Shown in pieces: positions 1 to 64,000 of a DNA stretch of 64,000 nt. Made by a program: the position numbers and the translations under genes. The DNA lies in the NCBI RefSeq assembly GCF_006546655.1, contig NZ_VIAQ01000019.1:62001-126000 (forward strand), written 5' to 3'. Each line of letters begins with the position of its first letter. Position 1 is the first letter of the stretch. Source of the DNA: Methanolobus vulcani. GTDB taxonomy: Archaea; Halobacteriota; Methanosarcinia; Methanosarcinales; Methanosarcinaceae. The notes beneath the pieces are model-generated. The model saw nothing but the letters and a program-made list of their open reading frames with translations, did no database searches and had not been told where the DNA came from.

Positions 1-475
1 CTGATGGCTCATCGGAATTAATAAAAGGTTCAAATAATGGAGGAGGAGACCTTTTCTTTGCAGGCTTATCTGTGGCAGGAGAAGGCTCGTGAAACTGATT
101 GACGGATGAAATTATCCCTACCTCACCTGCATTTGGCGGAGATTTCATAAATGGTGGCACCTCAATAGAATCCTCTTTTTCCTCTGCAGAAGGGATATTT
201 GGTTGAGTGCCGCCTAATGCTGAAAGGTCAGGAAGATCTCCAAACGAAGGAAAAGCTGCCTGTGATGCGCCATTCTCTGCTGAAACAGGATTTACCTCTG
301 GCACATCTATTTTCGCCTCTTCCATTGGTATATCGGCAAAAGCATTTGCCAATATGTCAGGAATTGGTGACGTAGAACTCTTTTTTTCGCCGGATGCATT
401 TGCAGAAGATTGCTCTTCTTCAACAGAAGACATAATATCTGCTATCTTTTTATTCTCCCATGGAAGCTCACTCAT
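1..475 (-). CDS. Pro/Ser-rich protein of unknown function, cut by left edge
   Basis: Unrecognised protein whose C-terminus lies outside the window. The minus-strand frame opens with ATG at 475 (MSELPWENKKIADIMSS) and stays open for 158 codons to the edge. What is visible is low in complexity: acidic and Ser-rich at first, then Pro-rich stretches with short repeats of the type PSFGDLPDL, VPPFMKSPP and RSPPPLF, which look like a disordered linker ahead of a folded domain that would lie beyond the edge. There is no signal peptide or membrane segment. A TATA-like element lies about 60-70 bp upstream. The composition resembles the N-terminal linker of the archaellum ArlCDE-like protein at 43788-45131, but this is only a similarity of style. 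Confidence 0.6.
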   Translation of the reverse strand, partial: MSELPWENKKIADIMSSVEEEQSSANASGEKKSSTSPIPDILANAFADIPMEEAKIDVPEVNPVSAENGASQAAFPSFGDLPDLSALGGTQPNIPSAEEKEDSIEVPPFMKSPPNAGEVGIISSVNQFHEPSPATDKPAKKRSPPPLFEPFINSDEPS

Positions 476-533
476 AAAAACCAACTGACAAGAAGTATTG
501 ATATAATTATAATTACAAGATTATTATATGGCG

Positions 534-547
534 GATATTTATATAAA
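534..547 (-). promoter_or_regulatory. TATA box for the left-edge gene
   Basis: On the minus strand this reads TTTTATATAAATAT, a good archaeal TATA element. Transcription would start about 25 nt downstream, near 510, leaving a leader of roughly 35 nt before the ATG at 475. No clear Shine-Dalgarno sequence is seen in that leader. Confidence 0.45.
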
Positions 548-633
548 AGTTGCTCTTGACTGAAAAAGGAAAGTTGAACTTGATTAAAAATAACATAAAC
601 TATACAAAAGGAACAAACAGACATTAAAAGAGT

Positions 634-724
634 TTAGGCGCACGGGAATAATTGAGGGAATGGACGAGAGATAAAGGATGAAATTTGTGCTAAAATTCAC
701 TTTGCTGTGAGTTTGTGCGCCTAA
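634..724. repeat. 91-bp element bounded by a perfect 10-bp inverted repeat
   Basis: TTAGGCGCAC (634-643) and GTGCGCCTAA (715-724) are exact reverse complements in an otherwise A/T-rich gap of about 450 bp (476-922) that holds no gene. The pair could close a structured RNA; a smaller TCAC/GTGA hairpin lies inside near 697-710. Alternatively, reading the ends as GGCGCAC...GTGCGCC flanked by TA on both sides, it has the form of a miniature inverted-repeat element with a TA target duplication. Apart from this element, the TATA box near 540 and a possible ThiI terminator near 883-919, I see nothing in the gap. Confidence 0.45.
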
Positions 725-882
725 TTGTGCATTGTTAATGATAGTATATAAGGATTATGCGTTACTTCCTAAAATATCCCAGATTATGAGTACATGATGA
801 AAAACACTAGGCACATAATTATTTAACTCAAAAATATACTAGATAAAAATAAAAATTTGAAGAAATATATGTGTGCAAATTA

Positions 883-919
883 CTCACAGAAAAAGATTTA
901 ATGTGTAAAACACTGTGAG
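883..919 (-). terminator. possible hairpin downstream of thiI
   Basis: CTGTGAG (913-919) and CTCACAG (883-889) are inverted repeats with a loop of about 23 nt. On the minus strand the stem follows the thiI stop codon and is followed about 20-40 nt later by a T-rich stretch (around 840-860). The long loop makes it a weak candidate. Confidence 0.25.
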
Positions 920-922
920 AAA

Positions 923-2101
923 TCATTCAACATCAATTCGGGATATACGAGCATTCTTCACAGAAGCAGCCACAAGTTCTTCAATATTAATCTTTTTTTC
1001 CTCTACAATCATTGAATCCATTGCCGCTTTCACTTCAGGATGTACAGGTACAGCTCCACATCCACCGGTTTCGCGAATGGAGACATCATATGTACCAATC
1101 TTTCTGGCGATTTCGATTATCTCATTTTTATCAAGGGCTATCAGCGGGTGATACAAAGGTACGCAAAGTCCGTAGAGTTCAGCATACATGTTGTAGGTTG
1201 TCTGTGATGCAACCTGTCCAATTGAAGAACCGGTAATAATTCCTGCTGCACCTTCCTTTTCCATGATCTTCAAGGCAATCCTATACATTGTACGCTTACA
1301 CAATAGACATGTTTTGTTCTTTGAGCATTTATCGACAAAAGATTGGAGATTATCCCCGTGCGGAATTTCATAATACTTGAAAGGACGTCCAGGGCACCAT
1401 TCCTGAAGAACTTTGAGACAATCCATTGTACGATTATGTGCACGCTCATCACTGAAAGGAGTATTATTGCAATAAACCGGAATAACCTCAATTCCCCGTT
1501 TCATCATGAGCCATGTTGCAACAGGCGAATCAATTCCACCGGATACAAGTGAAATCATCTTACCCTGAGTTCCCAGTGGCAGACCCCCGACACCTTCCAC
1601 AGTCTCTGTGAATACATAGGACTTGCTCTGGCGCATTTCCACAAATATCTCCCTGTCAGGACTTGTGAGATCTACCGAAGGTGTGAATCCTTTTGATTCA
1701 AGCATCTTCCATACAGCATCCCCACATTTAATACCTATATCACGTGATGAAAATGAATGATTGCCTGTGCGTCTTGCCCTGATAGCAAAGGACTGACCTT
1801 CCGAGATATAGCCATCAGCAAGCTCTGCACACAAAGCCCCTGCCGCTTCGATAGTAGCACCTGTAACCTGTGCAAAAGAAGTAGAAACAACACCAAAAAC
1901 ATCAGCAGCTGCTTTTGCAGCCCTTATATCATCGCTTTTAATGAATATTCTCCCCCATTCACGGGATATATCCGAATAAGGAATTCCACGATGATCCAGC
2001 ATAGCAGCTATGTTCTTCACAAGTGTTTTCTCATACCAGTTGCGAACTCCTGTGCTCTTCAAGGCAAGCTCGCCATATCTTACAAGGATAACGCTTTCCA
2101 T
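923..2101 (-). CDS. thiI: tRNA sulfurtransferase ThiI (4-thiouridine synthesis)
   Basis: Cytosolic enzyme that adenylates U8 of tRNA and inserts sulfur to give 4-thiouridine; some homologues also serve thiazole synthesis. The 392-residue protein has an N-terminal ferredoxin-like/THUMP region (about 1-165) and a PP-loop ATP pyrophosphatase domain with SGGIDS at 187-192. There is no C-terminal rhodanese domain, as expected for the short archaeal form; a CxxC pair (C265, C268, in KTCLLCKR) sits where methanogen ThiI proteins carry cysteines needed for sulfur transfer. It starts at ATG 2101. It is transcribed alone, with 120-450 bp gaps on both sides. Confidence 0.93.
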   Translation of the reverse strand: MESVILVRYGELALKSTGVRNWYEKTLVKNIAAMLDHRGIPYSDISREWGRIFIKSDDIRAAKAAADVFGVVSTSFAQVTGATIEAAGALCAELADGYISEGQSFAIRARRTGNHSFSSRDIGIKCGDAVWKMLESKGFTPSVDLTSPDREIFVEMRQSKSYVFTETVEGVGGLPLGTQGKMISLVSGGIDSPVATWLMMKRGIEVIPVYCNNTPFSDERAHNRTMDCLKVLQEWCPGRPFKYYEIPHGDNLQSFVDKCSKNKTCLLCKRTMYRIALKIMEKEGAAGIITGSSIGQVASQTTYNMYAELYGLCVPLYHPLIALDKNEIIEIARKIGTYDVSIRETGGCGAVPVHPEVKAAMDSMIVEEKKINIEELVAASVKNARISRIDVE

Positions 2102-2230
2102 TGAGTAGCAATCAACTTTAGACTATTAAAAGGTAATCGGAAAAAGTAATTTTGAAGAGACAGCTATGAGATGGAACTGCATAAATCACTCTTTGATGAT
2201 AAAATCAGAGTAACTTCCGGTATGAGATGA

Positions 2231-2503
2231 CTAGGAAACCATAATGTCACCTACATCAATTTTATCCATACCAGCAAAAGCCTTGTTCATTTCCATGTAA
2301 CCGATGAATGACTGTATAGAAGATTTCTCCCCCTCTACAAATACTTTGTATAAACCATCAGACAAATTCTGAGAATAACCAGTAAGAGATAGTTGCATGG
2401 CGTTTTTAGATGCATATTCGTAGAAATCCCCTTTTGAATTCCTGAGCTGTACCAGTATCGTTGCAGAAACCAGGTTTTCGGGGTTGGTTTTTTCATCTGA
2501 CAT
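2231..2503 (-). CDS. acylphosphatase-fold protein lacking the catalytic arginine
   Basis: A 90-residue paralogue of the acylphosphatase encoded just upstream (2590-2892). The fold signature is retained (LTGYSQNLSDG, FVEGEKSSIQSF), but the active-site loop GxVQGVxFR of true acylphosphatases reads LRNSKGDFYEY, so the phosphate-binding glycines and the catalytic Arg are gone; the Asn of the RN pair remains as QN. It therefore probably does not hydrolyse acyl phosphates and may bind a ligand or partner instead. I start it at ATG 2503 (MSDEKTNPEN); a longer frame reaches 2569, but its extra residues are hydrophobic and lie over a TATA-like stretch. Likely a decayed or repurposed tandem duplicate. 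Confidence 0.65.
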   Translation of the reverse strand: MSDEKTNPENLVSATILVQLRNSKGDFYEYASKNAMQLSLTGYSQNLSDGLYKVFVEGEKSSIQSFIGYMEMNKAFAGMDKIDVGDIMVS

Positions 2504-2589
2504 AAAGACACATACGTGTAGTAGGAATATAATATTTTTGAATCCAGAAATTAAAGGAAAATACAACAAAAAAGATGAGATGAAGAAAT

Positions 2590-2892
2590 TTAGCGCATTA
2601 TCGAGAACTCAGTATAATCCCCTGTAGGTTCAGACCATTCCACGCTGACATCCTCAACATTTGCAAGAGCCGGACCTATGTGCAAAAAATCAATGAGTTT
2701 CTGAATAGAGGTGGCTTTGCCTTCTGCAAAAACCTCAACCCTGCCATCCGGCAGGTTTCTGGCAAATCCGGTAAGCCCGAGTTTTTGCGCATTATCCACA
2801 GCGAACCTGCGGAAATAAACTCCCTGAACTCTTCCTGTAACAAGTACTGTTGCAGAGGAAATATCCTCTGCGTTGGACAAGTTATCCTGCAT
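2590..2892 (-). CDS. acyP: acylphosphatase
   Basis: Small cytosolic enzyme of about 100 residues that hydrolyses carboxyl-phosphate bonds such as acetyl phosphate. The active-site loop GRVQGVYFRR carries the catalytic Arg and is followed by LTGFARNLPDG with the catalytic Asn, and FAEGKATSIQKL completes the fold. The start at ATG 2892 (MQDNLSNAED) lies 23 nt after the thrS stop; a longer frame to 2958 would overlap thrS and adds residues without family resemblance. It is probably co-transcribed with thrS upstream, and followed by a degenerate copy of itself. Confidence 0.85.
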   Translation of the reverse strand: MQDNLSNAEDISSATVLVTGRVQGVYFRRFAVDNAQKLGLTGFARNLPDGRVEVFAEGKATSIQKLIDFLHIGPALANVEDVSVEWSEPTGDYTEFSIMR

Positions 2893-2915
2893 ACACTTAA
2901 ATTTGCAGAACGGGC

Positions 2916-4823
2916 TTATAAGAATTTTGGCCTCTGTGAAAGCATCTTTGAAAGGCAAAGTCCCTTGTATGGCATGCCTTCGGTTTCTGCGGCAATCCTT
3001 GCATTAAGCTCATCGGGAGACATTTCCACCTTAACTGGCTTCTTAGGCTCTGATTCTGCACGGATGGTTACATTAACAGTTCCACTCTCAACTTCACTAT
3101 CGCCAACAACAACGACGTATGGAATCCATTCACGACCTGCCTCACGTATCTTCTTACCAACTGTATCTTCCCTGTCATCGATATCAACACGGCAGTTTAG
3201 TTTGTCAGCAACCAGCATGGCATAATCCATGTGTTTGTCAGCTATTGGGATAACTCTTACCTGAGTCGGGGAAAGCCAGAGCGGAAGCATTGGAACTCCA
3301 CCTTCTTCTGCCTTCATAGCCTCTTTCTCAAGAAGACCATAGATACAGCGCTCTATTGCACCGCTTGGTGAGCAGTGAAGAATTACCGGCCTGTTGGCAC
3401 TTCCATCTGAGTCGATGTAATTAATGTCATATCTGTCAGCATTCTCAACATCTATCTGTACAGTTGAGAGTGCACTTGCCTTTGCAAGAGCGTCAACAAA
3501 GTTGAACTCGAACTTAAGAACGAAATAGAAGAAACGGGTATCCCACATCTCAACAAGTACCGGTTTGTCCACGGTCTTTGCAAGGTTTGTGATGAAATCC
3601 TTGTTCTCATTATAGAACTCTCTGGTAAACCTGATAGCAACCTCAAAGTCATCTACCTTAATACCAATCTTGTCAAGGACAGCGATACACATGTTGTACT
3701 GCTTGCCGAACTGGTCTATTGCGCCTTCCATATCTGCACAAAGACTGTGCATATCTGGCATTGTGAAAGCCCTGAGTCTCCTTAAGCCCACAAGTTCACC
3801 ACGCTGTTCCTTCCTGAAACTGTATCTGGTCATCTCGACCATCTTGAGTGGCAGGTTCTTATAGGAAATAGTCATGTCGTGGTTCATGAGGAACTGACCG
3901 AAACATGCGGCGAATCTTAAGAACATCTGCCTTTTGTCAGATTCAATTGAATACTGACGGGCAGGGAACCTGTCAAGATATTTCTTCAGGGTTGGATGAT
4001 TCATATCATACATCAGAGGCGTCTCTACCTCCATTGCACCAACCTTTGAAGTTTCCTCGAGTACATAATTCTCAAGGAGTGACTTCATAAGACGACCCTT
4101 TGGATAGTAACGCATGTTACCGGAATCTGATCCTGGCTCATAGTCTGCAAGTTCCAACCTGCGCATAAGCTCTACATGTGGTGGAGCCTTTTCAACAGCT
4201 CTCTTCTTGGAAATCTCATAATCCACAAACTTCCCAAGGTTGTCATGACCTGTGAAATCGAAGGTTGCTGCATCATGAAGCTCACCATCTGGTGTCAGAA
4301 CATGCCAGTAAGACTTGGCAGTACTTTCTGCCTTAAGCGCTTCAGAGACTACTTCCTCTTTTACCGCTTCACCGCAGGATGAAGATTCCTTACCAGTTGG
4401 TTCATCCGGTACAATAGAACGTGACAGCTCGGAAAGTGGATGTCCTTTACAGCTGATCTTGAATGCCTTATACCATCCGAATGGAGCTCTCTTAACAGTA
4501 TAATCACCAGAAAGTGCATCTTCTATACCTTTGAGAACTGCAACACCTGCTTTTGGAGATGAGAGATCGGAGCTCAGGTGAGCATACGGATATACCATGA
4601 TATTCTCAGCCTTGACCTGTGTAGCTACATTCCTGATCTCTTCCACAGCTTTGGAGATGGCACCTTCAACATTTGCCTCGTCGACCTTTTCGACTGCTAT
4701 GAAAGCTGTAAGAGCCTCCTCAAGTCTTCCCTGTTTAAAGGAATCTTCAATTTTTTCAGCAACCGGGGTGCTCTTTTTCACTTCATATTCAATATAATCA
4801 GAATGGATGAGTAATAACTGCAT
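2916..4823 (-). CDS. thrS: threonyl-tRNA synthetase, archaeal type
   Basis: Class II synthetase that charges tRNA-Thr. The first 145 or so residues ([15 protein letters not shown]...) form the archaeal N-terminal editing domain, related to D-aminoacyl-tRNA deacylases, which removes mischarged serine; the bacterial TGS/N2 arrangement is absent. The catalytic core carries the motif 2 arginine ([14 protein letters not shown]), motif 3 ([12 protein letters not shown]) and the three zinc ligands of the family: Cys in RFAACFGQF, His in TMPDMHS and His in [11 protein letters not shown]-terminal anticodon-binding domain follows ([24 protein letters not shown]). Length 635 is normal. A GGTGA ribosome site lies 5 nt before ATG 4823, supporting this start. 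Confidence 0.95.
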
Positions 4824-4888
4824 AAATTCACCTTTAAGATTTCGCTACCTTATTAGGCCAATCCTTATTAACCTTTTTCAAATCACAG

Positions 4889-4903
4889 AAAAAACAGAAA
4901 AAA
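4889..4903 (-). terminator. T-rich terminator after the AI-2E family gene
   Basis: The minus strand carries two T6 runs separated by CTG just after the stop codon at 4919, the usual form of an archaeal intrinsic terminator. It separates the transporter gene from thrS downstream. Confidence 0.45.
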
Positions 4904-4918
4904 TGATGGATCAAAATA

Positions 4919-6019
4919 CTATTCTGTTATACCCTTATTTTCAGAATCATCCTTGCAGACTGACAGGTTCATTTGAGAGCAGATAGCAGTATTGTCATTG
5001 ATGTAAACCCTGTATGCTGCTACAATAGCACCAAGCACTATGGGAGCCAGGAAGAAACCCGCAACACCACCTACAAAACCACCACCAAGGAATGCCACAA
5101 GAATAAGGAATGGATGAATCTGGGATTTAATGCTTGCAAGATATGGACGCAGTACAAGTTCGGGTGGTGCATAAATTACAATGGATGCAACAATGAAGAA
5201 CACGGATGCACTTTCAAGTCCCTGTTGAAGATAACGATAAGCAGATAGTACCAGCAGAACCATATAACCGGCAAACATCGGAATCACAGAAGCCACGAAT
5301 ATAAGAGCTGCAAGCGCAAGAACATGTGTAAATCCAAATGCATAGAATACAATAAGGGACAACACACTGACTATGAGTGCTGCGGATGCGTTTCCTACAA
5401 AAATCCCCTGCAATATTACGTCAAGATGCAACACAAAACATTCAAAATCATGTTTATGATCAACAGGAACCACTTTTAGTATACCCCTGTAGAGGCCGTC
5501 ACCATCTGCCAACAAGAAATAACAGAGGAAAATTGCCAGAAAAAGGTTGATGCCAAACATTACAAGATTACGAGCATAAGAGACTATTCCTATTTTACCA
5601 AGAAGTGGCAAGATTGATGTCGAAATATCCCATACCAGTTGCTGCACATCATCAGTATATCCTGCCGGTATGTCAATAGATCTTAAGAGGTCAAGACTTG
5701 TATTCACCACATAAGACTGGTTCTCAAATACCCATACAATCTGCCTGAGTATCTCAACTATACCGGAACCAATGATGAATACAACAGGAACAACAATACA
5801 TAGCGTTGCTATGAGAGCGCCCATCTTTCTGAAACGTCTGAGTTTCATGAAGATAGGCCGTGCTATATAGGCAAATACGAGTCCAAGCACGATACCATCT
5901 GCAAGAGGGAATAATATGTAGCAAAAAAGGAGGAAAAGAAGTAAAACTACCGTGAAGGAAGCTATTTTCCATTTTGCAGCAATAATGCGGGATATTCCAT
6001 CCGTTTCGCTATTGACCAT
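4919..6019 (-). CDS. AI-2E family (PerM/UPF0118) transporter
   Basis: Integral membrane protein of 366 residues with about seven to eight hydrophobic segments. The first begins at residue 20 (FTVVLLLFLLFCYILFPLAD), followed by the family hallmark PLADGIVLGLVFAYIARPIF; the C-terminal half has the typical LVAFLGGGFVGGVAGFFLAP stretch. Members export small molecules such as autoinducer-2 or act as Na+/H+ antiporters; the substrate here is unknown. The start at ATG 6019 gives a short cytosolic N-terminus. It stands alone, bracketed by A/T-rich gaps of about 100 bp. Confidence 0.85.
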   Translation of the reverse strand: MVNSETDGISRIIAAKWKIASFTVVLLLFLLFCYILFPLADGIVLGLVFAYIARPIFMKLRRFRKMGALIATLCIVVPVVFIIGSGIVEILRQIVWVFENQSYVVNTSLDLLRSIDIPAGYTDDVQQLVWDISTSILPLLGKIGIVSYARNLVMFGINLFLAIFLCYFLLADGDGLYRGILKVVPVDHKHDFECFVLHLDVILQGIFVGNASAALIVSVLSLIVFYAFGFTHVLALAALIFVASVIPMFAGYMVLLVLSAYRYLQQGLESASVFFIVASIVIYAPPELVLRPYLASIKSQIHPFLILVAFLGGGFVGGVAGFFLAPIVLGAIVAAYRVYINDNTAICSQMNLSVCKDDSENKGITE

Positions 6020-6129
6020 TTTTACCCTTCAAAGATTCTTGCTTTTTATATAATATTTAAACTATTAATAATTCATCCTCATAATTACAATGCATTAAAT
6101 AGCTGAATATAGAAATTTATACTAACGAA

Positions 6130-8208
6130 TTAGAACTTATTTTCATATCTGAGAACAACACAGGAATCAGTACATTTACCACAATGAATGCAGTTTTCAT
6201 TTATGAATACATGTCCATCCTTAATTGAAATTGCATTAACCGGACAGGCTTTGATACATATACCACATCCTGTGCACCTGTGAGCTTTCAATAACTGACG
6301 TGAGGCTTCTGCAAAAACTGAATCTGCTGAAGATTTGTCATCTGAGTTTACAACAACATTGCCTGATGAGAAAATCTTAATCGTTGAAGTTTTCCCCCGT
6401 ACCATGAGAAGACCAAGTTCCTCTGAAAATACAGTTTTCCCCATAATATTCATTACATCCCTGGTTTTCTTCATGGAAAAACCATGAATAGAAGCTTCAA
6501 TCGTATAACCTCCTGCCTTGCATGGAGATATACCTGATGTGATGTTAATACTAAACTGTGATTCCACTGAAGTTGCACAGGCAGATATACCCATTTCCTC
6601 ACAAAGTTTGATCATCTTGGGAGGAAGTTCCTTCCACCTCCAGAGACCATGTTCTATAAAAGACTCTGAAAGACCGTTCTTCTTTGCCCATTGCATGAGA
6701 AATGTTTCCCACCTTCCATGTAATTCCGGATGTAAGTCTTTCAAACGCTGGTATTCTGCTGAAAGGGCTGCCGGGCAGAGATAGCATCCTACCCTCTCAA
6801 AACCTAAGTCGTAAAGAGGATTATATTCAAGCTTTCTCCAGTAGATGTAAAGCCAGACCTCAATTGCTTTCCAGTCCTTTATTGGAAAGATATTGAGTTG
6901 CCCGGGAACAAATGGATTGCTTTCACTTGTTGAGATACGCGCCCTTGAAAATGATTCATATCTTCGTTTCCCGTCAACTGTTATACAAGTAGGAGCTTTT
7001 TGCAGACATTCTTCTATTGCTTCGTTTGCAGGTGCAAGCTTGCATATCTTACAGCACCATCGAAAATCCTTTGCAGGGGGACCAAATGCATCCACATTAT
7101 CCCAGAAATTTGAAGCTGCCCTTTTTTCGATAAGTTCTATTCCGTTATCCCTGCAATAATTGTGAGCAAATTCCACGGTTTCTGGAAACTCTATACCAGT
7201 ATTAAGGAAAAAAGCGCAAATATCCCTGCCTGCCTGATTCTTCAGTGCGCTCACAGTAAGATCAAGTACTACAAGACTGTCCTTTCCACCACTGAATGAG
7301 ACATTAACCGGGAGAGCTTTGTATTCTTTCTGGTTTGCAATACCTTTTATGGTATTCATTGCATTCCTGCCAAGATTACGCATATGAGGGACATTTGAAG
7401 CTACCACATCATGCATGATTGACACTTTCTTATTCAATGAGACGTGTTGTGATTCTACTTTTCGGACCCTTATCACCGGTCCATTGACTGAAGATGCTTC
7501 TTTTGCATCACATAAAGCAACCCCATAACCTGTGAGATTTCCAGACCTTATCAGAACCACATCGTTTTTCCTGATACCATCAGATATAGATTCAACCATA
7601 TCATAACTAATTTTCTTACCATTAAGATGCTTGGAACTCTTTTTCAAAACAACGATTTTCTTTTCCGTATTACCTAGAAGGATATGAGCACCCTGCACAG
7701 ACGGCTCAAATACATAATCCATCTTTGGCATGTCGAAACGCAGAATACCAAACATGAAAGCATCAACTATGACCTCATCAGTCTTGTCATCCCCCGGAAT
7801 TTTGTTCAACAGGATTACCCTGTCACCCAGAGGATCAGTGCCAAATTCAGCAACTAGCACGTCATGGAGAACTTTCCTTTCATATGAAGAACAGAACCTC
7901 ACATCTGCCGGTTGTGATAAATCAATCCTCATTCCTTCGCCACCGCAAATGCTACATTCATTTTCAATCAGTGGTACATTGCATTCCTGACACCAGAAGA
8001 TGTAATCTTTCTCATTACTGGCATATTTCTGAACTTCTTTATTGTGGCTTGTTCCTCTGTCCTGTTTATGTGAACGATTGGAAGAATTCCTGTATCCGGA
8101 TGTGAGTGAACCGGCACTTCTCACATGAGTCTTACCGGAAGAACTACTTTGCCTGCTGGATTTTCCAGAACCACTGGAAGAGGATTTGCCTTTTTTCATT
8201 GATACCAT
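6130..8208 (-). CDS. zinc ribbon - PUA-like - PAPS reductase domain - 2[4Fe-4S] ferredoxin fusion
   Basis: A 692-residue multidomain redox protein. Residues 1-60 are Ser/Arg/Lys-rich and look disordered. C73/C76/C85/C88 (WCQECN...ECSICG) form a zinc ribbon. Residues about 150-255 include a PUA-like stretch (KNDVVLIRSGNLTGYG). The PAPS-reductase/ATP pyrophosphatase domain begins near 300, with PP-loop SGGKDS at 306-311, a CCKIC cluster (FRWCCKICK) and CYLCPAA further on. The C-terminus has two CxxCxxCxxxC clusters (C645-C655, C673-C683), a bacterial-type ferredoxin. The family is known in methanogens and is usually annotated as PAPS reductase; the PUA-like part hints at an RNA substrate, so reductase activity is not certain. 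Starts at ATG 8208 or at Met4. Confidence 0.85.
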   Translation of the reverse strand: MVSMKKGKSSSSGSGKSSRQSSSSGKTHVRSAGSLTSGYRNSSNRSHKQDRGTSHNKEVQKYASNEKDYIFWCQECNVPLIENECSICGGEGMRIDLSQPADVRFCSSYERKVLHDVLVAEFGTDPLGDRVILLNKIPGDDKTDEVIVDAFMFGILRFDMPKMDYVFEPSVQGAHILLGNTEKKIVVLKKSSKHLNGKKISYDMVESISDGIRKNDVVLIRSGNLTGYGVALCDAKEASSVNGPVIRVRKVESQHVSLNKKVSIMHDVVASNVPHMRNLGRNAMNTIKGIANQKEYKALPVNVSFSGGKDSLVVLDLTVSALKNQAGRDICAFFLNTGIEFPETVEFAHNYCRDNGIELIEKRAASNFWDNVDAFGPPAKDFRWCCKICKLAPANEAIEECLQKAPTCITVDGKRRYESFSRARISTSESNPFVPGQLNIFPIKDWKAIEVWLYIYWRKLEYNPLYDLGFERVGCYLCPAALSAEYQRLKDLHPELHGRWETFLMQWAKKNGLSESFIEHGLWRWKELPPKMIKLCEEMGISACATSVESQFSINITSGISPCKAGGYTIEASIHGFSMKKTRDVMNIMGKTVFSEELGLLMVRGKTSTIKIFSSGNVVVNSDDKSSADSVFAEASRQLLKAHRCTGCGICIKACPVNAISIKDGHVFINENCIHCGKCTDSCVVLRYENKF

Positions 8209-8286
8209 GTAGCGCTCACCAACTTAAAAACTGTCCGGGAAAGAAACGGAAAAATGAAGACAGGTACATAAATATGACTGAACTAG

Positions 8287-8319
8287 TAAAAAATAAAGAA
8301 AATCCGGTTAAAACCGGAT
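8287..8319 (-). terminator. hairpin plus T-tract terminator of the sudB-gltA pair
   Basis: ATCCGGTT (8302-8309) and AACCGGAT (8312-8319) form an 8-bp stem with a two-base spacer. On the minus strand the stem is followed by TTTTCTTTATTTTTTAC. It lies about 25 nt beyond the gltA stop and looks like a classical intrinsic terminator. Confidence 0.6.
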
Positions 8320-8342
8320 AATTGAGTTACAAATGATGATGC

Positions 8343-9713
8343 TCAGTTGCTGAGATACTCATTGATTGCCTTTGCAGCAACCTTTCCGGCACCCATTGCA
8401 CTGATGACCGTTGCCGCACCTGTGACAGCATCTCCACCTGCATATACATTATCAAGTGAAGTCTTGCCGGATTCATCGACTACAATAGTACCTCTGGAAT
8501 TGGTTTTAAGTCCCTCTGAACCGGAGAATATCATTGGATTTGGTGATGTTCCAATAGCAATGATTACAATATCAGCAGGAATCACATGCTCAGAACCTTC
8601 TACGGCAACCGGACTTCTGCGACCGGAATCATCAGGCTCGCCAAGTTCCATCTTTATACATTCCACACCATTGACGGTCATATTCTCGCCCTCAAGAATC
8701 CTCGTTGGGTTGGTAAGAAGCCTGAAGACAATGCCCTCTTCCTTTGCATTCTCAATCTCTTCCTTTCTTGCAGGAAGTTCATCCTCGCCACGGCGATAGA
8801 CTATGCTTACTTCATCTGCACCAAGGCGGAGAGCACTTCTTGCGGCATCCATTGCAACATTGCCACCTCCAACTACGATGACGTTCTTTCCTCTCTTGAT
8901 AGGAGTATCATAGTCAGGGAACTGGTATGCTTTCATCAGGTTAACTCTTGTAAGGAACTCGTTAGCTGAGTAAACGCCATTGAGATTCTCCCCCTCTATT
9001 CCCATGAATTTTGGAAGACCTGCACCTGTTCCAAGGAAAACGGCATCAAACTCTTCCCTTAGCTCATCGAGAGTCTTTATCTTGCCAATAACATAATCCA
9101 CCTTGACATCAACGCCAAGCTGTTTGATATACTCAACCTCTTCCTTTACTATTGCCTTTGGAAGCCTGAACTCAGGTATTCCGTAAGTCAGCACACCACC
9201 AGTGTCGTGGAGTGATTCATATATTGTAACTTCGTGGCCTTCTTTTGCAAGGTCCGCTGCTGCTGTAAGCCCTGCAGGACCTCCACCAATAACAGCAACC
9301 GTCTTACCTGTTGACTCTGGGCGAACTGGAGGAGTTACACCTCTTTTCTTTTCGTAATCAGCACAGAAACGCTCAAGTCTGCCAATTGCAACTGGTTTAC
9401 CCTTCTTTGCCAGTACACACAATTCCTCGCACTGGACTTCCTGAGGACATACGCGTCCACAAACAGCCGGAAGAGCGTTGGTTAGTTTGATAGTTTCAAT
9501 GGCACCGTCAAAGTCTTCAGCCTTTATGCAAGATATGAATCCAGGAATGTCAATGTTTACAGGACAGCCATCAACACACTTTGGATTCTTACATTCAAGA
9601 CATCTGGACGCTTCTGCAAGGGTCATTTCATCGGTATAACCAAGTGCAACCTCATTGAAGTTCTGTGCCCTTTTCTTAGGATCCTGCAATGGCATTGCCT
9701 GTCTGTCTGACAT
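8343..9713 (-). CDS. gltA: glutamate synthase small-chain-like NADPH oxidoreductase (GltA/SudA/NfnB family)
   Basis: FAD and Fe-S flavoprotein of 456 residues. The N-terminus carries the two 4Fe-4S cysteine clusters of the family (CLECKNPKCVDGCP; CGRVCPQEVQCEELC), then an FAD-binding Rossmann site (GGGPAGLTAAADLA), a second dinucleotide site (VVGGGNVAMDAARSALRLGA) for NADPH and the C-terminal GGDAVTGAATVI signature. With SudB as partner it resembles sulfide dehydrogenase / NADH-dependent ferredoxin:NADP oxidoreductase, moving electrons between ferredoxin and pyridine nucleotides. There is no large glutamate synthase subunit nearby, so glutamate synthesis is not implied. Its ATG overlaps the sudB stop by one base (TAATG), so the two are translationally coupled. 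Confidence 0.9.
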   Translation of the reverse strand: MSDRQAMPLQDPKKRAQNFNEVALGYTDEMTLAEASRCLECKNPKCVDGCPVNIDIPGFISCIKAEDFDGAIETIKLTNALPAVCGRVCPQEVQCEELCVLAKKGKPVAIGRLERFCADYEKKRGVTPPVRPESTGKTVAVIGGGPAGLTAAADLAKEGHEVTIYESLHDTGGVLTYGIPEFRLPKAIVKEEVEYIKQLGVDVKVDYVIGKIKTLDELREEFDAVFLGTGAGLPKFMGIEGENLNGVYSANEFLTRVNLMKAYQFPDYDTPIKRGKNVIVVGGGNVAMDAARSALRLGADEVSIVYRRGEDELPARKEEIENAKEEGIVFRLLTNPTRILEGENMTVNGVECIKMELGEPDDSGRRSPVAVEGSEHVIPADIVIIAIGTSPNPMIFSGSEGLKTNSRGTIVVDESGKTSLDNVYAGGDAVTGAATVISAMGAGKVAAKAINEYLSN

Positions 9714-10561
9714 TAGTGCTCACCCCTGCAGGTACATTTGTGATCGTGGTTTTCCTGACACTTTGATTCTTCACTTCTGTAAAGTGCCAGACGGCTCATT
9801 AGCAGATTGAAGTCAACCTTGTGAGCATCGAATTCCGGACCATCAACACATGCGAACTTTGTCTCGCCGCCAACCGAGACCCTGCATCCGCCACACATAC
9901 CAGTTCCGTCAATCATAATAGGATTCAGGCTTACTATTGTTTCGACTCCATAAGGTTCGGTCATACCTGCTGCAACCTTCATGAGAATAGGAGGACCAAT
10001 AACTACTATTCTTGCAACCTTCTCACCGCTGTCAAGAATGTTCTTTACAACATCCGTGACAAAACCGTGGTGCCCTTTTGAACCATCGTCTGTTGCAACG
10101 TGAAGTTCGTCACTTGCTGCTCTCATCTCATCCTCTAGAATGAGAAGACTCTCGTTCCTTGCACCGATTACGGAAATTACCTTGTTTCCTGCCTCACGAT
10201 AAGCTTTTACCTGTGGATATACCGGGGCAATTCCTACTCCTCCACCTACAAGAATCACAGTTCCAAGTTCTCTGACATCTGCAGGAGTGCCCAGTGGACC
10301 AACAAAGTCCTGAAGCTCATCTGAAGATGACATCTTTGCAAGCTGCTTTGTTGTCTTGCCCATTTCCTGGAAGATTATGGTTACAGTGCCTTCTGTGGCA
10401 TCAAAATCTGCGATAGTCAGCGGTACTCTTTCGCTGGTCTCGTCAATACGTAAAATAATAAACTGGCCTGCCTTTGCGGCTTTGGCAACATCAGGTGCTT
10501 TGATCTTCATCATGTGCACTGATGGCGCAATCTCTTTTTTCTCTATGATTTGGTATGGCAT
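9713..10561 (-). CDS. sudB: ferredoxin-NADP reductase-like subunit SudB (NfnA type)
   Basis: FAD/NAD-binding partner of the gltA product. Residues 1-95 form the FAD-binding barrel (SERVPLTIADFD, TKQLAKM), followed by a pyridine-nucleotide domain (ILVGGGVGIAPVYPQ, VIGARNESLLI) and a 2Fe-2S cysteine site (GTGMCGGCRVSVGG...FACVDG). At 282 residues it is a normal length for SudB/PyrK-like subunits. The last 20 residues are odd: ESKCQENHDHKCTCRGEH is rich in Cys and His and may bind a metal. The start at ATG 10561 follows GTGATCAC, which can serve as the ribosome site. First gene of the two-gene operon. Confidence 0.88.
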   Translation of the reverse strand: MPYQIIEKKEIAPSVHMMKIKAPDVAKAAKAGQFIILRIDETSERVPLTIADFDATEGTVTIIFQEMGKTTKQLAKMSSSDELQDFVGPLGTPADVRELGTVILVGGGVGIAPVYPQVKAYREAGNKVISVIGARNESLLILEDEMRAASDELHVATDDGSKGHHGFVTDVVKNILDSGEKVARIVVIGPPILMKVAAGMTEPYGVETIVSLNPIMIDGTGMCGGCRVSVGGETKFACVDGPEFDAHKVDFNLLMSRLALYRSEESKCQENHDHKCTCRGEH

Positions 10562-10714
10562 GTGATCACATATAGAGGTTAAGTTAGAAGTAATAGGATT
10601 TTGGAGATATAATTAAGTTAATAGTACTTAATAATTGAGATGAGAATTTGTAAATATAAAGCTAACCTATGTAGTTTCACGACATTGATATGATGATTTA
10701 TGGCTAGAAGGTTT

Positions 10715-11581
10715 TTATTCATCTGCATTTTTTAGAGAGCCATAAGTAGTAAAGTCATTTATATCGAAAATTGCATCCGGGTCCGTTATATGATAAAGTG
10801 GGACATTGCCATAAAAAGAGGACCACAACGAATACGTGCTTGGAGGACCAACAATATAGTCACATTCAGCTAAAGAATACATATCTTGAACAAAATGATT
10901 ATTACAAAAAATAAATTGAAACTTACTTAGTTCTTTTACATTTTGTTTTACATCAGAACATACGACAAACATAATCTTTTTAGTCGAAAATATTTTTTCA
11001 ATATTTTCCATTATTTGTATATACTGGGTTAACTCATAGAAATACTTACCATTGTTCCAGTTTTTGTAATCTCCGTGCCTAATGTGAATTCCTATCAAAA
11101 AATCATAGTTTTGCTTAACTCCACCAAGCAAATCCTTTATATTATTTTGTATTTTTTTGTTTGGTGCAAAATAAGTTCTAATTATACTTGCATGTTTATG
11201 AAGATCAATTGAATCACGAAAATCCCATCCATCAACAAATAAGAATTTGTTATTTTGTGCAATTCTTATGAATTGTTCGTTATTCGTATTATAAGACTGA
11301 TTCTCCTTTAGAGTCACATATTTTATGAAAGGTAGTCTGATTATTGTAAGTAACCATATACACAAATACAATAATTTTTGCATTAATCGATTTCCATTTA
11401 AGGATCTCTCTGAAGGATATCTGCAAAATAGATCATCACTAATATTTTGAAAATGCTCAGCATAGTCACCAAATGAAGGATTTGCAATTTTTACGTTGTG
11501 TTCTATACCGAATGCAATAAAATGAGCAAAAAGAATCAATCTATTACCCAAACGACCATATTTTTTTGCAATAACTATCAT
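10715..11581 (-). CDS. GT11-like (alpha-1,2-fucosyltransferase-type) glycosyltransferase
   Basis: Probable cytosolic glycosyltransferase of 288 residues. The N-terminus (KKYGRLGNRLILFAHFIAFG) and the motif IGIHIRHGDYKNW match the GT11/NodZ/O-fucosyltransferase superfamily, whose HxRxD-type loop binds GDP-fucose. The C-terminal PPSTYSLWSSFYG also fits. GDP-fucose synthesis genes (manC, gmd, fcl) lie in the same island, so a fucosyl donor is plausible. It is the only minus-strand gene of the island, is A/T-rich like the central block, and sits at the island's left border beside a decayed insertion sequence. The exact sugar and linkage are unknown. Confidence 0.7.
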   Translation of the reverse strand: MIVIAKKYGRLGNRLILFAHFIAFGIEHNVKIANPSFGDYAEHFQNISDDLFCRYPSERSLNGNRLMQKLLYLCIWLLTIIRLPFIKYVTLKENQSYNTNNEQFIRIAQNNKFLFVDGWDFRDSIDLHKHASIIRTYFAPNKKIQNNIKDLLGGVKQNYDFLIGIHIRHGDYKNWNNGKYFYELTQYIQIMENIEKIFSTKKIMFVVCSDVKQNVKELSKFQFIFCNNHFVQDMYSLAECDYIVGPPSTYSLWSSFYGNVPLYHITDPDAIFDINDFTTYGSLKNADE

Positions 11582-11898
11582 AAATAACCTTCACTGCCAA
11601 GATATAGTTTCATTACTTAATAAATATGCAGACACTATAATATTTCGCAAAATACTAAGCATCAGTCATATAAAGATCATATGAATCAGCCATATCAATC
11701 TTTTCGGATGAAAAATTGAAATTCGCATATATAAGACTTCTGCATATTAAAGCTTTGAAAAATGAGACCATCAAATTAGAATTTTGATTTAAAAACCTAC
11801 CTCTATTTTCAACAAGACCTCTTTTTCCCCCCAAAAAAAAAAAAAGAATAGCTTCAGCTCCCTCCAAAGATTAAAATAGTATAAGTTTGGCCAGTCTC
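11582..11898. other. gene-free stretch between GT11-like gene and decayed transposase
   Basis: About 315 A/T-rich bases with no supportable gene; a 70-codon minus-strand frame inside it has no family features. The stretch contains an unusual homopolymer junction of T5-C6-A13 (11822-11845). The 14 bases at 11769-11782 (CATCAAATTAGAAT) recur with one mismatch after the transposase at 13014-13027. No clear terminal inverted repeat of the insertion sequence was found here. Confidence 0.4.
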
Positions 11899-13003
11899 AT
11901 GGAGGATATTTATACTGTATATAAAGGAGTCCTCTTTGAGGACTCCATTCGAAACGATATTGATAAAGAGAATGTATCAGTTTGCCGCTTGCTACATTTT
12001 CTTAATATTGACGACATCGCACAGCATGTTGAAAATAACCATTATTCCAATAAAGACTGGCATTTCAGATATCGTATTTCTTCTATGATAAAACTCATTA
12101 TTGTCAAATGTTTCAGAAATCTTTCGTTCAACAAAACAATTTCATCTCTTTCAGATGAAGAAGCTCTATTCCTTCATTTTGTTGATGAACATGGAGCTAT
12201 TGCACTACCTACAGGAGCAACACTTCATCATTTTGTAAAATACAGGTTAGGAACAGAAGGACTTCAATATATTATTGGGATGATAGTTGAAAGAATCATC
12301 AAACTCACTAAAGCCAGATATCTAAAAACAGATTCTACACCCCTTGAAGCCTCAAGATACGATAAACACAGTGATTATAATCCTCACTATAGATGTAAAA
12401 TGGACAAAGCTCACATCACATTAATAGGAGTTTTTCCATTATACAGACATATACAAATGGATTGGCAAATGCATCTCCTGAACTGGATAAGCATATTGAT
12501 TTCTTAAAGAATTACAATATTTGCCCTGATTCTTATGCCTTGGATTCTGGATATGATTCATTTGAAAATTATGCTGATATATGGCATCACTTAAAAGTGA
12601 AACCAACTATCCCACCCAAATGCAATGCAGTAATTAACATGGAAGGAACAATTGAAAGAATTAATCACTGGGTCAACAAGCTGTGGAAAAAAGGCGGTTC
12701 GATACATATGCCAATAGCAAAAAAGCTGGAATTACTATACAAGAACGGAAGGCGAAAACAAGTGGGAATGTATCTTAGAAACCAGGCACTGGTAGATGAA
12801 AAGTTTGAGGAAAAGATTAAGACGAGACAAACTATTGAAAGATCAAATAGACACATCAAAGGTAGGGTAACCTTTGATGTGAGAAAGATACAGAAAATAG
12901 CAGGGAACTTTATTCAATAGTGAGATTTGTGGCATACCAGTTTATGATACTGGTAAATTTACAAAATAAGAGTGAGAAGATATACTTAGCCAGATATTTT
13001 TAA
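11899..13003 (+). pseudogene. DDE transposase (IS5/IS1182-like), broken by two frameshifts
   Basis: Remnant of an insertion sequence encoding a transposase of about 370 residues. Frame one runs from ATG 11899 (MEDIYTVYKG) and carries the first catalytic Asp in LKTDSTPLEAS. Near the T5 run at 12431-12435 the reading must shift by -1; the second frame continues as TYTNGLANASPELDKH and holds the second Asp (YALDSGYDS) and the Glu region (TIERSNRHIKGR). Near 12885-12892 a further -1 shift is needed to reach TENSRELYSIVRFVAYQ and the natural-looking C-terminus ending at TAA 13003. Two separate shifts argue for decay rather than programmed frameshifting. Family assignment is from the general look of the protein. 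Confidence 0.75.
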
Positions 13004-13111
13004 GAAAAATGCTCATCAGATTAGAATGGAGTGAATTATGACCTAATTTGATAATCTCAAGAGGATTTCTACAGAAAAAATCAATATTTATATATTTGTA
13101 TGTGCATCTAG

Positions 13112-13125
13112 TATAAAATATAAAA
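13112..13125 (+). promoter_or_regulatory. TATA box upstream of manC
   Basis: TATAAAATATAAAA lies only 7 bp before the first ATG of manC (13132). A start about 25 nt downstream of the box would fall near or after that ATG, which bears on the choice of start codon. A second TATA-like stretch (TATTTATATATTTG) at about 13084-13098 could instead give a short leader. Confidence 0.45.
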
Positions 13126-13131
13126 GCCTAG

Positions 13132-14520
13132 ATGTATGAGTGGAGGAATATCATTAAATCGATAATACTTGCAGGTGGTTCAGGTACACGTCTCTGGCCA
13201 CTAAGCCGGGAAAAATATCCAAAACAGTTCTTAAAGTTGAATGAAAAATCGCTATTTCAGGATACAGTGAGCAGGTGCTTAGAAATATCGGACATCAACG
13301 AGATATATGTAGTGACAAACGAATCACAAAAATTCTTTGTTATCGGACAAATTGAAGAACTTGGATATGAAATTCCAAAAGAGAATATCCTGTTAGAACC
13401 GGTTGCTAAGAACACGCTTCCTGCAATAACTTATGGAATGCATCTAATCAAAAAGCGGTTCGGAAATGATTTTGTAGGCATATTCTCATCGGACCACATA
13501 CTTGACAAAAGTGCAATGCAAACTATCAAGAATGCTGAAGCCCTAGCTTCTGAATACCTCTTGACTTTCGGAATTGTGCCTACCTCACCACATACAGGAT
13601 ATGGATACATCAAACCAGCGGATCCAATTGGAATGGCTTTTAAGGTATTGGAATTCAAGGAAAAACCGGACATATACGATGCTAAAAAGTATATTAAAGA
13701 AGGATTCCTGTGGAATAGTGGAATGTTCCTCTTTGAAACAACTGTTTTTTTTGAAGAGCTCGAAAAATATGCTCCAGACATATCTACCGCATTCAGAAAT
13801 TATGAAACAATCGAGGAGATTTATGAAAAAATACCTTATATATCTATAGACTATGGAATTATAGAGAAATCCAGCAAGGTAGCCGTAATCAAACTTGCAG
13901 AAAGATGGAGTGACCTTGGTAATTTCAGTGCCCTTTATAATGAATTTGACAAAGATGAAAACAATAATGTCATACACAATTGTGAAGAAGAGATTATAAA
14001 TTCTTATGGTAATTTGATACATTCAAAAACGGGTAAAATCGTATCACTCATTGACGTAAACGATATGATCGTTGTGGATACAATGGATGCATTGCTGATA
14101 TGTCCAAAGAGTAGTAGTCAAAAAGTTAAAGATGTTGCATCTTCTCTTAAGGACAAAAATGATGAGCGTGCACAATTACACCAAACCGCATACAGGCCGT
14201 GGGGTTCATATACAATACTTGAGAACTCAGAAGGACACAAGATAAAGAATATAGTTGTCCTACCACAAAAAAAGTTAAGTTTGCAGCTACATCATCATCG
14301 AAGTGAACATTGGGTCGTTGTAAAAGGAATGGCACGCGTTCAGGTCGATGAAGAACAGTACTTCTTGAGACAAGGAGAGAGTACATTCATAAGGGCTGGT
14401 ATAAAACACCGATTAACTAACCCTGGAAAAGTACCACTCGAAATAATTGAAGTGCAACTTGGCGATTATGTAGAAGAGGACGATATCGTTAGATTTGATG
14501 ATGATTATGGAAGAGAATAA
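13132..14520 (+). CDS. manC: mannose-1-phosphate guanylyltransferase / mannose-6-phosphate isomerase
   Basis: Bifunctional cytosolic enzyme making GDP-mannose, the precursor of GDP-fucose here. The N-terminal nucleotidyltransferase domain has the pyrophosphorylase signature [21 protein letters not shown] and later FKEKPD; the C-terminal cupin (about 345-455) has RPWGSYTILE, LQLHHHRSEHWVVV and IKHRLTNPG. The 462-residue length is typical. The start is uncertain: ATG 13132 adds eight residues (MYEWRNII) before the usual start KSIILAGG, while a GGAGGA site (13142-13147) points to the ATT codon at 13153. Next is gmd, 64 bp downstream on the same strand. Confidence 0.93.
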   Translation: MYEWRNIIKSIILAGGSGTRLWPLSREKYPKQFLKLNEKSLFQDTVSRCLEISDINEIYVVTNESQKFFVIGQIEELGYEIPKENILLEPVAKNTLPAITYGMHLIKKRFGNDFVGIFSSDHILDKSAMQTIKNAEALASEYLLTFGIVPTSPHTGYGYIKPADPIGMAFKVLEFKEKPDIYDAKKYIKEGFLWNSGMFLFETTVFFEELEKYAPDISTAFRNYETIEEIYEKIPYISIDYGIIEKSSKVAVIKLAERWSDLGNFSALYNEFDKDENNNVIHNCEEEIINSYGNLIHSKTGKIVSLIDVNDMIVVDTMDALLICPKSSSQKVKDVASSLKDKNDERAQLHQTAYRPWGSYTILENSEGHKIKNIVVLPQKKLSLQLHHHRSEHWVVVKGMARVQVDEEQYFLRQGESTFIRAGIKHRLTNPGKVPLEIIEVQLGDYVEEDDIVRFDDDYGRE

Positions 14521-14584
14521 CAGTAAATAATCTGTCATTAGCCAAATTATAATTATCAAAGTAATTACTTTATTATATAGATGG

Positions 14585-15631
14585 ATGGACAATCAAATGA
14601 AAAAAGTGGCTTTAATAACCGGCATTACTGGCCAAGATGGTGCATATCTTGCAGAGTTCTTACTAAATAAAGGATATATTGTACATGGAATAAAAAGGAG
14701 ATCATCGTCATTCAATACCGCACGCATTGATCATCTTTACAAAGACCCTCATGAGAGGAACGTGAATTTCTTCATGCACTACGGTGATTTGACCGATTCC
14801 ACAAATCTCATAAGGATCGTACAAGAAACCCAGCCAGATGAAATCTACAACCTTGCCGCTCAGAGCCACGTACAAGTCTCTTTCGAAACACCAGAATATA
14901 CCGCCAACTCTGACGCAATTGGAACTCTGCGACTACTGGAAGCTATACGCATACTTGGTTTGGAAAAGAAAACAAAATTCTATCAAGCTTCGACCAGTGA
15001 ACTTTATGGTAAGGTCCAAGAAATACCCCAAAAAGAAACTACTCCATTCTACCCAAGAAGTCCTTATGCTGCAGCAAAGTTATATGCATACTGGATTACA
15101 GTGAACTATCGTGAAGCATATGAGATATTCGCTTGCAACGGTATTCTTTTTAATCATGAGTCTCCAATTCGTGGAGAGACATTTGTCACAAGAAAAATTA
15201 CAATGGCTGTGGCCAAAATTAATAAAGGACTTCAAGACAGGCTATATTTAGGAAACCTTGATGCTAAAAGAGACTGGGGATTTGCAGGAGATTATGTGGA
15301 AGCCATGTGGTTAATGCTTCAGCAAGAAGAGCCAGACGATTATGTGATTGCAACAGGTGAAACTCATTCAGTGAGAGAATTTGTGGAACTTGCTTTCAGA
15401 GAAGTGGGTATTGAGATTGAATGGCATGGTGAAGGCGTGAATGAGATTGGAATAAACAAGGAAAATGGCAGCTTATTAGTTGAGATTGATTCCAGATATT
15501 ACAGGCCTACTGAAGTGGACATATTGATAGGAAATCCAACAAAAGCTAAAGAGAAACTAGGGTGGAAGTCTAATCTCGATTTCAGAGATTTGGTGAAAAT
15601 AATGGTTGAAGCTGACTTTGTGAAAAACTAA
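14585..15631 (+). CDS. gmd: GDP-mannose 4,6-dehydratase
   Basis: Short-chain dehydrogenase family enzyme that converts GDP-D-mannose to GDP-4-keto-6-deoxymannose using bound NADP. Features: Rossmann motif [30 protein letters not shown], catalytic Ser/Thr with YxxxK ([12 protein letters not shown]), and [15 protein letters not shown], all typical of Gmd. Length 348 is normal. Start ATG 14585 ([13 protein letters not shown]); Met5 is also possible. It acts after ManC; the next enzyme, Fcl, is encoded 16 kb downstream at 31689, on the other side of an A/T-rich block. Confidence 0.95.
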
Positions 15632-15673
15632 ATTAATATGTATGGAGAGTCTTGATATTTGCAAAAAGGTAGT

Positions 15674-16996
15674 ATGATGATTCATTCAGAATATTTTAAA
15701 AAATACTTTGTTAATACTTCTTGGCTCTTTTTTGAACATATTGTCAGATTATCAGTTGCACTTTTTGTAAGCGTATATGTTGCTCGCTATTTGGGTCCTG
15801 ACAACTATGGTTTGCTCAACTACTCAATAAGTTTTGTAGGCCTTTTTTCAGTAATTGCAACTCTTGGTTTGGATCAAATTGTAATCCGAGAACTGGTAAA
15901 AGATAGAAGTAAAAGAGATTTTATCCTTGGAACTACTTTTTTGCTCAAAATATTAGGTGCATTTCTTGTATTAATTCTTTTGGCAATTGGAATTCAATTT
16001 ACTTCTAACGATTCATTCACAAACTTACTCATATTCATAATAGCTGCAGGTACTTTATTTCAGTCTATAAATGTAATCGATTTTTATTTTCAGTCAAGAG
16101 TACAGTCAAGATTTATAGTACAAGTAAAATTCTGGTCAATAATGGGAATATCGTTATTAAAAATATATTCAATTCATATTGAAGCTCCTCTCTTATGGTT
16201 TGCATTCCTTGTTTTAGTAGAAAATATCATATTAGCCCTCGGTTTCTTCATGATATATAAATCAAATGGACTATCTGTTTTATCTTGGAAATTTGATATG
16301 AATCTGGCTAAATTGTTCCTCAAGAACTCATGGCCACTAATATTTTCAAGTATCTTTGTCACATTCTACATAAGAATAGATCAAGTCATGATAAATGAAA
16401 TATTAGACAGCAAAGCTGTTGGTATCTATGCATCTGCTGTAAAACTAAGCGAAGCTTGGTATTTTGTTCCAATGATAATAAGTAGTTCTTTGTACCCTGC
16501 AATTATAGAAGCAAAAAAAATATCGGAGGATTTGTATTATACAAGACTTCAACAATTATACGATTTACTGGCCATAATTGCCATTGTAATCATTCTACCA
16601 GTGACAATATTATCAGATTGGATCATAATTGTCCTTTATGGACAAGAATATATTGGTGCAGGAACGGTTCTTTCAATACATATCTGGGCAGGTTTATTTG
16701 TATTTCTAGGAGTAGCTAGGGGAAAATGGATATTAGCTGAAAATTTGCAGACGTATACTTTTTTGTACACCTTCCTCGGAGCCTTGAGTAATGTTATCTT
16801 AAATCTATATATGATACCCTTATATGGAATAAATGGTGCTGCATTTGCAACCCTTATATCGCAATTTGTAAGTGTAATAGTAGTGCCTTTTATTATTAAA
16901 GAAACAAGAACATCAGTATTCATGCTCATAAAATCGATTTTGCTGATTTCCCAAATTCAAAGACTGAGAAAAATTATATATCTACGGAAAAATTAA
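15674..16996 (+). CDS. Wzx-type oligosaccharide flippase
   Basis: Polytopic membrane protein of about 440 residues with some twelve hydrophobic segments, of the MATE/MOP polysaccharide flippase family. It would turn lipid-linked oligosaccharides to the outer face of the membrane, where AglB (33731) could use them. Early signatures are NTSWLFFEHIVRLSVALFVS and YVARYLGPDNYGLLNYSISF. I start it at ATG 15674, preceded by AAAGGTAG; an in-frame TTG at 15659 with a GGAGAG site is also possible and would add five residues. Strongly A/T-rich, unlike gmd just before it, so the composition break falls here. Confidence 0.88.
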   Translation: MMIHSEYFKKYFVNTSWLFFEHIVRLSVALFVSVYVARYLGPDNYGLLNYSISFVGLFSVIATLGLDQIVIRELVKDRSKRDFILGTTFLLKILGAFLVLILLAIGIQFTSNDSFTNLLIFIIAAGTLFQSINVIDFYFQSRVQSRFIVQVKFWSIMGISLLKIYSIHIEAPLLWFAFLVLVENIILALGFFMIYKSNGLSVLSWKFDMNLAKLFLKNSWPLIFSSIFVTFYIRIDQVMINEILDSKAVGIYASAVKLSEAWYFVPMIISSSLYPAIIEAKKISEDLYYTRLQQLYDLLAIIAIVIILPVTILSDWIIIVLYGQEYIGAGTVLSIHIWAGLFVFLGVARGKWILAENLQTYTFLYTFLGALSNVILNLYMIPLYGINGAAFATLISQFVSVIVVPFIIKETRTSVFMLIKSILLISQIQRLRKIIYLRKN

Positions 16997-17057
16997 TCAT
17001 ACATATAGAAAATCGTTAGTACTATTCTATTGTAAACGAAGTTGAACCTCCACAACA

Positions 17058-17936
17058 TTGAGTGAGTCAATTAATATTCGATCTAATTCAAGCTATATCC
17101 AATGTAAAATAACTAGATGCAAAATGGTTTATAGAAATATGAATATTAATTTAATCGTATTCAATGAAATACTAGGTAATGAAGTGTGTTCAAGATTTGA
17201 TGATAACATAAAAAAAGAAATAATTTTGGTAATTAAAGGATGGATTTATGTGCACAATAACATTTCATGTGTCAAAAAAAAAATCATTGGCAAACTCAAA
17301 AGACCTTATATAAAAAATAAGATATTATCAAGCGAAATCGTAAAAATAGTGCCAGGAGCCGGAAAAACAAGGTATGAAGGATGGATTAGTATCGAAGTTC
17401 AAGAACTAGACATCACATCTACATACGATCTTAACTATTATTTTGCGAATAAAAAAATAGATAATATTTTATTGGAGCATGTAATAGAGCATATCGATTA
17501 TAAAAATTTCATTCATTTTTTAGTTACAATTAAACCATATTTAAAAAAAGGTGCTATTATAAGAATTGCAGTCCCTGATAGAAATCATCCATCAGAATAT
17601 GTTAGATTACTAACAGGAGTTAATGGACTAGAGCCGGGTGCTGATGATCATAAATATTTCTATGGCATAGACGACTTTGAAAATATTGCATGTCAAACTG
17701 ATTATAAACTAGATAAAGTAGAATATTTTGATAATAATGGGATTTTTCACAAAAATAATTTTGACTTATCAGACGGTTATATTTCGCGATGCTCTAAGAA
17801 CTATAAAGGACTCTTTACTGAAAACAATGAAGAATATAGAAAAATGATAGAGAGTGTTCCAGAAAATCTTAGAGAACAATTTTATAAACTAAATATATCA
17901 TATACGTCCCTCTTAGCAGACTTTATAAACGAATAA
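17058..17936 (+). CDS. SAM-dependent methyltransferase-like protein (COG4627 type)
   Basis: The segment from about residue 90 on (VKIVPGAGKTRYEGWISIEV, ELDITSTYDL, ILLEHVIEHI) matches the small predicted methyltransferases often found in polysaccharide loci, with an adapted glycine-rich SAM site (GAGKTRYEGW) and HVIEHI after it. The first 85 residues have no recognisable domain and contain several Cys and Lys. Its role may be methylation of a sugar; the SAM motif is loose, so it may also be inactive or bind another ligand. The start is uncertain: TTG 17058 is the longest, with ATG at 17124 and 17139 as alternatives. Very A/T-rich. Confidence 0.6.
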   Translation: MSESINIRSNSSYIQCKITRCKMVYRNMNINLIVFNEILGNEVCSRFDDNIKKEIILVIKGWIYVHNNISCVKKKIIGKLKRPYIKNKILSSEIVKIVPGAGKTRYEGWISIEVQELDITSTYDLNYYFANKKIDNILLEHVIEHIDYKNFIHFLVTIKPYLKKGAIIRIAVPDRNHPSEYVRLLTGVNGLEPGADDHKYFYGIDDFENIACQTDYKLDKVEYFDNNGIFHKNNFDLSDGYISRCSKNYKGLFTENNEEYRKMIESVPENLREQFYKLNISYTSLLADFINE

Positions 17937-18076
17937 AATTACAACTATTTAGCCTTTCTATAAAATGCGTCAATGACAAACATAATTGGCATATAGAATC
18001 TGTATTGAGAAATACATATCGTACACATCACTGTAGTATAATTATTGAAATATTCTAGATGACTTCGTGAGGAACA

Positions 18077-19837
18077 ATGAATCGAATAATCGCTTTTATG
18101 ATTGTTAGTAACAACATCAATTGTTCTAATGATGGAAATAAGCCCCTTCAGTATCTTTGCCAACGTTTCAACAAAAATATATCAAAGATAAAGACAGATT
18201 ACTTTACACTTCATGTTGTATACGAAGGAAAGATAGGAGAACTTCTCAATCAAGAAAATGATAATATACATTTCTGTCTTGGTCAGTATAATAATAAATG
18301 GAAGAGTGCCTATGTTTTGAGTGACAGGTTCCTTTTGGTCACTATTTCTAATGATAGAGTTATATGCACAAGTGATTATGTTGGATCAATACCTGTATTC
18401 TATTCACTTAGAGAAGGAGTAGTCATCTCAAATATAGAACCTGTAGTAATAACAAATAGTTCCACCAGTGAACATGACATTTCTTATGACTCTTTTTTCG
18501 GATTTATGAAATTTAGTCATTTGATTTGGGAAGAAACACTCTACAAACATATATTCAGCCAAGAACCAGATAGTAGATACACTTATACCCTGGGTACAAA
18601 AGAACCAAAAAAAACAGATCTCAAATCAATCAAAGCAAGCAATGATAGAATCTATAAATCAGATATTGAAGTTGCAAAGGATTTGTACAGATTGAACAAG
18701 GACCTAGTTCAAAATGCCTTACTACCATATAAAGAAATTGTTTTACCATTATCTGCAGGATATGATTCCAGAATGATTATTGCTGCGTGTTCAGAAAACG
18801 AGGGTCTTTTGAAAAGATTAAAATGTTTTACATATGGGTCTGAAAATTCCGTAGAGGTTATTGCTGCAAAAGAACTTTGTAAAGTATATGGAGTCTATTG
18901 GAGGCACATCGAATTGCCTTGTCAATTTTTAGAACGCCATTACCTTAACCCAATATTAAATATTTTTGGGAGTAGCCTCCATTTACACGGAATGTACCAA
19001 CTTGAATTTTGGGAAAAAATAAAACCGTTTTTGGAAACTGATTCTCCCGTGCTCACATCCGGTTTCATGACAGGTGTGCCTGCTGGACAACACGTATCCA
19101 AATTGAAAATACAAAACAAAAATAGTTCATTAACCGAAGCGATGGAGAACTTTAGTCAAAGTAAGTATTGGAAAAACGATGAACTTATAAGAGCATTCGA
19201 TTTTTTTGATCAGAAAATGTTAGATTTAGCAGAAAAGAGATTCAAAAAAGCATTTGATAGATTTGATGGAAGAATTGATCAAAAATCAGTTCTTTTTGAT
19301 GTGTGGACTCGACAGAGAAATTTCATCAGTTATCACCCTCGCACCCTTGAATGGGAAGTTCCAGTAATCAGCCCCCATATGACAGCAGTATATCAAAATT
19401 TTTTTATGACACTTAATGAAAAACATCTTAAAGATCGGAAAGCGATAGAACTAATGTTTCAATATCATTATCCTGATGCTGCAGCAATCATATCCAACAG
19501 TAATGGAACACAAAGCCTAACAAATCATTTAGATAATATGTTATTATTTTATTCACGAATAATGAAGAAAATTAATTTGGAACTAATAATCCCTAAAAAA
19601 TATTTAGATCAACCAGTTTTATTTGATATCCCAGCTTTATCACATTCTAAAAAATCAGGATTATTTCCTCTCTTTGATTCTAAAAGAAGTACAGTATTGA
19701 AACAAATTTTCTCTGAAATTGGAATAGAACAAATATATGACAATGCCTTAAATGGAGACTTGAAAGCATATGGAAAATTATGTATCATGCAAGCTGTAGC
19801 TTATGGTTTGAATCTGATACAATCGGAGGATGAATGA
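18077..19837 (+). CDS. asparagine-synthase-like amidotransferase domain protein
   Basis: 586-residue protein with the AsnB layout: an N-terminal Ntn-hydrolase-like half (to about 200) and a C-terminal ATP pyrophosphatase domain with PP-loop PLSAGYDSRMI (around 225). The N-terminus starts MNRIIAFMIV and so lacks Cys2, the nucleophile for glutamine hydrolysis; ammonia or another amine would have to be supplied otherwise. Such proteins occur in polysaccharide and peptide loci and probably form amide bonds on the glycan; the substrate is unknown. Start ATG 18077 follows a GAGGAAC site. It overlaps the capA-like gene by ATGA, the first link of a coupled four-gene chain (18077-22911). Confidence 0.72.
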   Translation: MNRIIAFMIVSNNINCSNDGNKPLQYLCQRFNKNISKIKTDYFTLHVVYEGKIGELLNQENDNIHFCLGQYNNKWKSAYVLSDRFLLVTISNDRVICTSDYVGSIPVFYSLREGVVISNIEPVVITNSSTSEHDISYDSFFGFMKFSHLIWEETLYKHIFSQEPDSRYTYTLGTKEPKKTDLKSIKASNDRIYKSDIEVAKDLYRLNKDLVQNALLPYKEIVLPLSAGYDSRMIIAACSENEGLLKRLKCFTYGSENSVEVIAAKELCKVYGVYWRHIELPCQFLERHYLNPILNIFGSSLHLHGMYQLEFWEKIKPFLETDSPVLTSGFMTGVPAGQHVSKLKIQNKNSSLTEAMENFSQSKYWKNDELIRAFDFFDQKMLDLAEKRFKKAFDRFDGRIDQKSVLFDVWTRQRNFISYHPRTLEWEVPVISPHMTAVYQNFFMTLNEKHLKDRKAIELMFQYHYPDAAAIISNSNGTQSLTNHLDNMLLFYSRIMKKINLELIIPKKYLDQPVLFDIPALSHSKKSGLFPLFDSKRSTVLKQIFSEIGIEQIYDNALNGDLKAYGKLCIMQAVAYGLNLIQSEDE

Positions 19838-21027
19838 AAATATTCGTATCGGGAGACATAGTAATATCAAAAACAAGGAATAAAATAGTTGATTCAATGT
19901 TAAATGCCCTTATAGAAGAATGCGATATTTCTATATGTAACTTTGAAGCCCCTGTCGAATCTAGTGGACAAGCAATTCCAAAAGCAGGCCCTCATTTAAA
20001 CCAAACTATTGAGTCAGTAGAACTTATAAAAGAAACTGGGTTTAATGTCTGCTCTCTTGCTAATAACCATATTTACGACTATGGAGATGTAGGTTTAAGA
20101 GAAACCCTAGATATAATTACAAAAAATGAGTTAGAATCAATAGGAGCAGGTATGGATTTTAATAGCGCCTACAAACCACTCATCAAAGTCGTAAATGATG
20201 TAAAAATAGGATTATTATCATTGTGCGAAAGTGAATTTGGTTCATTACTTGACAATGAAAATCGTGGGGGCTATGGGTATATAAATCACTTAAATGTCAA
20301 TGACATAATTAGGAAGATTAGAGATGAAGTAGATTGTCTCATATTAATTGCCCACGGAGGTGTAGAAGAAGTTCCACTTCCACTTCCACAATGGAGAGAA
20401 CGCTATCGTAATCTATGTGATCAAGGAGTGGATTTTGTAATAGGACATCACCCTCATGTACCACAAGGATATGAAAAATACAAAAATAGCATGATATTTT
20501 ATAGTCTCGGCAATTTTTTTATGGACAGTGGAGACTTCGAAAATAAATTAAATTATGGATATTCAGTAATTTTAGATATAAGTAAAGAAAAGAATGACTT
20601 TAAACTTGTTCCCCATTACACAAAAAATAATTTTGTTCAGATATGTAATGAAGATGAGTACACAGAGTATTTAAAAAAACTTAATGAGTGGCTTGAAAAA
20701 GATTATGAATTGTTATCAAACCAACAAGCACTTTATCTATATTCTACAAGATACCGAAAATATTATTGCTCAGCAACTGGCGCAATCCACCTACAAATGA
20801 ATTTTTTAGAAAAGATAACGAACATATTAAGCCAACTTATAATGTCTGAGAAAAACACAGAATTTCGTGAACTTTTGATGTTGCATAACATTAGAATTGA
20901 CTCTCATAGATATTCGACTCAACATGCGTTGAGTCTCCTATGTGAAAAAAAACAAGAATGTAACTACAACCTATTTGAAAAAATAATATCTGACAATAAA
21001 AAATATTTGGGATTTGACGATGTCTAA
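19834..21027 (+). CDS. CapA family (PGA_cap) metallophosphatase-like protein
   Basis: 397-residue protein of the calcineurin-like CapA/PgsA family, originally linked to capsule poly-gamma-glutamate. Metal-site motifs are present in order: FVSGDIV, CNFEAPV, SLANNHIYDYG, LIAHGG and GHHPHVPQG, then YSLGNFFMD. No signal peptide or membrane anchor is seen, so this member appears cytosolic, unlike the classical membrane-bound CapA. The start ATG overlaps the stop of the asparagine-synthase-like gene (ATGA), which suggests coupled translation and a joint role in decorating the glycan. Confidence 0.82.
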   Translation: MKIFVSGDIVISKTRNKIVDSMLNALIEECDISICNFEAPVESSGQAIPKAGPHLNQTIESVELIKETGFNVCSLANNHIYDYGDVGLRETLDIITKNELESIGAGMDFNSAYKPLIKVVNDVKIGLLSLCESEFGSLLDNENRGGYGYINHLNVNDIIRKIRDEVDCLILIAHGGVEEVPLPLPQWRERYRNLCDQGVDFVIGHHPHVPQGYEKYKNSMIFYSLGNFFMDSGDFENKLNYGYSVILDISKEKNDFKLVPHYTKNNFVQICNEDEYTEYLKKLNEWLEKDYELLSNQQALYLYSTRYRKYYCSATGAIHLQMNFLEKITNILSQLIMSEKNTEFRELLMLHNIRIDSHRYSTQHALSLLCEKKQECNYNLFEKIISDNKKYLGFDDV

Positions 21028-21925
21028 TAACTTTGCTCCTTTAGCACTTTTTGTATATAATCGACTAAAGCATACATCTAAAACTATAGAAGCACTTCGG
21101 AAAAATGAATTTGCAAAAAACAGTGATTTAATAATATATAGTGATGGGCCAAAAAATAAAAAAGACTATGATAATGTCGAAGAAGTTAGGAATTATTTAA
21201 AGGAGATAACTGGCTTTGCAAAAATAAGAATTATTGAAAGAGAAACTAATATAGGACTAGCCACATCTATAATTTTAGGAGTTACTGAAATAATCAAGGA
21301 ATATGGTAAAATAATTGTATTAGAAGATGATATGGTAACTTCTCCATATTTCATAAGGTACATGAATGATGCCCTGACCTTATTTGAGAATGAAGAAAAA
21401 GTAATTAGTATTCATGGATATGTTTACCCCATAACAGGACTTCCAGAATATTTTTTAATACGCGGGGCTGATTGTTGGGGATGGAGTACCTGGAAACGAG
21501 GATGGGATTTGTTTGAACCTGATGGAAGAAAACTATTGTCTAAATTAAAAGACGAAAATCTTACTCAAGAATTTGATATAAATAATTCATACCCTTACAC
21601 TAAAATGCTTATTGATCAAATTGATGGAAAAAATGATTCATGGGCAATAAGATGGTATGCTTCAGCTTTTCTCAATAATAAATTCACCCTTTATCCTGGA
21701 AAATCATTTGTAGATAATATTGGACTTGACGATAGTGGAACTCATTGTAACATGTCAAGTAAATTCAATGTGGAATTGAATCAAAACTACTCACCATTAA
21801 TAAATCAGTGTATTGAAATCAAACAAAATGAGGAAGCCATCCAAATGTTTGAATCATATTTTAAACATATAAACAAAAAAAGAATACTAAGGAATATATT
21901 AGAATATATTATGAGGAAAAAATAA
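21020..21925 (+). CDS. GT-A fold glycosyltransferase (paralogue of 29374-30321)
   Basis: Cytosolic glycosyltransferase of about 301 residues with a GT-A nucleotide-sugar fold. LALFVYNRLKHTSKTIEAL opens the fold, IIVLEDDMVTSPYF is the acidic metal-binding motif, and GADCWGWSTWKRGWD is a strong family signature. It is clearly related to the gene at 29374-30321. I start it at ATG 21020 (MSNNFAPLALFVYNR); TTG 21014 is two codons upstream. It overlaps the capA-like stop by 8 bases, and its own stop overlaps the next ATG (TAATG). Donor and acceptor are unknown. Confidence 0.8.
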   Translation: MSNNFAPLALFVYNRLKHTSKTIEALRKNEFAKNSDLIIYSDGPKNKKDYDNVEEVRNYLKEITGFAKIRIIERETNIGLATSIILGVTEIIKEYGKIIVLEDDMVTSPYFIRYMNDALTLFENEEKVISIHGYVYPITGLPEYFLIRGADCWGWSTWKRGWDLFEPDGRKLLSKLKDENLTQEFDINNSYPYTKMLIDQIDGKNDSWAIRWYASAFLNNKFTLYPGKSFVDNIGLDDSGTHCNMSSKFNVELNQNYSPLINQCIEIKQNEEAIQMFESYFKHINKKRILRNILEYIMRKK

Positions 21926-22911
21926 TGCTTTATTTTTGTACACTTTTTGACTCTAATTATTTATCACGTGGCTTAGCAATGTATGAATCATTAAAGGACC
22001 TCTATGATGATTTTCACATGTATATATTTGCCTTTGATAAAAAATGCTATGAAATCCTAAATATACTAAACTTAGATAAAGTGAGTGTCATTGAACTTTG
22101 TGAATTTGAAGATAAAGAGCTCTTAGAAATAAAACCAACAAGATCAACTGCGGAATATTGCTGGACATGTACACCATCCATAATCCTGTATTCGATAGAA
22201 AAATATGACTTGTCCCATTGCACTTATTTGGATGCAGACATCTATTTTTTCTCATCACCAGAAGAACTAATAAATGAAATGGATGAAAAGTCTATTCTTA
22301 TAACAGAACATAGATATACCAAAAAATATGATAAAACAGAAACTTCCGGGAAATATTGTGTTCAATTTGTTACTTTTAAGAATAACATATCCGGCCTAAC
22401 GGCTTTAAAATGGTGGAGAAACGCCTGCCTAGATTGGTGTTATGCCAAATATGAAGATGGAAAATTAGGTGATCAGAAGTATCTTGATGACTGGACTCAA
22501 AGATTTGAAGGTGTCCATGTTTTAAAGCATCTTGGAGGCGGAGTAGCACCTTGGAATGTACAACAATACACTGTATACGAGTCAAACAAGCAAAAATATA
22601 TCAAAGAAAATTCCACTCAGTTTACGAGTAAGATTGTATTCTACCATTTCCATGGAATTAAATTTTTTACCAATGGTAGTGTAGACTTGAATTCAGGATA
22701 TTGCCTTTCTGATAATACTCAGAATCTGATATACAAAGATTATGTCAAGAAAATTAAGCAAATGGAAAACAAGATTGCAAAAATCGATAAAGCATTTGAC
22801 CCTAATGGATCAACTAATTTAAGGAAAGGCATAAAACATTATATATGGATTCTCATATGTAAACTTAAAAAAACGCACAACTGTATAAAGGTGAAAGACT
22901 TCATAGAGTAG
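21925..22911 (+). CDS. GT8-like glycosyltransferase
   Basis: 328-residue protein whose N-terminus (MLYFCTLFDSNYLSRGLAMYESL) and DxD motif (CTYLDADIYFFSSPEEL) match GT-A enzymes of the GT8-like type, which take UDP- or similar sugars and keep a metal through DxD. HLGGGVAPWNVQQY and VFYHFHGIKFF are further family features. It is the last gene of the coupled chain asparagine-synthase-like / CapA / GT / GT, joined by a TAATG overlap. No membrane segment. The exact sugar is unknown. Confidence 0.75.
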   Translation: MLYFCTLFDSNYLSRGLAMYESLKDLYDDFHMYIFAFDKKCYEILNILNLDKVSVIELCEFEDKELLEIKPTRSTAEYCWTCTPSIILYSIEKYDLSHCTYLDADIYFFSSPEELINEMDEKSILITEHRYTKKYDKTETSGKYCVQFVTFKNNISGLTALKWWRNACLDWCYAKYEDGKLGDQKYLDDWTQRFEGVHVLKHLGGGVAPWNVQQYTVYESNKQKYIKENSTQFTSKIVFYHFHGIKFFTNGSVDLNSGYCLSDNTQNLIYKDYVKKIKQMENKIAKIDKAFDPNGSTNLRKGIKHYIWILICKLKKTHNCIKVKDFIE

Positions 22912-22979
22912 TTTACACAATCAAAATTGATAAATGGGTAGAAAATGAAATATATCTTGTATATTTTACTAGGAGTTAT

Positions 22980-23345
22980 ATGACATATATAATAGATCTT
23001 GACACATATTCCGATGAACGAGGCGATTTAACAGTCATACAAAAAATTTTACCATTTGAAATTAAAAGAATCTACTACATTTATAACAATAAAAATAATC
23101 TCCCAAGAGGAGGACATAGGCATCATAAGACAATTCAAGCACTCATTTGCCTGAATGGAAATTGTACAATATCAACTAGCAACAGCGGGTTAACAACAGA
23201 TTATACATTGAATAAGCCAAATAAATGCCTTATATTAAATCCAGAAGATTGGCACACGATGCATAGTTTTTCTGAAAATAGTATATTATTAGTTCTGGCA
23301 TCAGAATATTTTAACCCTGATGACTATATCCACAAACAAGATTAA
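22980..23345 (+). CDS. fdtA: dTDP-4-oxo-6-deoxyglucose 3,4-ketoisomerase (FdtA/QdtA family)
   Basis: Small cupin of 121 residues that moves the keto group of dTDP-4-keto-6-deoxyglucose from C4 to C3, preparing it for amination by the next gene. Signature stretches are DERGDLTVIQ, RGGHRHHKTIQALICL and WHTMHSFSENS, with the His residues lining the active site. Whether it gives the galacto (FdtA, Fuc3N) or gluco (QdtA, Qui3N) product cannot be read from the sequence by eye. A GGAG site lies just before ATG 22980. The stop codon is in frame with the conserved start of the aminotransferase that follows. Confidence 0.85.
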   Translation: MTYIIDLDTYSDERGDLTVIQKILPFEIKRIYYIYNNKNNLPRGGHRHHKTIQALICLNGNCTISTSNSGLTTDYTLNKPNKCLILNPEDWHTMHSFSENSILLVLASEYFNPDDYIHKQD

Positions 23346-23357
23346 GAAGGGATTATA

Positions 23358-24446
23358 ACGATTGAATATGAAAACCTTAGAGAAGTTAATCGGCCTTTTT
23401 TTGAGGACTATAAAAGAACATTTTCAGATATATTAAATAATGGCTGGTATGTTTTAGGGGAAAATGTGACAAAATTCGAGAATGAATTTTCACAATATAT
23501 TGGTTCTAAACATTGTATTGGCGTCGGTTCCGGCTTAGATGCCCTTACTTTATCCATACGTGCTTTTCAATTTCCAAAGGACAGCGAAGTGATTGTCCCT
23601 TCTAACACATATATAGCCACCATTTTAGCAGTATTGCACAATAATTTAAAGCCAGTTCTAGTTGAACCAGATATCAAAACGTATAACATTAATCCAACTG
23701 CAATTGAAAGAAAAATTACTGAAAAAACAAAAGCCATTATCGTAGTGCATCTCTATGGAAAAGCTTGTGACATGGATGAAATTGTTAGATTAAGTAAGAA
23801 ATATGATCTAAAAATAATAGAAGATTGCGCCCAAGCTCACGGTTCAATGTACAAAAATAAAAAAGTAGGTAGTTTTGGAGATTTCGGAGCTTTTAGTTTT
23901 TACCCAACAAAGAATTTAGGAGCGATCGGCGATGGCGGTGCAATTACTACAAATGACAACAGGTTAGCTGCGATTGCTAGAAAATTGAGGAACTATGGAT
24001 CAGACATAAAGTACCACAATGAACTAGTAGGATTTAATTCAAGGCTTGATGAAATTCAAGCAGGTTTTTTATCAATAAAATTGAGAAGATTAGACCAAAT
24101 AAACCAGCATAAAAGAAAACTGGCAAGTATTTATATTCAAAATCTCAAAGAAAACATCATAAAGCCCATACTACAAGAAGGCTATTATGATGTATATCAT
24201 ATCTTTAACATTCGGACAGATGCTAGAGATGAGCTTAAAGAATATCTTTCCAACAATGGAGTAAAAACTGATATTCACTACCCAATACCACCCCATAAAC
24301 AAAATGCTTTAAAAGGAATAATCGATGCTAATGAAAAATATCCTATCTCCGAAAAAATACATGAAACAACATTAAGTTTACCAATTTCTTACAGCCATAG
24401 TGTAGCTGAAATAGAGAGAGTTACAGAACTCATAAATCAATTTTAA
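23358..24446 (+). CDS. fdtB: dTDP-3-amino-3,6-dideoxyhexose aminotransferase with apparent ACG start
   Basis: PLP-dependent DegT/DnrJ/EryC1 aminotransferase that puts the 3-amino group on the FdtA product. Motifs: [52 protein letters not shown] with the PLP lysine, and [23 protein letters not shown] (split here as [13 protein letters not shown] and [10 protein letters not shown]). The first ATG/GTG/TTG in frame is GTG 23466, yet 35 upstream codons ([17 protein letters not shown] ... GWYVLGEN) encode the conserved N-terminus of the family. The only place for a start is after the fdtA stop: ACG 23358, with GAAGGGA 5 nt before it, or ATT 23361. I annotate from ACG. Confidence 0.8.
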
Positions 24447-24461
24447 GATAAGGTTCGAACA

Positions 24462-25307
24462 ATGGATAATTTGAAGTCAATATTAAAATGCCTTACACCC
24501 CCTATTTTGTGGAGTAGCCTACAAAAGTTACACAATAGCAAATATGGATGGTTTGGAGATTACAATTCATGGACAGATGCAAACAAATGTGCTGTTGGCT
24601 ATGACAATGATATCATTTTACAAAAAGTAAAATCATCGCTACTAAAAGTAAAAAATAATGAGGCAATATATGAAAGAGACTCAGTGTTATATGATAAAAT
24701 AGAGTACTCTTGGCCTTTACTCGCATCTTTATTGTGGATTGCTGGGCAAAATAATAATAATTTAAACATTATAGATTTCGGTGGTTCACTTGGAAGTACA
24801 TACTTTCAAAACAAGAAATTTTTGAGTTCATTGAACGATTTAAAATGGAATATTGTCGAGCAAGCTAATTTTGTGGAATGTGGAAAAAGTTACTTTGAAG
24901 ATAATACAATTAAATATTATTTTAACATAGATACTTGTCTTGAGGAAAACAATCCAAATACACTCTTATTTTCTAGTTCCATTCAATACATCGAAAAACC
25001 TTATGATTTCCTAACAAAGATATTAGAATATCAATTTGAATACATAATTTTTGATTTGACAGGCATTGTTATTGGTGAAGACAGAGACATACTTACTATT
25101 CAGAAAATCCACCCCGGCATATATAAGGCAAGCTATCCATGTTGGTTTTTTGATAAAAAAAAATTGTTAAATACCTTTGCTAATAAGTACACACTTATAG
25201 AAGAATTTAATAACCAGCTAGGCCAAAACATAGAAATTGATAATCGGTTTCATGCAAAATATCAAGGGTTTATATTTAAAAAAAGAACTGAAGAAAATGC
25301 TAAATAA
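24462..25307 (+). CDS. TIGR04325-type putative methyltransferase
   Basis: 281-residue protein resembling the TIGR04325 family of putative methyltransferases from surface-polysaccharide loci. Features: an N-terminal SKYGWFGDYNSWTDA, a SAM-site-like NIIDFGGSLGSTYFQNKKF at about residue 105-125, and LLFSSSIQYIEKPYDFL. It might methylate a sugar, but no member activity can be inferred here. ATG 24462 starts 15 bp after fdtB, so it belongs to the dTDP-sugar transcription unit. Very A/T-rich. Confidence 0.75.
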   Translation: MDNLKSILKCLTPPILWSSLQKLHNSKYGWFGDYNSWTDANKCAVGYDNDIILQKVKSSLLKVKNNEAIYERDSVLYDKIEYSWPLLASLLWIAGQNNNNLNIIDFGGSLGSTYFQNKKFLSSLNDLKWNIVEQANFVECGKSYFEDNTIKYYFNIDTCLEENNPNTLLFSSSIQYIEKPYDFLTKILEYQFEYIIFDLTGIVIGEDRDILTIQKIHPGIYKASYPCWFFDKKKLLNTFANKYTLIEEFNNQLGQNIEIDNRFHAKYQGFIFKKRTEENAK

Positions 25308-25388
25308 TAATAAGCTTGCTACAATTTTAGCATGATTTATTTAACGTGACTTAATATTATATTATGTATTATAAATATGGAGTGAAAG

Positions 25389-26264
25389 ATGAAAGGAATA
25401 ATACTAGCAGGTGGCAGTGGTACTAGAATGTATCCAATTACAAAATCAATCAGTAAACAATTATTACCAGTTTATGACAAGCCTATGATTTATTATCCAC
25501 TATCAACTTTGATGCTTGCAGGTATTAAGGACATTCTAATTATAACTAATCCAGAATTTATTACTTTCTTTGAGAAACTTTTAGGCGATGGTAGTCATTT
25601 AGGAATTTCTATAAAGTATGAAAAACAAACTGAGCCTAAAGGGATAGCAGAAGCCTTTCTTATAGGAGAGCATTTTATAGGTGACTCCGAAGTTTGTTTA
25701 ATATTAGGTGATAATGTATTCTATGGAGAAGGTTTCACCCAAATGTTACAAGAATGTACAAAAATCAAAAATGGGGCAAAAATATTTGGATATTATGTTC
25801 AGAATCCAACATCTTTTGGAGTCGTTGAATTTGATGAACATGAAAATGTGATTTCCATTGAAGAAAAACCAGAAAAACCAAAATCAAACTATGTCGTACC
25901 TGGTCTCTATTTTTACGATACGCAAGTAACAAAAATAGCAAAGAAATTAACGTATTCACAAAGGGGAGAACTTGAAATTACAGATATTAATAAAGAATAT
26001 ATGATGAGGGGAGATTTAAAAGTAGAACTGCTTGGCAGAGGTTTTGCTTGGCTTGATACTGGAACTTCTGAAGGATTACATGAAGCATCATCTTTTGTTC
26101 AAACCATACAAAAAAGACAAGGGCTTTATATTTCATGCATTGAAGAGATAGCTTACAGAATGAATTACATCTGTCAAAATCAACTACATGAATTGGCAAA
26201 AGGATTGAAAAATACGGATTATGGTGAATACCTGATAAACCTGTCCAACGAAAGAAAACTATAA
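25389..26264 (+). CDS. rfbA: glucose-1-phosphate thymidylyltransferase
   Basis: Makes dTDP-glucose from dTTP and glucose-1-phosphate, the first step of the dTDP-deoxysugar branch. The nucleotidyltransferase signature [20 protein letters not shown] is followed by [41 protein letters not shown] and [12 protein letters not shown], all typical. Length 291 is normal. Start ATG 25389 follows TGGAGTGAAAG, a good ribosome site. It lies directly before rfbB with only one base between stop and the next possible ATG. Confidence 0.95.
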
Positions 26265-26267
26265 AAT

Positions 26268-26276
26268 GGTGGTGAT
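26268..26276 (+). promoter_or_regulatory. ribosome binding site deciding the rfbB start
   Basis: GGTGGTGAT matches the archaeal anti-16S target and is correctly spaced for TTG 26281. The ATG at 26266 lies before this site and so is unlikely to be used. Confidence 0.6.
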
Positions 26277-26280
26277 TGTT

Positions 26281-27303
26281 TTGAATTTACTTGTAACGGG
26301 TGCTGCAGGGTTTATAGGAAGTAATTTTGTATATTATATGTTATGTAAATATAAAACACTAAGCATAATAGGATTGGACAAATTAACATATGCAGGGAAC
26401 ATAGATAATTTATTAAAACTGTCTGCTGACCAGAAAAATAGGTTTAAATTTATACAAGGAGATATCTGTAACCTCGAACTTGTACAATATTTGTTTGATG
26501 AATATGATTTTGATGGAGTGATTAATTTTGCTGCAGAATCGCATGTAGATAATTCAATAAATAACCCTTACATATTCTTAAAAACAAATGTATTAGGAAC
26601 TCAAGTTCTCCTTAACATCGCAAAAAAATCATGGATGGTAAATGGCAACTGGATACAACATAAGAAATTCATACAAATATCTACTGACGAAGTTTATGGA
26701 ACATTAGATTCTACTGGATATTTTACAGAGAATACGCCATTGGACCCACATAACCCATACTCTGCAAGTAAGGCAGCTGCTGATTTAGTGGTTAAAACCT
26801 ATTATGATACGTACAGAATGCCTATAAATATAACAAGATGTTCAAACAACTATGGACCATACCAGTTCCCTGAAAAATTAATTCCCTTAATGATAAACAA
26901 TGCTTTGAAGCATCAAGAATTACCAATTTACGGAGATGGAAAACAAATAAGAGACTGGCTGCATGTCAGCGACCATTGTAAAGCAATAGATATTGTTTTT
27001 GAAAAAGGTAAAATTGGTGAAGTATACAATATAGGTTGCCATAATGAAAAGAATAATATATATATTACACGTAAAATAATAAGCTGCTTAAGAGATAAAT
27101 TGAATGATTCAGAAATTAATGACGGCTTAATAAAACATGTAAAAGATAGACTTGGTCATGATAGAAGATATGCAATCGATTCAACAAAAATAAAAAAAGA
27201 ATTGGGATGGGAACCAACTATCAAATTTGATGAGGGAATAGAAAGTACAATTGAATGGTATTTAAACAATCAAAAGTGGATTCAGAATATTGAATTTAAA
27301 TAA
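26281..27303 (+). CDS. rfbB: dTDP-glucose 4,6-dehydratase
   Basis: NAD-dependent short-chain dehydrogenase that turns dTDP-glucose into dTDP-4-keto-6-deoxyglucose for FdtA. Motifs: LLVTGAAGFIGSNFVYYM, GLDKLTYAGN, FAAESHVDNSI, QISTDEVYG and the catalytic YxxxK in HNPYSASKAAADLV. About 340 residues, normal. An ATG at 26266 is in frame, but GGTGGTGAT (26268-26276), a clear ribosome site, lies 4 bases before TTG 26281, which encodes the usual MNLLVTGAAG start, so TTG 26281 is preferred. Confidence 0.93.
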   Translation: MNLLVTGAAGFIGSNFVYYMLCKYKTLSIIGLDKLTYAGNIDNLLKLSADQKNRFKFIQGDICNLELVQYLFDEYDFDGVINFAAESHVDNSINNPYIFLKTNVLGTQVLLNIAKKSWMVNGNWIQHKKFIQISTDEVYGTLDSTGYFTENTPLDPHNPYSASKAAADLVVKTYYDTYRMPINITRCSNNYGPYQFPEKLIPLMINNALKHQELPIYGDGKQIRDWLHVSDHCKAIDIVFEKGKIGEVYNIGCHNEKNNIYITRKIISCLRDKLNDSEINDGLIKHVKDRLGHDRRYAIDSTKIKKELGWEPTIKFDEGIESTIEWYLNNQKWIQNIEFK

Positions 27304-27391
27304 CTAAAATAATATAGTAAATATTAACTGTGGCTTCAGCAAGAACCACATTACATCAAATTAGAGAATTAACTCATAAATAAAGATATAA

Positions 27392-28345
27392 ATGAAACGC
27401 GAAATTTGCCAAATATGTTCAAATGACATTGAACCTTATTGTGACTATATCTATGACGATAGATATGGATATCCTAAAAATTATTCATTATTAAAGTGTA
27501 AATCATGTGGTCATGTAGTTGTGGCTCCCAAAATGACACATAATGAAATAGCTACTTTGTACACAGAATACTACCCACGAAATGAGATGCCTGCTGAAAT
27601 GAACACAAAATCAATATTTGCATCAAAATATAAAATATACCTTGAAGGAAAAAAGACATTGTGCCATTACAGTATACCTTCAAAATCATGTTGTTTGGAT
27701 ATAGGATGTGGTTTTGGCGAGTCATTACTCTATTTAAAACATAAAAAATGCGATGTATATGGAGTTGAAGCTGATGAGAACGTGTTAAAAATGGCTGAAA
27801 AATATGATTTGGACGTAAAAATTGGTCTTTTTGAGCCTGCTGACTACAGTGACCAAAAATTTGATTATGTAACGATGTCACAAGTTCTTGAACATATGCT
27901 GAACCCAATTGAAACAGTAAAAGGCATTCATGATATTTTGAAGCCTGGCGGCCAACTTATTTTTAGCGTACCAAATTCACAATCGCTCATGGCAAAACTA
28001 TTTAAAAGAAAATGGATTAATTGGCATATACCATACCATCAACAACATTTTACAAAAGATAGTATACTAGTGTTGGCACATAAATGCGGATTTGAAGTAG
28101 AGTCCATAAAAATAATAACGCCCACATCTTGGATAATATATCAAATTAATCATTTATTGTATTATCCTTCACAAGGAAAAGTTTCAGTTTTTTGGTCATA
28201 TTCATATAATAATAATTTGTGCTCCAAATTAATACTTACAACTACAGGTATAATAGACCGATTAAAACTAATGGCACCAATTGCAAGATTATTGGATTTA
28301 TTCAAACTAGGAGAGAGTTATGTTGTTATGTTCCGGAAACAATAA
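27392..28345 (+). CDS. class I SAM methyltransferase with N-terminal zinc-binding motif
   Basis: 317-residue protein with two parts: an N-terminal zinc-ribbon-like pair (ICQICSND and KCKSCGHVVV) and a class I methyltransferase domain with motif I LDIGCGFGESLLYLKH near residue 108-123, DYVTMSQVLEHMLNP, and GGQLIFSVPNSQS. Relatives lie in O-antigen and S-layer glycan loci and in deoxysugar pathways, where they methylate sugars at carbon or oxygen. Here it could modify the dTDP-sugar or the assembled glycan. No close coupling: about 90 bp gaps on each side. Confidence 0.82.
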   Translation: MKREICQICSNDIEPYCDYIYDDRYGYPKNYSLLKCKSCGHVVVAPKMTHNEIATLYTEYYPRNEMPAEMNTKSIFASKYKIYLEGKKTLCHYSIPSKSCCLDIGCGFGESLLYLKHKKCDVYGVEADENVLKMAEKYDLDVKIGLFEPADYSDQKFDYVTMSQVLEHMLNPIETVKGIHDILKPGGQLIFSVPNSQSLMAKLFKRKWINWHIPYHQQHFTKDSILVLAHKCGFEVESIKIITPTSWIIYQINHLLYYPSQGKVSVFWSYSYNNNLCSKLILTTTGIIDRLKLMAPIARLLDLFKLGESYVVMFRKQ

Positions 28346-28418
28346 GTACAGACATGATTTGTAGGTATTACCATAGACAGGAAAATATAAAATAAAAACG
28401 GCATGGTGATGTGAGTTT

Positions 28419-29273
28419 ATGCAATATCTGCCACTGATATGGATTGTGGTACCTGTATTTGAAAGAGAAGACTGTGTGATAAACTTAGTGGAACAGTTAA
28501 GAAAACAAACATATAATAATTATAATTTAATCATAATTGATCATGGAAAAAAGAAAATAAAAAAAATTCCAGATCAAAATATAACAATTATAACAGCTTC
28601 TTCTAAACTTTGGTGGTCTGGTGCTGTTAACAAAGGTATAAATTACATATTAGAAAATAAAAATATTAGCCTAGAAACACCTATTTTGGTGATTAATGAT
28701 GATGTAATTATTGGTAATGATTATTTGTCTAATTTAATTTTAGATTGGAAAAATGATAAGACTACAATGATTGGTTCATTATGTGTTGAATCCAATAGTT
28801 CAAACATAATATATGCAAATATTGTTTTAAATAAAATGTTAGCAAAATTTGAGTATGCCAACACATCCTGTAAAATCGAAGATTTGAAAGATAAGCTCCT
28901 ACCAAGCGATCTATTGTCAGGTAGAGGTACATTGATTCCTGCCAATATTTTTATTGATATCGGATTATATGATGAAATAAATCTGCCACATTATAGAGCA
29001 GACTATGAATTGGTATATCGTGCTAAAAAAAGAGGATATCATGCTTTTGTTTCTGGTAATTCCATTGTTTATACAGAACTTAATGTACCTGGAAAATTGA
29101 ATAAAAACAATCTACTACCAAGTATATGTTCAGTTTTTTTCCAAAGAAAATCATCTTCCAATTTAAAAGATCTCTTCAATTACTCATATTTGAATTTTGG
29201 TTTGATCTATGGTACCTATTTCTTTATTGTAAACTCGTTACGTAGCATAGGTTATGTATTATTAAACTCATGA
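28419..29273 (+). CDS. GT2 family glycosyltransferase
   Basis: 284-residue GT-A enzyme of family 2. The N-terminus WIVVPVFEREDCVINLVEQL is a standard GT2 opening; SKLWWSGAVNKGINYIL, LVINDDVIIGNDYL (metal-binding acidic pair) and LSGRGTLIPANIFIDIGLYD place it with rhamnosyltransferase-like members. It has no convincing membrane helix apart from a hydrophobic C-terminal stretch (FGLIYGTYFFIVNSL) that could lie against the membrane. Substrate unknown. Confidence 0.82.
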   Translation: MQYLPLIWIVVPVFEREDCVINLVEQLRKQTYNNYNLIIIDHGKKKIKKIPDQNITIITASSKLWWSGAVNKGINYILENKNISLETPILVINDDVIIGNDYLSNLILDWKNDKTTMIGSLCVESNSSNIIYANIVLNKMLAKFEYANTSCKIEDLKDKLLPSDLLSGRGTLIPANIFIDIGLYDEINLPHYRADYELVYRAKKRGYHAFVSGNSIVYTELNVPGKLNKNNLLPSICSVFFQRKSSSNLKDLFNYSYLNFGLIYGTYFFIVNSLRSIGYVLLNS

Positions 29274-29373
29274 TTTACAATGTTATCATCATATGAAAAT
29301 GACTCGATATAAATTAGAATAAGTCATTAAAAAAAAATTAAATATCACATACAATGACCAACAGGAAGCCAAT

Positions 29374-30321
29374 ATGAAACTTGCTCCAATAGCTCTATTC
29401 GTATATAACAGACCTAATCATACTCACCAGACCCTTGAAAATCTAATAAAAGCTCCAGAGTTTAAAGATAGTGTGCTTTATATATTTTGTGACGGAGCAA
29501 AAACTGAAGAAGATGTTAGTGCTGTACAAAATACCCGAAAATTGATTCACTCTTATGATTTAAAAAATACAATTATAATTGAAAGCGAAAACAATAAAGG
29601 TCTTGCGAGGTCAATTGTAGAAGGAATCAATTATGTGTTGCAAAAACATGATAAGATAATTGTTTTAGAAGATGATTGCGTTCCTACTCCTGATTTTTTA
29701 AACTTTATGAATTTTTGCCTTTCTTATTATGAATCAGATGAAAGAATAATGAATGTAAGTGGTTATGCTTCCCCTATAGAAATACCTGAAGATTATCCTT
29801 ATGATATTTATTTTTCCTATAGGTCGTCATCTTGGGGTTGGAGTACTTGGAAGAGGGCTTGGGCATACTATTCTAATAACCCTAATATATTGAAAATGAT
29901 TGAAAGTTCAAGTTCAATAAAGAAAAAATTGGATAGAGCCGGTCTTGACTTATATCCTATGATAAAAAAACAAACAAGTGGCAAGAGTGATTCGTGGGCA
30001 GTATATTGGTCCATCAATATAATCTTAAAAGATGGATTGTGTATATTTCCTGTGAAATCCAGAATAAGGAATATAGGAAATGATGGAAGTGGGACGCACT
30101 GTTCTGCTGATAAAAGATATGACGTTCAAATAAATGAACAAAATACAGAACAAATGTCAATTCCTAAAATAGTTATACCAGATGGAAGAATTGTTAAAGC
30201 ATGTTACAATTTCTATGCAGGATCTATGTTTAAGAAAACACTGTATTTTTGCTATCATCGTTTTAGTAAATTCATTGATTTGGATTCAATAATCTGCTTG
30301 CAACGATTAAAACTTATTTAA
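29374..30321 (+). CDS. GT-A fold glycosyltransferase (paralogue of 21020-21925)
   Basis: 315-residue glycosyltransferase with the same landmarks as the gene at 21020: APIALFVYNRPNHTHQTLEN, NKGLARSIVEG, IIVLEDDCVPTPDFL and SSSWGWSTWKRAWAYYS, then GKSDSWAVYWS and GNDGSGTHCS. The two copies flank the dTDP-amino-sugar cassette in direct orientation. Start ATG 29374 follows an AGGAAG site. Sugar donor unknown. Confidence 0.8.
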   Translation: MKLAPIALFVYNRPNHTHQTLENLIKAPEFKDSVLYIFCDGAKTEEDVSAVQNTRKLIHSYDLKNTIIIESENNKGLARSIVEGINYVLQKHDKIIVLEDDCVPTPDFLNFMNFCLSYYESDERIMNVSGYASPIEIPEDYPYDIYFSYRSSSWGWSTWKRAWAYYSNNPNILKMIESSSSIKKKLDRAGLDLYPMIKKQTSGKSDSWAVYWSINIILKDGLCIFPVKSRIRNIGNDGSGTHCSADKRYDVQINEQNTEQMSIPKIVIPDGRIVKACYNFYAGSMFKKTLYFCYHRFSKFIDLDSIICLQRLKLI

Positions 30322-30413
30322 ATATGGTTGCTTCATAATTTTGCCCATGAAAGATATATATCATGCCATGAATCCCATATACTGCTACAAAAAAAATAGT
30401 TTTGTGAACATCT

Positions 30414-31667
30414 ATGAAACCTCTTCTCATCAACACATCGGACATCCATGGTGGTGCTGCTAGAGCAGCTTATAGATTACATCAAGGACTTCAGCAAATA
30501 GATATAAACTCAAAGATGCTAGTGCAAAAGAAAATAAGCAATGATACTTCCGTAATAGGGATAAAAGCAAATATCAAAGGCCCAAGAGCATCTAAATGGA
30601 ACTTTATGTCTGTTGCCCGCTATCTTACCGACAGGTTACCTTTGATATATTACAACTATCGAAATTTCCAGCAAATTGATTGGAGCCCACAGTGGGTACC
30701 TAATAATATACATCTAAAGATTAATGAGATAAATCCTGATATTGTGAATTTGCATTGGATATGTCAGGGATTTATACCTATTCAAGAAATTGCTAAAATT
30801 AAACAGCCCCTAGTCTGGACATTGCATGATATGTGGGCCTTTACTGGAGGATGCCATTATAGCGAGACATGTTATAGATTTAAACATATGTGTGGCAAGT
30901 GCCCACAACTTAGTTCCAATAAGGAGACAGACTTGAGTAATTGGGTATGGAAACGCAAAAAAAAATATTGGGAGAATATAGATTTCACTATTGTTACACC
31001 TAGCAATTGGCTTGCAACATGTGCACGTTCAAGTTCTCTATTTCAGGATAAGGAAATAGAAGTGATACCAAATGGAATTGATTTGCAAAAATTCAAGCCC
31101 ATTAATAAGAATGAAGCCAGAAAAGCATTGAAATTACCTTTGGATAAGAATTTAATCCTTTTTGGAGCAATGAACTCAACACATGATCAAAGAAAAGGGT
31201 TCCAATTTTTAAAGCCAGCCATAGAGATTCTTTCAAAAGACTTAAATTTCGAAACTATAATATTTGGGAACAATGGGCAGAGTCGACAGGAAAACATTTC
31301 GATTCCAACTAATTATTTAGGTTACATACCTGATGATCACCTAAGTTTACTTTATTCTTCCGCAGATATAATGATAGTTCCTTCTGTACAAGAAGCATTT
31401 GGACAAACAGCTTCAGAAGCTATGGCATGCGGCACTCCAGTAGTATCATTTAATTCAACGGGTTTAATTGACATAGTTAAGCATAAGGAAAATGGATATC
31501 TAGCAAAACCCTTTGATACTGAAGATTTGGCAAAAGGCATGGAGTGGATTGTTGAGCATGACAAAAGAAAGAAAAAATTAAGTGATACCTCACGAAAATA
31601 TGTCGAGGAAAACTTTGAACTAAAGTCAGTTGCTAAAAGATATGCAGACTTGTATTCAAAATTATAA
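30414..31667 (+). CDS. GT4 family glycosyltransferase
   Basis: 417-residue GT-B enzyme. The N-terminal domain opens with LLINTSDIHGGAARAAYRLH and includes WTLHDMWAFTGGCHYSETC, a signature of a GT4 subgroup; the C-terminal domain has VIPNGIDLQKF, YIPDDHLSLLYSSADIMIVP and the retaining-GT motif QEAFGQTASEAMACGTPVVSF. It acts on lipid-linked glycan in the cytosol. It is the last gene of the A/T-rich block; 21 bp later the compositionally different fcl begins. Confidence 0.88.
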   Translation: MKPLLINTSDIHGGAARAAYRLHQGLQQIDINSKMLVQKKISNDTSVIGIKANIKGPRASKWNFMSVARYLTDRLPLIYYNYRNFQQIDWSPQWVPNNIHLKINEINPDIVNLHWICQGFIPIQEIAKIKQPLVWTLHDMWAFTGGCHYSETCYRFKHMCGKCPQLSSNKETDLSNWVWKRKKKYWENIDFTIVTPSNWLATCARSSSLFQDKEIEVIPNGIDLQKFKPINKNEARKALKLPLDKNLILFGAMNSTHDQRKGFQFLKPAIEILSKDLNFETIIFGNNGQSRQENISIPTNYLGYIPDDHLSLLYSSADIMIVPSVQEAFGQTASEAMACGTPVVSFNSTGLIDIVKHKENGYLAKPFDTEDLAKGMEWIVEHDKRKKKLSDTSRKYVEENFELKSVAKRYADLYSKL

Positions 31668-31688
31668 ATTAATATTTGAGGATTAGGC

Positions 31689-32624
31689 ATGGATAAGAAA
31701 AGTAGAATTTACATTGCAGGTCACAGAGGTATGGTCGGTTCGGCCATAAAAAGAAAGTTGGAATCAAAAGGCTATCAAAGCATTATATGCCACACCCACA
31801 AAGAACTCGACCTAACAGACCAGCAAGCGGTCAACAACTTCTTCAAAATCGAAAAACCAGACTATGTATTCCTCGCAGCAGCTAAAGTCGGCGGAATTCT
31901 TGCAAACAACACATATCCTGCAGAGTTTATCTATCAGAACCTAATGATAGAAGCAAATGTAGTCCATGCCGCATACACCTATGGTGTCAAAAAACTTCTT
32001 TTCCTTGGTTCTTCCTGCATCTATCCTAAGTTTGCACCTCAGCCTATGAAAGAAGATTACTTACTAACCGGAGAACTGGAATCCACTAATGAAGCATATG
32101 CAATTGCAAAGATTGCAGGTATAAGGTTGTGTAAGCATTATAATCAACAGTATGGAACCAACTTTATTTCGGTGATGCCAACCAATCTCTATGGTCCAAA
32201 TGACAATTTTGACCTTGAAAACTCACACGTGATGCCCGCACTGATCCGTAAATTCCATGAAGCAAAAGTAGAAAATAAACCTGAAATTGTAGTATGGGGA
32301 AGTGGAAAACCTAAACGTGAATTCCTGCATGTGGATGACATGGCTGATGCCTGTGTTCATATGATGGAGAACTATGACTATATGGATATCGGAGAATTCG
32401 TAAATATTGGGTTTGGAAAAGATATTACAATTCAGGAACTGGCTGAGCTTATAGCTGAAATCGTAGGATATGAAGGAAATATCGTTTATGATACTTCAAA
32501 ACCAGATGGAACCCCACAAAAGTTGCTGGATGTAAACAGGCTGGACAGACTTGGATGGAAAGCTAAAATCACACTCCGCTATGGAATTGAACAGGCATAT
32601 GAGTGGTATATAAGTCAGAAGTAG
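31689..32624 (+). CDS. fcl: GDP-L-fucose synthase
   Basis: Bifunctional epimerase/reductase making GDP-L-fucose from the Gmd product with NADPH. Motifs: [52 protein letters not shown], catalytic Tyr/Lys in [12 protein letters not shown], and [12 protein letters not shown]. Length 311 is typical. The ATG follows GAGGATTAGGC. The sequence is visibly less A/T-rich than the preceding genes and resembles gmd and manC, its pathway partners 16-18 kb upstream. Confidence 0.95.
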
Positions 32625-32664
32625 CAAAACGAACAATACCCTAATATGCTCAATAACAAAATAA

Positions 32665-33531
32665 ATGACAAAAAAAACCTTGATATCAGTCATCATCGCA
32701 GTTTATAACGGTGCAAAAACCTTGCAGCGCTGCATCGATAGTGTATCTAATCAGACTTTTAAAAATAAAGAACTTATAATTATTGACGGTGGTTCCACAG
32801 ATGGTACAATTGATATTTTAAAAGCCAACAATGATAAGATCGCTTACTGGATATCTGAACCGGATAATGGAATATATAATGCATGGAACAAAGCACTGGA
32901 ACATGCAAATGGTGAATGGATATACTTTTTGGGTTCTGATGACTATTTGTGGGAAAACAAGGTTTTTGAAGAACTCGAAACATACCTAATCAAAGCAGAA
33001 TCTGAAAGCATACAACTGGTTTATGGACAGGTTGCAAGGGTAAATGAAAATAATGAGATATGCTGCATTGATGGCAGTTCATGGGACCATACATGGAATG
33101 GGATAATGATAGACGGAGTCTGTACTTTCACCCATCAGGGCATGTTCCATCATCGCAATCTCTTTGAAAGCTATGGGATATTCAATGAATCTTTCAAAAT
33201 CGTTGGAGACTATGAATTGCTTATTAGAGCATTTAAGCAAGGAGGATATGCTCTCTTTGTGAACGGATTGATTGTAGCAGGGATGCAAACCGGAGGAATT
33301 ACTGACAACTGTATAAAGTTGGTAAAGGAAACTGCAAGAGCAAGACAGTACCATCAGTTGAGAGTAATTACAATTCCCTGGCTTATATCATATGCTTGGG
33401 CAATATCATATCCATCGTTAAATTATGTACTTGGAAGTAAAAATACAAGATATCTGGTTAACTTTGGAAAGCTTTTCGTAACGGGTATTTCCCATAAGAA
33501 AAATGCTTTTCTGAAACGTAAAAGTAATTAA
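32665..33531 (+). CDS. GT2 family glycosyltransferase (WcaA-like)
   Basis: 288-residue GT2 enzyme with an N-terminal SVIIAVYNGAKTLQRCIDSV, the strand IIDGGSTDGTIDIL, NGIYNAWNKALEHANGEWIY and the acidic motif FLGSDDYLW. FTHQGMFHHRNLF and YELLIRAFKQGG complete the family pattern seen in colanic-acid and S-layer glycan enzymes. It may add fucose or another sugar; specificity is not readable. Placed between fcl and aglB, on the conserved right shoulder of the island. Confidence 0.87.
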   Translation: MTKKTLISVIIAVYNGAKTLQRCIDSVSNQTFKNKELIIIDGGSTDGTIDILKANNDKIAYWISEPDNGIYNAWNKALEHANGEWIYFLGSDDYLWENKVFEELETYLIKAESESIQLVYGQVARVNENNEICCIDGSSWDHTWNGIMIDGVCTFTHQGMFHHRNLFESYGIFNESFKIVGDYELLIRAFKQGGYALFVNGLIVAGMQTGGITDNCIKLVKETARARQYHQLRVITIPWLISYAWAISYPSLNYVLGSKNTRYLVNFGKLFVTGISHKKNAFLKRKSN

Positions 33532-33730
33532 AGAAGATAGAGCACTTGCAATAAATAGTGTATCTGTAATAATAGATATATATTGGATGAAGAGGTAATA
33601 CATTACAAATTTAGGATTTAATTCCCTTTATGAAGTAAATAATAGACCAGCTAACCAATCAACTACAAATTACATTCCAATTCCTCAAAATTGCATGTAT
33701 TCAATATGGTATTTAATGTGAGTGAAGCAT

Positions 33731-36193
33731 ATGACCGGTGAAAATGAAAAGACAAAAATAATTAATATCCTACCTTATTGCACAGGAATTCTCATCCCAT
33801 TCATTATAGCACTATATATCAGAATCAGACCTAGGGCAAGTGTGTTCATATCAGATACCTTTGTGCGTTTTGGTGGGAACGACCCATGGTATCATCTGCG
33901 CAACGTTGAATCTATTGTACATAATTATCCTAATGTTTTGTGGTTCGATGCATATACACAATATCCAAACGGCACAAACCAAGTCTTTGCACCATTGTTC
34001 GACATGGTCCTTTCAACAATAATCTGGATCTTGGGCTTAGGGAACCCAAGTCAGGATCTTATTTACAAAATTTGTGCATACTACCCCGCATTCCTAGGAG
34101 CAGTCGTGATAATTCCTACATATTTTGCTGCAAAATGGTTATTCGACCGCAGGACAGGATTACTTGCAGCATTTCTTATCGCATTAGCACCTGGTCAATT
34201 CCTCTCAAGATCAATAATCGGATTCAATGATCACCATATAGCTGAAACTCTGCTTACGACTTTTGTAGCCATGTTCATGATTAAGTTATTGATGGTTGCT
34301 TATGAAAAACAGATAACCTTTACTGACCTAAAAGAAAGGAATTATGATGGCTTGATGGCTTCATTACCATACATCATATTAGCAGGATTAATATTGGGAG
34401 CTTACTCACTAGCATGGTATGGTGCCGTTTTTTTCAGTTTCATACTTGGTATCTACCTCACAGTGCAACATATAATCGATCACATGCACAAACGTCCTAC
34501 TGAGTATCTGGCAATCAGCGGTGTAATAATCTTTGGTATTGCATTAATGATGGTACTGATGGTACCTAACCTATCTTCCAAAGGACCTTTGATAGAAGGC
34601 CTCTTCACTGGCATAATAGCATTTCCACTTTTCACTCTTATCTCCATCGAATTTAAGAAGCGAAAATTAGAGATTTATTATTATCCCCTCTCAATAGCAT
34701 TACTGGCTATAGCAGTAATTGTACTTGCAAAAGCAATATCACCAAGCACCTATGCGCTCATCACCAAATTAGCAAGTTACTTCATGAACACCGGTGGCAG
34801 TCTTACAATAGCAGAAGCCTCCCCCCTCCTATCATCAGGAGGACAATTCACCCTCCAGCCACTCTGGTACAACTTCGGCACACTTGGGTACATATCATTC
34901 TTTGCACTTGCAATACTAATCTACAAAACATTTACAAAAAAGAATACTCCAGACAAAACATTCCTTTTAGTCTGGACACTGATGATAATCTGGGCTATGC
35001 TTCAACAGAACCGTTTTGCATATTACTACTCTGTAAATGCAGCAATTCTCAGTGCATGGATAGGAGTTGAAATTCTAAATCTTGCCGGCTGGCAAAACAT
35101 AACAGACCGTATCAAATCAAAAACATTCAATGCTAGTAATATTAAAATAATGCACATACTCTCAGCCGTTATCATCATACTGGTCATGATATACCCAAGC
35201 TACAGTCTTGCAATGCAGCAGTCTCAGGGAACCGGTGGCCCGAACGGTTACTGGATAGAAGCAACCTCATGGTTAAGATATAACACCCCAGATCCGGGAC
35301 TTGACTACTATGAGAATTATGAAAAACCAGCAACTGGAGAAACTTATGAGTATCCCGATACTGCATATGGCGTTATGTCCTGGTGGGACTATGGACACTG
35401 GATAGAAGTAATTGGACACCGCATTCCAAATGCGAACCCATTCCAGCAGGGCGTAGGTGGTAGAAGAGAGAGCATTGAAGAAGAAAATGAACCGGGTGCT
35501 TCCACATTCTTCACAGCATCTTCCGAAGAAGAAGCAACTAAAGTCCTGGAAGCAGTTGACCCTGACCCTGATAAAGCAGGGGCACGCTACATAGTCTCTG
35601 ACGTTGAAATGGCAACTGGAAAATTCTATGCTATGACCGCCTGGACACTGGACACTGATGATTATTATGTACAGGTACAAACAGACTCAGGATACATGAC
35701 AGTCCCCGGACAAAGATACTATAACTCAATGGAAGCAAGACTTCACATCTTTGACGGAAACGGACTTAAACAATACCGTATGGTTCATGAATCACCGATG
35801 TCAAGTAGCACACAGGAAGCAGGATATAAGAATGTCTACAATGTGCTCTTTGGAGGAAATCTGCCAGAAGATTACAGCGGATATGTAAAAATCTTCGAAT
35901 ACGTAGAAGGTGCTACAATTACAGGCACAGCCCCTGCTGATGAAACTGTAACCATCGGCAACACCATACTAACCAGCCAGATGAGAACATTTGCGTATTC
36001 ACAAACCACAACTGCAAGACCTGACGGAACTTACTCGTTCACAGTCCCTTATTCTACAACAGGACCCATTGAAGGAGAAACACAGTTCGATACCATGCCA
36101 ACCGGATCTTATGTGATAAGTTATGGAAACACCACACAGCAGGTCAGCGTCAGTGAAACAGACATTTTGAATGGGAATACAATAGAAGTTTAA
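33731..36193 (+). CDS. aglB: oligosaccharyltransferase AglB (STT3)
   Basis: Membrane enzyme that transfers a lipid-linked glycan to Asn in N-X-S/T of secreted proteins such as the S-layer protein and archaellins. About 820 residues: an N-terminal membrane half of about 13 helices with the first acidic motif FVRFGGNDPWYHLRN and the second GFNDHHIAETLL, then a soluble C-terminal domain with the catalytic MSWWDYGHWIEV near residue 552 and a DxxMATGKFYAM stretch. The tail (from about 720) is beta-rich and Thr-rich. ATG 33731 is preferred over GTG 33722 because GTGAGTGAAGC just before it can act as the ribosome site. It closes the glycan island. Confidence 0.93.
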   Translation: MTGENEKTKIINILPYCTGILIPFIIALYIRIRPRASVFISDTFVRFGGNDPWYHLRNVESIVHNYPNVLWFDAYTQYPNGTNQVFAPLFDMVLSTIIWILGLGNPSQDLIYKICAYYPAFLGAVVIIPTYFAAKWLFDRRTGLLAAFLIALAPGQFLSRSIIGFNDHHIAETLLTTFVAMFMIKLLMVAYEKQITFTDLKERNYDGLMASLPYIILAGLILGAYSLAWYGAVFFSFILGIYLTVQHIIDHMHKRPTEYLAISGVIIFGIALMMVLMVPNLSSKGPLIEGLFTGIIAFPLFTLISIEFKKRKLEIYYYPLSIALLAIAVIVLAKAISPSTYALITKLASYFMNTGGSLTIAEASPLLSSGGQFTLQPLWYNFGTLGYISFFALAILIYKTFTKKNTPDKTFLLVWTLMIIWAMLQQNRFAYYYSVNAAILSAWIGVEILNLAGWQNITDRIKSKTFNASNIKIMHILSAVIIILVMIYPSYSLAMQQSQGTGGPNGYWIEATSWLRYNTPDPGLDYYENYEKPATGETYEYPDTAYGVMSWWDYGHWIEVIGHRIPNANPFQQGVGGRRESIEEENEPGASTFFTASSEEEATKVLEAVDPDPDKAGARYIVSDVEMATGKFYAMTAWTLDTDDYYVQVQTDSGYMTVPGQRYYNSMEARLHIFDGNGLKQYRMVHESPMSSSTQEAGYKNVYNVLFGGNLPEDYSGYVKIFEYVEGATITGTAPADETVTIGNTILTSQMRTFAYSQTTTARPDGTYSFTVPYSTTGPIEGETQFDTMPTGSYVISYGNTTQQVSVSETDILNGNTIEV

Positions 36194-36210
36194 GCATTTT
36201 CCCATTATCA

Positions 36211-36226
36211 TCTTTTTTACTTTTTT
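36211..36226 (+). terminator. T-tract terminator after aglB
   Basis: Two T6 runs (36213-36218 and 36221-36226) follow the aglB stop by about 20-30 bases, a typical archaeal termination signal before the hacB operon. Confidence 0.5.
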
Positions 36227-36284
36227 GTTTCATTCCCGATACTTACAAATAACATCATGCAGAAGCTAGCCATAAGGTGATATA

Positions 36285-36773
36285 TTGGACAATATAATCA
36301 AGGGAAAAGCATGGATATTCGGCAACGATATCGATACAGATGTAATAATTCCCGGAAAATACCTGCGCACAAAGGATATGCAGGTCTTTGCAGATCACGC
36401 TATGGAAGGAATTGATCCTGAGTTTTCAAAGAAGGTAGAGAAAGGCGATATCATTGTTGCTGCTGATAACTTTGGTTGCGGATCATCCCGAGAACAGGCT
36501 GCACTGGCACTCAAATATGCAGGATTAAGCTGTATAGTTGCAAAATCATTTGGCAGGATCTTTTTCAGAAATGCAATCAATGTAGGACTACCGTTAATGG
36601 AAGCAGACGTTGAATGCAACGAAGGTGATGAAGTTGAAATCGACCTGCATGAAGGAACAGTAACGGTCAACGGAAAAGAATTCCAGGGCAACAAGCTTCC
36701 TGACTTCCTGCTGGAAATACTTACTGATGGCGGTCTTGTAGCACACAGAAAAGCACAGAAGAACAAACAATAA
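36285..36773 (+). CDS. hacB: homoaconitase small subunit (coenzyme B pathway)
   Basis: Small subunit of a 3-isopropylmalate isomerase/homoaconitase family enzyme, 162 residues. The swivel-domain features are [50 protein letters not shown]. The loop reads YLRT (residues 26-29), the form known for methanogen homoaconitase, whereas isopropylmalate isomerase carries hydrophobic residues at the Arg position; this points to chain-elongating homocitrate isomerisation in coenzyme B synthesis. The start is TTG 36285, 4 nt after GGTGAT. It forms an operon with the two following genes. Confidence 0.88.
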
Positions 36774-36774
36774 A

Positions 36775-37644
36775 ATGTCTCAAATGATATTTCCGGATGA
36801 ATACAAATACGTCGGGCACAGCAAAGAAATGCCTGACGGAGAAGACAGGCGAATCTACTTCCTCACAAAATATATGATAGTAGAAAACTGTGAAACCGGT
36901 AACTATTCTCTTTTTGAGGTGGAACATCAAGGAGAAGGACTTCTCAGGGATGCTACCAACCTTAAAAAACTGGCTTCAGGTGAAGAGATCGTACGCTATC
37001 CAAAGGAACTGAATATCAAAGATAGGGCACTTCTCATAGACACAGCAACTGAAATATGCAAAGGCAAAGTCAACACTGTTATATTCACTGGCATAGACAA
37101 ACACCTGACATTTGTACACAAACCTGACCCTTCTGAGATCATTGAGATTGAGATCGTGGATATATTCCCACCTGAACCTTCATGGCTTGCAAGTGTTGTC
37201 CGCAGGATCGAACAAAGCGGAGTATGGGGAGACTTATCCATACGGTTCTCAGAAAACCTTACCGATCTGAGACAATTTGAAGGAGAGAATACGGTGTTCC
37301 CTTGTTCTTCTTCCGGACTTAAGGGAAAATGTCTGGATTGTGATGTTATCGAGGAAGATGGAGCATTGCTGGTAGGCTGTGAGATCTCAAAGAGTCTTTT
37401 TGAGTCCAGATTTCCGGGAATTGAGTATTCGTTTGTTAACATCTGTCCCTTCAAATCAGATATATTCAAACCCAGCAAAGTATTCATTACAAGATGCTGC
37501 CGTGCTGAGAATTCTGGAATTGTTACAATTGCCGGCATAAGAGGAGCAGTTGTACACTGGGGAGCCTCGGAATTTGATGTAACCATGGCAATCAGGAATC
37601 TCGTTGAAGAGCTAAGGCTTTCAGGTAAGAAGGACAATTTATAA
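36775..37644 (+). CDS. Cys-rich protein of unknown function in the coenzyme B operon
   Basis: I do not recognise a named function. The 289-residue protein is soluble and has nine cysteines (39, 95, 177, 186, 189, 202, 224, 241, 242), including C186xxC189 and the pair C241-C242; most lie in the C-terminal half, where FPCSSSGLKGKCLDCD, FVNICPF and FITRCCRAEN recall a metal- or Fe-S-binding domain. The last part (GIVTIAGIRGAVVHWGASEFD) looks like a compact core. Its ATG is one base after the hacB stop, so translation is coupled, and aksF follows 30 bp later. The context suggests a role in coenzyme B synthesis or assembly of its enzymes. Confidence 0.8.
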   Translation: MSQMIFPDEYKYVGHSKEMPDGEDRRIYFLTKYMIVENCETGNYSLFEVEHQGEGLLRDATNLKKLASGEEIVRYPKELNIKDRALLIDTATEICKGKVNTVIFTGIDKHLTFVHKPDPSEIIEIEIVDIFPPEPSWLASVVRRIEQSGVWGDLSIRFSENLTDLRQFEGENTVFPCSSSGLKGKCLDCDVIEEDGALLVGCEISKSLFESRFPGIEYSFVNICPFKSDIFKPSKVFITRCCRAENSGIVTIAGIRGAVVHWGASEFDVTMAIRNLVEELRLSGKKDNL

Positions 37645-37674
37645 TTACGAATATAAGATGATCGGGGAATTGAG

Positions 37675-38673
37675 ATGAAACTTGCAGTTGTAGAAGGTGA
37701 TGGAGTTGGAAAGGAAGTAATTCCTGCAGCACTTGGAGTTCTTGATGCATTTGAGCTTGATGTTGAGAAAATTCCTCTAGAACTTGGTTATGGAAAATGG
37801 GAACGCACAGGTTCTGCTATTACAGATGAGGACATTGACACATTGAAAGATTGTGACTGCGTTCTTTTTGGCGCAATAACAACACCCTCTGACCCTAATT
37901 ACAAAAGTGTCCTCCTGACGATTCGCAAGGAACTTGACATGTATGCAAATGTCCGCCCAATACGTCCTCTTCCTTCTGTAAAGGGAATTTATGACAGGAC
38001 GGATTTCAATTACATTATAGTAAGAGAAAATACAGAAGGACTCTATTCCGGAATAGAGGAAATTGGTGAAGACGTTTCCACTACAAAAAGAGTGATAACA
38101 AGAAAAGGGTCAAAGAGAATTGCAGATTATGCAAGCAAACTAGCAGGGAGCAGGACTAACAAAATGACAATAGTCCATAAATCCAATGTCATGAAATCTG
38201 ACAAATTATTCCTTGATGTTTGCCGCCAGTCTGCAACTGATGCAGGAGTTATGCACAATGACGAACTTGTGGACTCCTTTGCCTACAACCTGATACAAAA
38301 TCCGTGGAATTATGATGTGATTGTCACCACAAATCTGTTTGGGGATATTCTCAGCGATATGTCCGGAGCACTTGTAGGCGGACTTGGGCTTTTGCCAAGT
38401 GCCAATATCGGTGAGAAATATGCATTCTTTGAGCCGGTACATGGAAGCGCACCTGATATTGCTGGCAGGAACATTGCAAACCCTCTTGCTGCAATCCTTA
38501 GTCTTAAAATGCTTCTTGAATGGCATGGAGACATGGCAGAGGCAGCCATCCTGGAAGAAGCTATCGATACATCCCTGAATCTTGGAATCTGCACTCCAGA
38601 CCTTGGAGGGAAAAGCAGTACATCTGAAGTTGGTGAGTTCTTAGCAAATTACATCAAAACAAGGGTAAAATAA
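37675..38673 (+). CDS. aksF: homoisocitrate dehydrogenase-type enzyme
   Basis: NAD(P)-dependent decarboxylating dehydrogenase of 332 residues, isocitrate/isopropylmalate family. Signatures: VVEGDGVGKEVIPAALG, RENTEGLYSGIEE, IVHKSNVMKSD, TTNLFGDILSDMSGALVGGLGLLPSANIG (in two parts, TTNLFGDILSDMSGAL and VGGLGLLPSANIG), and FEPVHGSAPDIAGRNIANP. In an operon with the YLRT-type HacB it is best read as AksF of the 2-oxosuberate pathway to coenzyme B, though LeuB or isocitrate dehydrogenase relatives look similar. ATG 37675 is preceded by GGGGAATTGAG. Confidence 0.85.
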   Translation: MKLAVVEGDGVGKEVIPAALGVLDAFELDVEKIPLELGYGKWERTGSAITDEDIDTLKDCDCVLFGAITTPSDPNYKSVLLTIRKELDMYANVRPIRPLPSVKGIYDRTDFNYIIVRENTEGLYSGIEEIGEDVSTTKRVITRKGSKRIADYASKLAGSRTNKMTIVHKSNVMKSDKLFLDVCRQSATDAGVMHNDELVDSFAYNLIQNPWNYDVIVTTNLFGDILSDMSGALVGGLGLLPSANIGEKYAFFEPVHGSAPDIAGRNIANPLAAILSLKMLLEWHGDMAEAAILEEAIDTSLNLGICTPDLGGKSSTSEVGEFLANYIKTRVK

Positions 38674-38680
38674 GACTCTG

Positions 38681-38710
38681 TTTTTTGCCTTATTTCACAT
38701 ACTTTTTTTT
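38681..38710 (+). terminator. T-tract terminator after aksF
   Basis: T6 (38681-38686) and T8 (38703-38710) runs follow the aksF stop, ending the coenzyme B operon just before the convergent arlJ gene. Confidence 0.5.
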
Positions 38711-38729
38711 GTGTCAGTTATTTTCCGTG

Positions 38730-40385
38730 TCAGGCAATACCCAGTAGTGATGACACTGCTGCCATAGTTACCACAGCACTTGCACCGGATATCCAAACCA
38801 TGATCACAAAATCAATTGTAGCACTGAGCATATGGCCACCATCTACAATTCTAATCAGGATAGCTGACATCAGTGAGTGACCCACCATGATGGCCATGAC
38901 CATGTTTGAGAGTGTGTCTATGTTTCCTACATTGGTGTAGAGAACCATGCCCATGGACATACCTGCCGGCATTTCCACAGATGAGAACATGTCCTGCATG
39001 AGACCCACAACACCAAGGGAAATGTACATGGTAAAACCGATACCACCTGTCAGGCCATACAGTACACCCACAAGACTTCCGGCAGACTGTGACCTTTTTT
39101 TTCTGAGAGTTACTATCCTGTGAAAATTAGTAGCTATAATGTCGCCTATGACCTCAGGCTGACCACCAAGGTTGGTTGCCTGGACAAACATACCTGAAAA
39201 ACGCTGGATAAGGTTGCTACCAGTGTTGGAAGCGAAGTATTCCCAGGAACTGAACTTGTTGATCCTTGTAACAAGCATCTTGTAGAGATTATTCACATCG
39301 GTTGTCAGAGGTCCAAAGTCATGTGCTCTCAAAGCTTTCAGGGCCTCATCAATAACACCACCCCTGGCTCCGGCTGAGCTTCCCAGAGAACGAATGAATG
39401 CAGGGAAATTTTCGTCTTTTCTCCTGATACTCTTCTCAATCTTTCTTGAAACATGTCCTGTGTAGACAAGAGGGGTTAACACCATGGCAACTGCAATGCT
39501 TGTTTCTATTTTACCATAGAGTAACACAGCAATGAGAACAACAATGCATCCTGCAATTGAAACCGGAATTGAACGATAGAGTTTCAATTTATTCTCTGTC
39601 ATATTACTTGACTGGCTCCATGCCGGGTCTTTTGGGATCTTGCTCTTGGTGAACATCACCATTACAATATCGGTTACAAGGAAAATGACAACCACAATAC
39701 CCATGAGTAGTTCCGCATTCATACCGGTAATCACCGGCATGATTACAGCAAAGGATGCCATGAAGATAAGTGACATAACCAGAGATACGAAGAGTTCCTT
39801 GATGATCTCAACAACATAAAGAGCACCATTATACATGGACTCATACTCGTTCATCACAACGTTCTGTTCTGCAAAAAGGAAGGTCTTTACATCTTCTCCA
39901 GACTGGAGAGCATGTGCAAACCTGTCCAGAAAATCCTCAAATATTATAGAAGGAGTTCTTTTGGAGATGAAACGACATGCATCTGCAAGACTTAAGTGCC
40001 ATACAGTCACAAGGTCGTATATTTTCTTTGTTTCGTCTGCAAGCTCCTGATAATCCGCATTTTCCGAAACTATACGTACTATATCAATTCTCGGAGTTTC
40101 TGCTGTTGCAATGGAACCCATCTGAGTGATGTAATAGTGCATATTATTGTCAATTCTGGAAGCTTTTGCAGCCAGAATAGATAGAGGATAAGAGAAGGCA
40201 AAAACAATACAGATAACAGGTATCAGATAAGGGATATACGCGGCAGTTCCAACGAATATCGAAGGGAGTAATGCAAGAAGAAGAATTGAGAATAAAAATC
40301 CAAAAGCTACGATAGGTAAAGCAAACTTCTTGAGATATGCCTTGGGTTCCATCCCAAGGTTCTTGAATGCTTTCTCATAGCTCAC
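38730..40385 (-). CDS. arlJ: archaellum assembly membrane protein ArlJ (FlaJ)
   Basis: Polytopic membrane platform of the archaellum, 551 residues, homologous to TadC/PilC. Two type II secretion F domains are seen: one before about 220 (LADACRFISKRTPSIIFEDF) and one after 310 (FPAFIRSLGSSAGARGGVIDEALKAL, here cited as FPAFIRSLGSSAG). Hydrophobic segments group near 20-70, 185-240, 280-320 and in the last 120 residues. It anchors ArlI, whose gene precedes it by 9 bp. Last gene of the arl operon. Confidence 0.92.
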   Translation of the reverse strand: MSYEKAFKNLGMEPKAYLKKFALPIVAFGFLFSILLLALLPSIFVGTAAYIPYLIPVICIVFAFSYPLSILAAKASRIDNNMHYYITQMGSIATAETPRIDIVRIVSENADYQELADETKKIYDLVTVWHLSLADACRFISKRTPSIIFEDFLDRFAHALQSGEDVKTFLFAEQNVVMNEYESMYNGALYVVEIIKELFVSLVMSLIFMASFAVIMPVITGMNAELLMGIVVVIFLVTDIVMVMFTKSKIPKDPAWSQSSNMTENKLKLYRSIPVSIAGCIVVLIAVLLYGKIETSIAVAMVLTPLVYTGHVSRKIEKSIRRKDENFPAFIRSLGSSAGARGGVIDEALKALRAHDFGPLTTDVNNLYKMLVTRINKFSSWEYFASNTGSNLIQRFSGMFVQATNLGGQPEVIGDIIATNFHRIVTLRKKRSQSAGSLVGVLYGLTGGIGFTMYISLGVVGLMQDMFSSVEMPAGMSMGMVLYTNVGNIDTLSNMVMAIMVGHSLMSAILIRIVDGGHMLSATIDFVIMVWISGASAVVTMAAVSSLLGIA

Positions 40386-40394
40386 AAAATCACC

Positions 40395-42056
40395 TTATAT
40401 CATAAATGGAAGACCGTCAACACCATGCTTATAGAAGTTCACTATAATCTCAAGGACATCATAATAATCTTCTATTCCACGGGACTTCATTTCAGTCAGT
40501 ATCTTTGCTCTCAGGAAAAGATCCTGATATATCATCCTTTTATCCTCATAACCAAGCTTTGTGGCGATCTTGTCCTCAAGGATGTAGCTGTTATTCAGAC
40601 CGCGGAACTTGTGAGTGTCACTATCAGGTTCCCACTGGAATACAGCCCTGGTTGCCACACCACCGATTTCCTCATAGTAACCTTCTATTTCCTCAATTGC
40701 AAGAGCACGCCTGAGGAACTTACCTTTACGATAAACAGCCGAAAGGATCATTGCAATATTCAGGTTGTCAATGAAAGTCACAGGTACATTGATAGGGTCT
40801 GCTGTAAGACGCTGGATCATCTTTGATACCGCAGATGCGTGGAACGTTGCAAGTACAGGGTGACCTGTCTGCATACCCTGGAAAGCTACGTTACCTTCGG
40901 CTCCTCGAATCTCACCTACGATGATGTAGTTTGGTCTTGAACGCAGAGCGGCCTTTAGAAGGGCAAACGTATCTACCCTGGATTCCGGCGGACCTTCCTC
41001 ACGAGTGATCAATTGCTGCCATACGGGCTGTGGTGGCTGAACCTCAGCGGTATCTTCCGCAGAGAATATCTTGGCTTTTGGATTTACAAAAGCAAGGCAT
41101 GCATTTAGCATTGTAGTTTTTCCACTTGCAGTTTCACCACTGAAGAAGATACTCATACCATTCTCAAGGCACATCCACATATACGCTGCCATTTCAGCGC
41201 TCAATGCACCCCAGTTGATAAGCTGGATAATACTTACAGGAACTTCACTGAACTTACGCATGGTAAAACTGCTACCACGCTTACTGACATCTATACTGTA
41301 AATAATATTGATACGTGAACCATCAGGAAGAGCACCATCAGCAATTGGTCTTGCATCACTTACAGGACGACCGATACGCTCACTCATACTACGCAGCCAA
41401 TTATCCAGTCCTTCTTCTGTCCCGAATGTAAGGTCAGTTTTAATTGTATCAAAAATCTTGTGGACAATAAATACGTTATCCACACCTATACTGCTGATAT
41501 CTTCAAGATACGGGTCTCTGATAATTGGTTCAATTGGACCTGAACCGATAATGTCCCTTTCAAGGTGATAGAGGATTTTATTGTATTCACCTTGAGTCAT
41601 GGGTACTTTTTTCTGTACTGGTATGAACTTCTGGAGAATATCGAATTTGCCTCCTCCTTCTTCTTCATCAATACTGCCACCTGATCCTATGTCTATAGAT
41701 CCATTGAATAGCTTTGTGATCAGGTCTTTGAGCTCCGTTTCTGTATTTGGAACAGGTTCAGTTGCAGATTTCTCAAGAATAATGTCCAGAGCTGTTTGAT
41801 ACTTCTTTTTTTCCAGGTCAGTAAGTTCAGGTTCTACACCATAATAATTGATCTCTCCCTGTTCATCACCACCATAAAGGTGTATGAATACAGGATCACC
41901 AACCGGAAGAATAATATTAACTTTTGAGTGGTCAATATCTTTTGAAAGACTTACCATGAAAGTTGGCTCGTCTTCGCCGGTCTCACGCATGAATTTCTTT
42001 ACATACTCACCCAGATGAGGGTTCCTTTGTACTGCTTTCTGAAATTCTGCATCCAC
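40395..42056 (-). CDS. arlI: archaellum motor/assembly ATPase ArlI (FlaI)
   Basis: Hexameric type II/IV secretion ATPase of 553 residues that powers filament assembly and rotation. Walker A is SGETASGKTTML in the C-terminal half, followed by the Asp box region IFSAEDTAEVQPP, Walker B IIVGEIRGAEG and the His box MQTGHPVLATFHASAV. The N-terminal domain (1-190) is the ArlI-specific part. It lies between arlH (19 bp gap) and arlJ (9 bp gap), the universal archaellum order. Confidence 0.95.
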   Translation of the reverse strand: MDAEFQKAVQRNPHLGEYVKKFMRETGEDEPTFMVSLSKDIDHSKVNIILPVGDPVFIHLYGGDEQGEINYYGVEPELTDLEKKKYQTALDIILEKSATEPVPNTETELKDLITKLFNGSIDIGSGGSIDEEEGGGKFDILQKFIPVQKKVPMTQGEYNKILYHLERDIIGSGPIEPIIRDPYLEDISSIGVDNVFIVHKIFDTIKTDLTFGTEEGLDNWLRSMSERIGRPVSDARPIADGALPDGSRINIIYSIDVSKRGSSFTMRKFSEVPVSIIQLINWGALSAEMAAYMWMCLENGMSIFFSGETASGKTTMLNACLAFVNPKAKIFSAEDTAEVQPPQPVWQQLITREEGPPESRVDTFALLKAALRSRPNYIIVGEIRGAEGNVAFQGMQTGHPVLATFHASAVSKMIQRLTADPINVPVTFIDNLNIAMILSAVYRKGKFLRRALAIEEIEGYYEEIGGVATRAVFQWEPDSDTHKFRGLNNSYILEDKIATKLGYEDKRMIYQDLFLRAKILTEMKSRGIEDYYDVLEIIVNFYKHGVDGLPFMI

Positions 42057-42075
42057 ATTACCACTACCTTTAAGA

Positions 42076-42771
42076 TTATGATACTGAAGCGATCTCTACT
42101 ACAAGACCAACCTTTGGCTCTATTCTGAAACCGATCATCTGTCCTACAGGACCCTTGGCACCTGTGAATTTGTTCACTACAATAGTCCTTTTAACCTCAC
42201 TTCCAAGAGGCTTTGATTTGAGAGTAATGTACACATCACAGGAAGAGCGGAACATTGAAGCAATGTCCTCTGTTAGCTGATTTGGTTCGATTGTAAGAAT
42301 AATGACCTTTCCCATACCATTCAATTTTTTAAAGAATGATATCAGGTCAAGGGTTTTCTCAGTGTTTGCACTGTATTTGATAAGCGAGGAAAGAGTATCG
42401 ATTATTACCACATTCTTCTCGAAAAGCTCTTCAGCAGCCATTAATCTTTCAATGAAATCAAAACGGGATTTTGCCGCCTGTACCAGCGGGATTACAGGAA
42501 TGTACAATAACAGACCATTCAAAAGAAATGGAGCTATTGGATAGTCCATTGAATACATCTGGTTGATAAAGCCCTTTGTTGTCAGTTGTGTAGAGACAAG
42601 TGTTACACTGACATCGTTTTCATTCAATCCGAATGAAAAACGCTGGGAAATTGTGCTTTTTCCTCCGCCACTGCCACCTTCAATCACTACCAGTGAACCG
42701 GCAGGAAAGCCTCCTCCCAATTTATCATTCAGATCATCCCGGGGGATTGCAAATTCATTGATCTTTGCCAT
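42076..42771 (-). CDS. arlH: archaellum ATP-binding regulator ArlH (FlaH)
   Basis: KaiC/RecA-like protein of 231 residues that forms a ring with ArlI and regulates assembly or rotation. Walker A is EGGSGGGKSTISQRFSFG near residues 32-45, Walker B NVVIIDTLSSL. Like other ArlH proteins it has a conserved ATP site but lacks a strong catalytic signature, in line with binding rather than rapid turnover. It follows arlG by 13 bp. Confidence 0.93.
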   Translation of the reverse strand: MAKINEFAIPRDDLNDKLGGGFPAGSLVVIEGGSGGGKSTISQRFSFGLNENDVSVTLVSTQLTTKGFINQMYSMDYPIAPFLLNGLLLYIPVIPLVQAAKSRFDFIERLMAAEELFEKNVVIIDTLSSLIKYSANTEKTLDLISFFKKLNGMGKVIILTIEPNQLTEDIASMFRSSCDVYITLKSKPLGSEVKRTIVVNKFTGAKGPVGQMIGFRIEPKVGLVVEIASVS

Positions 42772-42784
42772 TATTTGCCTCTTA

Positions 42785-43291
42785 TTACGTTTTGAAACTC
42801 ATCGCACCGGATTTACCATTGTCAGCTGCAACAAGCACTCTATGATCACCTTCATCCAGTGGTGATGGGGTAGTGGTTACATTCAATTGGAGAATATCAC
42901 CGGGCCTCCATACAACATCACCATCTGTCAATGCCGCATCAACACTTGCCGGTTCCAGAAGGATACCATCCACAAGTACGGTAACATATTCCGGAGCTAG
43001 TTCGGTCTTACCGGTGTTCTTTGCGTAAAATGTGTATTTGCCGGAAACATTGTCATAGGGAATTATCTCAGGATCATTTACGATTGTTATATCTGTCCTC
43101 ATCTGTTCGGACACTATCTTACTGCTTGCACTGGAAGAAGCAACCATGGACTGGACATTGCCGGAGACAAGAACAACTACGCTGATAGCCAGAACCATTG
43201 CGGCTATGAAGAAAATCATGTGCGTTACTGCTGTTTCTGCACCTGTATCCTCCAGTAAGGTCTTTTTTTCTGTTCTTAGCATGCTTTTCAT
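42785..43291 (-). CDS. arlG: archaellum stator-type protein ArlG (FlaG)
   Basis: 168-residue protein with one N-terminal membrane helix (VTHMIFFIAAMVLAISVVVL, residues about 22-41) and an immunoglobulin-like domain outside the membrane (FYAKNTGKTELAPEYVTVLV, PGDILQLNVT). ArlG with ArlF forms the periplasmic stator that binds the S-layer. The helix is preceded by DTGAETAV, typical for the family. It starts at ATG 43291, 75 bp after arlF. Confidence 0.88.
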   Translation of the reverse strand: MKSMLRTEKKTLLEDTGAETAVTHMIFFIAAMVLAISVVVLVSGNVQSMVASSSASSKIVSEQMRTDITIVNDPEIIPYDNVSGKYTFYAKNTGKTELAPEYVTVLVDGILLEPASVDAALTDGDVVWRPGDILQLNVTTTPSPLDEGDHRVLVAADNGKSGAMSFKT

Positions 43292-43366
43292 GTTTTTTGC
43301 CAGCCCGATGCAAATAGAATTAGAGAAGTAATATATAATTAATAGTATATAAGATTGTTATTCAGT

Positions 43367-43798
43367 TCAGACGGTATAAGAACTGTAAGCAGAAACACCA
43401 TTGCGAGTTACAACTTTTACACGATGAGATCCTGTACCGGAAAGGTCAGTGACTGTCATACTTCGTGTCTCTGCAGGTGTCCAGGTAGCTGCAATTTCAC
43501 TATATCCATAAGATTCCAGATTACCATCAACGAGAACATTGAGCTCATCAAAACGAATGGTTTCACTGCCCGTGTTTGAAAGTGTCACTGTTAGATTATA
43601 GGTCCCGGAGTGGTTCTCGGGAACAGCGCTTTGTACTTCAAGATTTGTTTTTAGCTTTGAATTCTGCATTTGATATTGATCTTCAGAAGCATCGCTTACA
43701 ATCTCATTTGAAGTGTTAAGCATGGAATATGAAAATGAGCCAATTACAAGAGCAGTGATGAAAAATATCACTGCCACAACGGAAAGCTCAAATCCCAT
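43367..43798 (-). CDS. arlF: archaellum stator protein ArlF (FlaF)
   Basis: 143 residues with an N-terminal membrane helix (LSVVAVIFFITALVIGSF, residues 5-22) and a beta-sandwich ectodomain (LTVTLSNTGSETIRFDELNV). ArlF binds the S-layer protein and anchors the rotating machine to the cell wall. Its ATG overlaps the end of the upstream arlCDE-like gene by 11 bases, so translation is probably coupled. Confidence 0.87.
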   Translation of the reverse strand: MGFELSVVAVIFFITALVIGSFSYSMLNTSNEIVSDASEDQYQMQNSKLKTNLEVQSAVPENHSGTYNLTVTLSNTGSETIRFDELNVLVDGNLESYGYSEIAATWTPAETRSMTVTDLSGTGSHRVKVVTRNGVSAYSSYTV

Positions 43799-45131
43799 AC
43801 AATTCCTCCAGACCGTGCTTTACCTTTGACATTTCCCTGTCAATGGAACTAAGCATGTTTCTGTCTATCTTGCGTCCGGAGAGTCTTTCAATAAATAGCA
43901 GGGATTTTGTGTGATCCTCTGGCAAAAGCCGCCATGTAGGCTTTTCCACATAATAATCAATTCCACGAGCATATGCCATGATCTCTGACATTACATCCTC
44001 ACTTATCCAGCCAATGTCAACATAATAATCAAGAGCATCCATCAGGTTATTCCTTCCAACCCTTTCCATCAGGAACTCTATCCAGTTAAGCAGGACAACT
44101 ACACTGGTAGGATCGGCTTTGATGAATTCCAGCCTTACAAGTGGTAATGAGGATTTCTTTGCAAGCGAAGTGCTTCCGTCTTCCAATTCAGCATCTTCTG
44201 ATTCTTCATCTTCCTGATCACTTATTGCAGCCTTTGATTTTTCATCACCTTTTGAAGGAACAGAATTAGAGCTACCTGTAGCAACTGGACGACTCTCAAG
44301 ATCATCGAGTCTGGTGGTTATGGCGGATGTAGTTTCTGCAATGTCCACTAAATTCTGATTAAGTGAATCGGTACGTGTGAATAATTCATCTGTTTTTGAG
44401 TTTAGTTGCTCAATACTTTCATGCATCATTACCATGGCATCTGCAAATGCATCCATTTTGGATTCAAAATCCTGCATTCTGGAAGCGGCTTCTTCAGAGA
44501 TACCTGTTGGCATACTTAGTTTCTGAGCAGTAGCATCAAACTCGTTTTTCAAAAGAACAATCATGTCGCCCATTTCAGTAAGGCGGGTCTCTGTTTTTTC
44601 AAATCTCTCGATGGTATCCCTGGAACCAGCACCATCCCCTACAAAAGGATTGACCTGATTGGATACGATCTCATACAGGGATAATAATTCAAGGACACTC
44701 TGGTCGATCTTATCAACCGTTTTTCTAATTTCCTCATTGTCCCTCTGCACCATGTTGAGAGTGGCATCTGCTTTTGATACTTTAGACTCAACATCTTTGA
44801 TTTTTTTGCGATTCTCCTCCAACATCTCATTATCTACAGAAGCAGCTTGAGGAGCGGCTTGTGGGGGCATTCCCGGTGGACCACCAGGAGCTGCTCCCGG
44901 AGGAGCCATACCAAGAGGAAATGCAGAATCGGCAGGTGCACCTGGAGGAAAGCCGGGTGAACCTGGCGCAGGTGGCATGCCGGAAGCCAGATCCGGAACT
45001 GAACCAAGATCAGGTACGCCCTGCATGAAAGGAGGAGCTTCGCTACCAAACGGAGAATCGCCCCCTTTACTCTTCTTCTTTTTGGAAAGAACAGAGGTTA
45101 CTTTTTTGATTTTATCACTAAATCCGGCCAT
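43788..45131 (-). CDS. ArlCDE-like archaellum switch protein with Pro/Gly-rich linker
   Basis: About 447-residue protein combining the archaellum switch-complex parts ArlC/ArlD/ArlE. A short basic N-terminus (MAGFSDKIKKVTSVLSKKKK) leads to a Pro/Gly/Met-rich linker (about 35-105), a long coiled coil with repeated heptads (about 105-285), an acidic hinge, and a C-terminal ArlD/E-type domain (VRLEFIKADPTSVVVLLNWI, then MERVGRNNLMDALDYYVDIG). It couples chemotaxis signals to the motor. I start it at ATG 45131; a frame to TTG 45179 exists, but a TATA box at about 45195-45210 fits the shorter one. First gene of the arl operon. Confidence 0.87.
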   Translation of the reverse strand: MAGFSDKIKKVTSVLSKKKKSKGGDSPFGSEAPPFMQGVPDLGSVPDLASGMPPAPGSPGFPPGAPADSAFPLGMAPPGAAPGGPPGMPPQAAPQAASVDNEMLEENRKKIKDVESKVSKADATLNMVQRDNEEIRKTVDKIDQSVLELLSLYEIVSNQVNPFVGDGAGSRDTIERFEKTETRLTEMGDMIVLLKNEFDATAQKLSMPTGISEEAASRMQDFESKMDAFADAMVMMHESIEQLNSKTDELFTRTDSLNQNLVDIAETTSAITTRLDDLESRPVATGSSNSVPSKGDEKSKAAISDQEDEESEDAELEDGSTSLAKKSSLPLVRLEFIKADPTSVVVLLNWIEFLMERVGRNNLMDALDYYVDIGWISEDVMSEIMAYARGIDYYVEKPTWRLLPEDHTKSLLFIERLSGRKIDRNMLSSIDREMSKVKHGLEELYGI

Positions 45132-45285
45132 AGTTCCACTGGTTTTATTTAATTTGTGAGAGATATATCTATACGTCAAACAATATACCCTTAATAATAT
45201 ATATAAATTATGAATAAAACATGCGTCGAACTTACTGTGAAATCAGATGAGTTTAAATTGTTTACCCGACTTGTAGGAGAAGTCC

Positions 45286-46308
45286 ATGGCACGTAAGAAG
45301 CAATTCAAAACAGAAATGATATCCGACAAGGATGGTATAAGATTTGCAACTCCCGAACCTGTAGCGGAATACAGGGCTAAAAGATTGCAATGTAAAACAA
45401 TCGCAGATATCAGTTGTGGTATTGGCGGTCAGGCCCTCTTTTTTGCCAAATACTGTGATTTCGTCTATGCTATTGAAATTGACCCGAAGAAGATAGCATT
45501 TGCAAAAAAGAATGCCAGGATAATGGGTGTTGATAACATCGAATTTATTGTAGGAGATGCATTATCCCCTGAAGTTATTGGAAAGTTACCTCATCTGGAC
45601 GTTGTTTTTTCAGATCCTGCAAGACCACCTACTGAAAAGGAGAGAAGTATAGATAATCTCAGTCCTTCCATCCCCGAAGTAATGAAAGCTTATGCAGAGA
45701 TTTCATCGAATTTCACATTTGAAGCGCCTCCACAGTTGTCTCCTGAAAAAATACCTTTTGACTGTGAAAGAGAATACATGTCCCTGGAAGGAAAGCTTAA
45801 CCGCCTTAACCTTTATTTTGGAGATTTGAAAAAAGCAGATATTTCTGCTGTTGCACTTCCCGGAAGCAATATCATCAGAAAAACAGATACTGTTGAACCT
45901 GCCATCAAAGTTACGGAAACGTCCCTTTACGCCTATGAGCCTGAAGAATGCGTAACCAAAGCAGGCCTGCTTGAACAGCTTGTGGCAGAGCTTAAAAAAG
46001 AATCAGATGATATTGCCATCTTTGAGATTGATGAGAAAAGAACACTTCTCAGTTCAAAAAATGAGATTAAGAACAGCCTTTTTAAGAATAGATATAAGAA
46101 GCTGCTTGTTACTGGCACTGACTTTTCACAGATCAATTCTTACCTTAAGAAGAACTCATTTGGAAAAGTTATTGTCCGGGCAGCTATTGAGCCTGAAAAG
46201 TACTGGGATGTGCGCAATGAACTGGAAAACGGATTAGATGGCGAAAGAAAGGCACACCTTTTTGTAAAAGAGGGAAAAACAATATTATATGAAGTGCTGG
46301 ATCACTGA
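45286..46308 (+). CDS. class I SAM methyltransferase with THUMP-like C-terminal domain
   Basis: 340-residue protein. The N-terminal half is a Trm5-like class I methyltransferase with IADISCGIGGQALFFAKYC (motif I), AIEIDPKKIAFAKKNARIMG, and VFSDPARPPTEKERS, where DPAR replaces the NPPY of DNA/RNA N-methylases; the C-terminal half, with SALIVK-type strands (KKLLVTGTDFSQINSYL, GKVIVRAAIEPEKYW), fits the THUMP-like domain of this family. Its RNA substrate is unknown. ATG 45286 has a GTAGGAG site. It is transcribed divergently from the arl operon and overlaps the convergent receiver gene by 7 bases at the stops. Confidence 0.82.
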   Translation: MARKKQFKTEMISDKDGIRFATPEPVAEYRAKRLQCKTIADISCGIGGQALFFAKYCDFVYAIEIDPKKIAFAKKNARIMGVDNIEFIVGDALSPEVIGKLPHLDVVFSDPARPPTEKERSIDNLSPSIPEVMKAYAEISSNFTFEAPPQLSPEKIPFDCEREYMSLEGKLNRLNLYFGDLKKADISAVALPGSNIIRKTDTVEPAIKVTETSLYAYEPEECVTKAGLLEQLVAELKKESDDIAIFEIDEKRTLLSSKNEIKNSLFKNRYKKLLVTGTDFSQINSYLKKNSFGKVIVRAAIEPEKYWDVRNELENGLDGERKAHLFVKEGKTILYEVLDH

Positions 46309-46676
46309 AGTTTCATTTCCAGCAATTCTTTTGTTCTCTTGATCAGTTCTTTTCTGCTGAAAGGCTTTGTGATGTAGTCATCTGCCTTGAGTACATGCAG
46401 ACCAAGCATTTTATCAAATTCCTGACTTTTTACCGTAAGCATGGCAACTGGAAGAACTGGCTCTTTTTCTTTGATCTTATGGAAAGTTTCCCAACCATTC
46501 ATATCAGGCATCATGATATCAAGTAAAATTGCATCCGGCCGTTCCTCTTCAATTGATTCAAGACATTCAAATCCACTATTTGCTCCGACGACTTCTATAT
46601 CCTCGGATTCCAGGATCAACTTTATGAGATCTATGGTATCGGGTTCATCATCCACAACCATGATTTTGGGACACAT
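46302..46676 (-). CDS. single-domain response regulator (CheY-like receiver)
   Basis: 124-residue receiver domain without an output part. The acidic pocket is VVDDEPD (residues 7-13), the phosphoacceptor Asp53 lies in AILLDIMMPDMNGW, the Thr/Ser switch in AMLTVKS and the Lys in ITKPFSRKEL. It could pass a phosphoryl signal to a partner such as the archaellum switch or the KaiC-like proteins next to it. No histidine kinase is nearby. It follows a receiver-containing gene on the same strand after 69 bp. Confidence 0.9.
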   Translation of the reverse strand: MCPKIMVVDDEPDTIDLIKLILESEDIEVVGANSGFECLESIEEERPDAILLDIMMPDMNGWETFHKIKEKEPVLPVAMLTVKSQEFDKMLGLHVLKADDYITKPFSRKELIKRTKELLEMKLQ

Positions 46677-46745
46677 TAATGATACATCTCCTAAGACGTT
46701 TTGATTATAAATATATAATAGAAGATTAGTTAAAAGAATATATAA

Positions 46746-47807
46746 TTATTCCTCGTCAACCCAACCAAGACGACGCATTACCATTTTAATTCTTGCTTTG
46801 ACCTCTCTTTTGTCAAATGGTTTGGAAATGTAGTCATCAATTCCAAGTTCCATACCTTTGACCTTATCCTCAATAGCTGTTTTAGCTGAGATCATAATTA
46901 CAGGAATATCGCTTGCAGCCTTGCTCTTTTTAAGATTCTCTACCACTTCATAGCCATCCATATCAGGCATCATGATATCAAGAAGAATAAGATCTGGAAG
47001 CTCTTTAAGTGTGAGATCGATAGCATCCTGACCATTATGAGCCACGAGGAAATCATAGGGTTCACTTATAAGAGATAGCTTGAGAAGCTCTGGAATGTCG
47101 GGTTCATCATCAACAATAAGAATCTTCAGGCGTTCACGCTTGATCTTCTTTTGCATAGGCTCTAATTCAATAGACCCTTCTTCCACCGAGTACCTGTAAT
47201 CAAAATCCTTCATACCAATTTCAGCATGGATCTCACCTACATTGGTGGTATCAATAACAACATCAAAGAATGAAGTGATAAGAACCTCAGTCTCAGAGGG
47301 CAGAATGTTCCTTGAAAGCATGGAAACGATACTACCATCGTTCTCTGCTACTTTCTTTTCTATGAACTGGACAAAATTCTCCACTACTTGCATTGTGTCA
47401 CTTGCAAGCACATTCATATTGTCTATAATTAGCACTGAGTTTTGATGATCCTGAAAGATATTCGAGATATGGGATGCCATCTTTGTATAATCTGCAACTG
47501 AGCTGCAGTAGAATGTATCATCATGGTGCTCCTTACCTGGTGCATCAATATCAATGAAAAACATTTTTCCACCATAAGTGATGTCAAATCCAAAATCCTC
47601 AAATCTTGACAATATTTTATCCCTGGAAGAGTTAAGGCATAGCCACACCACGGCTCTTTCAGATTCTTCTTTCAGTATGTCCGATACAAAAAAATAGACA
47701 AGCCTCTCAATAAAACTATCCACAGGAGCAAGGAATAATGTGTTTTTCCGGGACAGCTCTGTTCTGAGGGTTGAAAGGATTTCCTGCGTTTGAGGATTCA
47801 TTGCCAA
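46746..47807 (-). CDS. degenerate KaiC-like domain fused to a C-terminal receiver
   Basis: 353 residues in two parts. The first 225 resemble a RecA/KaiC-like fold, with a strand/helix opening NTLFLAPVDSFIERLVYFFV where the P-loop should be; the Walker A Gly-Lys-Thr is missing, while a Walker B-like strand is kept (NSVLIIDNMNVLA). Residues 230-353 form a receiver with VDDEPDI, LILLDIMMPDMDGYE as the Asp pocket, ISAKT and DDYISKPFDK. The fusion inverts the usual order, with the sensor- or ATPase-like part at the N-terminus. It lies between a KaiC/GvpD-like ATPase gene (upstream) and a single receiver gene (downstream). Confidence 0.85.
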   Translation of the reverse strand: MAMNPQTQEILSTLRTELSRKNTLFLAPVDSFIERLVYFFVSDILKEESERAVVWLCLNSSRDKILSRFEDFGFDITYGGKMFFIDIDAPGKEHHDDTFYCSSVADYTKMASHISNIFQDHQNSVLIIDNMNVLASDTMQVVENFVQFIEKKVAENDGSIVSMLSRNILPSETEVLITSFFDVVIDTTNVGEIHAEIGMKDFDYRYSVEEGSIELEPMQKKIKRERLKILIVDDEPDIPELLKLSLISEPYDFLVAHNGQDAIDLTLKELPDLILLDIMMPDMDGYEVVENLKKSKAASDIPVIMISAKTAIEDKVKGMELGIDDYISKPFDKREVKARIKMVMRRLGWVDEE

Positions 47808-47894
47808 GTACCTTTTAATTTTGTTTAGTAAATATTATTAGTATTATTTTCTTATTAATGTTTGGGAAGAAAATGCTTACAGCATGTAAATTAC

Positions 47895-49235
47895 TCATTT
47901 CATAGGAATGAGGTTAACCTGCGGGTAACCTGACACAAACTCCATCTGAACAGCAAAAACACCGGTTTTTGGTACCACACCATACATAACAAGGGTCTTG
48001 TCAACATTTTCAAACTTCCAGTGAGTTGTGGCCATGTGCGCTACAGACTCGGTAATTCTCTGGCCATATTTTGTGACAGCAAGAACAACATTATCGGTTG
48101 TTTTTGTAATAGATGCCATCTGCCCTATTATAGAACCAATGTTTTCCCATCCGTAATTGTATTCCATACTGTCAAGACCAATATAATCTAAAACAGGTGA
48201 ACCGCATTGGCGCAGAATTTCATTCTTGGCCTTGTGGAAAATATCCATGTCTTTGTAGACATTACCTGAGAAAGGTTCAATGTATGCAGGAATTCTACCT
48301 TTAATGTCTCTTATCTCAAATCCCACAAACTGACCTTGGAAGTGATTATCTCCTGTAAATGGAGAGATCATACGCTTTTCGGTCTCAACACTGGTACCTT
48401 CTGTGGGCATGCTGAGAAGACCGCGACCAAGTTTGAGGTGATTTATGAATGTCGGTAACAATAAACTGTAGAAAGAGTCGCCTACACCACTTGTGATCTC
48501 AAAAAGATTGAAACTTCCTTTTTGATACCCTCCGGCAAGTATCTCGTCAAAATCATGCATACCGGTAGAGATCTTGCTTTCCTCCGGATCAGAAAGAGGA
48601 CGTGGAACCTGTGTTTGTTCAGGATATGAAACAGTGAACGGTTCAAAGCTCCTGAAATGGCCACCATCAAGAGTAAACGGATATCTTGATTGTGCAAGCT
48701 CAACACCGCGTATCTTGAGCAGGTTTATTTTTCTTATGTCGCGTCCGGAAATCTCTGATATCTCAAGGAACACCACACCATCCACAAGATAATCAAGGGA
48801 TGTGATATCGGACTGCTCTGTGATCATTATAAGATCGGCATTGACCTTGCGTGAAAAATCGAATAGCAAACGTTCAAGCTCAAATTTGTTACTTTCCCAA
48901 TCAGAGGAACGTGTTGTCGCAATGCTCAGGGAATCAATTGAATCTACAACAATAATTGGTTTAGTGTCACTGGATTCCCATATGACTTTTATGCGGGATG
49001 CCAGCATACGCAGAAAATCTTCATTATTATTAAAATCGCCTTCGATCCAGGGATAATTTCCATAATCTGAGGCTTTATCAATGCGCGGTGAAATATAAAC
49101 ACAATTGCCTTCGGGGCATATCTCATCAAGTATTCCAAAGACAAAAGTGGTTTTCCCAGTACCAGGCTGCCCCTTTACAAGAAGGGACTTTCCATACTGG
49201 GATGAAAAGAACTCTTTAACCTCACCAGGTATCAT
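47895..49235 (-). CDS. KaiC/GvpD-like tandem RecA ATPase
   Basis: 446-residue protein with two RecA-like modules. Module one begins at once with LLVKGQPGTGKTTFVFGILD (intact Walker A, residues 18-37) and has Walker B PIIVVDSIDSLS. Module two starts near 225 with ISTGMHDFDEILAGGYQKGS, the KaiC signature, but its P-loop reads TSGVGDSFYSLLL, so Lys and Thr are lost. GvpD, KaiC and ArlH relatives act in regulation; this one probably binds ATP in module one and signals to the receiver proteins encoded after it. ATG 49235. Confidence 0.82.
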   Translation of the reverse strand: MIPGEVKEFFSSQYGKSLLVKGQPGTGKTTFVFGILDEICPEGNCVYISPRIDKASDYGNYPWIEGDFNNNEDFLRMLASRIKVIWESSDTKPIIVVDSIDSLSIATTRSSDWESNKFELERLLFDFSRKVNADLIMITEQSDITSLDYLVDGVVFLEISEISGRDIRKINLLKIRGVELAQSRYPFTLDGGHFRSFEPFTVSYPEQTQVPRPLSDPEESKISTGMHDFDEILAGGYQKGSFNLFEITSGVGDSFYSLLLPTFINHLKLGRGLLSMPTEGTSVETEKRMISPFTGDNHFQGQFVGFEIRDIKGRIPAYIEPFSGNVYKDMDIFHKAKNEILRQCGSPVLDYIGLDSMEYNYGWENIGSIIGQMASITKTTDNVVLAVTKYGQRITESVAHMATTHWKFENVDKTLVMYGVVPKTGVFAVQMEFVSGYPQVNLIPMK

Positions 49236-49271
49236 ACTGGTGTGTTACAATCTATAGATATATATACATAT

Positions 49272-52046
49272 CTAATTATTTAATTGATCTCCAAGAAGGC
49301 TCTGTCCTGCAGCAAGTGCTTCATCGATCTTACTGGCATCAACACCACCACCGCGGGCCATGGCAGGCTTTCCGCCGCCGCCACCGCCAACTACCTGTGA
49401 CATAGCCCGGACAATCTTTCCGGCATCTGCTCCGGCCTTAAGTGCGTCTTCACCTGCAGCACCGACTATTTTAACACCGCCTGCATCACTTGCCAGAAGT
49501 ACAACCATGTCTTCACTGGTTGTCAGTTCACCGGCAATCTTGACAAGCTCATCGATGTCTGCGTTAGGTATGCATTTTGCCACAAGGCGCATATCTGCGA
49601 TATTGACAGCCTCGTTGGCCATCTGGAGCACATGAACGTGCGCAAGGTCATCCTTGAGTCTCTGATTCTCTTTCTTGAATTCCTTCCATTCATTGAAGAA
49701 ACGGTCAATTGTGGATGGAAGATGTTCTGGCCTGACACGAAGTGCATCTGCTGCCTGGCTAAGATATGATTCCATTTCCTGTGTTGCCCTGACAGCTGCA
49801 AGACCTGCTGCATACTCAATACGCTCAACACCATCCTGAACACGCTCAGTCTTAAGCATCTTGATAGGACCAACAAGTCCTGTGCTGGTACAGTGAGTAC
49901 CTGCACATGCCTCGATGTCATCAGCAACTTTCAGAACACGAATAGTGCTTCCAGGAGGAACGCCTCCCTGATACAGTCCAAAACCATATTTCTTCTCAGC
50001 ATCGATCCTGTCCATCCATTCTGCAATAACACGCTGGTTCTCCATGACAGTACGGTTGGCTATCAACTCGATCTGGTTGAGCTCTTCCAGAGAGATGCGT
50101 TTGTAGTGTGAAATGTCAAGACGTGCGCGGTCCACGGATTTCTGGGCACCGGCCTGCCATACATGACCACCAAGTACCTTACGTGCGGCATCATTGACAA
50201 TATGAGTTGCAGTGTGGTGACATGCATGAGCCATACGGCGTTCTTCGTCCACATGTCCCTGTACCATGTCACCCTTCTTAATATGGAACTCATCTTCAGA
50301 TTCTTCGATAATGTGAACGACAACACCATCTACACCCTGAACGTCAATGACATTGTGCAATACATCCTCAATGACCATTGTACCATAGTCTGCAGGCTGC
50401 CCACCACCTTCCGGATAGAATAATGTGCTGTCAAGTACTATATGATTATCAAATACGTCAAGTATGACTGCCTCAAAGTTCATTCTTGTAGGCTCATCAT
50501 AGAACAGTTTCTTGGTCTTTGGAAGCTTGGCAACTCTTTCTGCGTATGGGAAGACTTTTTCCTCTTTTGCTTCAGCCTTGCTGTGTCCTTCGGCAACAAG
50601 TGAATAGAAATTGTCAGGAAGATCTACAGCCACACCAACCTCAGATGCTGCTTCTTTTGAGATCTCAGGTGGAATTCCGTGACTGTCATACATCTCGATA
50701 ATACTTTCAAGAGGCATGCTCTGCCCGGATTCCTTGTAGTGTTTGGCAGACTTCTTGATCATGCGCTTTCCACGTTCAAGGGTTTCACCGAACTTGCGCT
50801 CCTCGTGTTCAAGGATGTCCTGTATAACATCAAACTTCTCCCCAAACTCAGGATATTCCGGCAGGTTATTGATATGCATCCTTACAATATCAGACAATGG
50901 AACTGTAATGCCCATGTCCTTCATCATCCTGAGTGTCCTGCGCAGTACAAGCCTTGCAAGGTATCCGGCCTTAACATTGGAAGGAATGATACCATCGGCA
51001 AGCATGAATGTCAGACAACGTGTGTGGTCAGTGATAGCGTATACAGTCTCAACTGGTTCCATGATGGATGAAAGTTTCTCCACGGTTGTGCCGATGCTGG
51101 AAGCGACCTGTTTTCTCAGCTCAAAGAGATTGGCCTTTTCGCTAATGTCCATAAGACCTGCAAGACGGGCATTCTGAGCAAGGATATTAGCATATTCTGA
51201 GTTATCAAGTTCATGGCTAACACCAGCCAGATCCATGAGTTCGTTGACAATTTCTGGGAAAACTGCGTCATATATTGTAGGAGAACCTTTGGATGCCCAT
51301 ACAAACCTTTCAAGACCGTAACCAGTGTCCACAATGTAGTTGTCCATCTTGCGGTAGTTATCGCCTTTTATGGAGATATCACCGTCTTTTGACTGCTTGA
51401 GATCCATGAACACAAGGGTCGCAACCTCAAGACCGCCGATAAGTGCCTCTACACAAGGACCGGCATTTCCACCGCCAGCCCATGGTTCCTCTTTGTAGGT
51501 CACTGCCAGTGGATCAACACCAAGGGAATTGAAAAGTTCATCACATAATTCTACTGTGTGGTCTTTCCAGTATATTTCTTCGCCTTTTTTATTGAAGGCG
51601 TGGTGAGCCATCATTTCAAATGTGGTCAGATGGCGGCCACTTCTACCAACCGCATCAAGGTCAGAAAGACGGATGCATGGCTGTGAAATGGTCAAAGGAT
51701 TTGCTGGTGGTGGTACCTGCCCGGAAGTAACAAATGGCTGGAAATCCGCAATGGAAGCAATTGTCAGATAGATATCATCTCTCCACCTTGCGATAACAGG
51801 ATATCTTTCAAGCCTTGTGTGGCCTTTCTCTTCAAAGAAGTTCAAGTAATACTCACGCATTTCCGCAAGGTCGAACTTTTTCTTAAATACGGGATTACCG
51901 ATAAATGAGTATGGATCGCATGGCGCATCTCCACACGTGACCCTTTCAAGATCACGGGTCCAGAAATGTTTTCCACATTTAGAGCACTGTTTGCGAACGA
52001 ATCCATTCTCTAAAAAATAATCAAGCTGATATTCGTCTTCAAGCAT
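49272..52046 (-). CDS. alaS: alanyl-tRNA synthetase, archaeal type
   Basis: Class II synthetase of 924 residues that charges tRNA-Ala. The archaeal N-terminal zinc ribbon is seen (CSKCGKHFWT ... CGDAPC), followed by the catalytic domain (VIARWRDDIYLTIASIADFQ as motif 2 region), a tRNA-recognition part, the editing domain with zinc ligands CHHTATHIVNDAARKVLG and AGTHCTSTG, and a C-terminal DHHA1 domain ending with QVVGGGGGGKPAMARGGG. It starts at ATG 52046 and has no close partner. Confidence 0.95.
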   Translation of the reverse strand: MLEDEYQLDYFLENGFVRKQCSKCGKHFWTRDLERVTCGDAPCDPYSFIGNPVFKKKFDLAEMREYYLNFFEEKGHTRLERYPVIARWRDDIYLTIASIADFQPFVTSGQVPPPANPLTISQPCIRLSDLDAVGRSGRHLTTFEMMAHHAFNKKGEEIYWKDHTVELCDELFNSLGVDPLAVTYKEEPWAGGGNAGPCVEALIGGLEVATLVFMDLKQSKDGDISIKGDNYRKMDNYIVDTGYGLERFVWASKGSPTIYDAVFPEIVNELMDLAGVSHELDNSEYANILAQNARLAGLMDISEKANLFELRKQVASSIGTTVEKLSSIMEPVETVYAITDHTRCLTFMLADGIIPSNVKAGYLARLVLRRTLRMMKDMGITVPLSDIVRMHINNLPEYPEFGEKFDVIQDILEHEERKFGETLERGKRMIKKSAKHYKESGQSMPLESIIEMYDSHGIPPEISKEAASEVGVAVDLPDNFYSLVAEGHSKAEAKEEKVFPYAERVAKLPKTKKLFYDEPTRMNFEAVILDVFDNHIVLDSTLFYPEGGGQPADYGTMVIEDVLHNVIDVQGVDGVVVHIIEESEDEFHIKKGDMVQGHVDEERRMAHACHHTATHIVNDAARKVLGGHVWQAGAQKSVDRARLDISHYKRISLEELNQIELIANRTVMENQRVIAEWMDRIDAEKKYGFGLYQGGVPPGSTIRVLKVADDIEACAGTHCTSTGLVGPIKMLKTERVQDGVERIEYAAGLAAVRATQEMESYLSQAADALRVRPEHLPSTIDRFFNEWKEFKKENQRLKDDLAHVHVLQMANEAVNIADMRLVAKCIPNADIDELVKIAGELTTSEDMVVLLASDAGGVKIVGAAGEDALKAGADAGKIVRAMSQVVGGGGGGKPAMARGGGVDASKIDEALAAGQSLLGDQLNN

Positions 52047-52359
52047 AAATATTCCAACTGGATGATTGTTTTAGTCTAATTCTAATAATAGTCAGATTTA
52101 TTCTTCCAACTATCGCACCAATGATTAAAAACGTTTCTTATCAGAGATTCTTTACCTGTGTGCCACACAATGCAATATATAAAGAGTATTATAAATATAC
52201 ATGACCAATAATTTATATTGTTGCTTTTTATCGACAAATCACGAACATGATTTCCCCCATATTGTGAACATGAATGCGAAATACTTTGCACATAACATGA
52301 AAAATCCGCACATTATGTTTAAGTGCATGACCATGAAAATGAATTACTGGTGATGACCG
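52047..52359. promoter_or_regulatory. 313-bp gap with three AACATGA repeats between alaS and an unknown gene
   Basis: No gene is seen. TATA-like stretches such as ATATATAAAG and TTATAAATATAC occur near 52175-52200. GAACATGA occurs at 52243-52250 and 52266-52273, and TAACATGA at 52293-52300, about 23-27 bp apart and upstream of the 91-codon gene starting at 52360; they could be a regulator's binding sites. Confidence 0.3.
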
Positions 52360-52635
52360 ATGGAATCAATGCGCTACATGTCATTAGTATTCAGAGGGTT
52401 AGTGGAAGAATATAATAATACAGGTGTCAGACCATCCGTATTCATGGATGCAAGTGGCAGCCTGCAAGTATACCTGTGCGATCCTATAATCGAAGAGATG
52501 GACGGCGATTATGGAATTGATATCGAACGGGAATATGATGTGAATGGCGGACAGTTCTCAGATGCAAGCTTCAACAGAGTAATGCCTGTTGAAACAATAA
52601 GACATAATCTTGGGAATGAAGCAACAATCCAGTAA
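52360..52635 (+). CDS. small acidic protein of unknown function
   Basis: Unrecognised 91-residue protein, MESMRYMSLVFRGLVEEYNN at the start, with a central Asp/Glu-rich stretch (EEMDGDYGIDIEREYD). No membrane segment or Cys. A good GGTGATG site lies 6-7 nt before ATG 52360, so it is likely expressed. It may form a unit with the next gene, which begins 34 bp downstream. Function unknown. Confidence 0.65.
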   Translation: MESMRYMSLVFRGLVEEYNNTGVRPSVFMDASGSLQVYLCDPIIEEMDGDYGIDIEREYDVNGGQFSDASFNRVMPVETIRHNLGNEATIQ

Positions 52636-52669
52636 ATCAACTTCGAGATTATAAGTAGCAGGACCTTAC

Positions 52670-53146
52670 GTGACGAAATTTGCACGGGATGAGGGAAAGG
52701 TACCTGCACCCAGCCCCAGGATGAAAACCATGGACTATAAAAAACTTCTGAAAGTATTGAAAAACTCAAAACAGGTCTATAGAGAAGATTATGTTAAAAA
52801 AATCTTCAGAAGCGCACACTACGATGTGGGATTGTTTGAGGAACAACTCAATGAATTCAACTCAACCCTGTCTGGCAGTGATTCTGAAGAAGCAAAATCT
52901 TATATGGACCGGACAATTCTGGCCCAAGTAATCGACGACGCTTCAATACTACTGGAAATCGTAAAGGATAGTCCCTGCCTGAGTACTGATGAGAACAAGG
53001 CCATTGAAGAAATGATCTTCACACTTGATGAGATGAGCGATAAAATTGAAGTCCTGGAAGAAGTCAAAGCGCTTGCAGACATGTCCGAACAGGAAGGATT
53101 CCCTGCTACATCACAAAGAAAAGATAGAATTTACGCAAACGTGTGA
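52670..53146 (+). CDS. acidic helical protein of unknown function
   Basis: 158-residue protein, unrecognised. The predicted secondary structure is helical throughout (KKLLKVLKNSKQVYREDYVKK is typical; cited as KKLLKVLKNSKQVYRED), with a Lys/Arg-rich first third and an Asp/Glu-rich remainder (ENKAIEEMIFTLDEMSDKIE). Start is uncertain: GTG 52670 is preceded by AGGACC, and ATG 52721 or 52730 are alternatives. Probably in a unit with the 91-residue gene. Confidence 0.62.
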   Translation: MTKFARDEGKVPAPSPRMKTMDYKKLLKVLKNSKQVYREDYVKKIFRSAHYDVGLFEEQLNEFNSTLSGSDSEEAKSYMDRTILAQVIDDASILLEIVKDSPCLSTDENKAIEEMIFTLDEMSDKIEVLEEVKALADMSEQEGFPATSQRKDRIYANV

Positions 53147-53201
53147 ATTCATATAATTCAAAATCACCTCCAATTATACCTTTTTTAATATTTCATTCCC
53201 C

Positions 53202-53217
53202 TGAGAATATATTCTCA
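53202..53217. repeat. perfect 16-bp palindrome upstream of surE
   Basis: TGAGAATATATTCTCA is an exact palindrome. It lies in the 161-bp gap between the unknown 158-residue gene and surE, about 90 bp before the surE ATG and 20 bp after a T6 run (53181-53186) that may end the upstream transcript. It could be an operator or, as a hairpin followed by TTATTTTT, part of a terminator. Confidence 0.45.
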
Positions 53218-53307
53218 TCGAATTATTTTTGATCAGAAATCCCGATAATCATAATTAAACTGTATAAGGCATTAGTTTTAAGGCATTGTCTGGCAATTGA
53301 TACAGAC

Positions 53308-54096
53308 ATGTCAAAAAAGATACTTGTTACCAATGATGATGGTGTTTATTCCACAGGGATACATGCTGCCTGGAAAAGTGTTTCAGATCTGGGGGATGTG
53401 ACAGTATCCGCCCCCATGACACAGCAAAGTGGTGTTGGAAGGTCAATATCCATTTTTGAGCCGCTCAGGATTACACAAACAACAATCAATGGAATTGACG
53501 TTAATGCAGTAGCAGGCACACCTACAGACTCCGTAATACTGGGAATTTTCGCAGTCATGAAACAAATGCCTGATCTTATCCTCTCAGGATTCAATATCGG
53601 CGAAAATATCAGCACTGATACCATCACAACATCCGGCACAATTGGTGCGGCACTGGAAGGAGCAAGTTATGGAGTTCCTGCCATTGCAGCGTCCATTCAG
53701 GTCATGGAAGAAGGAGACAAATTTGATGATAACAGGAATTTTCAGCATGACTATGATGTCGCTATAAAAGTTGTCAACCGAATCGCAAAGAAAGTACTTG
53801 AACATGGCCTGCCTGAAAATGTGGACCTGCTTAATGTGAACATCCCACATCACGTAGAAAAAGAACCCGATATAGAGATCACACATCTTGCCAGGAAATT
53901 CTTCAAGACCGATGTTGAAGAAAGACATGACCCCAGAGGAAGACCATATTACTGGATTGCAGGTGAACTGATAGTTGATGAAGAAGAAGGAACCGATGTT
54001 CATGCCATTATGAACAATGGAAATGTCTCTGTGACACCCATATCACTTGACGCAACATCACCTATTGATTTCTCAGAAATAGAGCACCTGCTGTAA
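53308..54096 (+). CDS. surE: 5'/3'-nucleotidase SurE
   Basis: Metal-dependent phosphatase of nucleoside monophosphates, 262 residues. The N-terminal metal site is ILVTNDDGVYSTGI with Asp-Asp, then SAPMTQQSGVGRSIS and the conserved VAGTPTDSVILG, LSGFNIGENIS, TTSGTIGAALEGASYGVPAI, VNIPH. ATG 53308. A TATA-like TGTATAAGGC precedes it by about 45 bp. It stands alone; the convergent 49-residue gene ends 72 bp beyond its stop. Confidence 0.93.
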   Translation: MSKKILVTNDDGVYSTGIHAAWKSVSDLGDVTVSAPMTQQSGVGRSISIFEPLRITQTTINGIDVNAVAGTPTDSVILGIFAVMKQMPDLILSGFNIGENISTDTITTSGTIGAALEGASYGVPAIAASIQVMEEGDKFDDNRNFQHDYDVAIKVVNRIAKKVLEHGLPENVDLLNVNIPHHVEKEPDIEITHLARKFFKTDVEERHDPRGRPYYWIAGELIVDEEEGTDVHAIMNNGNVSVTPISLDATSPIDFSEIEHLL

Positions 54097-54168
54097 ACAA
54101 TTGTAATAAGAATTAAAATCACAGATACTTAAAAATCGACAAAATGGTTCCCGATGCAATATCAGGAA

Positions 54169-54318
54169 CTACGGTTTTACTTTGATAACGACTTCTTTGC
54201 AGTCATCTTCAACGCCATGAAGTGTTGTGATGGCTCCAATAACCGTGCTGCCAAGTATGGACTGCACGAAATGATTTATCTCGACATCCTTCCCATCTAC
54301 TGTAAGTACGACTTCCAT
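54169..54318 (-). CDS. 49-residue protein after moaA, unknown function
   Basis: Small protein MEVVLTVDGKDVEINHFVQS..., ending DCKEVVIKVKP. It reads as a compact beta-alpha-beta unit: a strand pair, NHFVQSILGSTVIGAITTL helix, and a charged last strand. I place the start at ATG 54318 because GGAG lies 8 nt upstream; a longer frame to 54429 overlaps moaA and adds unconvincing residues. Small proteins of this look occur in archaea. It begins 13 bp after the moaA stop, so it is probably in one transcript and may take part in molybdopterin or another radical-SAM process. No function is known to me. Confidence 0.68.
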   Translation of the reverse strand: MEVVLTVDGKDVEINHFVQSILGSTVIGAITTLHGVEDDCKEVVIKVKP

Positions 54319-54331
54319 TTTTACTACTCCT

Positions 54332-55246
54332 TCAACTTTTGCAGAACGGTACACGCCTGCTGACAGCCAGCCTGAAAAGATCAGGCAATTCTTCCACACT
54401 GGCCCCTGAGGCATCAACCATATTATCACTTACCAGAAGGCAAGGTTTTAGTTTTCCGTCTGCTGTTACTCTTAAACGATTACAGTTTGCACAGAATTCA
54501 GTATTGTCGACCGGTCTGACAAATTCGACTTCTGCACCATTGATAATATATTTTTTCCTTTTATGTAGTTCACGCACATGTACATCAGAAGAGACTGACA
54601 ATAATGAGCGTTCTACTTCATTGGCATCTATCCGGTACTGCGGAAGATCCCTGAAATCCATGAGTTCGATCAACTGCAGGATAACGTCCCCGCCATATCC
54701 ACGCGTAAATTCCAGCATATCTTTGACCTCATCATCATTAAAATCTTTGAGGAGAACCATGTTGAGTTTTACAGGAGTAAGGCCAACGTCAACAGCTTCA
54801 TGTATTCCATCAAGCACCCTGTCAAAAATACCCTTTCCACACTTAGTGATAGTGTGATACTTATCCGGGTCAAGACTATCAAGACTTATATTGACCCTGT
54901 CAAGACCGGCATCCTTCAGAGAAGATGCCCTGTCCTTTAGCAAAACAGCATTCGTGGTCATGGAAACATCCCTTAATTCTGGAAGGCGAACAAGTGCTTC
55001 CTCAAGGTCTTTTCTAAGAAGTGGTTCACCACCGGATATCTTCAATCTGTTAATTCCAAAACCAGATGCAACTTCAACGATATTAACAATAGTATCCACT
55101 GACATTTCTTTACTGTGCCCTATATGGCCTTCATTGTGGCAATATATGCAATTAAGATTACAGCGGTCGGTTACAGACATTCTCAAACTTCGGACTGTGC
55201 GTCCGTAAGAGTCAGTAAGAAGTTCTGTTGTTTCCGGAGAAGACAT
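54332..55246 (-). CDS. moaA: GTP 3',8-cyclase MoaA (molybdopterin synthesis)
   Basis: Radical SAM enzyme converting GTP to the first intermediate of molybdopterin. The N-terminal cluster cysteines are C29, C33, C36 (TDRCNLNCIYCHNEG); KISGGEPLLRKDLEEAL and TTNAVLL follow, and a second cluster lies at the C-terminal end (EFCANCNRLRVT ... KLKPCLL). Total 304 residues, usual for archaea. ATG 55246. It is transcribed divergently from cfbB and is followed by a small gene. Confidence 0.93.
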   Translation of the reverse strand: MSSPETTELLTDSYGRTVRSLRMSVTDRCNLNCIYCHNEGHIGHSKEMSVDTIVNIVEVASGFGINRLKISGGEPLLRKDLEEALVRLPELRDVSMTTNAVLLKDRASSLKDAGLDRVNISLDSLDPDKYHTITKCGKGIFDRVLDGIHEAVDVGLTPVKLNMVLLKDFNDDEVKDMLEFTRGYGGDVILQLIELMDFRDLPQYRIDANEVERSLLSVSSDVHVRELHKRKKYIINGAEVEFVRPVDNTEFCANCNRLRVTADGKLKPCLLVSDNMVDASGASVEELPDLFRLAVSRRVPFCKS

Positions 55247-55285
55247 AGTACTTAGATATACGTCATTTATTTAATCGTTTTGAAT

Positions 55286-55297
55286 CCTCACCTGAGG
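55286..55297. promoter_or_regulatory. inverted repeat between moaA and cfbB
   Basis: CCTCA-CC-TGAGG is a 5-bp inverted repeat in the 89-bp divergent region and could be an operator for either gene. A TATA-like ATACATATAT for cfbB lies just after it (55303-55312), and the moaA TATA candidate TTAAATAAATG lies on the other side. Confidence 0.3.
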
Positions 55298-55335
55298 GAA
55301 TAATACATATATCCGAACTATACACAATAAACACC

Positions 55336-56652
55336 ATGACAAATGCGGTGTTGCTTGCAGGTACCAACAGTGGCGTTGGAAAAACGACAGTTTCCATGGG
55401 CATCATGGCTGCCCTTAAACGAAGAGAGATGATAGTTCAACCTTTCAAAGTAGGACCTGATTACATAGATCCAACATATCATACAGCTATCTGCGGCAAG
55501 CCATCGAGAAATCTTGATACTTATATGATGCAGGTGGATGGTGTAAGGAACACTTTTTCAAAGCATTCTGAGAACACTGACATTAACATCGTGGAAGGTG
55601 TCATGGGACTCTTTGACGGTATGGATGCTACAGAGATTGCAAGTTCCGCTCATGTTGCCAAGTCACTTAAGATTCCTGTAATATTAATTGTAAATGTGCA
55701 TGGAATGTCAAGAAGTGCCGCAGCTATTGTCAAGGGATTTTCCCAGTTTGACCCGGACGTAAAGATTGCCGGCGTGATCCTGAATAAAGTCGGAAGCCCA
55801 AAACATGCACAGATGATCATAGATTCAATACCTGACATCCCCGTTGTCGGAACACTGCCACGTAATAAGGACGTAACTGTGCCTTCAAGACATCTCGGAT
55901 TATACATGGCAAATGAACTTGATTTCGATACGGAAAGCCTGGCTGCATTCATTGAAGAGAACATAGACCTTGATGCTATAATCGAACTCTCAAAAACAAC
56001 ACAGGATTATGAAGCGCCTGAAAAGGAAGAGGAACTGGAAGCAGACCTGAAAATCGGTATTGCATATGACAGTGCATTTTGTTTCTACTACCAGGACATG
56101 TTCGAGGCTTTCAAAAATGCAGGAGCAGAAGTTGAGTTTTTCAGTCCTATAAAAGGAGAAATTCCGGATGTGGACGGATTCTACTTTGGAGGAGGCTACC
56201 CTGAGCTTTACATTTCCGAGCTTGAGAAATCCAAGACAACAAAAGCTCTCAAAGACCTTGCAGCAGAAGGCATGCCAATGTACGGGGAATGCGGCGGTTT
56301 GCAATATATGTCATCATCCTATGAAATTGAAGGGACAGTCTACAAGATGGCAAATGTATTGCCTGCAGAAACTGTCCAGACAAAGAAACTCCAGGCACTG
56401 GGCTACACCGAAGGAGTCGCAAACGGAAACTTCATCAAAGGACCTATAAGAGGACATGAGTTCCATTATTCCGCAACGTACTGCGATAACGATGCAAAGC
56501 TCGCATATGACATGAAAAGAGGAAAAGGAATTCTCGATGGCAAGGACGGACTTACCGAGCATAATGCACTTGCAAGTTATACTCATGCACATCCTGCATC
56601 GTTCCCTGTGAAGAGTTTTGTTGAGAAATGCAGGGAATATAAACATAGCTGA
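55336..56652 (+). CDS. cfbB: Ni-sirohydrochlorin a,c-diamide synthase
   Basis: CobB/CbiA-family glutamine amidotransferase that amidates sirohydrochlorin side chains, a step of coenzyme F430 synthesis in methanogens. The N-terminal dethiobiotin-synthetase-like domain has the P-loop GTNSGVGKTTVSMGI, KVGPDYIDPTYH, RNLDTYM and EGVMGLFDG; the C-terminal glutaminase part has FYFGGGYPELY, the nucleophile Cys in MYGECGGLQYM, and the His in GHEFHYS. 438 residues, usual. The family also includes cobyrinate synthase; cfbB is chosen because the organism is a methanogen. Confidence 0.9.
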   Translation: MTNAVLLAGTNSGVGKTTVSMGIMAALKRREMIVQPFKVGPDYIDPTYHTAICGKPSRNLDTYMMQVDGVRNTFSKHSENTDINIVEGVMGLFDGMDATEIASSAHVAKSLKIPVILIVNVHGMSRSAAAIVKGFSQFDPDVKIAGVILNKVGSPKHAQMIIDSIPDIPVVGTLPRNKDVTVPSRHLGLYMANELDFDTESLAAFIEENIDLDAIIELSKTTQDYEAPEKEEELEADLKIGIAYDSAFCFYYQDMFEAFKNAGAEVEFFSPIKGEIPDVDGFYFGGGYPELYISELEKSKTTKALKDLAAEGMPMYGECGGLQYMSSSYEIEGTVYKMANVLPAETVQTKKLQALGYTEGVANGNFIKGPIRGHEFHYSATYCDNDAKLAYDMKRGKGILDGKDGLTEHNALASYTHAHPASFPVKSFVEKCREYKHS

Positions 56653-56697
56653 ATACTGTAAAGTGATTCAGTTCAGTTCTGTTTAAAAATAACTTAG

Positions 56698-56728
56698 TGG
56701 GACACATAATGTCCCAAATATTCTTTTT
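56698..56728 (+). terminator. bidirectional hairpin terminator between cfbB and priL
   Basis: TGGGACA (56698-56704) and TGTCCCA (56710-56716) form a 7-bp stem with a five-base loop; TTCTTTTTT follows on the plus strand. Read on the minus strand, the same stem is followed by CTAAGTTATTTTT, so it may also end the priL transcript. Confidence 0.6.
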
Positions 56729-56740
56729 TACAAAATCAAG

Positions 56741-57811
56741 TCAACTGTCATTCTTCTGAGACTTATCAGGAACGGTATTTCCCGCAGCCTTTTGAGCATC
56801 CCTTTTCCTGAACCAGACCTTGCGGCTGTAATAATTAAGTGGATGGCTTATTTTCTTACACATCTCATCAGGAGCATAGCAATTACCATAGGTCTGCATT
56901 GTTGAACAGGAAGGTGGTTTGTAATGAGTACCTGAAGAACCTGCAATATGCTCTATCTGATATCGGGCTTTTTCGATATCAAAATCAGGTGATGCGGTAA
57001 AAAGATTCATAATATCATCCACAGTCATGCCTATGGTTATCAGGAAAGCAGTCATGGCAAACCTCATAGAATGAGCAAGGTTCACACCTGCCTGTGTATT
57101 AGCTATAGCATGTGTGATACATGGAGGGAAAAGATCGGTTTCAACTGATTCGAATTCAGAATCACCGAAAGTACTCTTTCTTTCTTCAAGTAATTCTTGT
57201 ATTTCTACAAGATATGGCTCGCATGACTCTACAAGCTCCTCATTCACAGGCATAGGCAGGTTATGTTCAACACGTTCCTTGATCAGCTCCTGTAAAAGAC
57301 GGGAGAATTCCTCTTTTGAAACATTCACATTTCCATGGTGAAGCTTACGGTTAACGAGCTTCCACTCAATTGCTTTTAGGGAGCTCGCCATTCTGATATA
57401 TGAGGTGAAATGTAGTTTAAAACCGGTATCGCTTCTATCAGGGTAAACTGAAAAATCAGACGCGAACTCTTCCAGAAAATCAAGATCTGAAGTCTTCAGA
57501 AGTTTATATGAGGCAACAGCCTCTGCAAGACAATACCTTCGGGTCAGAAATGAATCATCAATGCTAGAAACAAGTATTCTTGAAAAAGGATAGGAAAGCA
57601 GTTCCAGCAATATCTTCTGCTCATCTGATGCAGAAAGAGAAGGCTTGAACAGCTCACCTTCGATCGCCTGCATAACACGTTCCTTACCACGAATTCGTGC
57701 CGATTCCATGGCTCTGGAAGTAACCAAGCGGTCAAGGGACATCCCGAGGCTCTTTACGTGTGCCGATGCCCCGGAAATGTAAGGATATAGTGCAAAGTCT
57801 TTTTCATCCAT
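56741..57811 (-). CDS. priL: DNA primase large subunit PriL
   Basis: Regulatory subunit of the archaeal/eukaryotic-type primase, 356 residues. The N-terminal half is helical; the C-terminal Fe-S domain has cysteines in LFPPCITHAI, KPPSCSTMQTYGNCYAPDEM and CKKISHPLNYY, consistent with the four ligands of its 4Fe-4S cluster. It starts at ATG 57811, 3 bp after the pcn stop, so the sliding clamp and primase are encoded in one transcript. Confidence 0.92.
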   Translation of the reverse strand: MDEKDFALYPYISGASAHVKSLGMSLDRLVTSRAMESARIRGKERVMQAIEGELFKPSLSASDEQKILLELLSYPFSRILVSSIDDSFLTRRYCLAEAVASYKLLKTSDLDFLEEFASDFSVYPDRSDTGFKLHFTSYIRMASSLKAIEWKLVNRKLHHGNVNVSKEEFSRLLQELIKERVEHNLPMPVNEELVESCEPYLVEIQELLEERKSTFGDSEFESVETDLFPPCITHAIANTQAGVNLAHSMRFAMTAFLITIGMTVDDIMNLFTASPDFDIEKARYQIEHIAGSSGTHYKPPSCSTMQTYGNCYAPDEMCKKISHPLNYYSRKVWFRKRDAQKAAGNTVPDKSQKNDS

Positions 57812-57814
57812 AGA

Positions 57815-58552
57815 TCAGTCTGATTCGATCCTTGGAGCCAGAAGATAACCAACCTTACCTGCACCATTTGCAATGGCGAAACCAATCTTCACAGGGAAAT
57901 CCTTTCCAAGTTCAACAGTAACTTCATTGGAACGGGAAGCAGGTTTGACTATATCGGACAGGTAATCCAGTGAGAAAAGTGAGCGTGCCTCACCTGATTT
58001 CAGGTCAATAAGACTGTCACGAGTCATGTCAAGACGTACACGGTCAGTGTCACCTTCAGCTTCCATGTAAAAGACATCCTCATCAATACCAAGCAACATG
58101 TGGTCACTGATCTTCTCGGCAGCTTTTACAGCCCTCTGGAGGTCTTTTCCATTAAGGACAACCTCAGCAGGCAACTCTAGCTGTGGAATCCTTGGTTCTG
58201 CCCTGATAGTTGATGGATCAAGCAGGGCAAGAGTATATGAGAGGCCACCAAGATGTAGTGACATTTTCTGAGACATCTCATCAAGTTCCATGACGACTTT
58301 TTCATCCCTACCTGCAACACTGAAAATATCATTGATCTTTGACAGGTCCATGCCTATCTCGGAGTCATCAGCATTGAATTCATCAAAAGCACTCGAATTA
58401 AGATCAAAACTCACCATGGCCACATTTGCAGGGTCAACTGCCCTTACAACTATGCCCTCAGGAGAAATCCTGAAACGTGCTTCATCAACAAGAACCGAAA
58501 GAGTTTCAATTGCAGTCTTTAAAATATCTGCATCAATAGTTGCCTTGAACAT
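57815..58552 (-). CDS. pcn: DNA polymerase sliding clamp PCNA
   Basis: Ring-forming clamp of 245 residues that holds polymerases and repair enzymes on DNA. Two typical PCNA domains: MFKATIDADILKTAIETLSV at the start with RISPEGIVVRAVDPANVAMV (DNA-facing helix region) and the C-terminal VTVELGKDFPVKIGFAI and KVGYLLAPRIE. ATG 58552, with GGTGG about 9 nt upstream. A TATA-like stretch lies in the A/T-rich gap from 58553. Confidence 0.95.
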   Translation of the reverse strand: MFKATIDADILKTAIETLSVLVDEARFRISPEGIVVRAVDPANVAMVSFDLNSSAFDEFNADDSEIGMDLSKINDIFSVAGRDEKVVMELDEMSQKMSLHLGGLSYTLALLDPSTIRAEPRIPQLELPAEVVLNGKDLQRAVKAAEKISDHMLLGIDEDVFYMEAEGDTDRVRLDMTRDSLIDLKSGEARSLFSLDYLSDIVKPASRSNEVTVELGKDFPVKIGFAIANGAGKVGYLLAPRIESD

Positions 58553-58655
58553 ATGGATTAGCCACCAATAAATTAAATTTTTAGGTCATTATATCTAATA
58601 ACTAATATAACTTTTCTTTTAAATATCCAAAACTAAGAAAAAGTATCAGATATCC

Positions 58656-58967
58656 TTAGTCGTATTCACGCCAGGTACAGCCACATTTTGTACATTTGAA
58701 GAAACGTGTCTCTGATTCATCAGCGGATCTAAGCTGGCGCAGCCACCAGTATGCAGTGTTGTTACCGCATTCCTCACATCTCACTGTGGTTGTAGGAAGA
58801 CCCTGATCCACATTCCCTTCAAGCACAGTGACATCTCTTTTCTCCCTGGATTCTTTTGACACCAGTTCCTCGGTACCTTGTTTTCCCTTTACATAACCAC
58901 ATTTTCTGCACTTAAATGTATCACCTGAAGGAAACATCATACTTTTACATTCGGGACAAAATTCCAT
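58656..58967 (-). CDS. tfs: transcription cleavage factor TFS
   Basis: Zinc protein that stimulates RNA cleavage by stalled RNA polymerase, 103 residues from ATG 58967 (MEFCPECKSMM). The N-terminal ribbon is CPECKSMMFPSGDTFKCRKC; the C-terminal ribbon is VRCEECGNNTAYWWL and FFKCTKCGCTWREYD, with the acidic DE of the catalytic tip (RSADESETRF). The start at 58985 is also in frame, but AAGTGAT sits 5 nt before ATG 58967. It overlaps the Nudix gene by 23 bases. Confidence 0.92.
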   Translation of the reverse strand: MEFCPECKSMMFPSGDTFKCRKCGYVKGKQGTEELVSKESREKRDVTVLEGNVDQGLPTTTVRCEECGNNTAYWWLRQLRSADESETRFFKCTKCGCTWREYD

Positions 58968-59370
58968 CAATATCACTTCTCGCATTATCTATTATTAAGT
59001 TATGGTCAAAAGCCATTCGCGGTATATCTTCAAGACTGAGCAAATGCACCGCCTTTGCATCAGAATCTGCTTTTGGTACACCATTCCCCAAAGTCAGGTA
59101 CACTACACTCACTGTGTGCCCGCGGGGATCACGCGAAGGTTCAGAATATACCCCAAGTAACTTAACTATTTCTATGGTAAGACCTGTTTCTTCAAGAACC
59201 TCGCGCACAACAGCTTCTTCTGTTGTCTCACCAATGTCTACAAAACCTCCAGGAAGTGCTAATTTTCCCTGAAAAGGAGGATTTTTTCGCTGAATCAGGA
59301 CTATTTTTCCATTTAAGATGATCACGGCATCTACTGTCAGTTTAGGCGTACTGGGTGGCATAAGGAACAA
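58945..59370 (-). CDS. Nudix hydrolase (ADP-ribose pyrophosphatase-like)
   Basis: 141-residue hydrolase that cleaves nucleoside diphosphates linked to another group. The Nudix box is complete: GGFVDIGETTEEAVVREV, continued by LEETGL. An N-terminal IILNGKIVLIQRKNPPFQGK and VKLLGVYSEPSRDPRGH fit ADP-ribose or similar substrate enzymes. ATG 59370 opens the run Nudix-tfs-pcn-priL on the minus strand. It may cleanse nucleotides for replication; the substrate is not certain. Confidence 0.9.
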   Translation of the reverse strand: MFLMPPSTPKLTVDAVIILNGKIVLIQRKNPPFQGKLALPGGFVDIGETTEEAVVREVLEETGLTIEIVKLLGVYSEPSRDPRGHTVSVVYLTLGNGVPKADSDAKAVHLLSLEDIPRMAFDHNLIIDNARSDIDGILSRM

Positions 59371-59427
59371 AAACTTAATAGGCTACATCAAATATATAGA
59401 TGCCATACCTATTAAAGGTGTGCTTAG

Positions 59428-60243
59428 ATGATTGAAAATGTTCTATGGATTGCAGTGGCTTTAATGCTACTTGGATCAATAATTCCTAAAACTGAAAAAA
59501 GCCGCAGAATGGTGTCTGCGGCAGGATGGGTATTCTTTTCCATACACTGGTTCTACCAGCCAATTCATTATATGGAAATTAAAGATTACTTCAACGTAGC
59601 TCTGGTAATAGTCGTTGGAATAGTCTGCCTGATCATAGCATACACCATGTTCAAAGAATACAGGGAAAATAAAATACCTTTACCGGACGTCACAACAATG
59701 GCTACAAGTGCGACTGCCCTTGGTTGTATATTCTATTTCCCATTTGCACAAATGGAAATCCTCAATGTAGGAATCATATCCCAGGTCACAGATACTGTGC
59801 TACTTACCCTCCATTACCTGAATATCCCGGCAGAGCTTGTAGCATGGAACAAAATTCAACTTAATGGATACACAGTAGAGATTATCCTTGCCTGCACTGC
59901 CATTGAGAGCATAGCACTATTCATAGGCCTCATTGCATCAGTAAATGCACCAGTCAAAAGGTTGGCAGCAGCATTCATAACTTCAGTACCAGTCATATAC
60001 ATTTTAAATATAATAAGGGATGTTTTCGTAATTATGGCCTATGGATACCAGTGGTTTGGTCCTGAAAGCTTTGAAATTGCTCACAATACCATAGCAAAGA
60101 TAGGATCAGGAATTGCGTTATTTGTAATTGCTTATCTGGTCATGCGCATACTGCCGGAACTGGTAGACCTGATCGAAGGAGTCTGGTTTTTGGTTACCGG
60201 ATTTTTTCAGAAGCTATTCTATAAAGTAGTAGGAAACCAATAA
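59428..60243 (+). CDS. artA: archaeosortase A
   Basis: Polytopic membrane transpeptidase of 271 residues that cleaves PGF-CTERM proteins such as the S-layer glycoprotein and attaches a lipid. About eight hydrophobic segments. The catalytic Cys is in ILACTAIESIALFIG, the Arg in LNIIRDVFVIMAYG and the His/Asn in EIAHNTIAKIGSGIALFVIA. GGTG lies 6 nt before ATG 59428. It heads the operon artA-asd-pssA, matching the known dependence of archaeosortase A lipid anchoring on these phospholipid enzymes. Confidence 0.9.
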   Translation: MIENVLWIAVALMLLGSIIPKTEKSRRMVSAAGWVFFSIHWFYQPIHYMEIKDYFNVALVIVVGIVCLIIAYTMFKEYRENKIPLPDVTTMATSATALGCIFYFPFAQMEILNVGIISQVTDTVLLTLHYLNIPAELVAWNKIQLNGYTVEIILACTAIESIALFIGLIASVNAPVKRLAAAFITSVPVIYILNIIRDVFVIMAYGYQWFGPESFEIAHNTIAKIGSGIALFVIAYLVMRILPELVDLIEGVWFLVTGFFQKLFYKVVGNQ

Positions 60244-60852
60244 ATGCTTGCAAAAGGTTCTTTTCCCTGGATATTAACATCCATCGCTGTAAGTGTGGTA
60301 AGCTTCTTTGCATACCTGCTATACAAAGTCCCATATTCCGGACCTATCGCAATAATTGCACTAGCAGGAACGATTTTCTTCTTATTCTTTTTCAGGGACC
60401 CCGAAAGAGAAATAAAAGAACATGACAGTCATATGCTCTCACCTGCCGATGGCAGAGTTGTAGACATCAGGGGTAGGAAAATCTGTATTTTCATGAACTT
60501 CCAGAATGTTCATGTAAACAGGTTGCCAATTACCGGAAAGATACACACTATCGAACATAAAAAAGGTGGATATATCCCTGCATTCTGCAAAGACTCTGAT
60601 CGCAACGAAAGAAGCCATACCCTTATAGAAACAGAACATGGCCTGGTTGAAGTTATACAGATAGCAGGAACAGTCACACGCAGAATTGTCTCCTATGTTC
60701 AGGAAGGAGATTACATGAAACAAGGTCAGCGTTTTGGAATGATACGCTTTGGATCAAGGGTCGATGTCACAATTCCTGAAAACTTTGATATACATGTTAA
60801 GAAAGGGGACCGTTTATTTGCCGGTGAAACGGTCATTGCCAGAATTAAATAA
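60244..60852 (+). CDS. asd: archaetidylserine decarboxylase
   Basis: 202-residue phosphatidylserine decarboxylase family enzyme that makes archaetidylethanolamine. Two membrane segments lie at the N-terminus (WILTSIAVSVVSFFAYLLYK, then IAIIALAGTIFFLFF). FRDPEREIKEHD, LSPADGRVVDI and NVHVNRLPITGKI follow. The self-cleavage site FGSR (MIRFGSRVDVTI) gives the pyruvoyl group. Its ATG immediately follows the artA stop, and pssA begins 6 bp later. Confidence 0.92.
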   Translation: MLAKGSFPWILTSIAVSVVSFFAYLLYKVPYSGPIAIIALAGTIFFLFFFRDPEREIKEHDSHMLSPADGRVVDIRGRKICIFMNFQNVHVNRLPITGKIHTIEHKKGGYIPAFCKDSDRNERSHTLIETEHGLVEVIQIAGTVTRRIVSYVQEGDYMKQGQRFGMIRFGSRVDVTIPENFDIHVKKGDRLFAGETVIARIK

Positions 60853-60857
60853 AGGAA

Positions 60858-61565
60858 GTGAACCAGATACTCCATACATTAAAACTACCTGATATAGTCA
60901 CTATTCTGAATGCATTGTGTGGGGTCATTGCCATTATTATTGTCCTTGATGGTTTTACTTATCTAGCACCACTGCTCATACTAATTGCTGCAGTTGCTGA
61001 CGGCGCTGACGGACAACTTGCCCGCAGGTTCTCGTCCAGCGAGATCGGAGGTAATCTGGACTCACTTGCAGATGCCATTTCTTTTGGTGCTGCACCTGTT
61101 ATAATCACATACTCATCTGCCACCGGAACAAAGGCACAGTACATTCTGCTCCTTGCAATGTTATTCTATTTCATATGCGGCATTCTGAGACTTGCCAGAT
61201 TTAACACGATGCACCTTGGTATGAACGCATTCAGCGGTTTACCAATAACCGCAGGAGGAATATCCATATCAGCATATCTGCTCATGGACAATGGATTCTT
61301 TGATTCTTATATCATGGCTGCACTGGCTATCATACTTGGACTACTCATGATCAGCAATGTGACATACCTCAAAGCAAGGAATAAGAACATACTTGCTCTC
61401 CTTTCAATGATATTTGCTGTAACCATTATTTCATATTTTATAAATATCGAATATACCCATGTAATGGCATCAATGCTTTCAGGACTTATGGCAATTTACA
61501 TAATCTCACCAATTATCAAGAAGAACAAAGAGGTACACTATGCAGGAAAACGAAGTGATAACTGA
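60858..61565 (+). CDS. pssA: archaetidylserine synthase
   Basis: CDP-alcohol phosphatidyltransferase of 235 residues that joins CDP-archaeol and serine. The family motif is seen as DGADGQLARRFSSSEIGG followed by NLDSLADAISFG, with all Asp residues. About six to eight membrane segments follow (VIITYSSATGTKAQYILLLA region onward). The GTG start at 60858 has AAAGGAA just before. It feeds Asd and overlaps mptD by 26 bases. Confidence 0.92.
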   Translation: MNQILHTLKLPDIVTILNALCGVIAIIIVLDGFTYLAPLLILIAAVADGADGQLARRFSSSEIGGNLDSLADAISFGAAPVIITYSSATGTKAQYILLLAMLFYFICGILRLARFNTMHLGMNAFSGLPITAGGISISAYLLMDNGFFDSYIMAALAIILGLLMISNVTYLKARNKNILALLSMIFAVTIISYFINIEYTHVMASMLSGLMAIYIISPIIKKNKEVHYAGKRSDN

Positions 61566-61899
61566 CAGGGACAACGTACTTTTTGAAGCAGGTATAAAAC
61601 TCGGTGCTCTCTATCACCAGTTCACAGGCTCACCGGTAAATCTGGAAACTGTTGAGAGTCTGGAAAAAGGAATACAGGAAAGTATTTCAGTCCAGCCTTG
61701 CGTTGAGAAGATCAGTGTTTCCATAAACAGGGATATGATACGCTCCAAACTTAACGGCAAATACGGATATTGCGAACTGGAAGGACGTATGCTGGATGTC
61801 AAGATCACAGCAGTATTCAAAGGTGCAAAAGTGGATGTCAGTCTGGCATTTGACACCGAACTTGACTATCCGCTTATGAAAATAGAAAAGATATATTGA
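61540..61899 (+). CDS. mptD: archaeal dihydroneopterin aldolase MptD
   Basis: 119-residue protein that I read as MptD (DUF372), which forms 6-hydroxymethyl-dihydropterin for tetrahydromethanopterin. The N-terminal FEAGIKLGALYHQFTGSPVN, the middle VQPCVEKISVSIN, and the C-terminal GRMLDVKITAVF and ELDYPLMKIEKIY fit that family as I remember it. GAGGT lies 6 nt before ATG 61540. Its coupling to pssA is unusual, since lipid and pterin pathways are not linked. Confidence 0.72.
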   Translation: MQENEVITDRDNVLFEAGIKLGALYHQFTGSPVNLETVESLEKGIQESISVQPCVEKISVSINRDMIRSKLNGKYGYCELEGRMLDVKITAVFKGAKVDVSLAFDTELDYPLMKIEKIY

Positions 61900-61915
61900 T
61901 TTTTGCTAATTAGAT

Positions 61916-63013
61916 TCAATTAGAACCGGCCTTTGCTTCTTCAAAGGCTGATACTACTTTTTCATTCTGCTCCCTGGTTCCCACTGTCACACGTATCAGT
62001 GATTCACCGGCATTTTTGAATGACCTGCAATCCCTGACAATTATACCCTTTTTCATAAGAGATTCTGAAACATCTTTTGCAATCAGAGGTGAAACATCCA
62101 CAAGGATGAAATTTGCCTGTGAATCATAAACCTTGAAAGGTATATTCTCAGCCAGGAACTTGCGACCTTCCACAGTCATTGAGATGCTTTTCTTCAGATA
62201 TTCCGAATCTGAAAGTGCTGCGACTCCAGCCATTACAGCAGGCAGACTTACATTGAAAGGAGTTGCAATCTTCATATACTGGGATTTGAGCCACTCAGGC
62301 ATCAAACCATATCCAATTCTCAGACCTGCAAGCCCGAATGCTTTTGAGAAAGTCCTTCCAATTACAAGGTTATCGTATTCAAGAACCAGTTTTGAGAGAT
62401 TACTGTCTGCAAACTCAACATATGCCTCGTCCACGAACACAAGTCCCTTTGTAGACTCAAGAAGAGAACGGACATACTCTTCTGAAGTGAGCATACCTGT
62501 CGGGTTGTTAGGAGAACAGAGGAATACAACCTTTGTCCTGTCGGTAATTGCTTCTTTTATGGCAGCCATATTGAAGTTTAGCCCTTCACCGGGAGCTACA
62601 TGAATAGCAGTTGCTCCATTTGCCCTTGCTGCAATCTCATAATAGGAGAATGTGGGAGTTGGAATTACAACCTCATCACCAGGTTCAATGAGCACACGCA
62701 TCATGTTATCAAGTAAACCATCCATGCCTGGACCGGAAGCGCATATATTCTCTACCGGAAGACCTGTGTACTCAGAAATAGCTTCCACAAGCTCGGAAGC
62801 ATCGGCTGAAGGATATATATTCACTTTTGATGCATACGATATGAGAGCTTCAACTGCTTTTGGTGACGGACCAAGAACATTCTCATTGGAACCCAGTTTT
62901 ATGATTAACTTTGGGTCGATGCCATATTTCTTTGCAATCTCTTCAATGGACTTTCCCGGAACATATTCTGCAATGGAATTTACAACGTCCTTGATTAGCT
63001 CAGGCCTGCTCAA
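61916..63013 (-). CDS. hisC: histidinol-phosphate aminotransferase
   Basis: PLP enzyme of about 365 residues of histidine synthesis. Features: [69 protein letters not shown] lysine in [19 protein letters not shown], and QANFILVDV. Starts are unusual: only TTG at 63013 or 63034 precedes the conserved part; TTG 63013 is preferred because GGTGGGCG lies before it. It overlaps argD by 14 bases (35 with the longer start), indicating a coupled pair. Confidence 0.92.
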
Positions 63014-64000
63014 GTACGCCCACCACCCTGTCAATCTGCTCTTTAGTGATCACCAACGGAGGAGCGATACGCAGTACTGTTTCGGAGGTGCAGTTCAGAA
63101 GAACACCATTCTTACGTCCATAATCCACAAGGTCAGCGCACTTGCGATCGAACTGGACACCGATCATAAGACCCTTACCACGAACTTCAACAAATCCATC
63201 GGCGGAAATCTTACTTAGTTCACTGCGGAAGTACTCACCCATTTCCTTTGAGCGCTGGACGAGATTCTCTTCACGGATCACATCAATTGAAGCAAGTGCT
63301 GCAGCACATGCAAGTGGACCTCCTCCAAATGTTGCTGCGTGTTCACCCCGGTTGAAGGAGATACCTTCACGGGCAGCTATAGCACCCATTGGGAAACCGC
63401 CTCCTATAGCCTTGGCCATTGTCATGATATCAGGTTCAACACCAAAGTGTTCTTTGCAGAACCAGGCTCCTGTCCTTCCAAAACCAGTCTGGACCTCATC
63501 AAAGATAAGGAGAACTTCATTCTCATCACATATCTTGCGAACCTCTTTCAGATAGTCCTGTGAAGGAACATTTATGCCACCTTCTCCCTGTATTGGTTCA
63601 ACTATAACAGCCGCTGTGTTTGGTGTGATGGCATCGGCTATTGCCTGCGCATCATTGAAAGATACAAACTTTTCTTCCTGAACAAGAGGCTTGAATGGTG
63701 CACGGTACATATCCTTGTATGTAAGACTCAGCGCACCCATTGTACGTCCGTGGAAAGAGTGTTCCACTGCAATGAAATCTGTCTTTTTGGTTGTTGCCCT
63801 TGCAAGTTTCATTGCGGATTCCACTGCTTCTGTGCCTGAGTTACAGAAGAACACACGATCCATACCAGTCACATTGACAAGTTGCTCGGCAAGCTCTGCC
63901 TGTGGCTGCGTGTAGTATAGGTTGGAAACATGAATAAGTTTCTCAGCCTGCTCTTGTAGTGCTTCTGTAAGACGTGGGTGGCAATGGCCAATATTGTTCA
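63000..64000 (-). CDS. argD: acetylornithine aminotransferase, N-terminus beyond right edge
   Basis: Class III PLP aminotransferase of arginine synthesis, about 333 residues visible; the first part lies outside the window. The frame is open to the edge: [18 protein letters not shown] near the edge, then [49 protein letters not shown], and the PLP lysine in [18 protein letters not shown]. The stop at 63000 overlaps hisC. Related enzymes such as LysJ-type or ornithine aminotransferases are similar, so the substrate is inferred from the family and length. Confidence 0.88.

Follow-up and report, generated by a model that had tools for sequence, protein, structure and literature searches.

Beside the archaellum (arl) operon of a Methanolobus-type methanogen, three genes on the minus strand encode a GvpD/KaiC-like tandem RecA protein (KaiC2), a P-loop-less KaiC-like domain fused to a receiver (iKaiC-REC) and a single receiver (lone REC). 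In close relatives without arl, KaiC2 is missing as well, so that KaiC2 is probably an accessory controller of the archaellum. Within the window, that is the whole 64-kb stretch of DNA analysed, the open reading frames and their Pfam matches agree with the original prediction of three minus-strand genes at 46302-49235. KaiC2 (446 residues) occupies 47895..49235. It is followed by iKaiC-REC (46746..47807, 353 residues; KaiC-like domain at about residues 1-220, complete receiver at 229-341) and by lone REC (46302..46676, 124 residues), an OmpR/PhoB-type receiver with intact phosphorylation residues. For iKaiC-REC, a conserved ATG at 47801, two codons into the reading frame, is the likelier true start than 47807. 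Its nearest named locus is that of M. bombayensis, with 92% identity across the 353-residue protein. Upstream of the trio lies the alanyl-tRNA synthetase gene alaS (49272..52046, minus strand). On the other side, a class I methyltransferase gene (45286..46308, plus strand), convergent with the trio, stands between it and the archaellum operon arlCDE-F-G-H-I-J (38730..45179, minus strand). ArlCDE starts at 45179, 1.1 kb from the stop of lone REC, matching the distance of about 1 kb first noted.

As judged from its profile matches, KaiC2 is GvpD-like more than a plain KaiC. It matched PF07088 (GvpD_P-loop) with 72.3 bits (cut-off 24), PF06745 (KaiC) with 46.9 bits (cut-off 26.6) and PF20440 (GvpD_bR2) with 34.7 bits (cut-off 27.9). 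In domain 1, the Walker A motif GxPGTGKTT and a Walker B-type aspartate (D98) are invariant in 10 aligned orthologs from three genera. In domain 2, EITSGVGDSF, without GK[ST], stands at the position of the second P-loop, which is degenerate in all 10 orthologs. KaiC2 is thus a tandem protein whose first P-loop is intact and whose second is degenerate, as had been read from the sequence, and the Walker A and B motifs of domain 1 place it among the KaiC/RecA-like ATPases. A circadian KaiC was rejected, the score against the equivalog TIGR02655 being 23 bits (cut-off 546) and the second P-loop degenerate. KaiC2 is not ArlH either, falling far under the FlaH/ArlH cut-offs: it scored 19 bits against PRK06067 (cut-off 194; genuine ArlH, 274), and no match to the ArlH family NF052589 was listed for it. 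The structure predicted for KaiC2 from a shallow alignment had a pLDDT of 37 and was set aside.

Three known systems resemble KaiC2 in part. GvpD, the haloarchaeal gas vesicle repressor (PMC4390858), also carries P-loop and bR2-like domains, a likeness by profile match to two Pfam families only; GvpD in addition depends on arginine-rich regions to bring about GvpE breakdown. In contrast to GvpD, the second RecA-like domain of KaiC2 is degenerate, and its gene adjoins alaS and arl; neither a gvp gene nor GvpE was seen in the neighbourhood of the trio. A search of the genome for GvpA, run without a positive control, returned no match. ArlH, a KaiC-like component of the archaellum motor (PMC8978795), is likewise a KaiC-type ATPase encoded at this locus; however, ArlH has a single domain whereas KaiC2 is a tandem, and ArlH is present here as a separate gene (42076-42771). 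Finally, the KaiC-like CirA of Haloferax volcanii (PMC13286277) influences motility without being part of the motor, as is proposed for KaiC2. The parts of the CirA account consulted contain no link to a receiver, and the two proteins are likened by description only. More distant relatives of KaiC2 occur in families f7 (about 460 residues, preceded by a small winged-helix gene at most loci read) and f4 (about 480 residues); none of the loci read is at alaS or arl.

The N-terminal domain of iKaiC-REC gave a sub-threshold match to the KaiC Pfam family (20.4 bits, cut-off 26.6), and the P-loop is absent from all 12 aligned orthologs. An AlphaFold2 model of this domain (pLDDT 82.6) matches KaiC crystal structures (3k0c, E 4e-11), which indicates that the N-terminal part is RecA-like, in agreement with the KaiC-like domain, devoid of a P-loop and in front of a receiver, that was originally predicted. 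Since the iKaiC profile found no significant match among PDB sequences, the fold assignment rests on the predicted model. Profile-profile comparison with hhalign detected no similarity between iKaiC and KaiC2. Both receivers match PF00072 at about 1e-29 and retain the DD, D, T/S and K residues, lone REC being the single-receiver protein expected. Lone REC is not a recent duplicate of the fused receiver: the two are 40-47% identical, and other receivers of the genome are equally close.

Makarova et al. (2017) is reportedly also cited for the iKaiC-REC response regulators of Methanosarcinaceae. This architecture, a P-loop-less KaiC-like domain plus a receiver, has already been published for six Methanosarcinaceae genera, with Q12U26 as a listed example (Galperin et al. 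2018, PMC5847659); it is exactly that of the 353-residue protein, as is the phyletic range, and therefore is not new. The consulted parts of that account are silent on the anchoring to alaS, the promoter element, KaiC2 and REC as partners, the co-loss with the archaellum and the linked kinase. The first notion of a unit unusual in kind is not supported: a KaiC-type ATPase with receivers is conserved as the Methanolobus trio, but the fusion was known. Stand-alone iKaiC proteins without a receiver were found in families f5 and f4 and as paralogs in genus g14. At five loci elsewhere, an iKaiC gene comes immediately after the gene of a single-domain KaiC with an intact P-loop, and at four of them the two genes overlap, which favours the pairing of active and inactive KaiC proteins as a general arrangement.

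Orthologs of iKaiC-REC were found in 65 of 112 genomes of the family, and in none of the Methanosarcina-like genus g13 among the family genomes searched. Wherever the contig reaches far enough upstream, the gene lies downstream of alaS, its constant upstream neighbour; the exception is a fragmentary g14 contig (L124) on which pilin-like genes adjoin it. Its partners are more restricted. The full trio occurs only in Methanolobus (g1) and the sister genera g2 and g14, to which KaiC2 at this locus is also confined; lone REC occurs in g12 too. In g3, g7, g9 and g10, iKaiC-REC stands behind alaS without KaiC2 and lone REC. The arl operon is adjacent to the locus in g1, g2, g9, g11, g12 and g14, but not in the Methanococcoides-like g7 or the Methanohalophilus-like g10. 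Next after iKaiC-REC comes valS in g3, g7 and a g10 genome that was read. The order of the three genes is identical in every Methanolobus-type locus covering the trio, far beyond chance. Conservation of the trio thus holds as a fixed order in Methanolobus, whereas iKaiC-REC is widespread without its partners, and the trio is not one ancient unit. It is probably a lineage-specific arrangement built from known kinds of parts. KaiC ATPases are generally associated with type IV pilus and archaellum loci (Makarova et al. 2016, PMC4858521); the trio shares this association and is itself not described in the consulted parts of that study.

A BRE/TATA-like element, CCCAAACATTAATA (47853..47866, minus strand), lies 5′ of iKaiC-REC and is conserved across loci. 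The same sequence or a close variant was found about 50-76 bases 5′ of the gene in 25 of the 28 loci read, and the window contains a single occurrence against 0.01 expected. The element is probably iKaiC-REC's own promoter. KaiC2 begins within a few tens of bases 3′ of alaS in Methanolobus-type genomes, and is probably co-transcribed with it. Because a conserved promoter-like element of its own precedes iKaiC-REC, a single trio operon is unlikely. The trio genes likely belong to at least two transcription units, with KaiC2 and iKaiC-REC apart.

The suggested tie to the archaellum was borne out for KaiC2, which was lost together with arl in two lineages. In g1, KaiC2 is present in 27/27 genomes and ArlH in 26/27, the exception being 70% complete. 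In g2 and g14 together, all six genomes with KaiC2 have ArlH, and three genomes (G001, G106 and G108) lack ArlH, ArlI and KaiC2 alike. On the iKaiC-REC tree these correspond to two separate losses, one in G001 and one in the sisters G106 and G108 (97/90). In G001, the place vacated by arl lies between REC and an isocitrate/isopropylmalate-dehydrogenase-like gene, and that vacated by KaiC2 between alaS and a kinase gene; REC, iKaiC-REC, a binding protein and the kinase are retained between the two missing pieces. As arl and KaiC2 flank this block on opposite sides, two deletions must have occurred rather than one. In G106, arl and KaiC2 are missing on either side of iKaiC-REC, and lone REC is also absent. 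As the loss events number two and several of the genomes are incomplete (G108 at 60%, G001 at 76%), the coupling of KaiC2 to arl is suggestive and not proof.

The dependence does not extend to iKaiC-REC, which persists without ArlH and ArlI in g10 (five genomes) and g7 (one genome), one of the genomes being a single contig. Nor is it mutual, as the majority of archaellum-bearing relatives, those of g7, g9, g12 and Methanosarcina, are without KaiC2. Genus g11 branches within the KaiC2 carriers on the tree; it keeps arl at the locus, yet KaiC2 and lone REC are both absent. It seems, therefore, that KaiC2 needs the archaellum, that the archaellum is independent of KaiC2 and that iKaiC-REC is independent of the archaellum.

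No histidine kinase is encoded within the 64-kb window, as was first remarked. Since a profile search of the 2.92-Mb genome gave about 70 HATPase_c matches (and about 34 receivers), this local absence means little alone. Moreover, ten genomes of three genera encode a HisKA-HATPase kinase at this locus; where a single contig spans both genes, the kinase gene is divergent to iKaiC-REC. Between KaiC2 and iKaiC-REC, genera g14 and g2 carry genes for a Phosphonate-bd (PhnD-like) protein and for a Cache-HAMP-PAS-HisKA-HATPase kinase; in g11, a shorter, divergent kinase gene lies between alaS and iKaiC-REC. The locus kinases form one clade (100/98) with the PhnD-kinase pair of 14 of the 27 g1 genomes. 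The pair of the window's own genome is at C10:43392-46136, with the kinase at 43392-45200, and is flanked by genes for PhoU and a PstS-like binding protein. The lack of a local kinase is thus a local accident, and the linkage in relatives makes the cognate kinase of iKaiC-REC testable. As only half of the Methanolobus-type genomes have the pair, other kinases must serve the rest. The original picture of one kinase-free unit is not supported, given kinases at the locus in relatives, an alaS-anchored iKaiC-REC that outlives the archaellum, and at least two likely transcription units.

We tentatively propose, giving it nearly an even chance, an accessory role for KaiC2 in archaellum regulation, in which phosphorylation of the receivers gates this GvpD/KaiC-type ATPase by way of the iKaiC-REC pseudo-ATPase domain. 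Histidine kinases encoded elsewhere would phosphorylate both receivers, and the iKaiC domain would serve as a docking partner or pseudo-subunit showing the phosphorylation state to KaiC2. KaiC2, with an ATP-binding domain 1 and a pseudo-domain 2, would then act in a presumably ATP-dependent manner. It may set archaellum assembly or expression via ArlH/ArlI or a transcription factor, as GvpD acts on GvpE, the breakdown of which requires the GvpD Walker motif (PMC4390858). Further precedents are ArlH within the motor and the effect of CirA on motility. Weighing against this reading are the many archaellum-bearing relatives without KaiC2, the survival of iKaiC-REC where ArlH and ArlI are gone, the likely separate transcription units and the negative hhalign comparison of iKaiC with KaiC2. 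iKaiC-REC would also have an older, separate role, outliving KaiC2 and the archaellum. A more specific version, which we consider unlikely, has phosphorylated iKaiC-REC insert into or cap a GvpD-type KaiC2 assembly, so that an ATP-driven step would decide whether the archaellum is assembled or an archaellum activator broken down. Receivers would in that case be coupled to KaiC-type machines by an archaeal route that turns a two-component signal into an ATP-driven switch.

The main rival to this accessory-regulator reading, possible though rather doubtful, is that two unrelated neighbours share an alaS insertion site and nothing else: alaS-KaiC2, with an archaellum-linked ATPase, and iKaiC-REC with lone REC, a separate two-component output for, for example, nutrient or phosphate status. 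The separate promoter-like element, the presence of iKaiC-REC alone behind alaS in four genera and the PhoU/PstS and PhnD-like neighbours of the kinase relative in the window's genus are in its favour, but the fixed gene order and the recurrence of active KaiC and iKaiC pairs in other families argue against it. It is improbable that the trio belongs with alaS or valS as a housekeeping or translation-linked regulator and that its archaellum link is coincidental: alaS is indeed constant and valS recurs, but KaiC2 tracks arl and not the always-present alaS, and none of the three proteins matched a tRNA-related domain in Pfam. That the receivers are a chemotaxis (CheY) output for the adjoining archaellum is very improbable and was rejected for lone REC, despite the 1.1-kb distance to arl and the role of ArlCDE as docking site for chemotaxis input via CheF (PMC8978795), because a different contig bears a che cluster that includes CheY, CheB and CheA, the CheY of this cluster scores 125.6 bits against CheY_Halo and lone REC 66.9 (31% pairwise identity), and the best matches of lone REC are OmpR-type receivers.

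Most archaeal receivers are without a DNA-binding output, and a role as signalling hubs was proposed earlier for KaiC-like ATPases, an idea that to our knowledge has been little tested. The trio is useful because it is testable: the locus offers a genetically addressable case that combines an archaellum-tracking ATPase with two receivers and a candidate for their cognate kinase. If KaiC2 is indeed an accessory archaellum regulator, a GvpD-type protein would gain a role beyond gas vesicles.

In family f7, which holds relatives of the GvpD/KaiC-like ATPase KaiC2, a gene for a small winged-helix protein is directly followed by that of a GvpD-like ATPase (L160:7753-9513). The same order was observed at L162, L163, L164, L166, L167 and L173, and the two genes resemble a regulator pair.

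An active KaiC gene directly precedes an inactivated one at L178:6180-7639, L181:418-1861, L190:6392-7841, L191:6065-7514 and L192:4058-5501, the two overlapping in four of these five loci. Stand-alone iKaiC, an inactivated KaiC protein without receiver, repeatedly forms a set with a MinD/ParA-like ATPase and a small coiled-coil-like protein (five loci: L182:5717-7757, L184:5401-7368, L185:6886-8855, L187:6935-8884, L189:7235-9164).

Genes for a PhnD-like binding protein and a sensor kinase (L135:7393-10137, corresponding to G000:C10:43392-46136 in the M. vulcani genome) adjoin PhoU and PstS-like genes. This kinase is phosphate-linked, and its relatives in sister genera lie at the locus of iKaiC-REC, an inactivated KaiC-like domain with a receiver.

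In the window, sugar-nucleotide and glycosyltransferase genes together with an AglB oligosaccharyltransferase gene (31689-36193) lie at most about 3 kb from the archaellum (arl) operon end. At the methyltransferase-arl junction of sister genera g14 and g2, a gene encodes a haem-binding-like, multi-CxxCH protein (L110:12295-13245, L094:2840-3895, L114:6135-7172). The 1165-residue ArlI at L108:738-4235 contains an in-frame insertion of about 610 residues, near residue 397 and beginning close to a Cys, which is a candidate intein.
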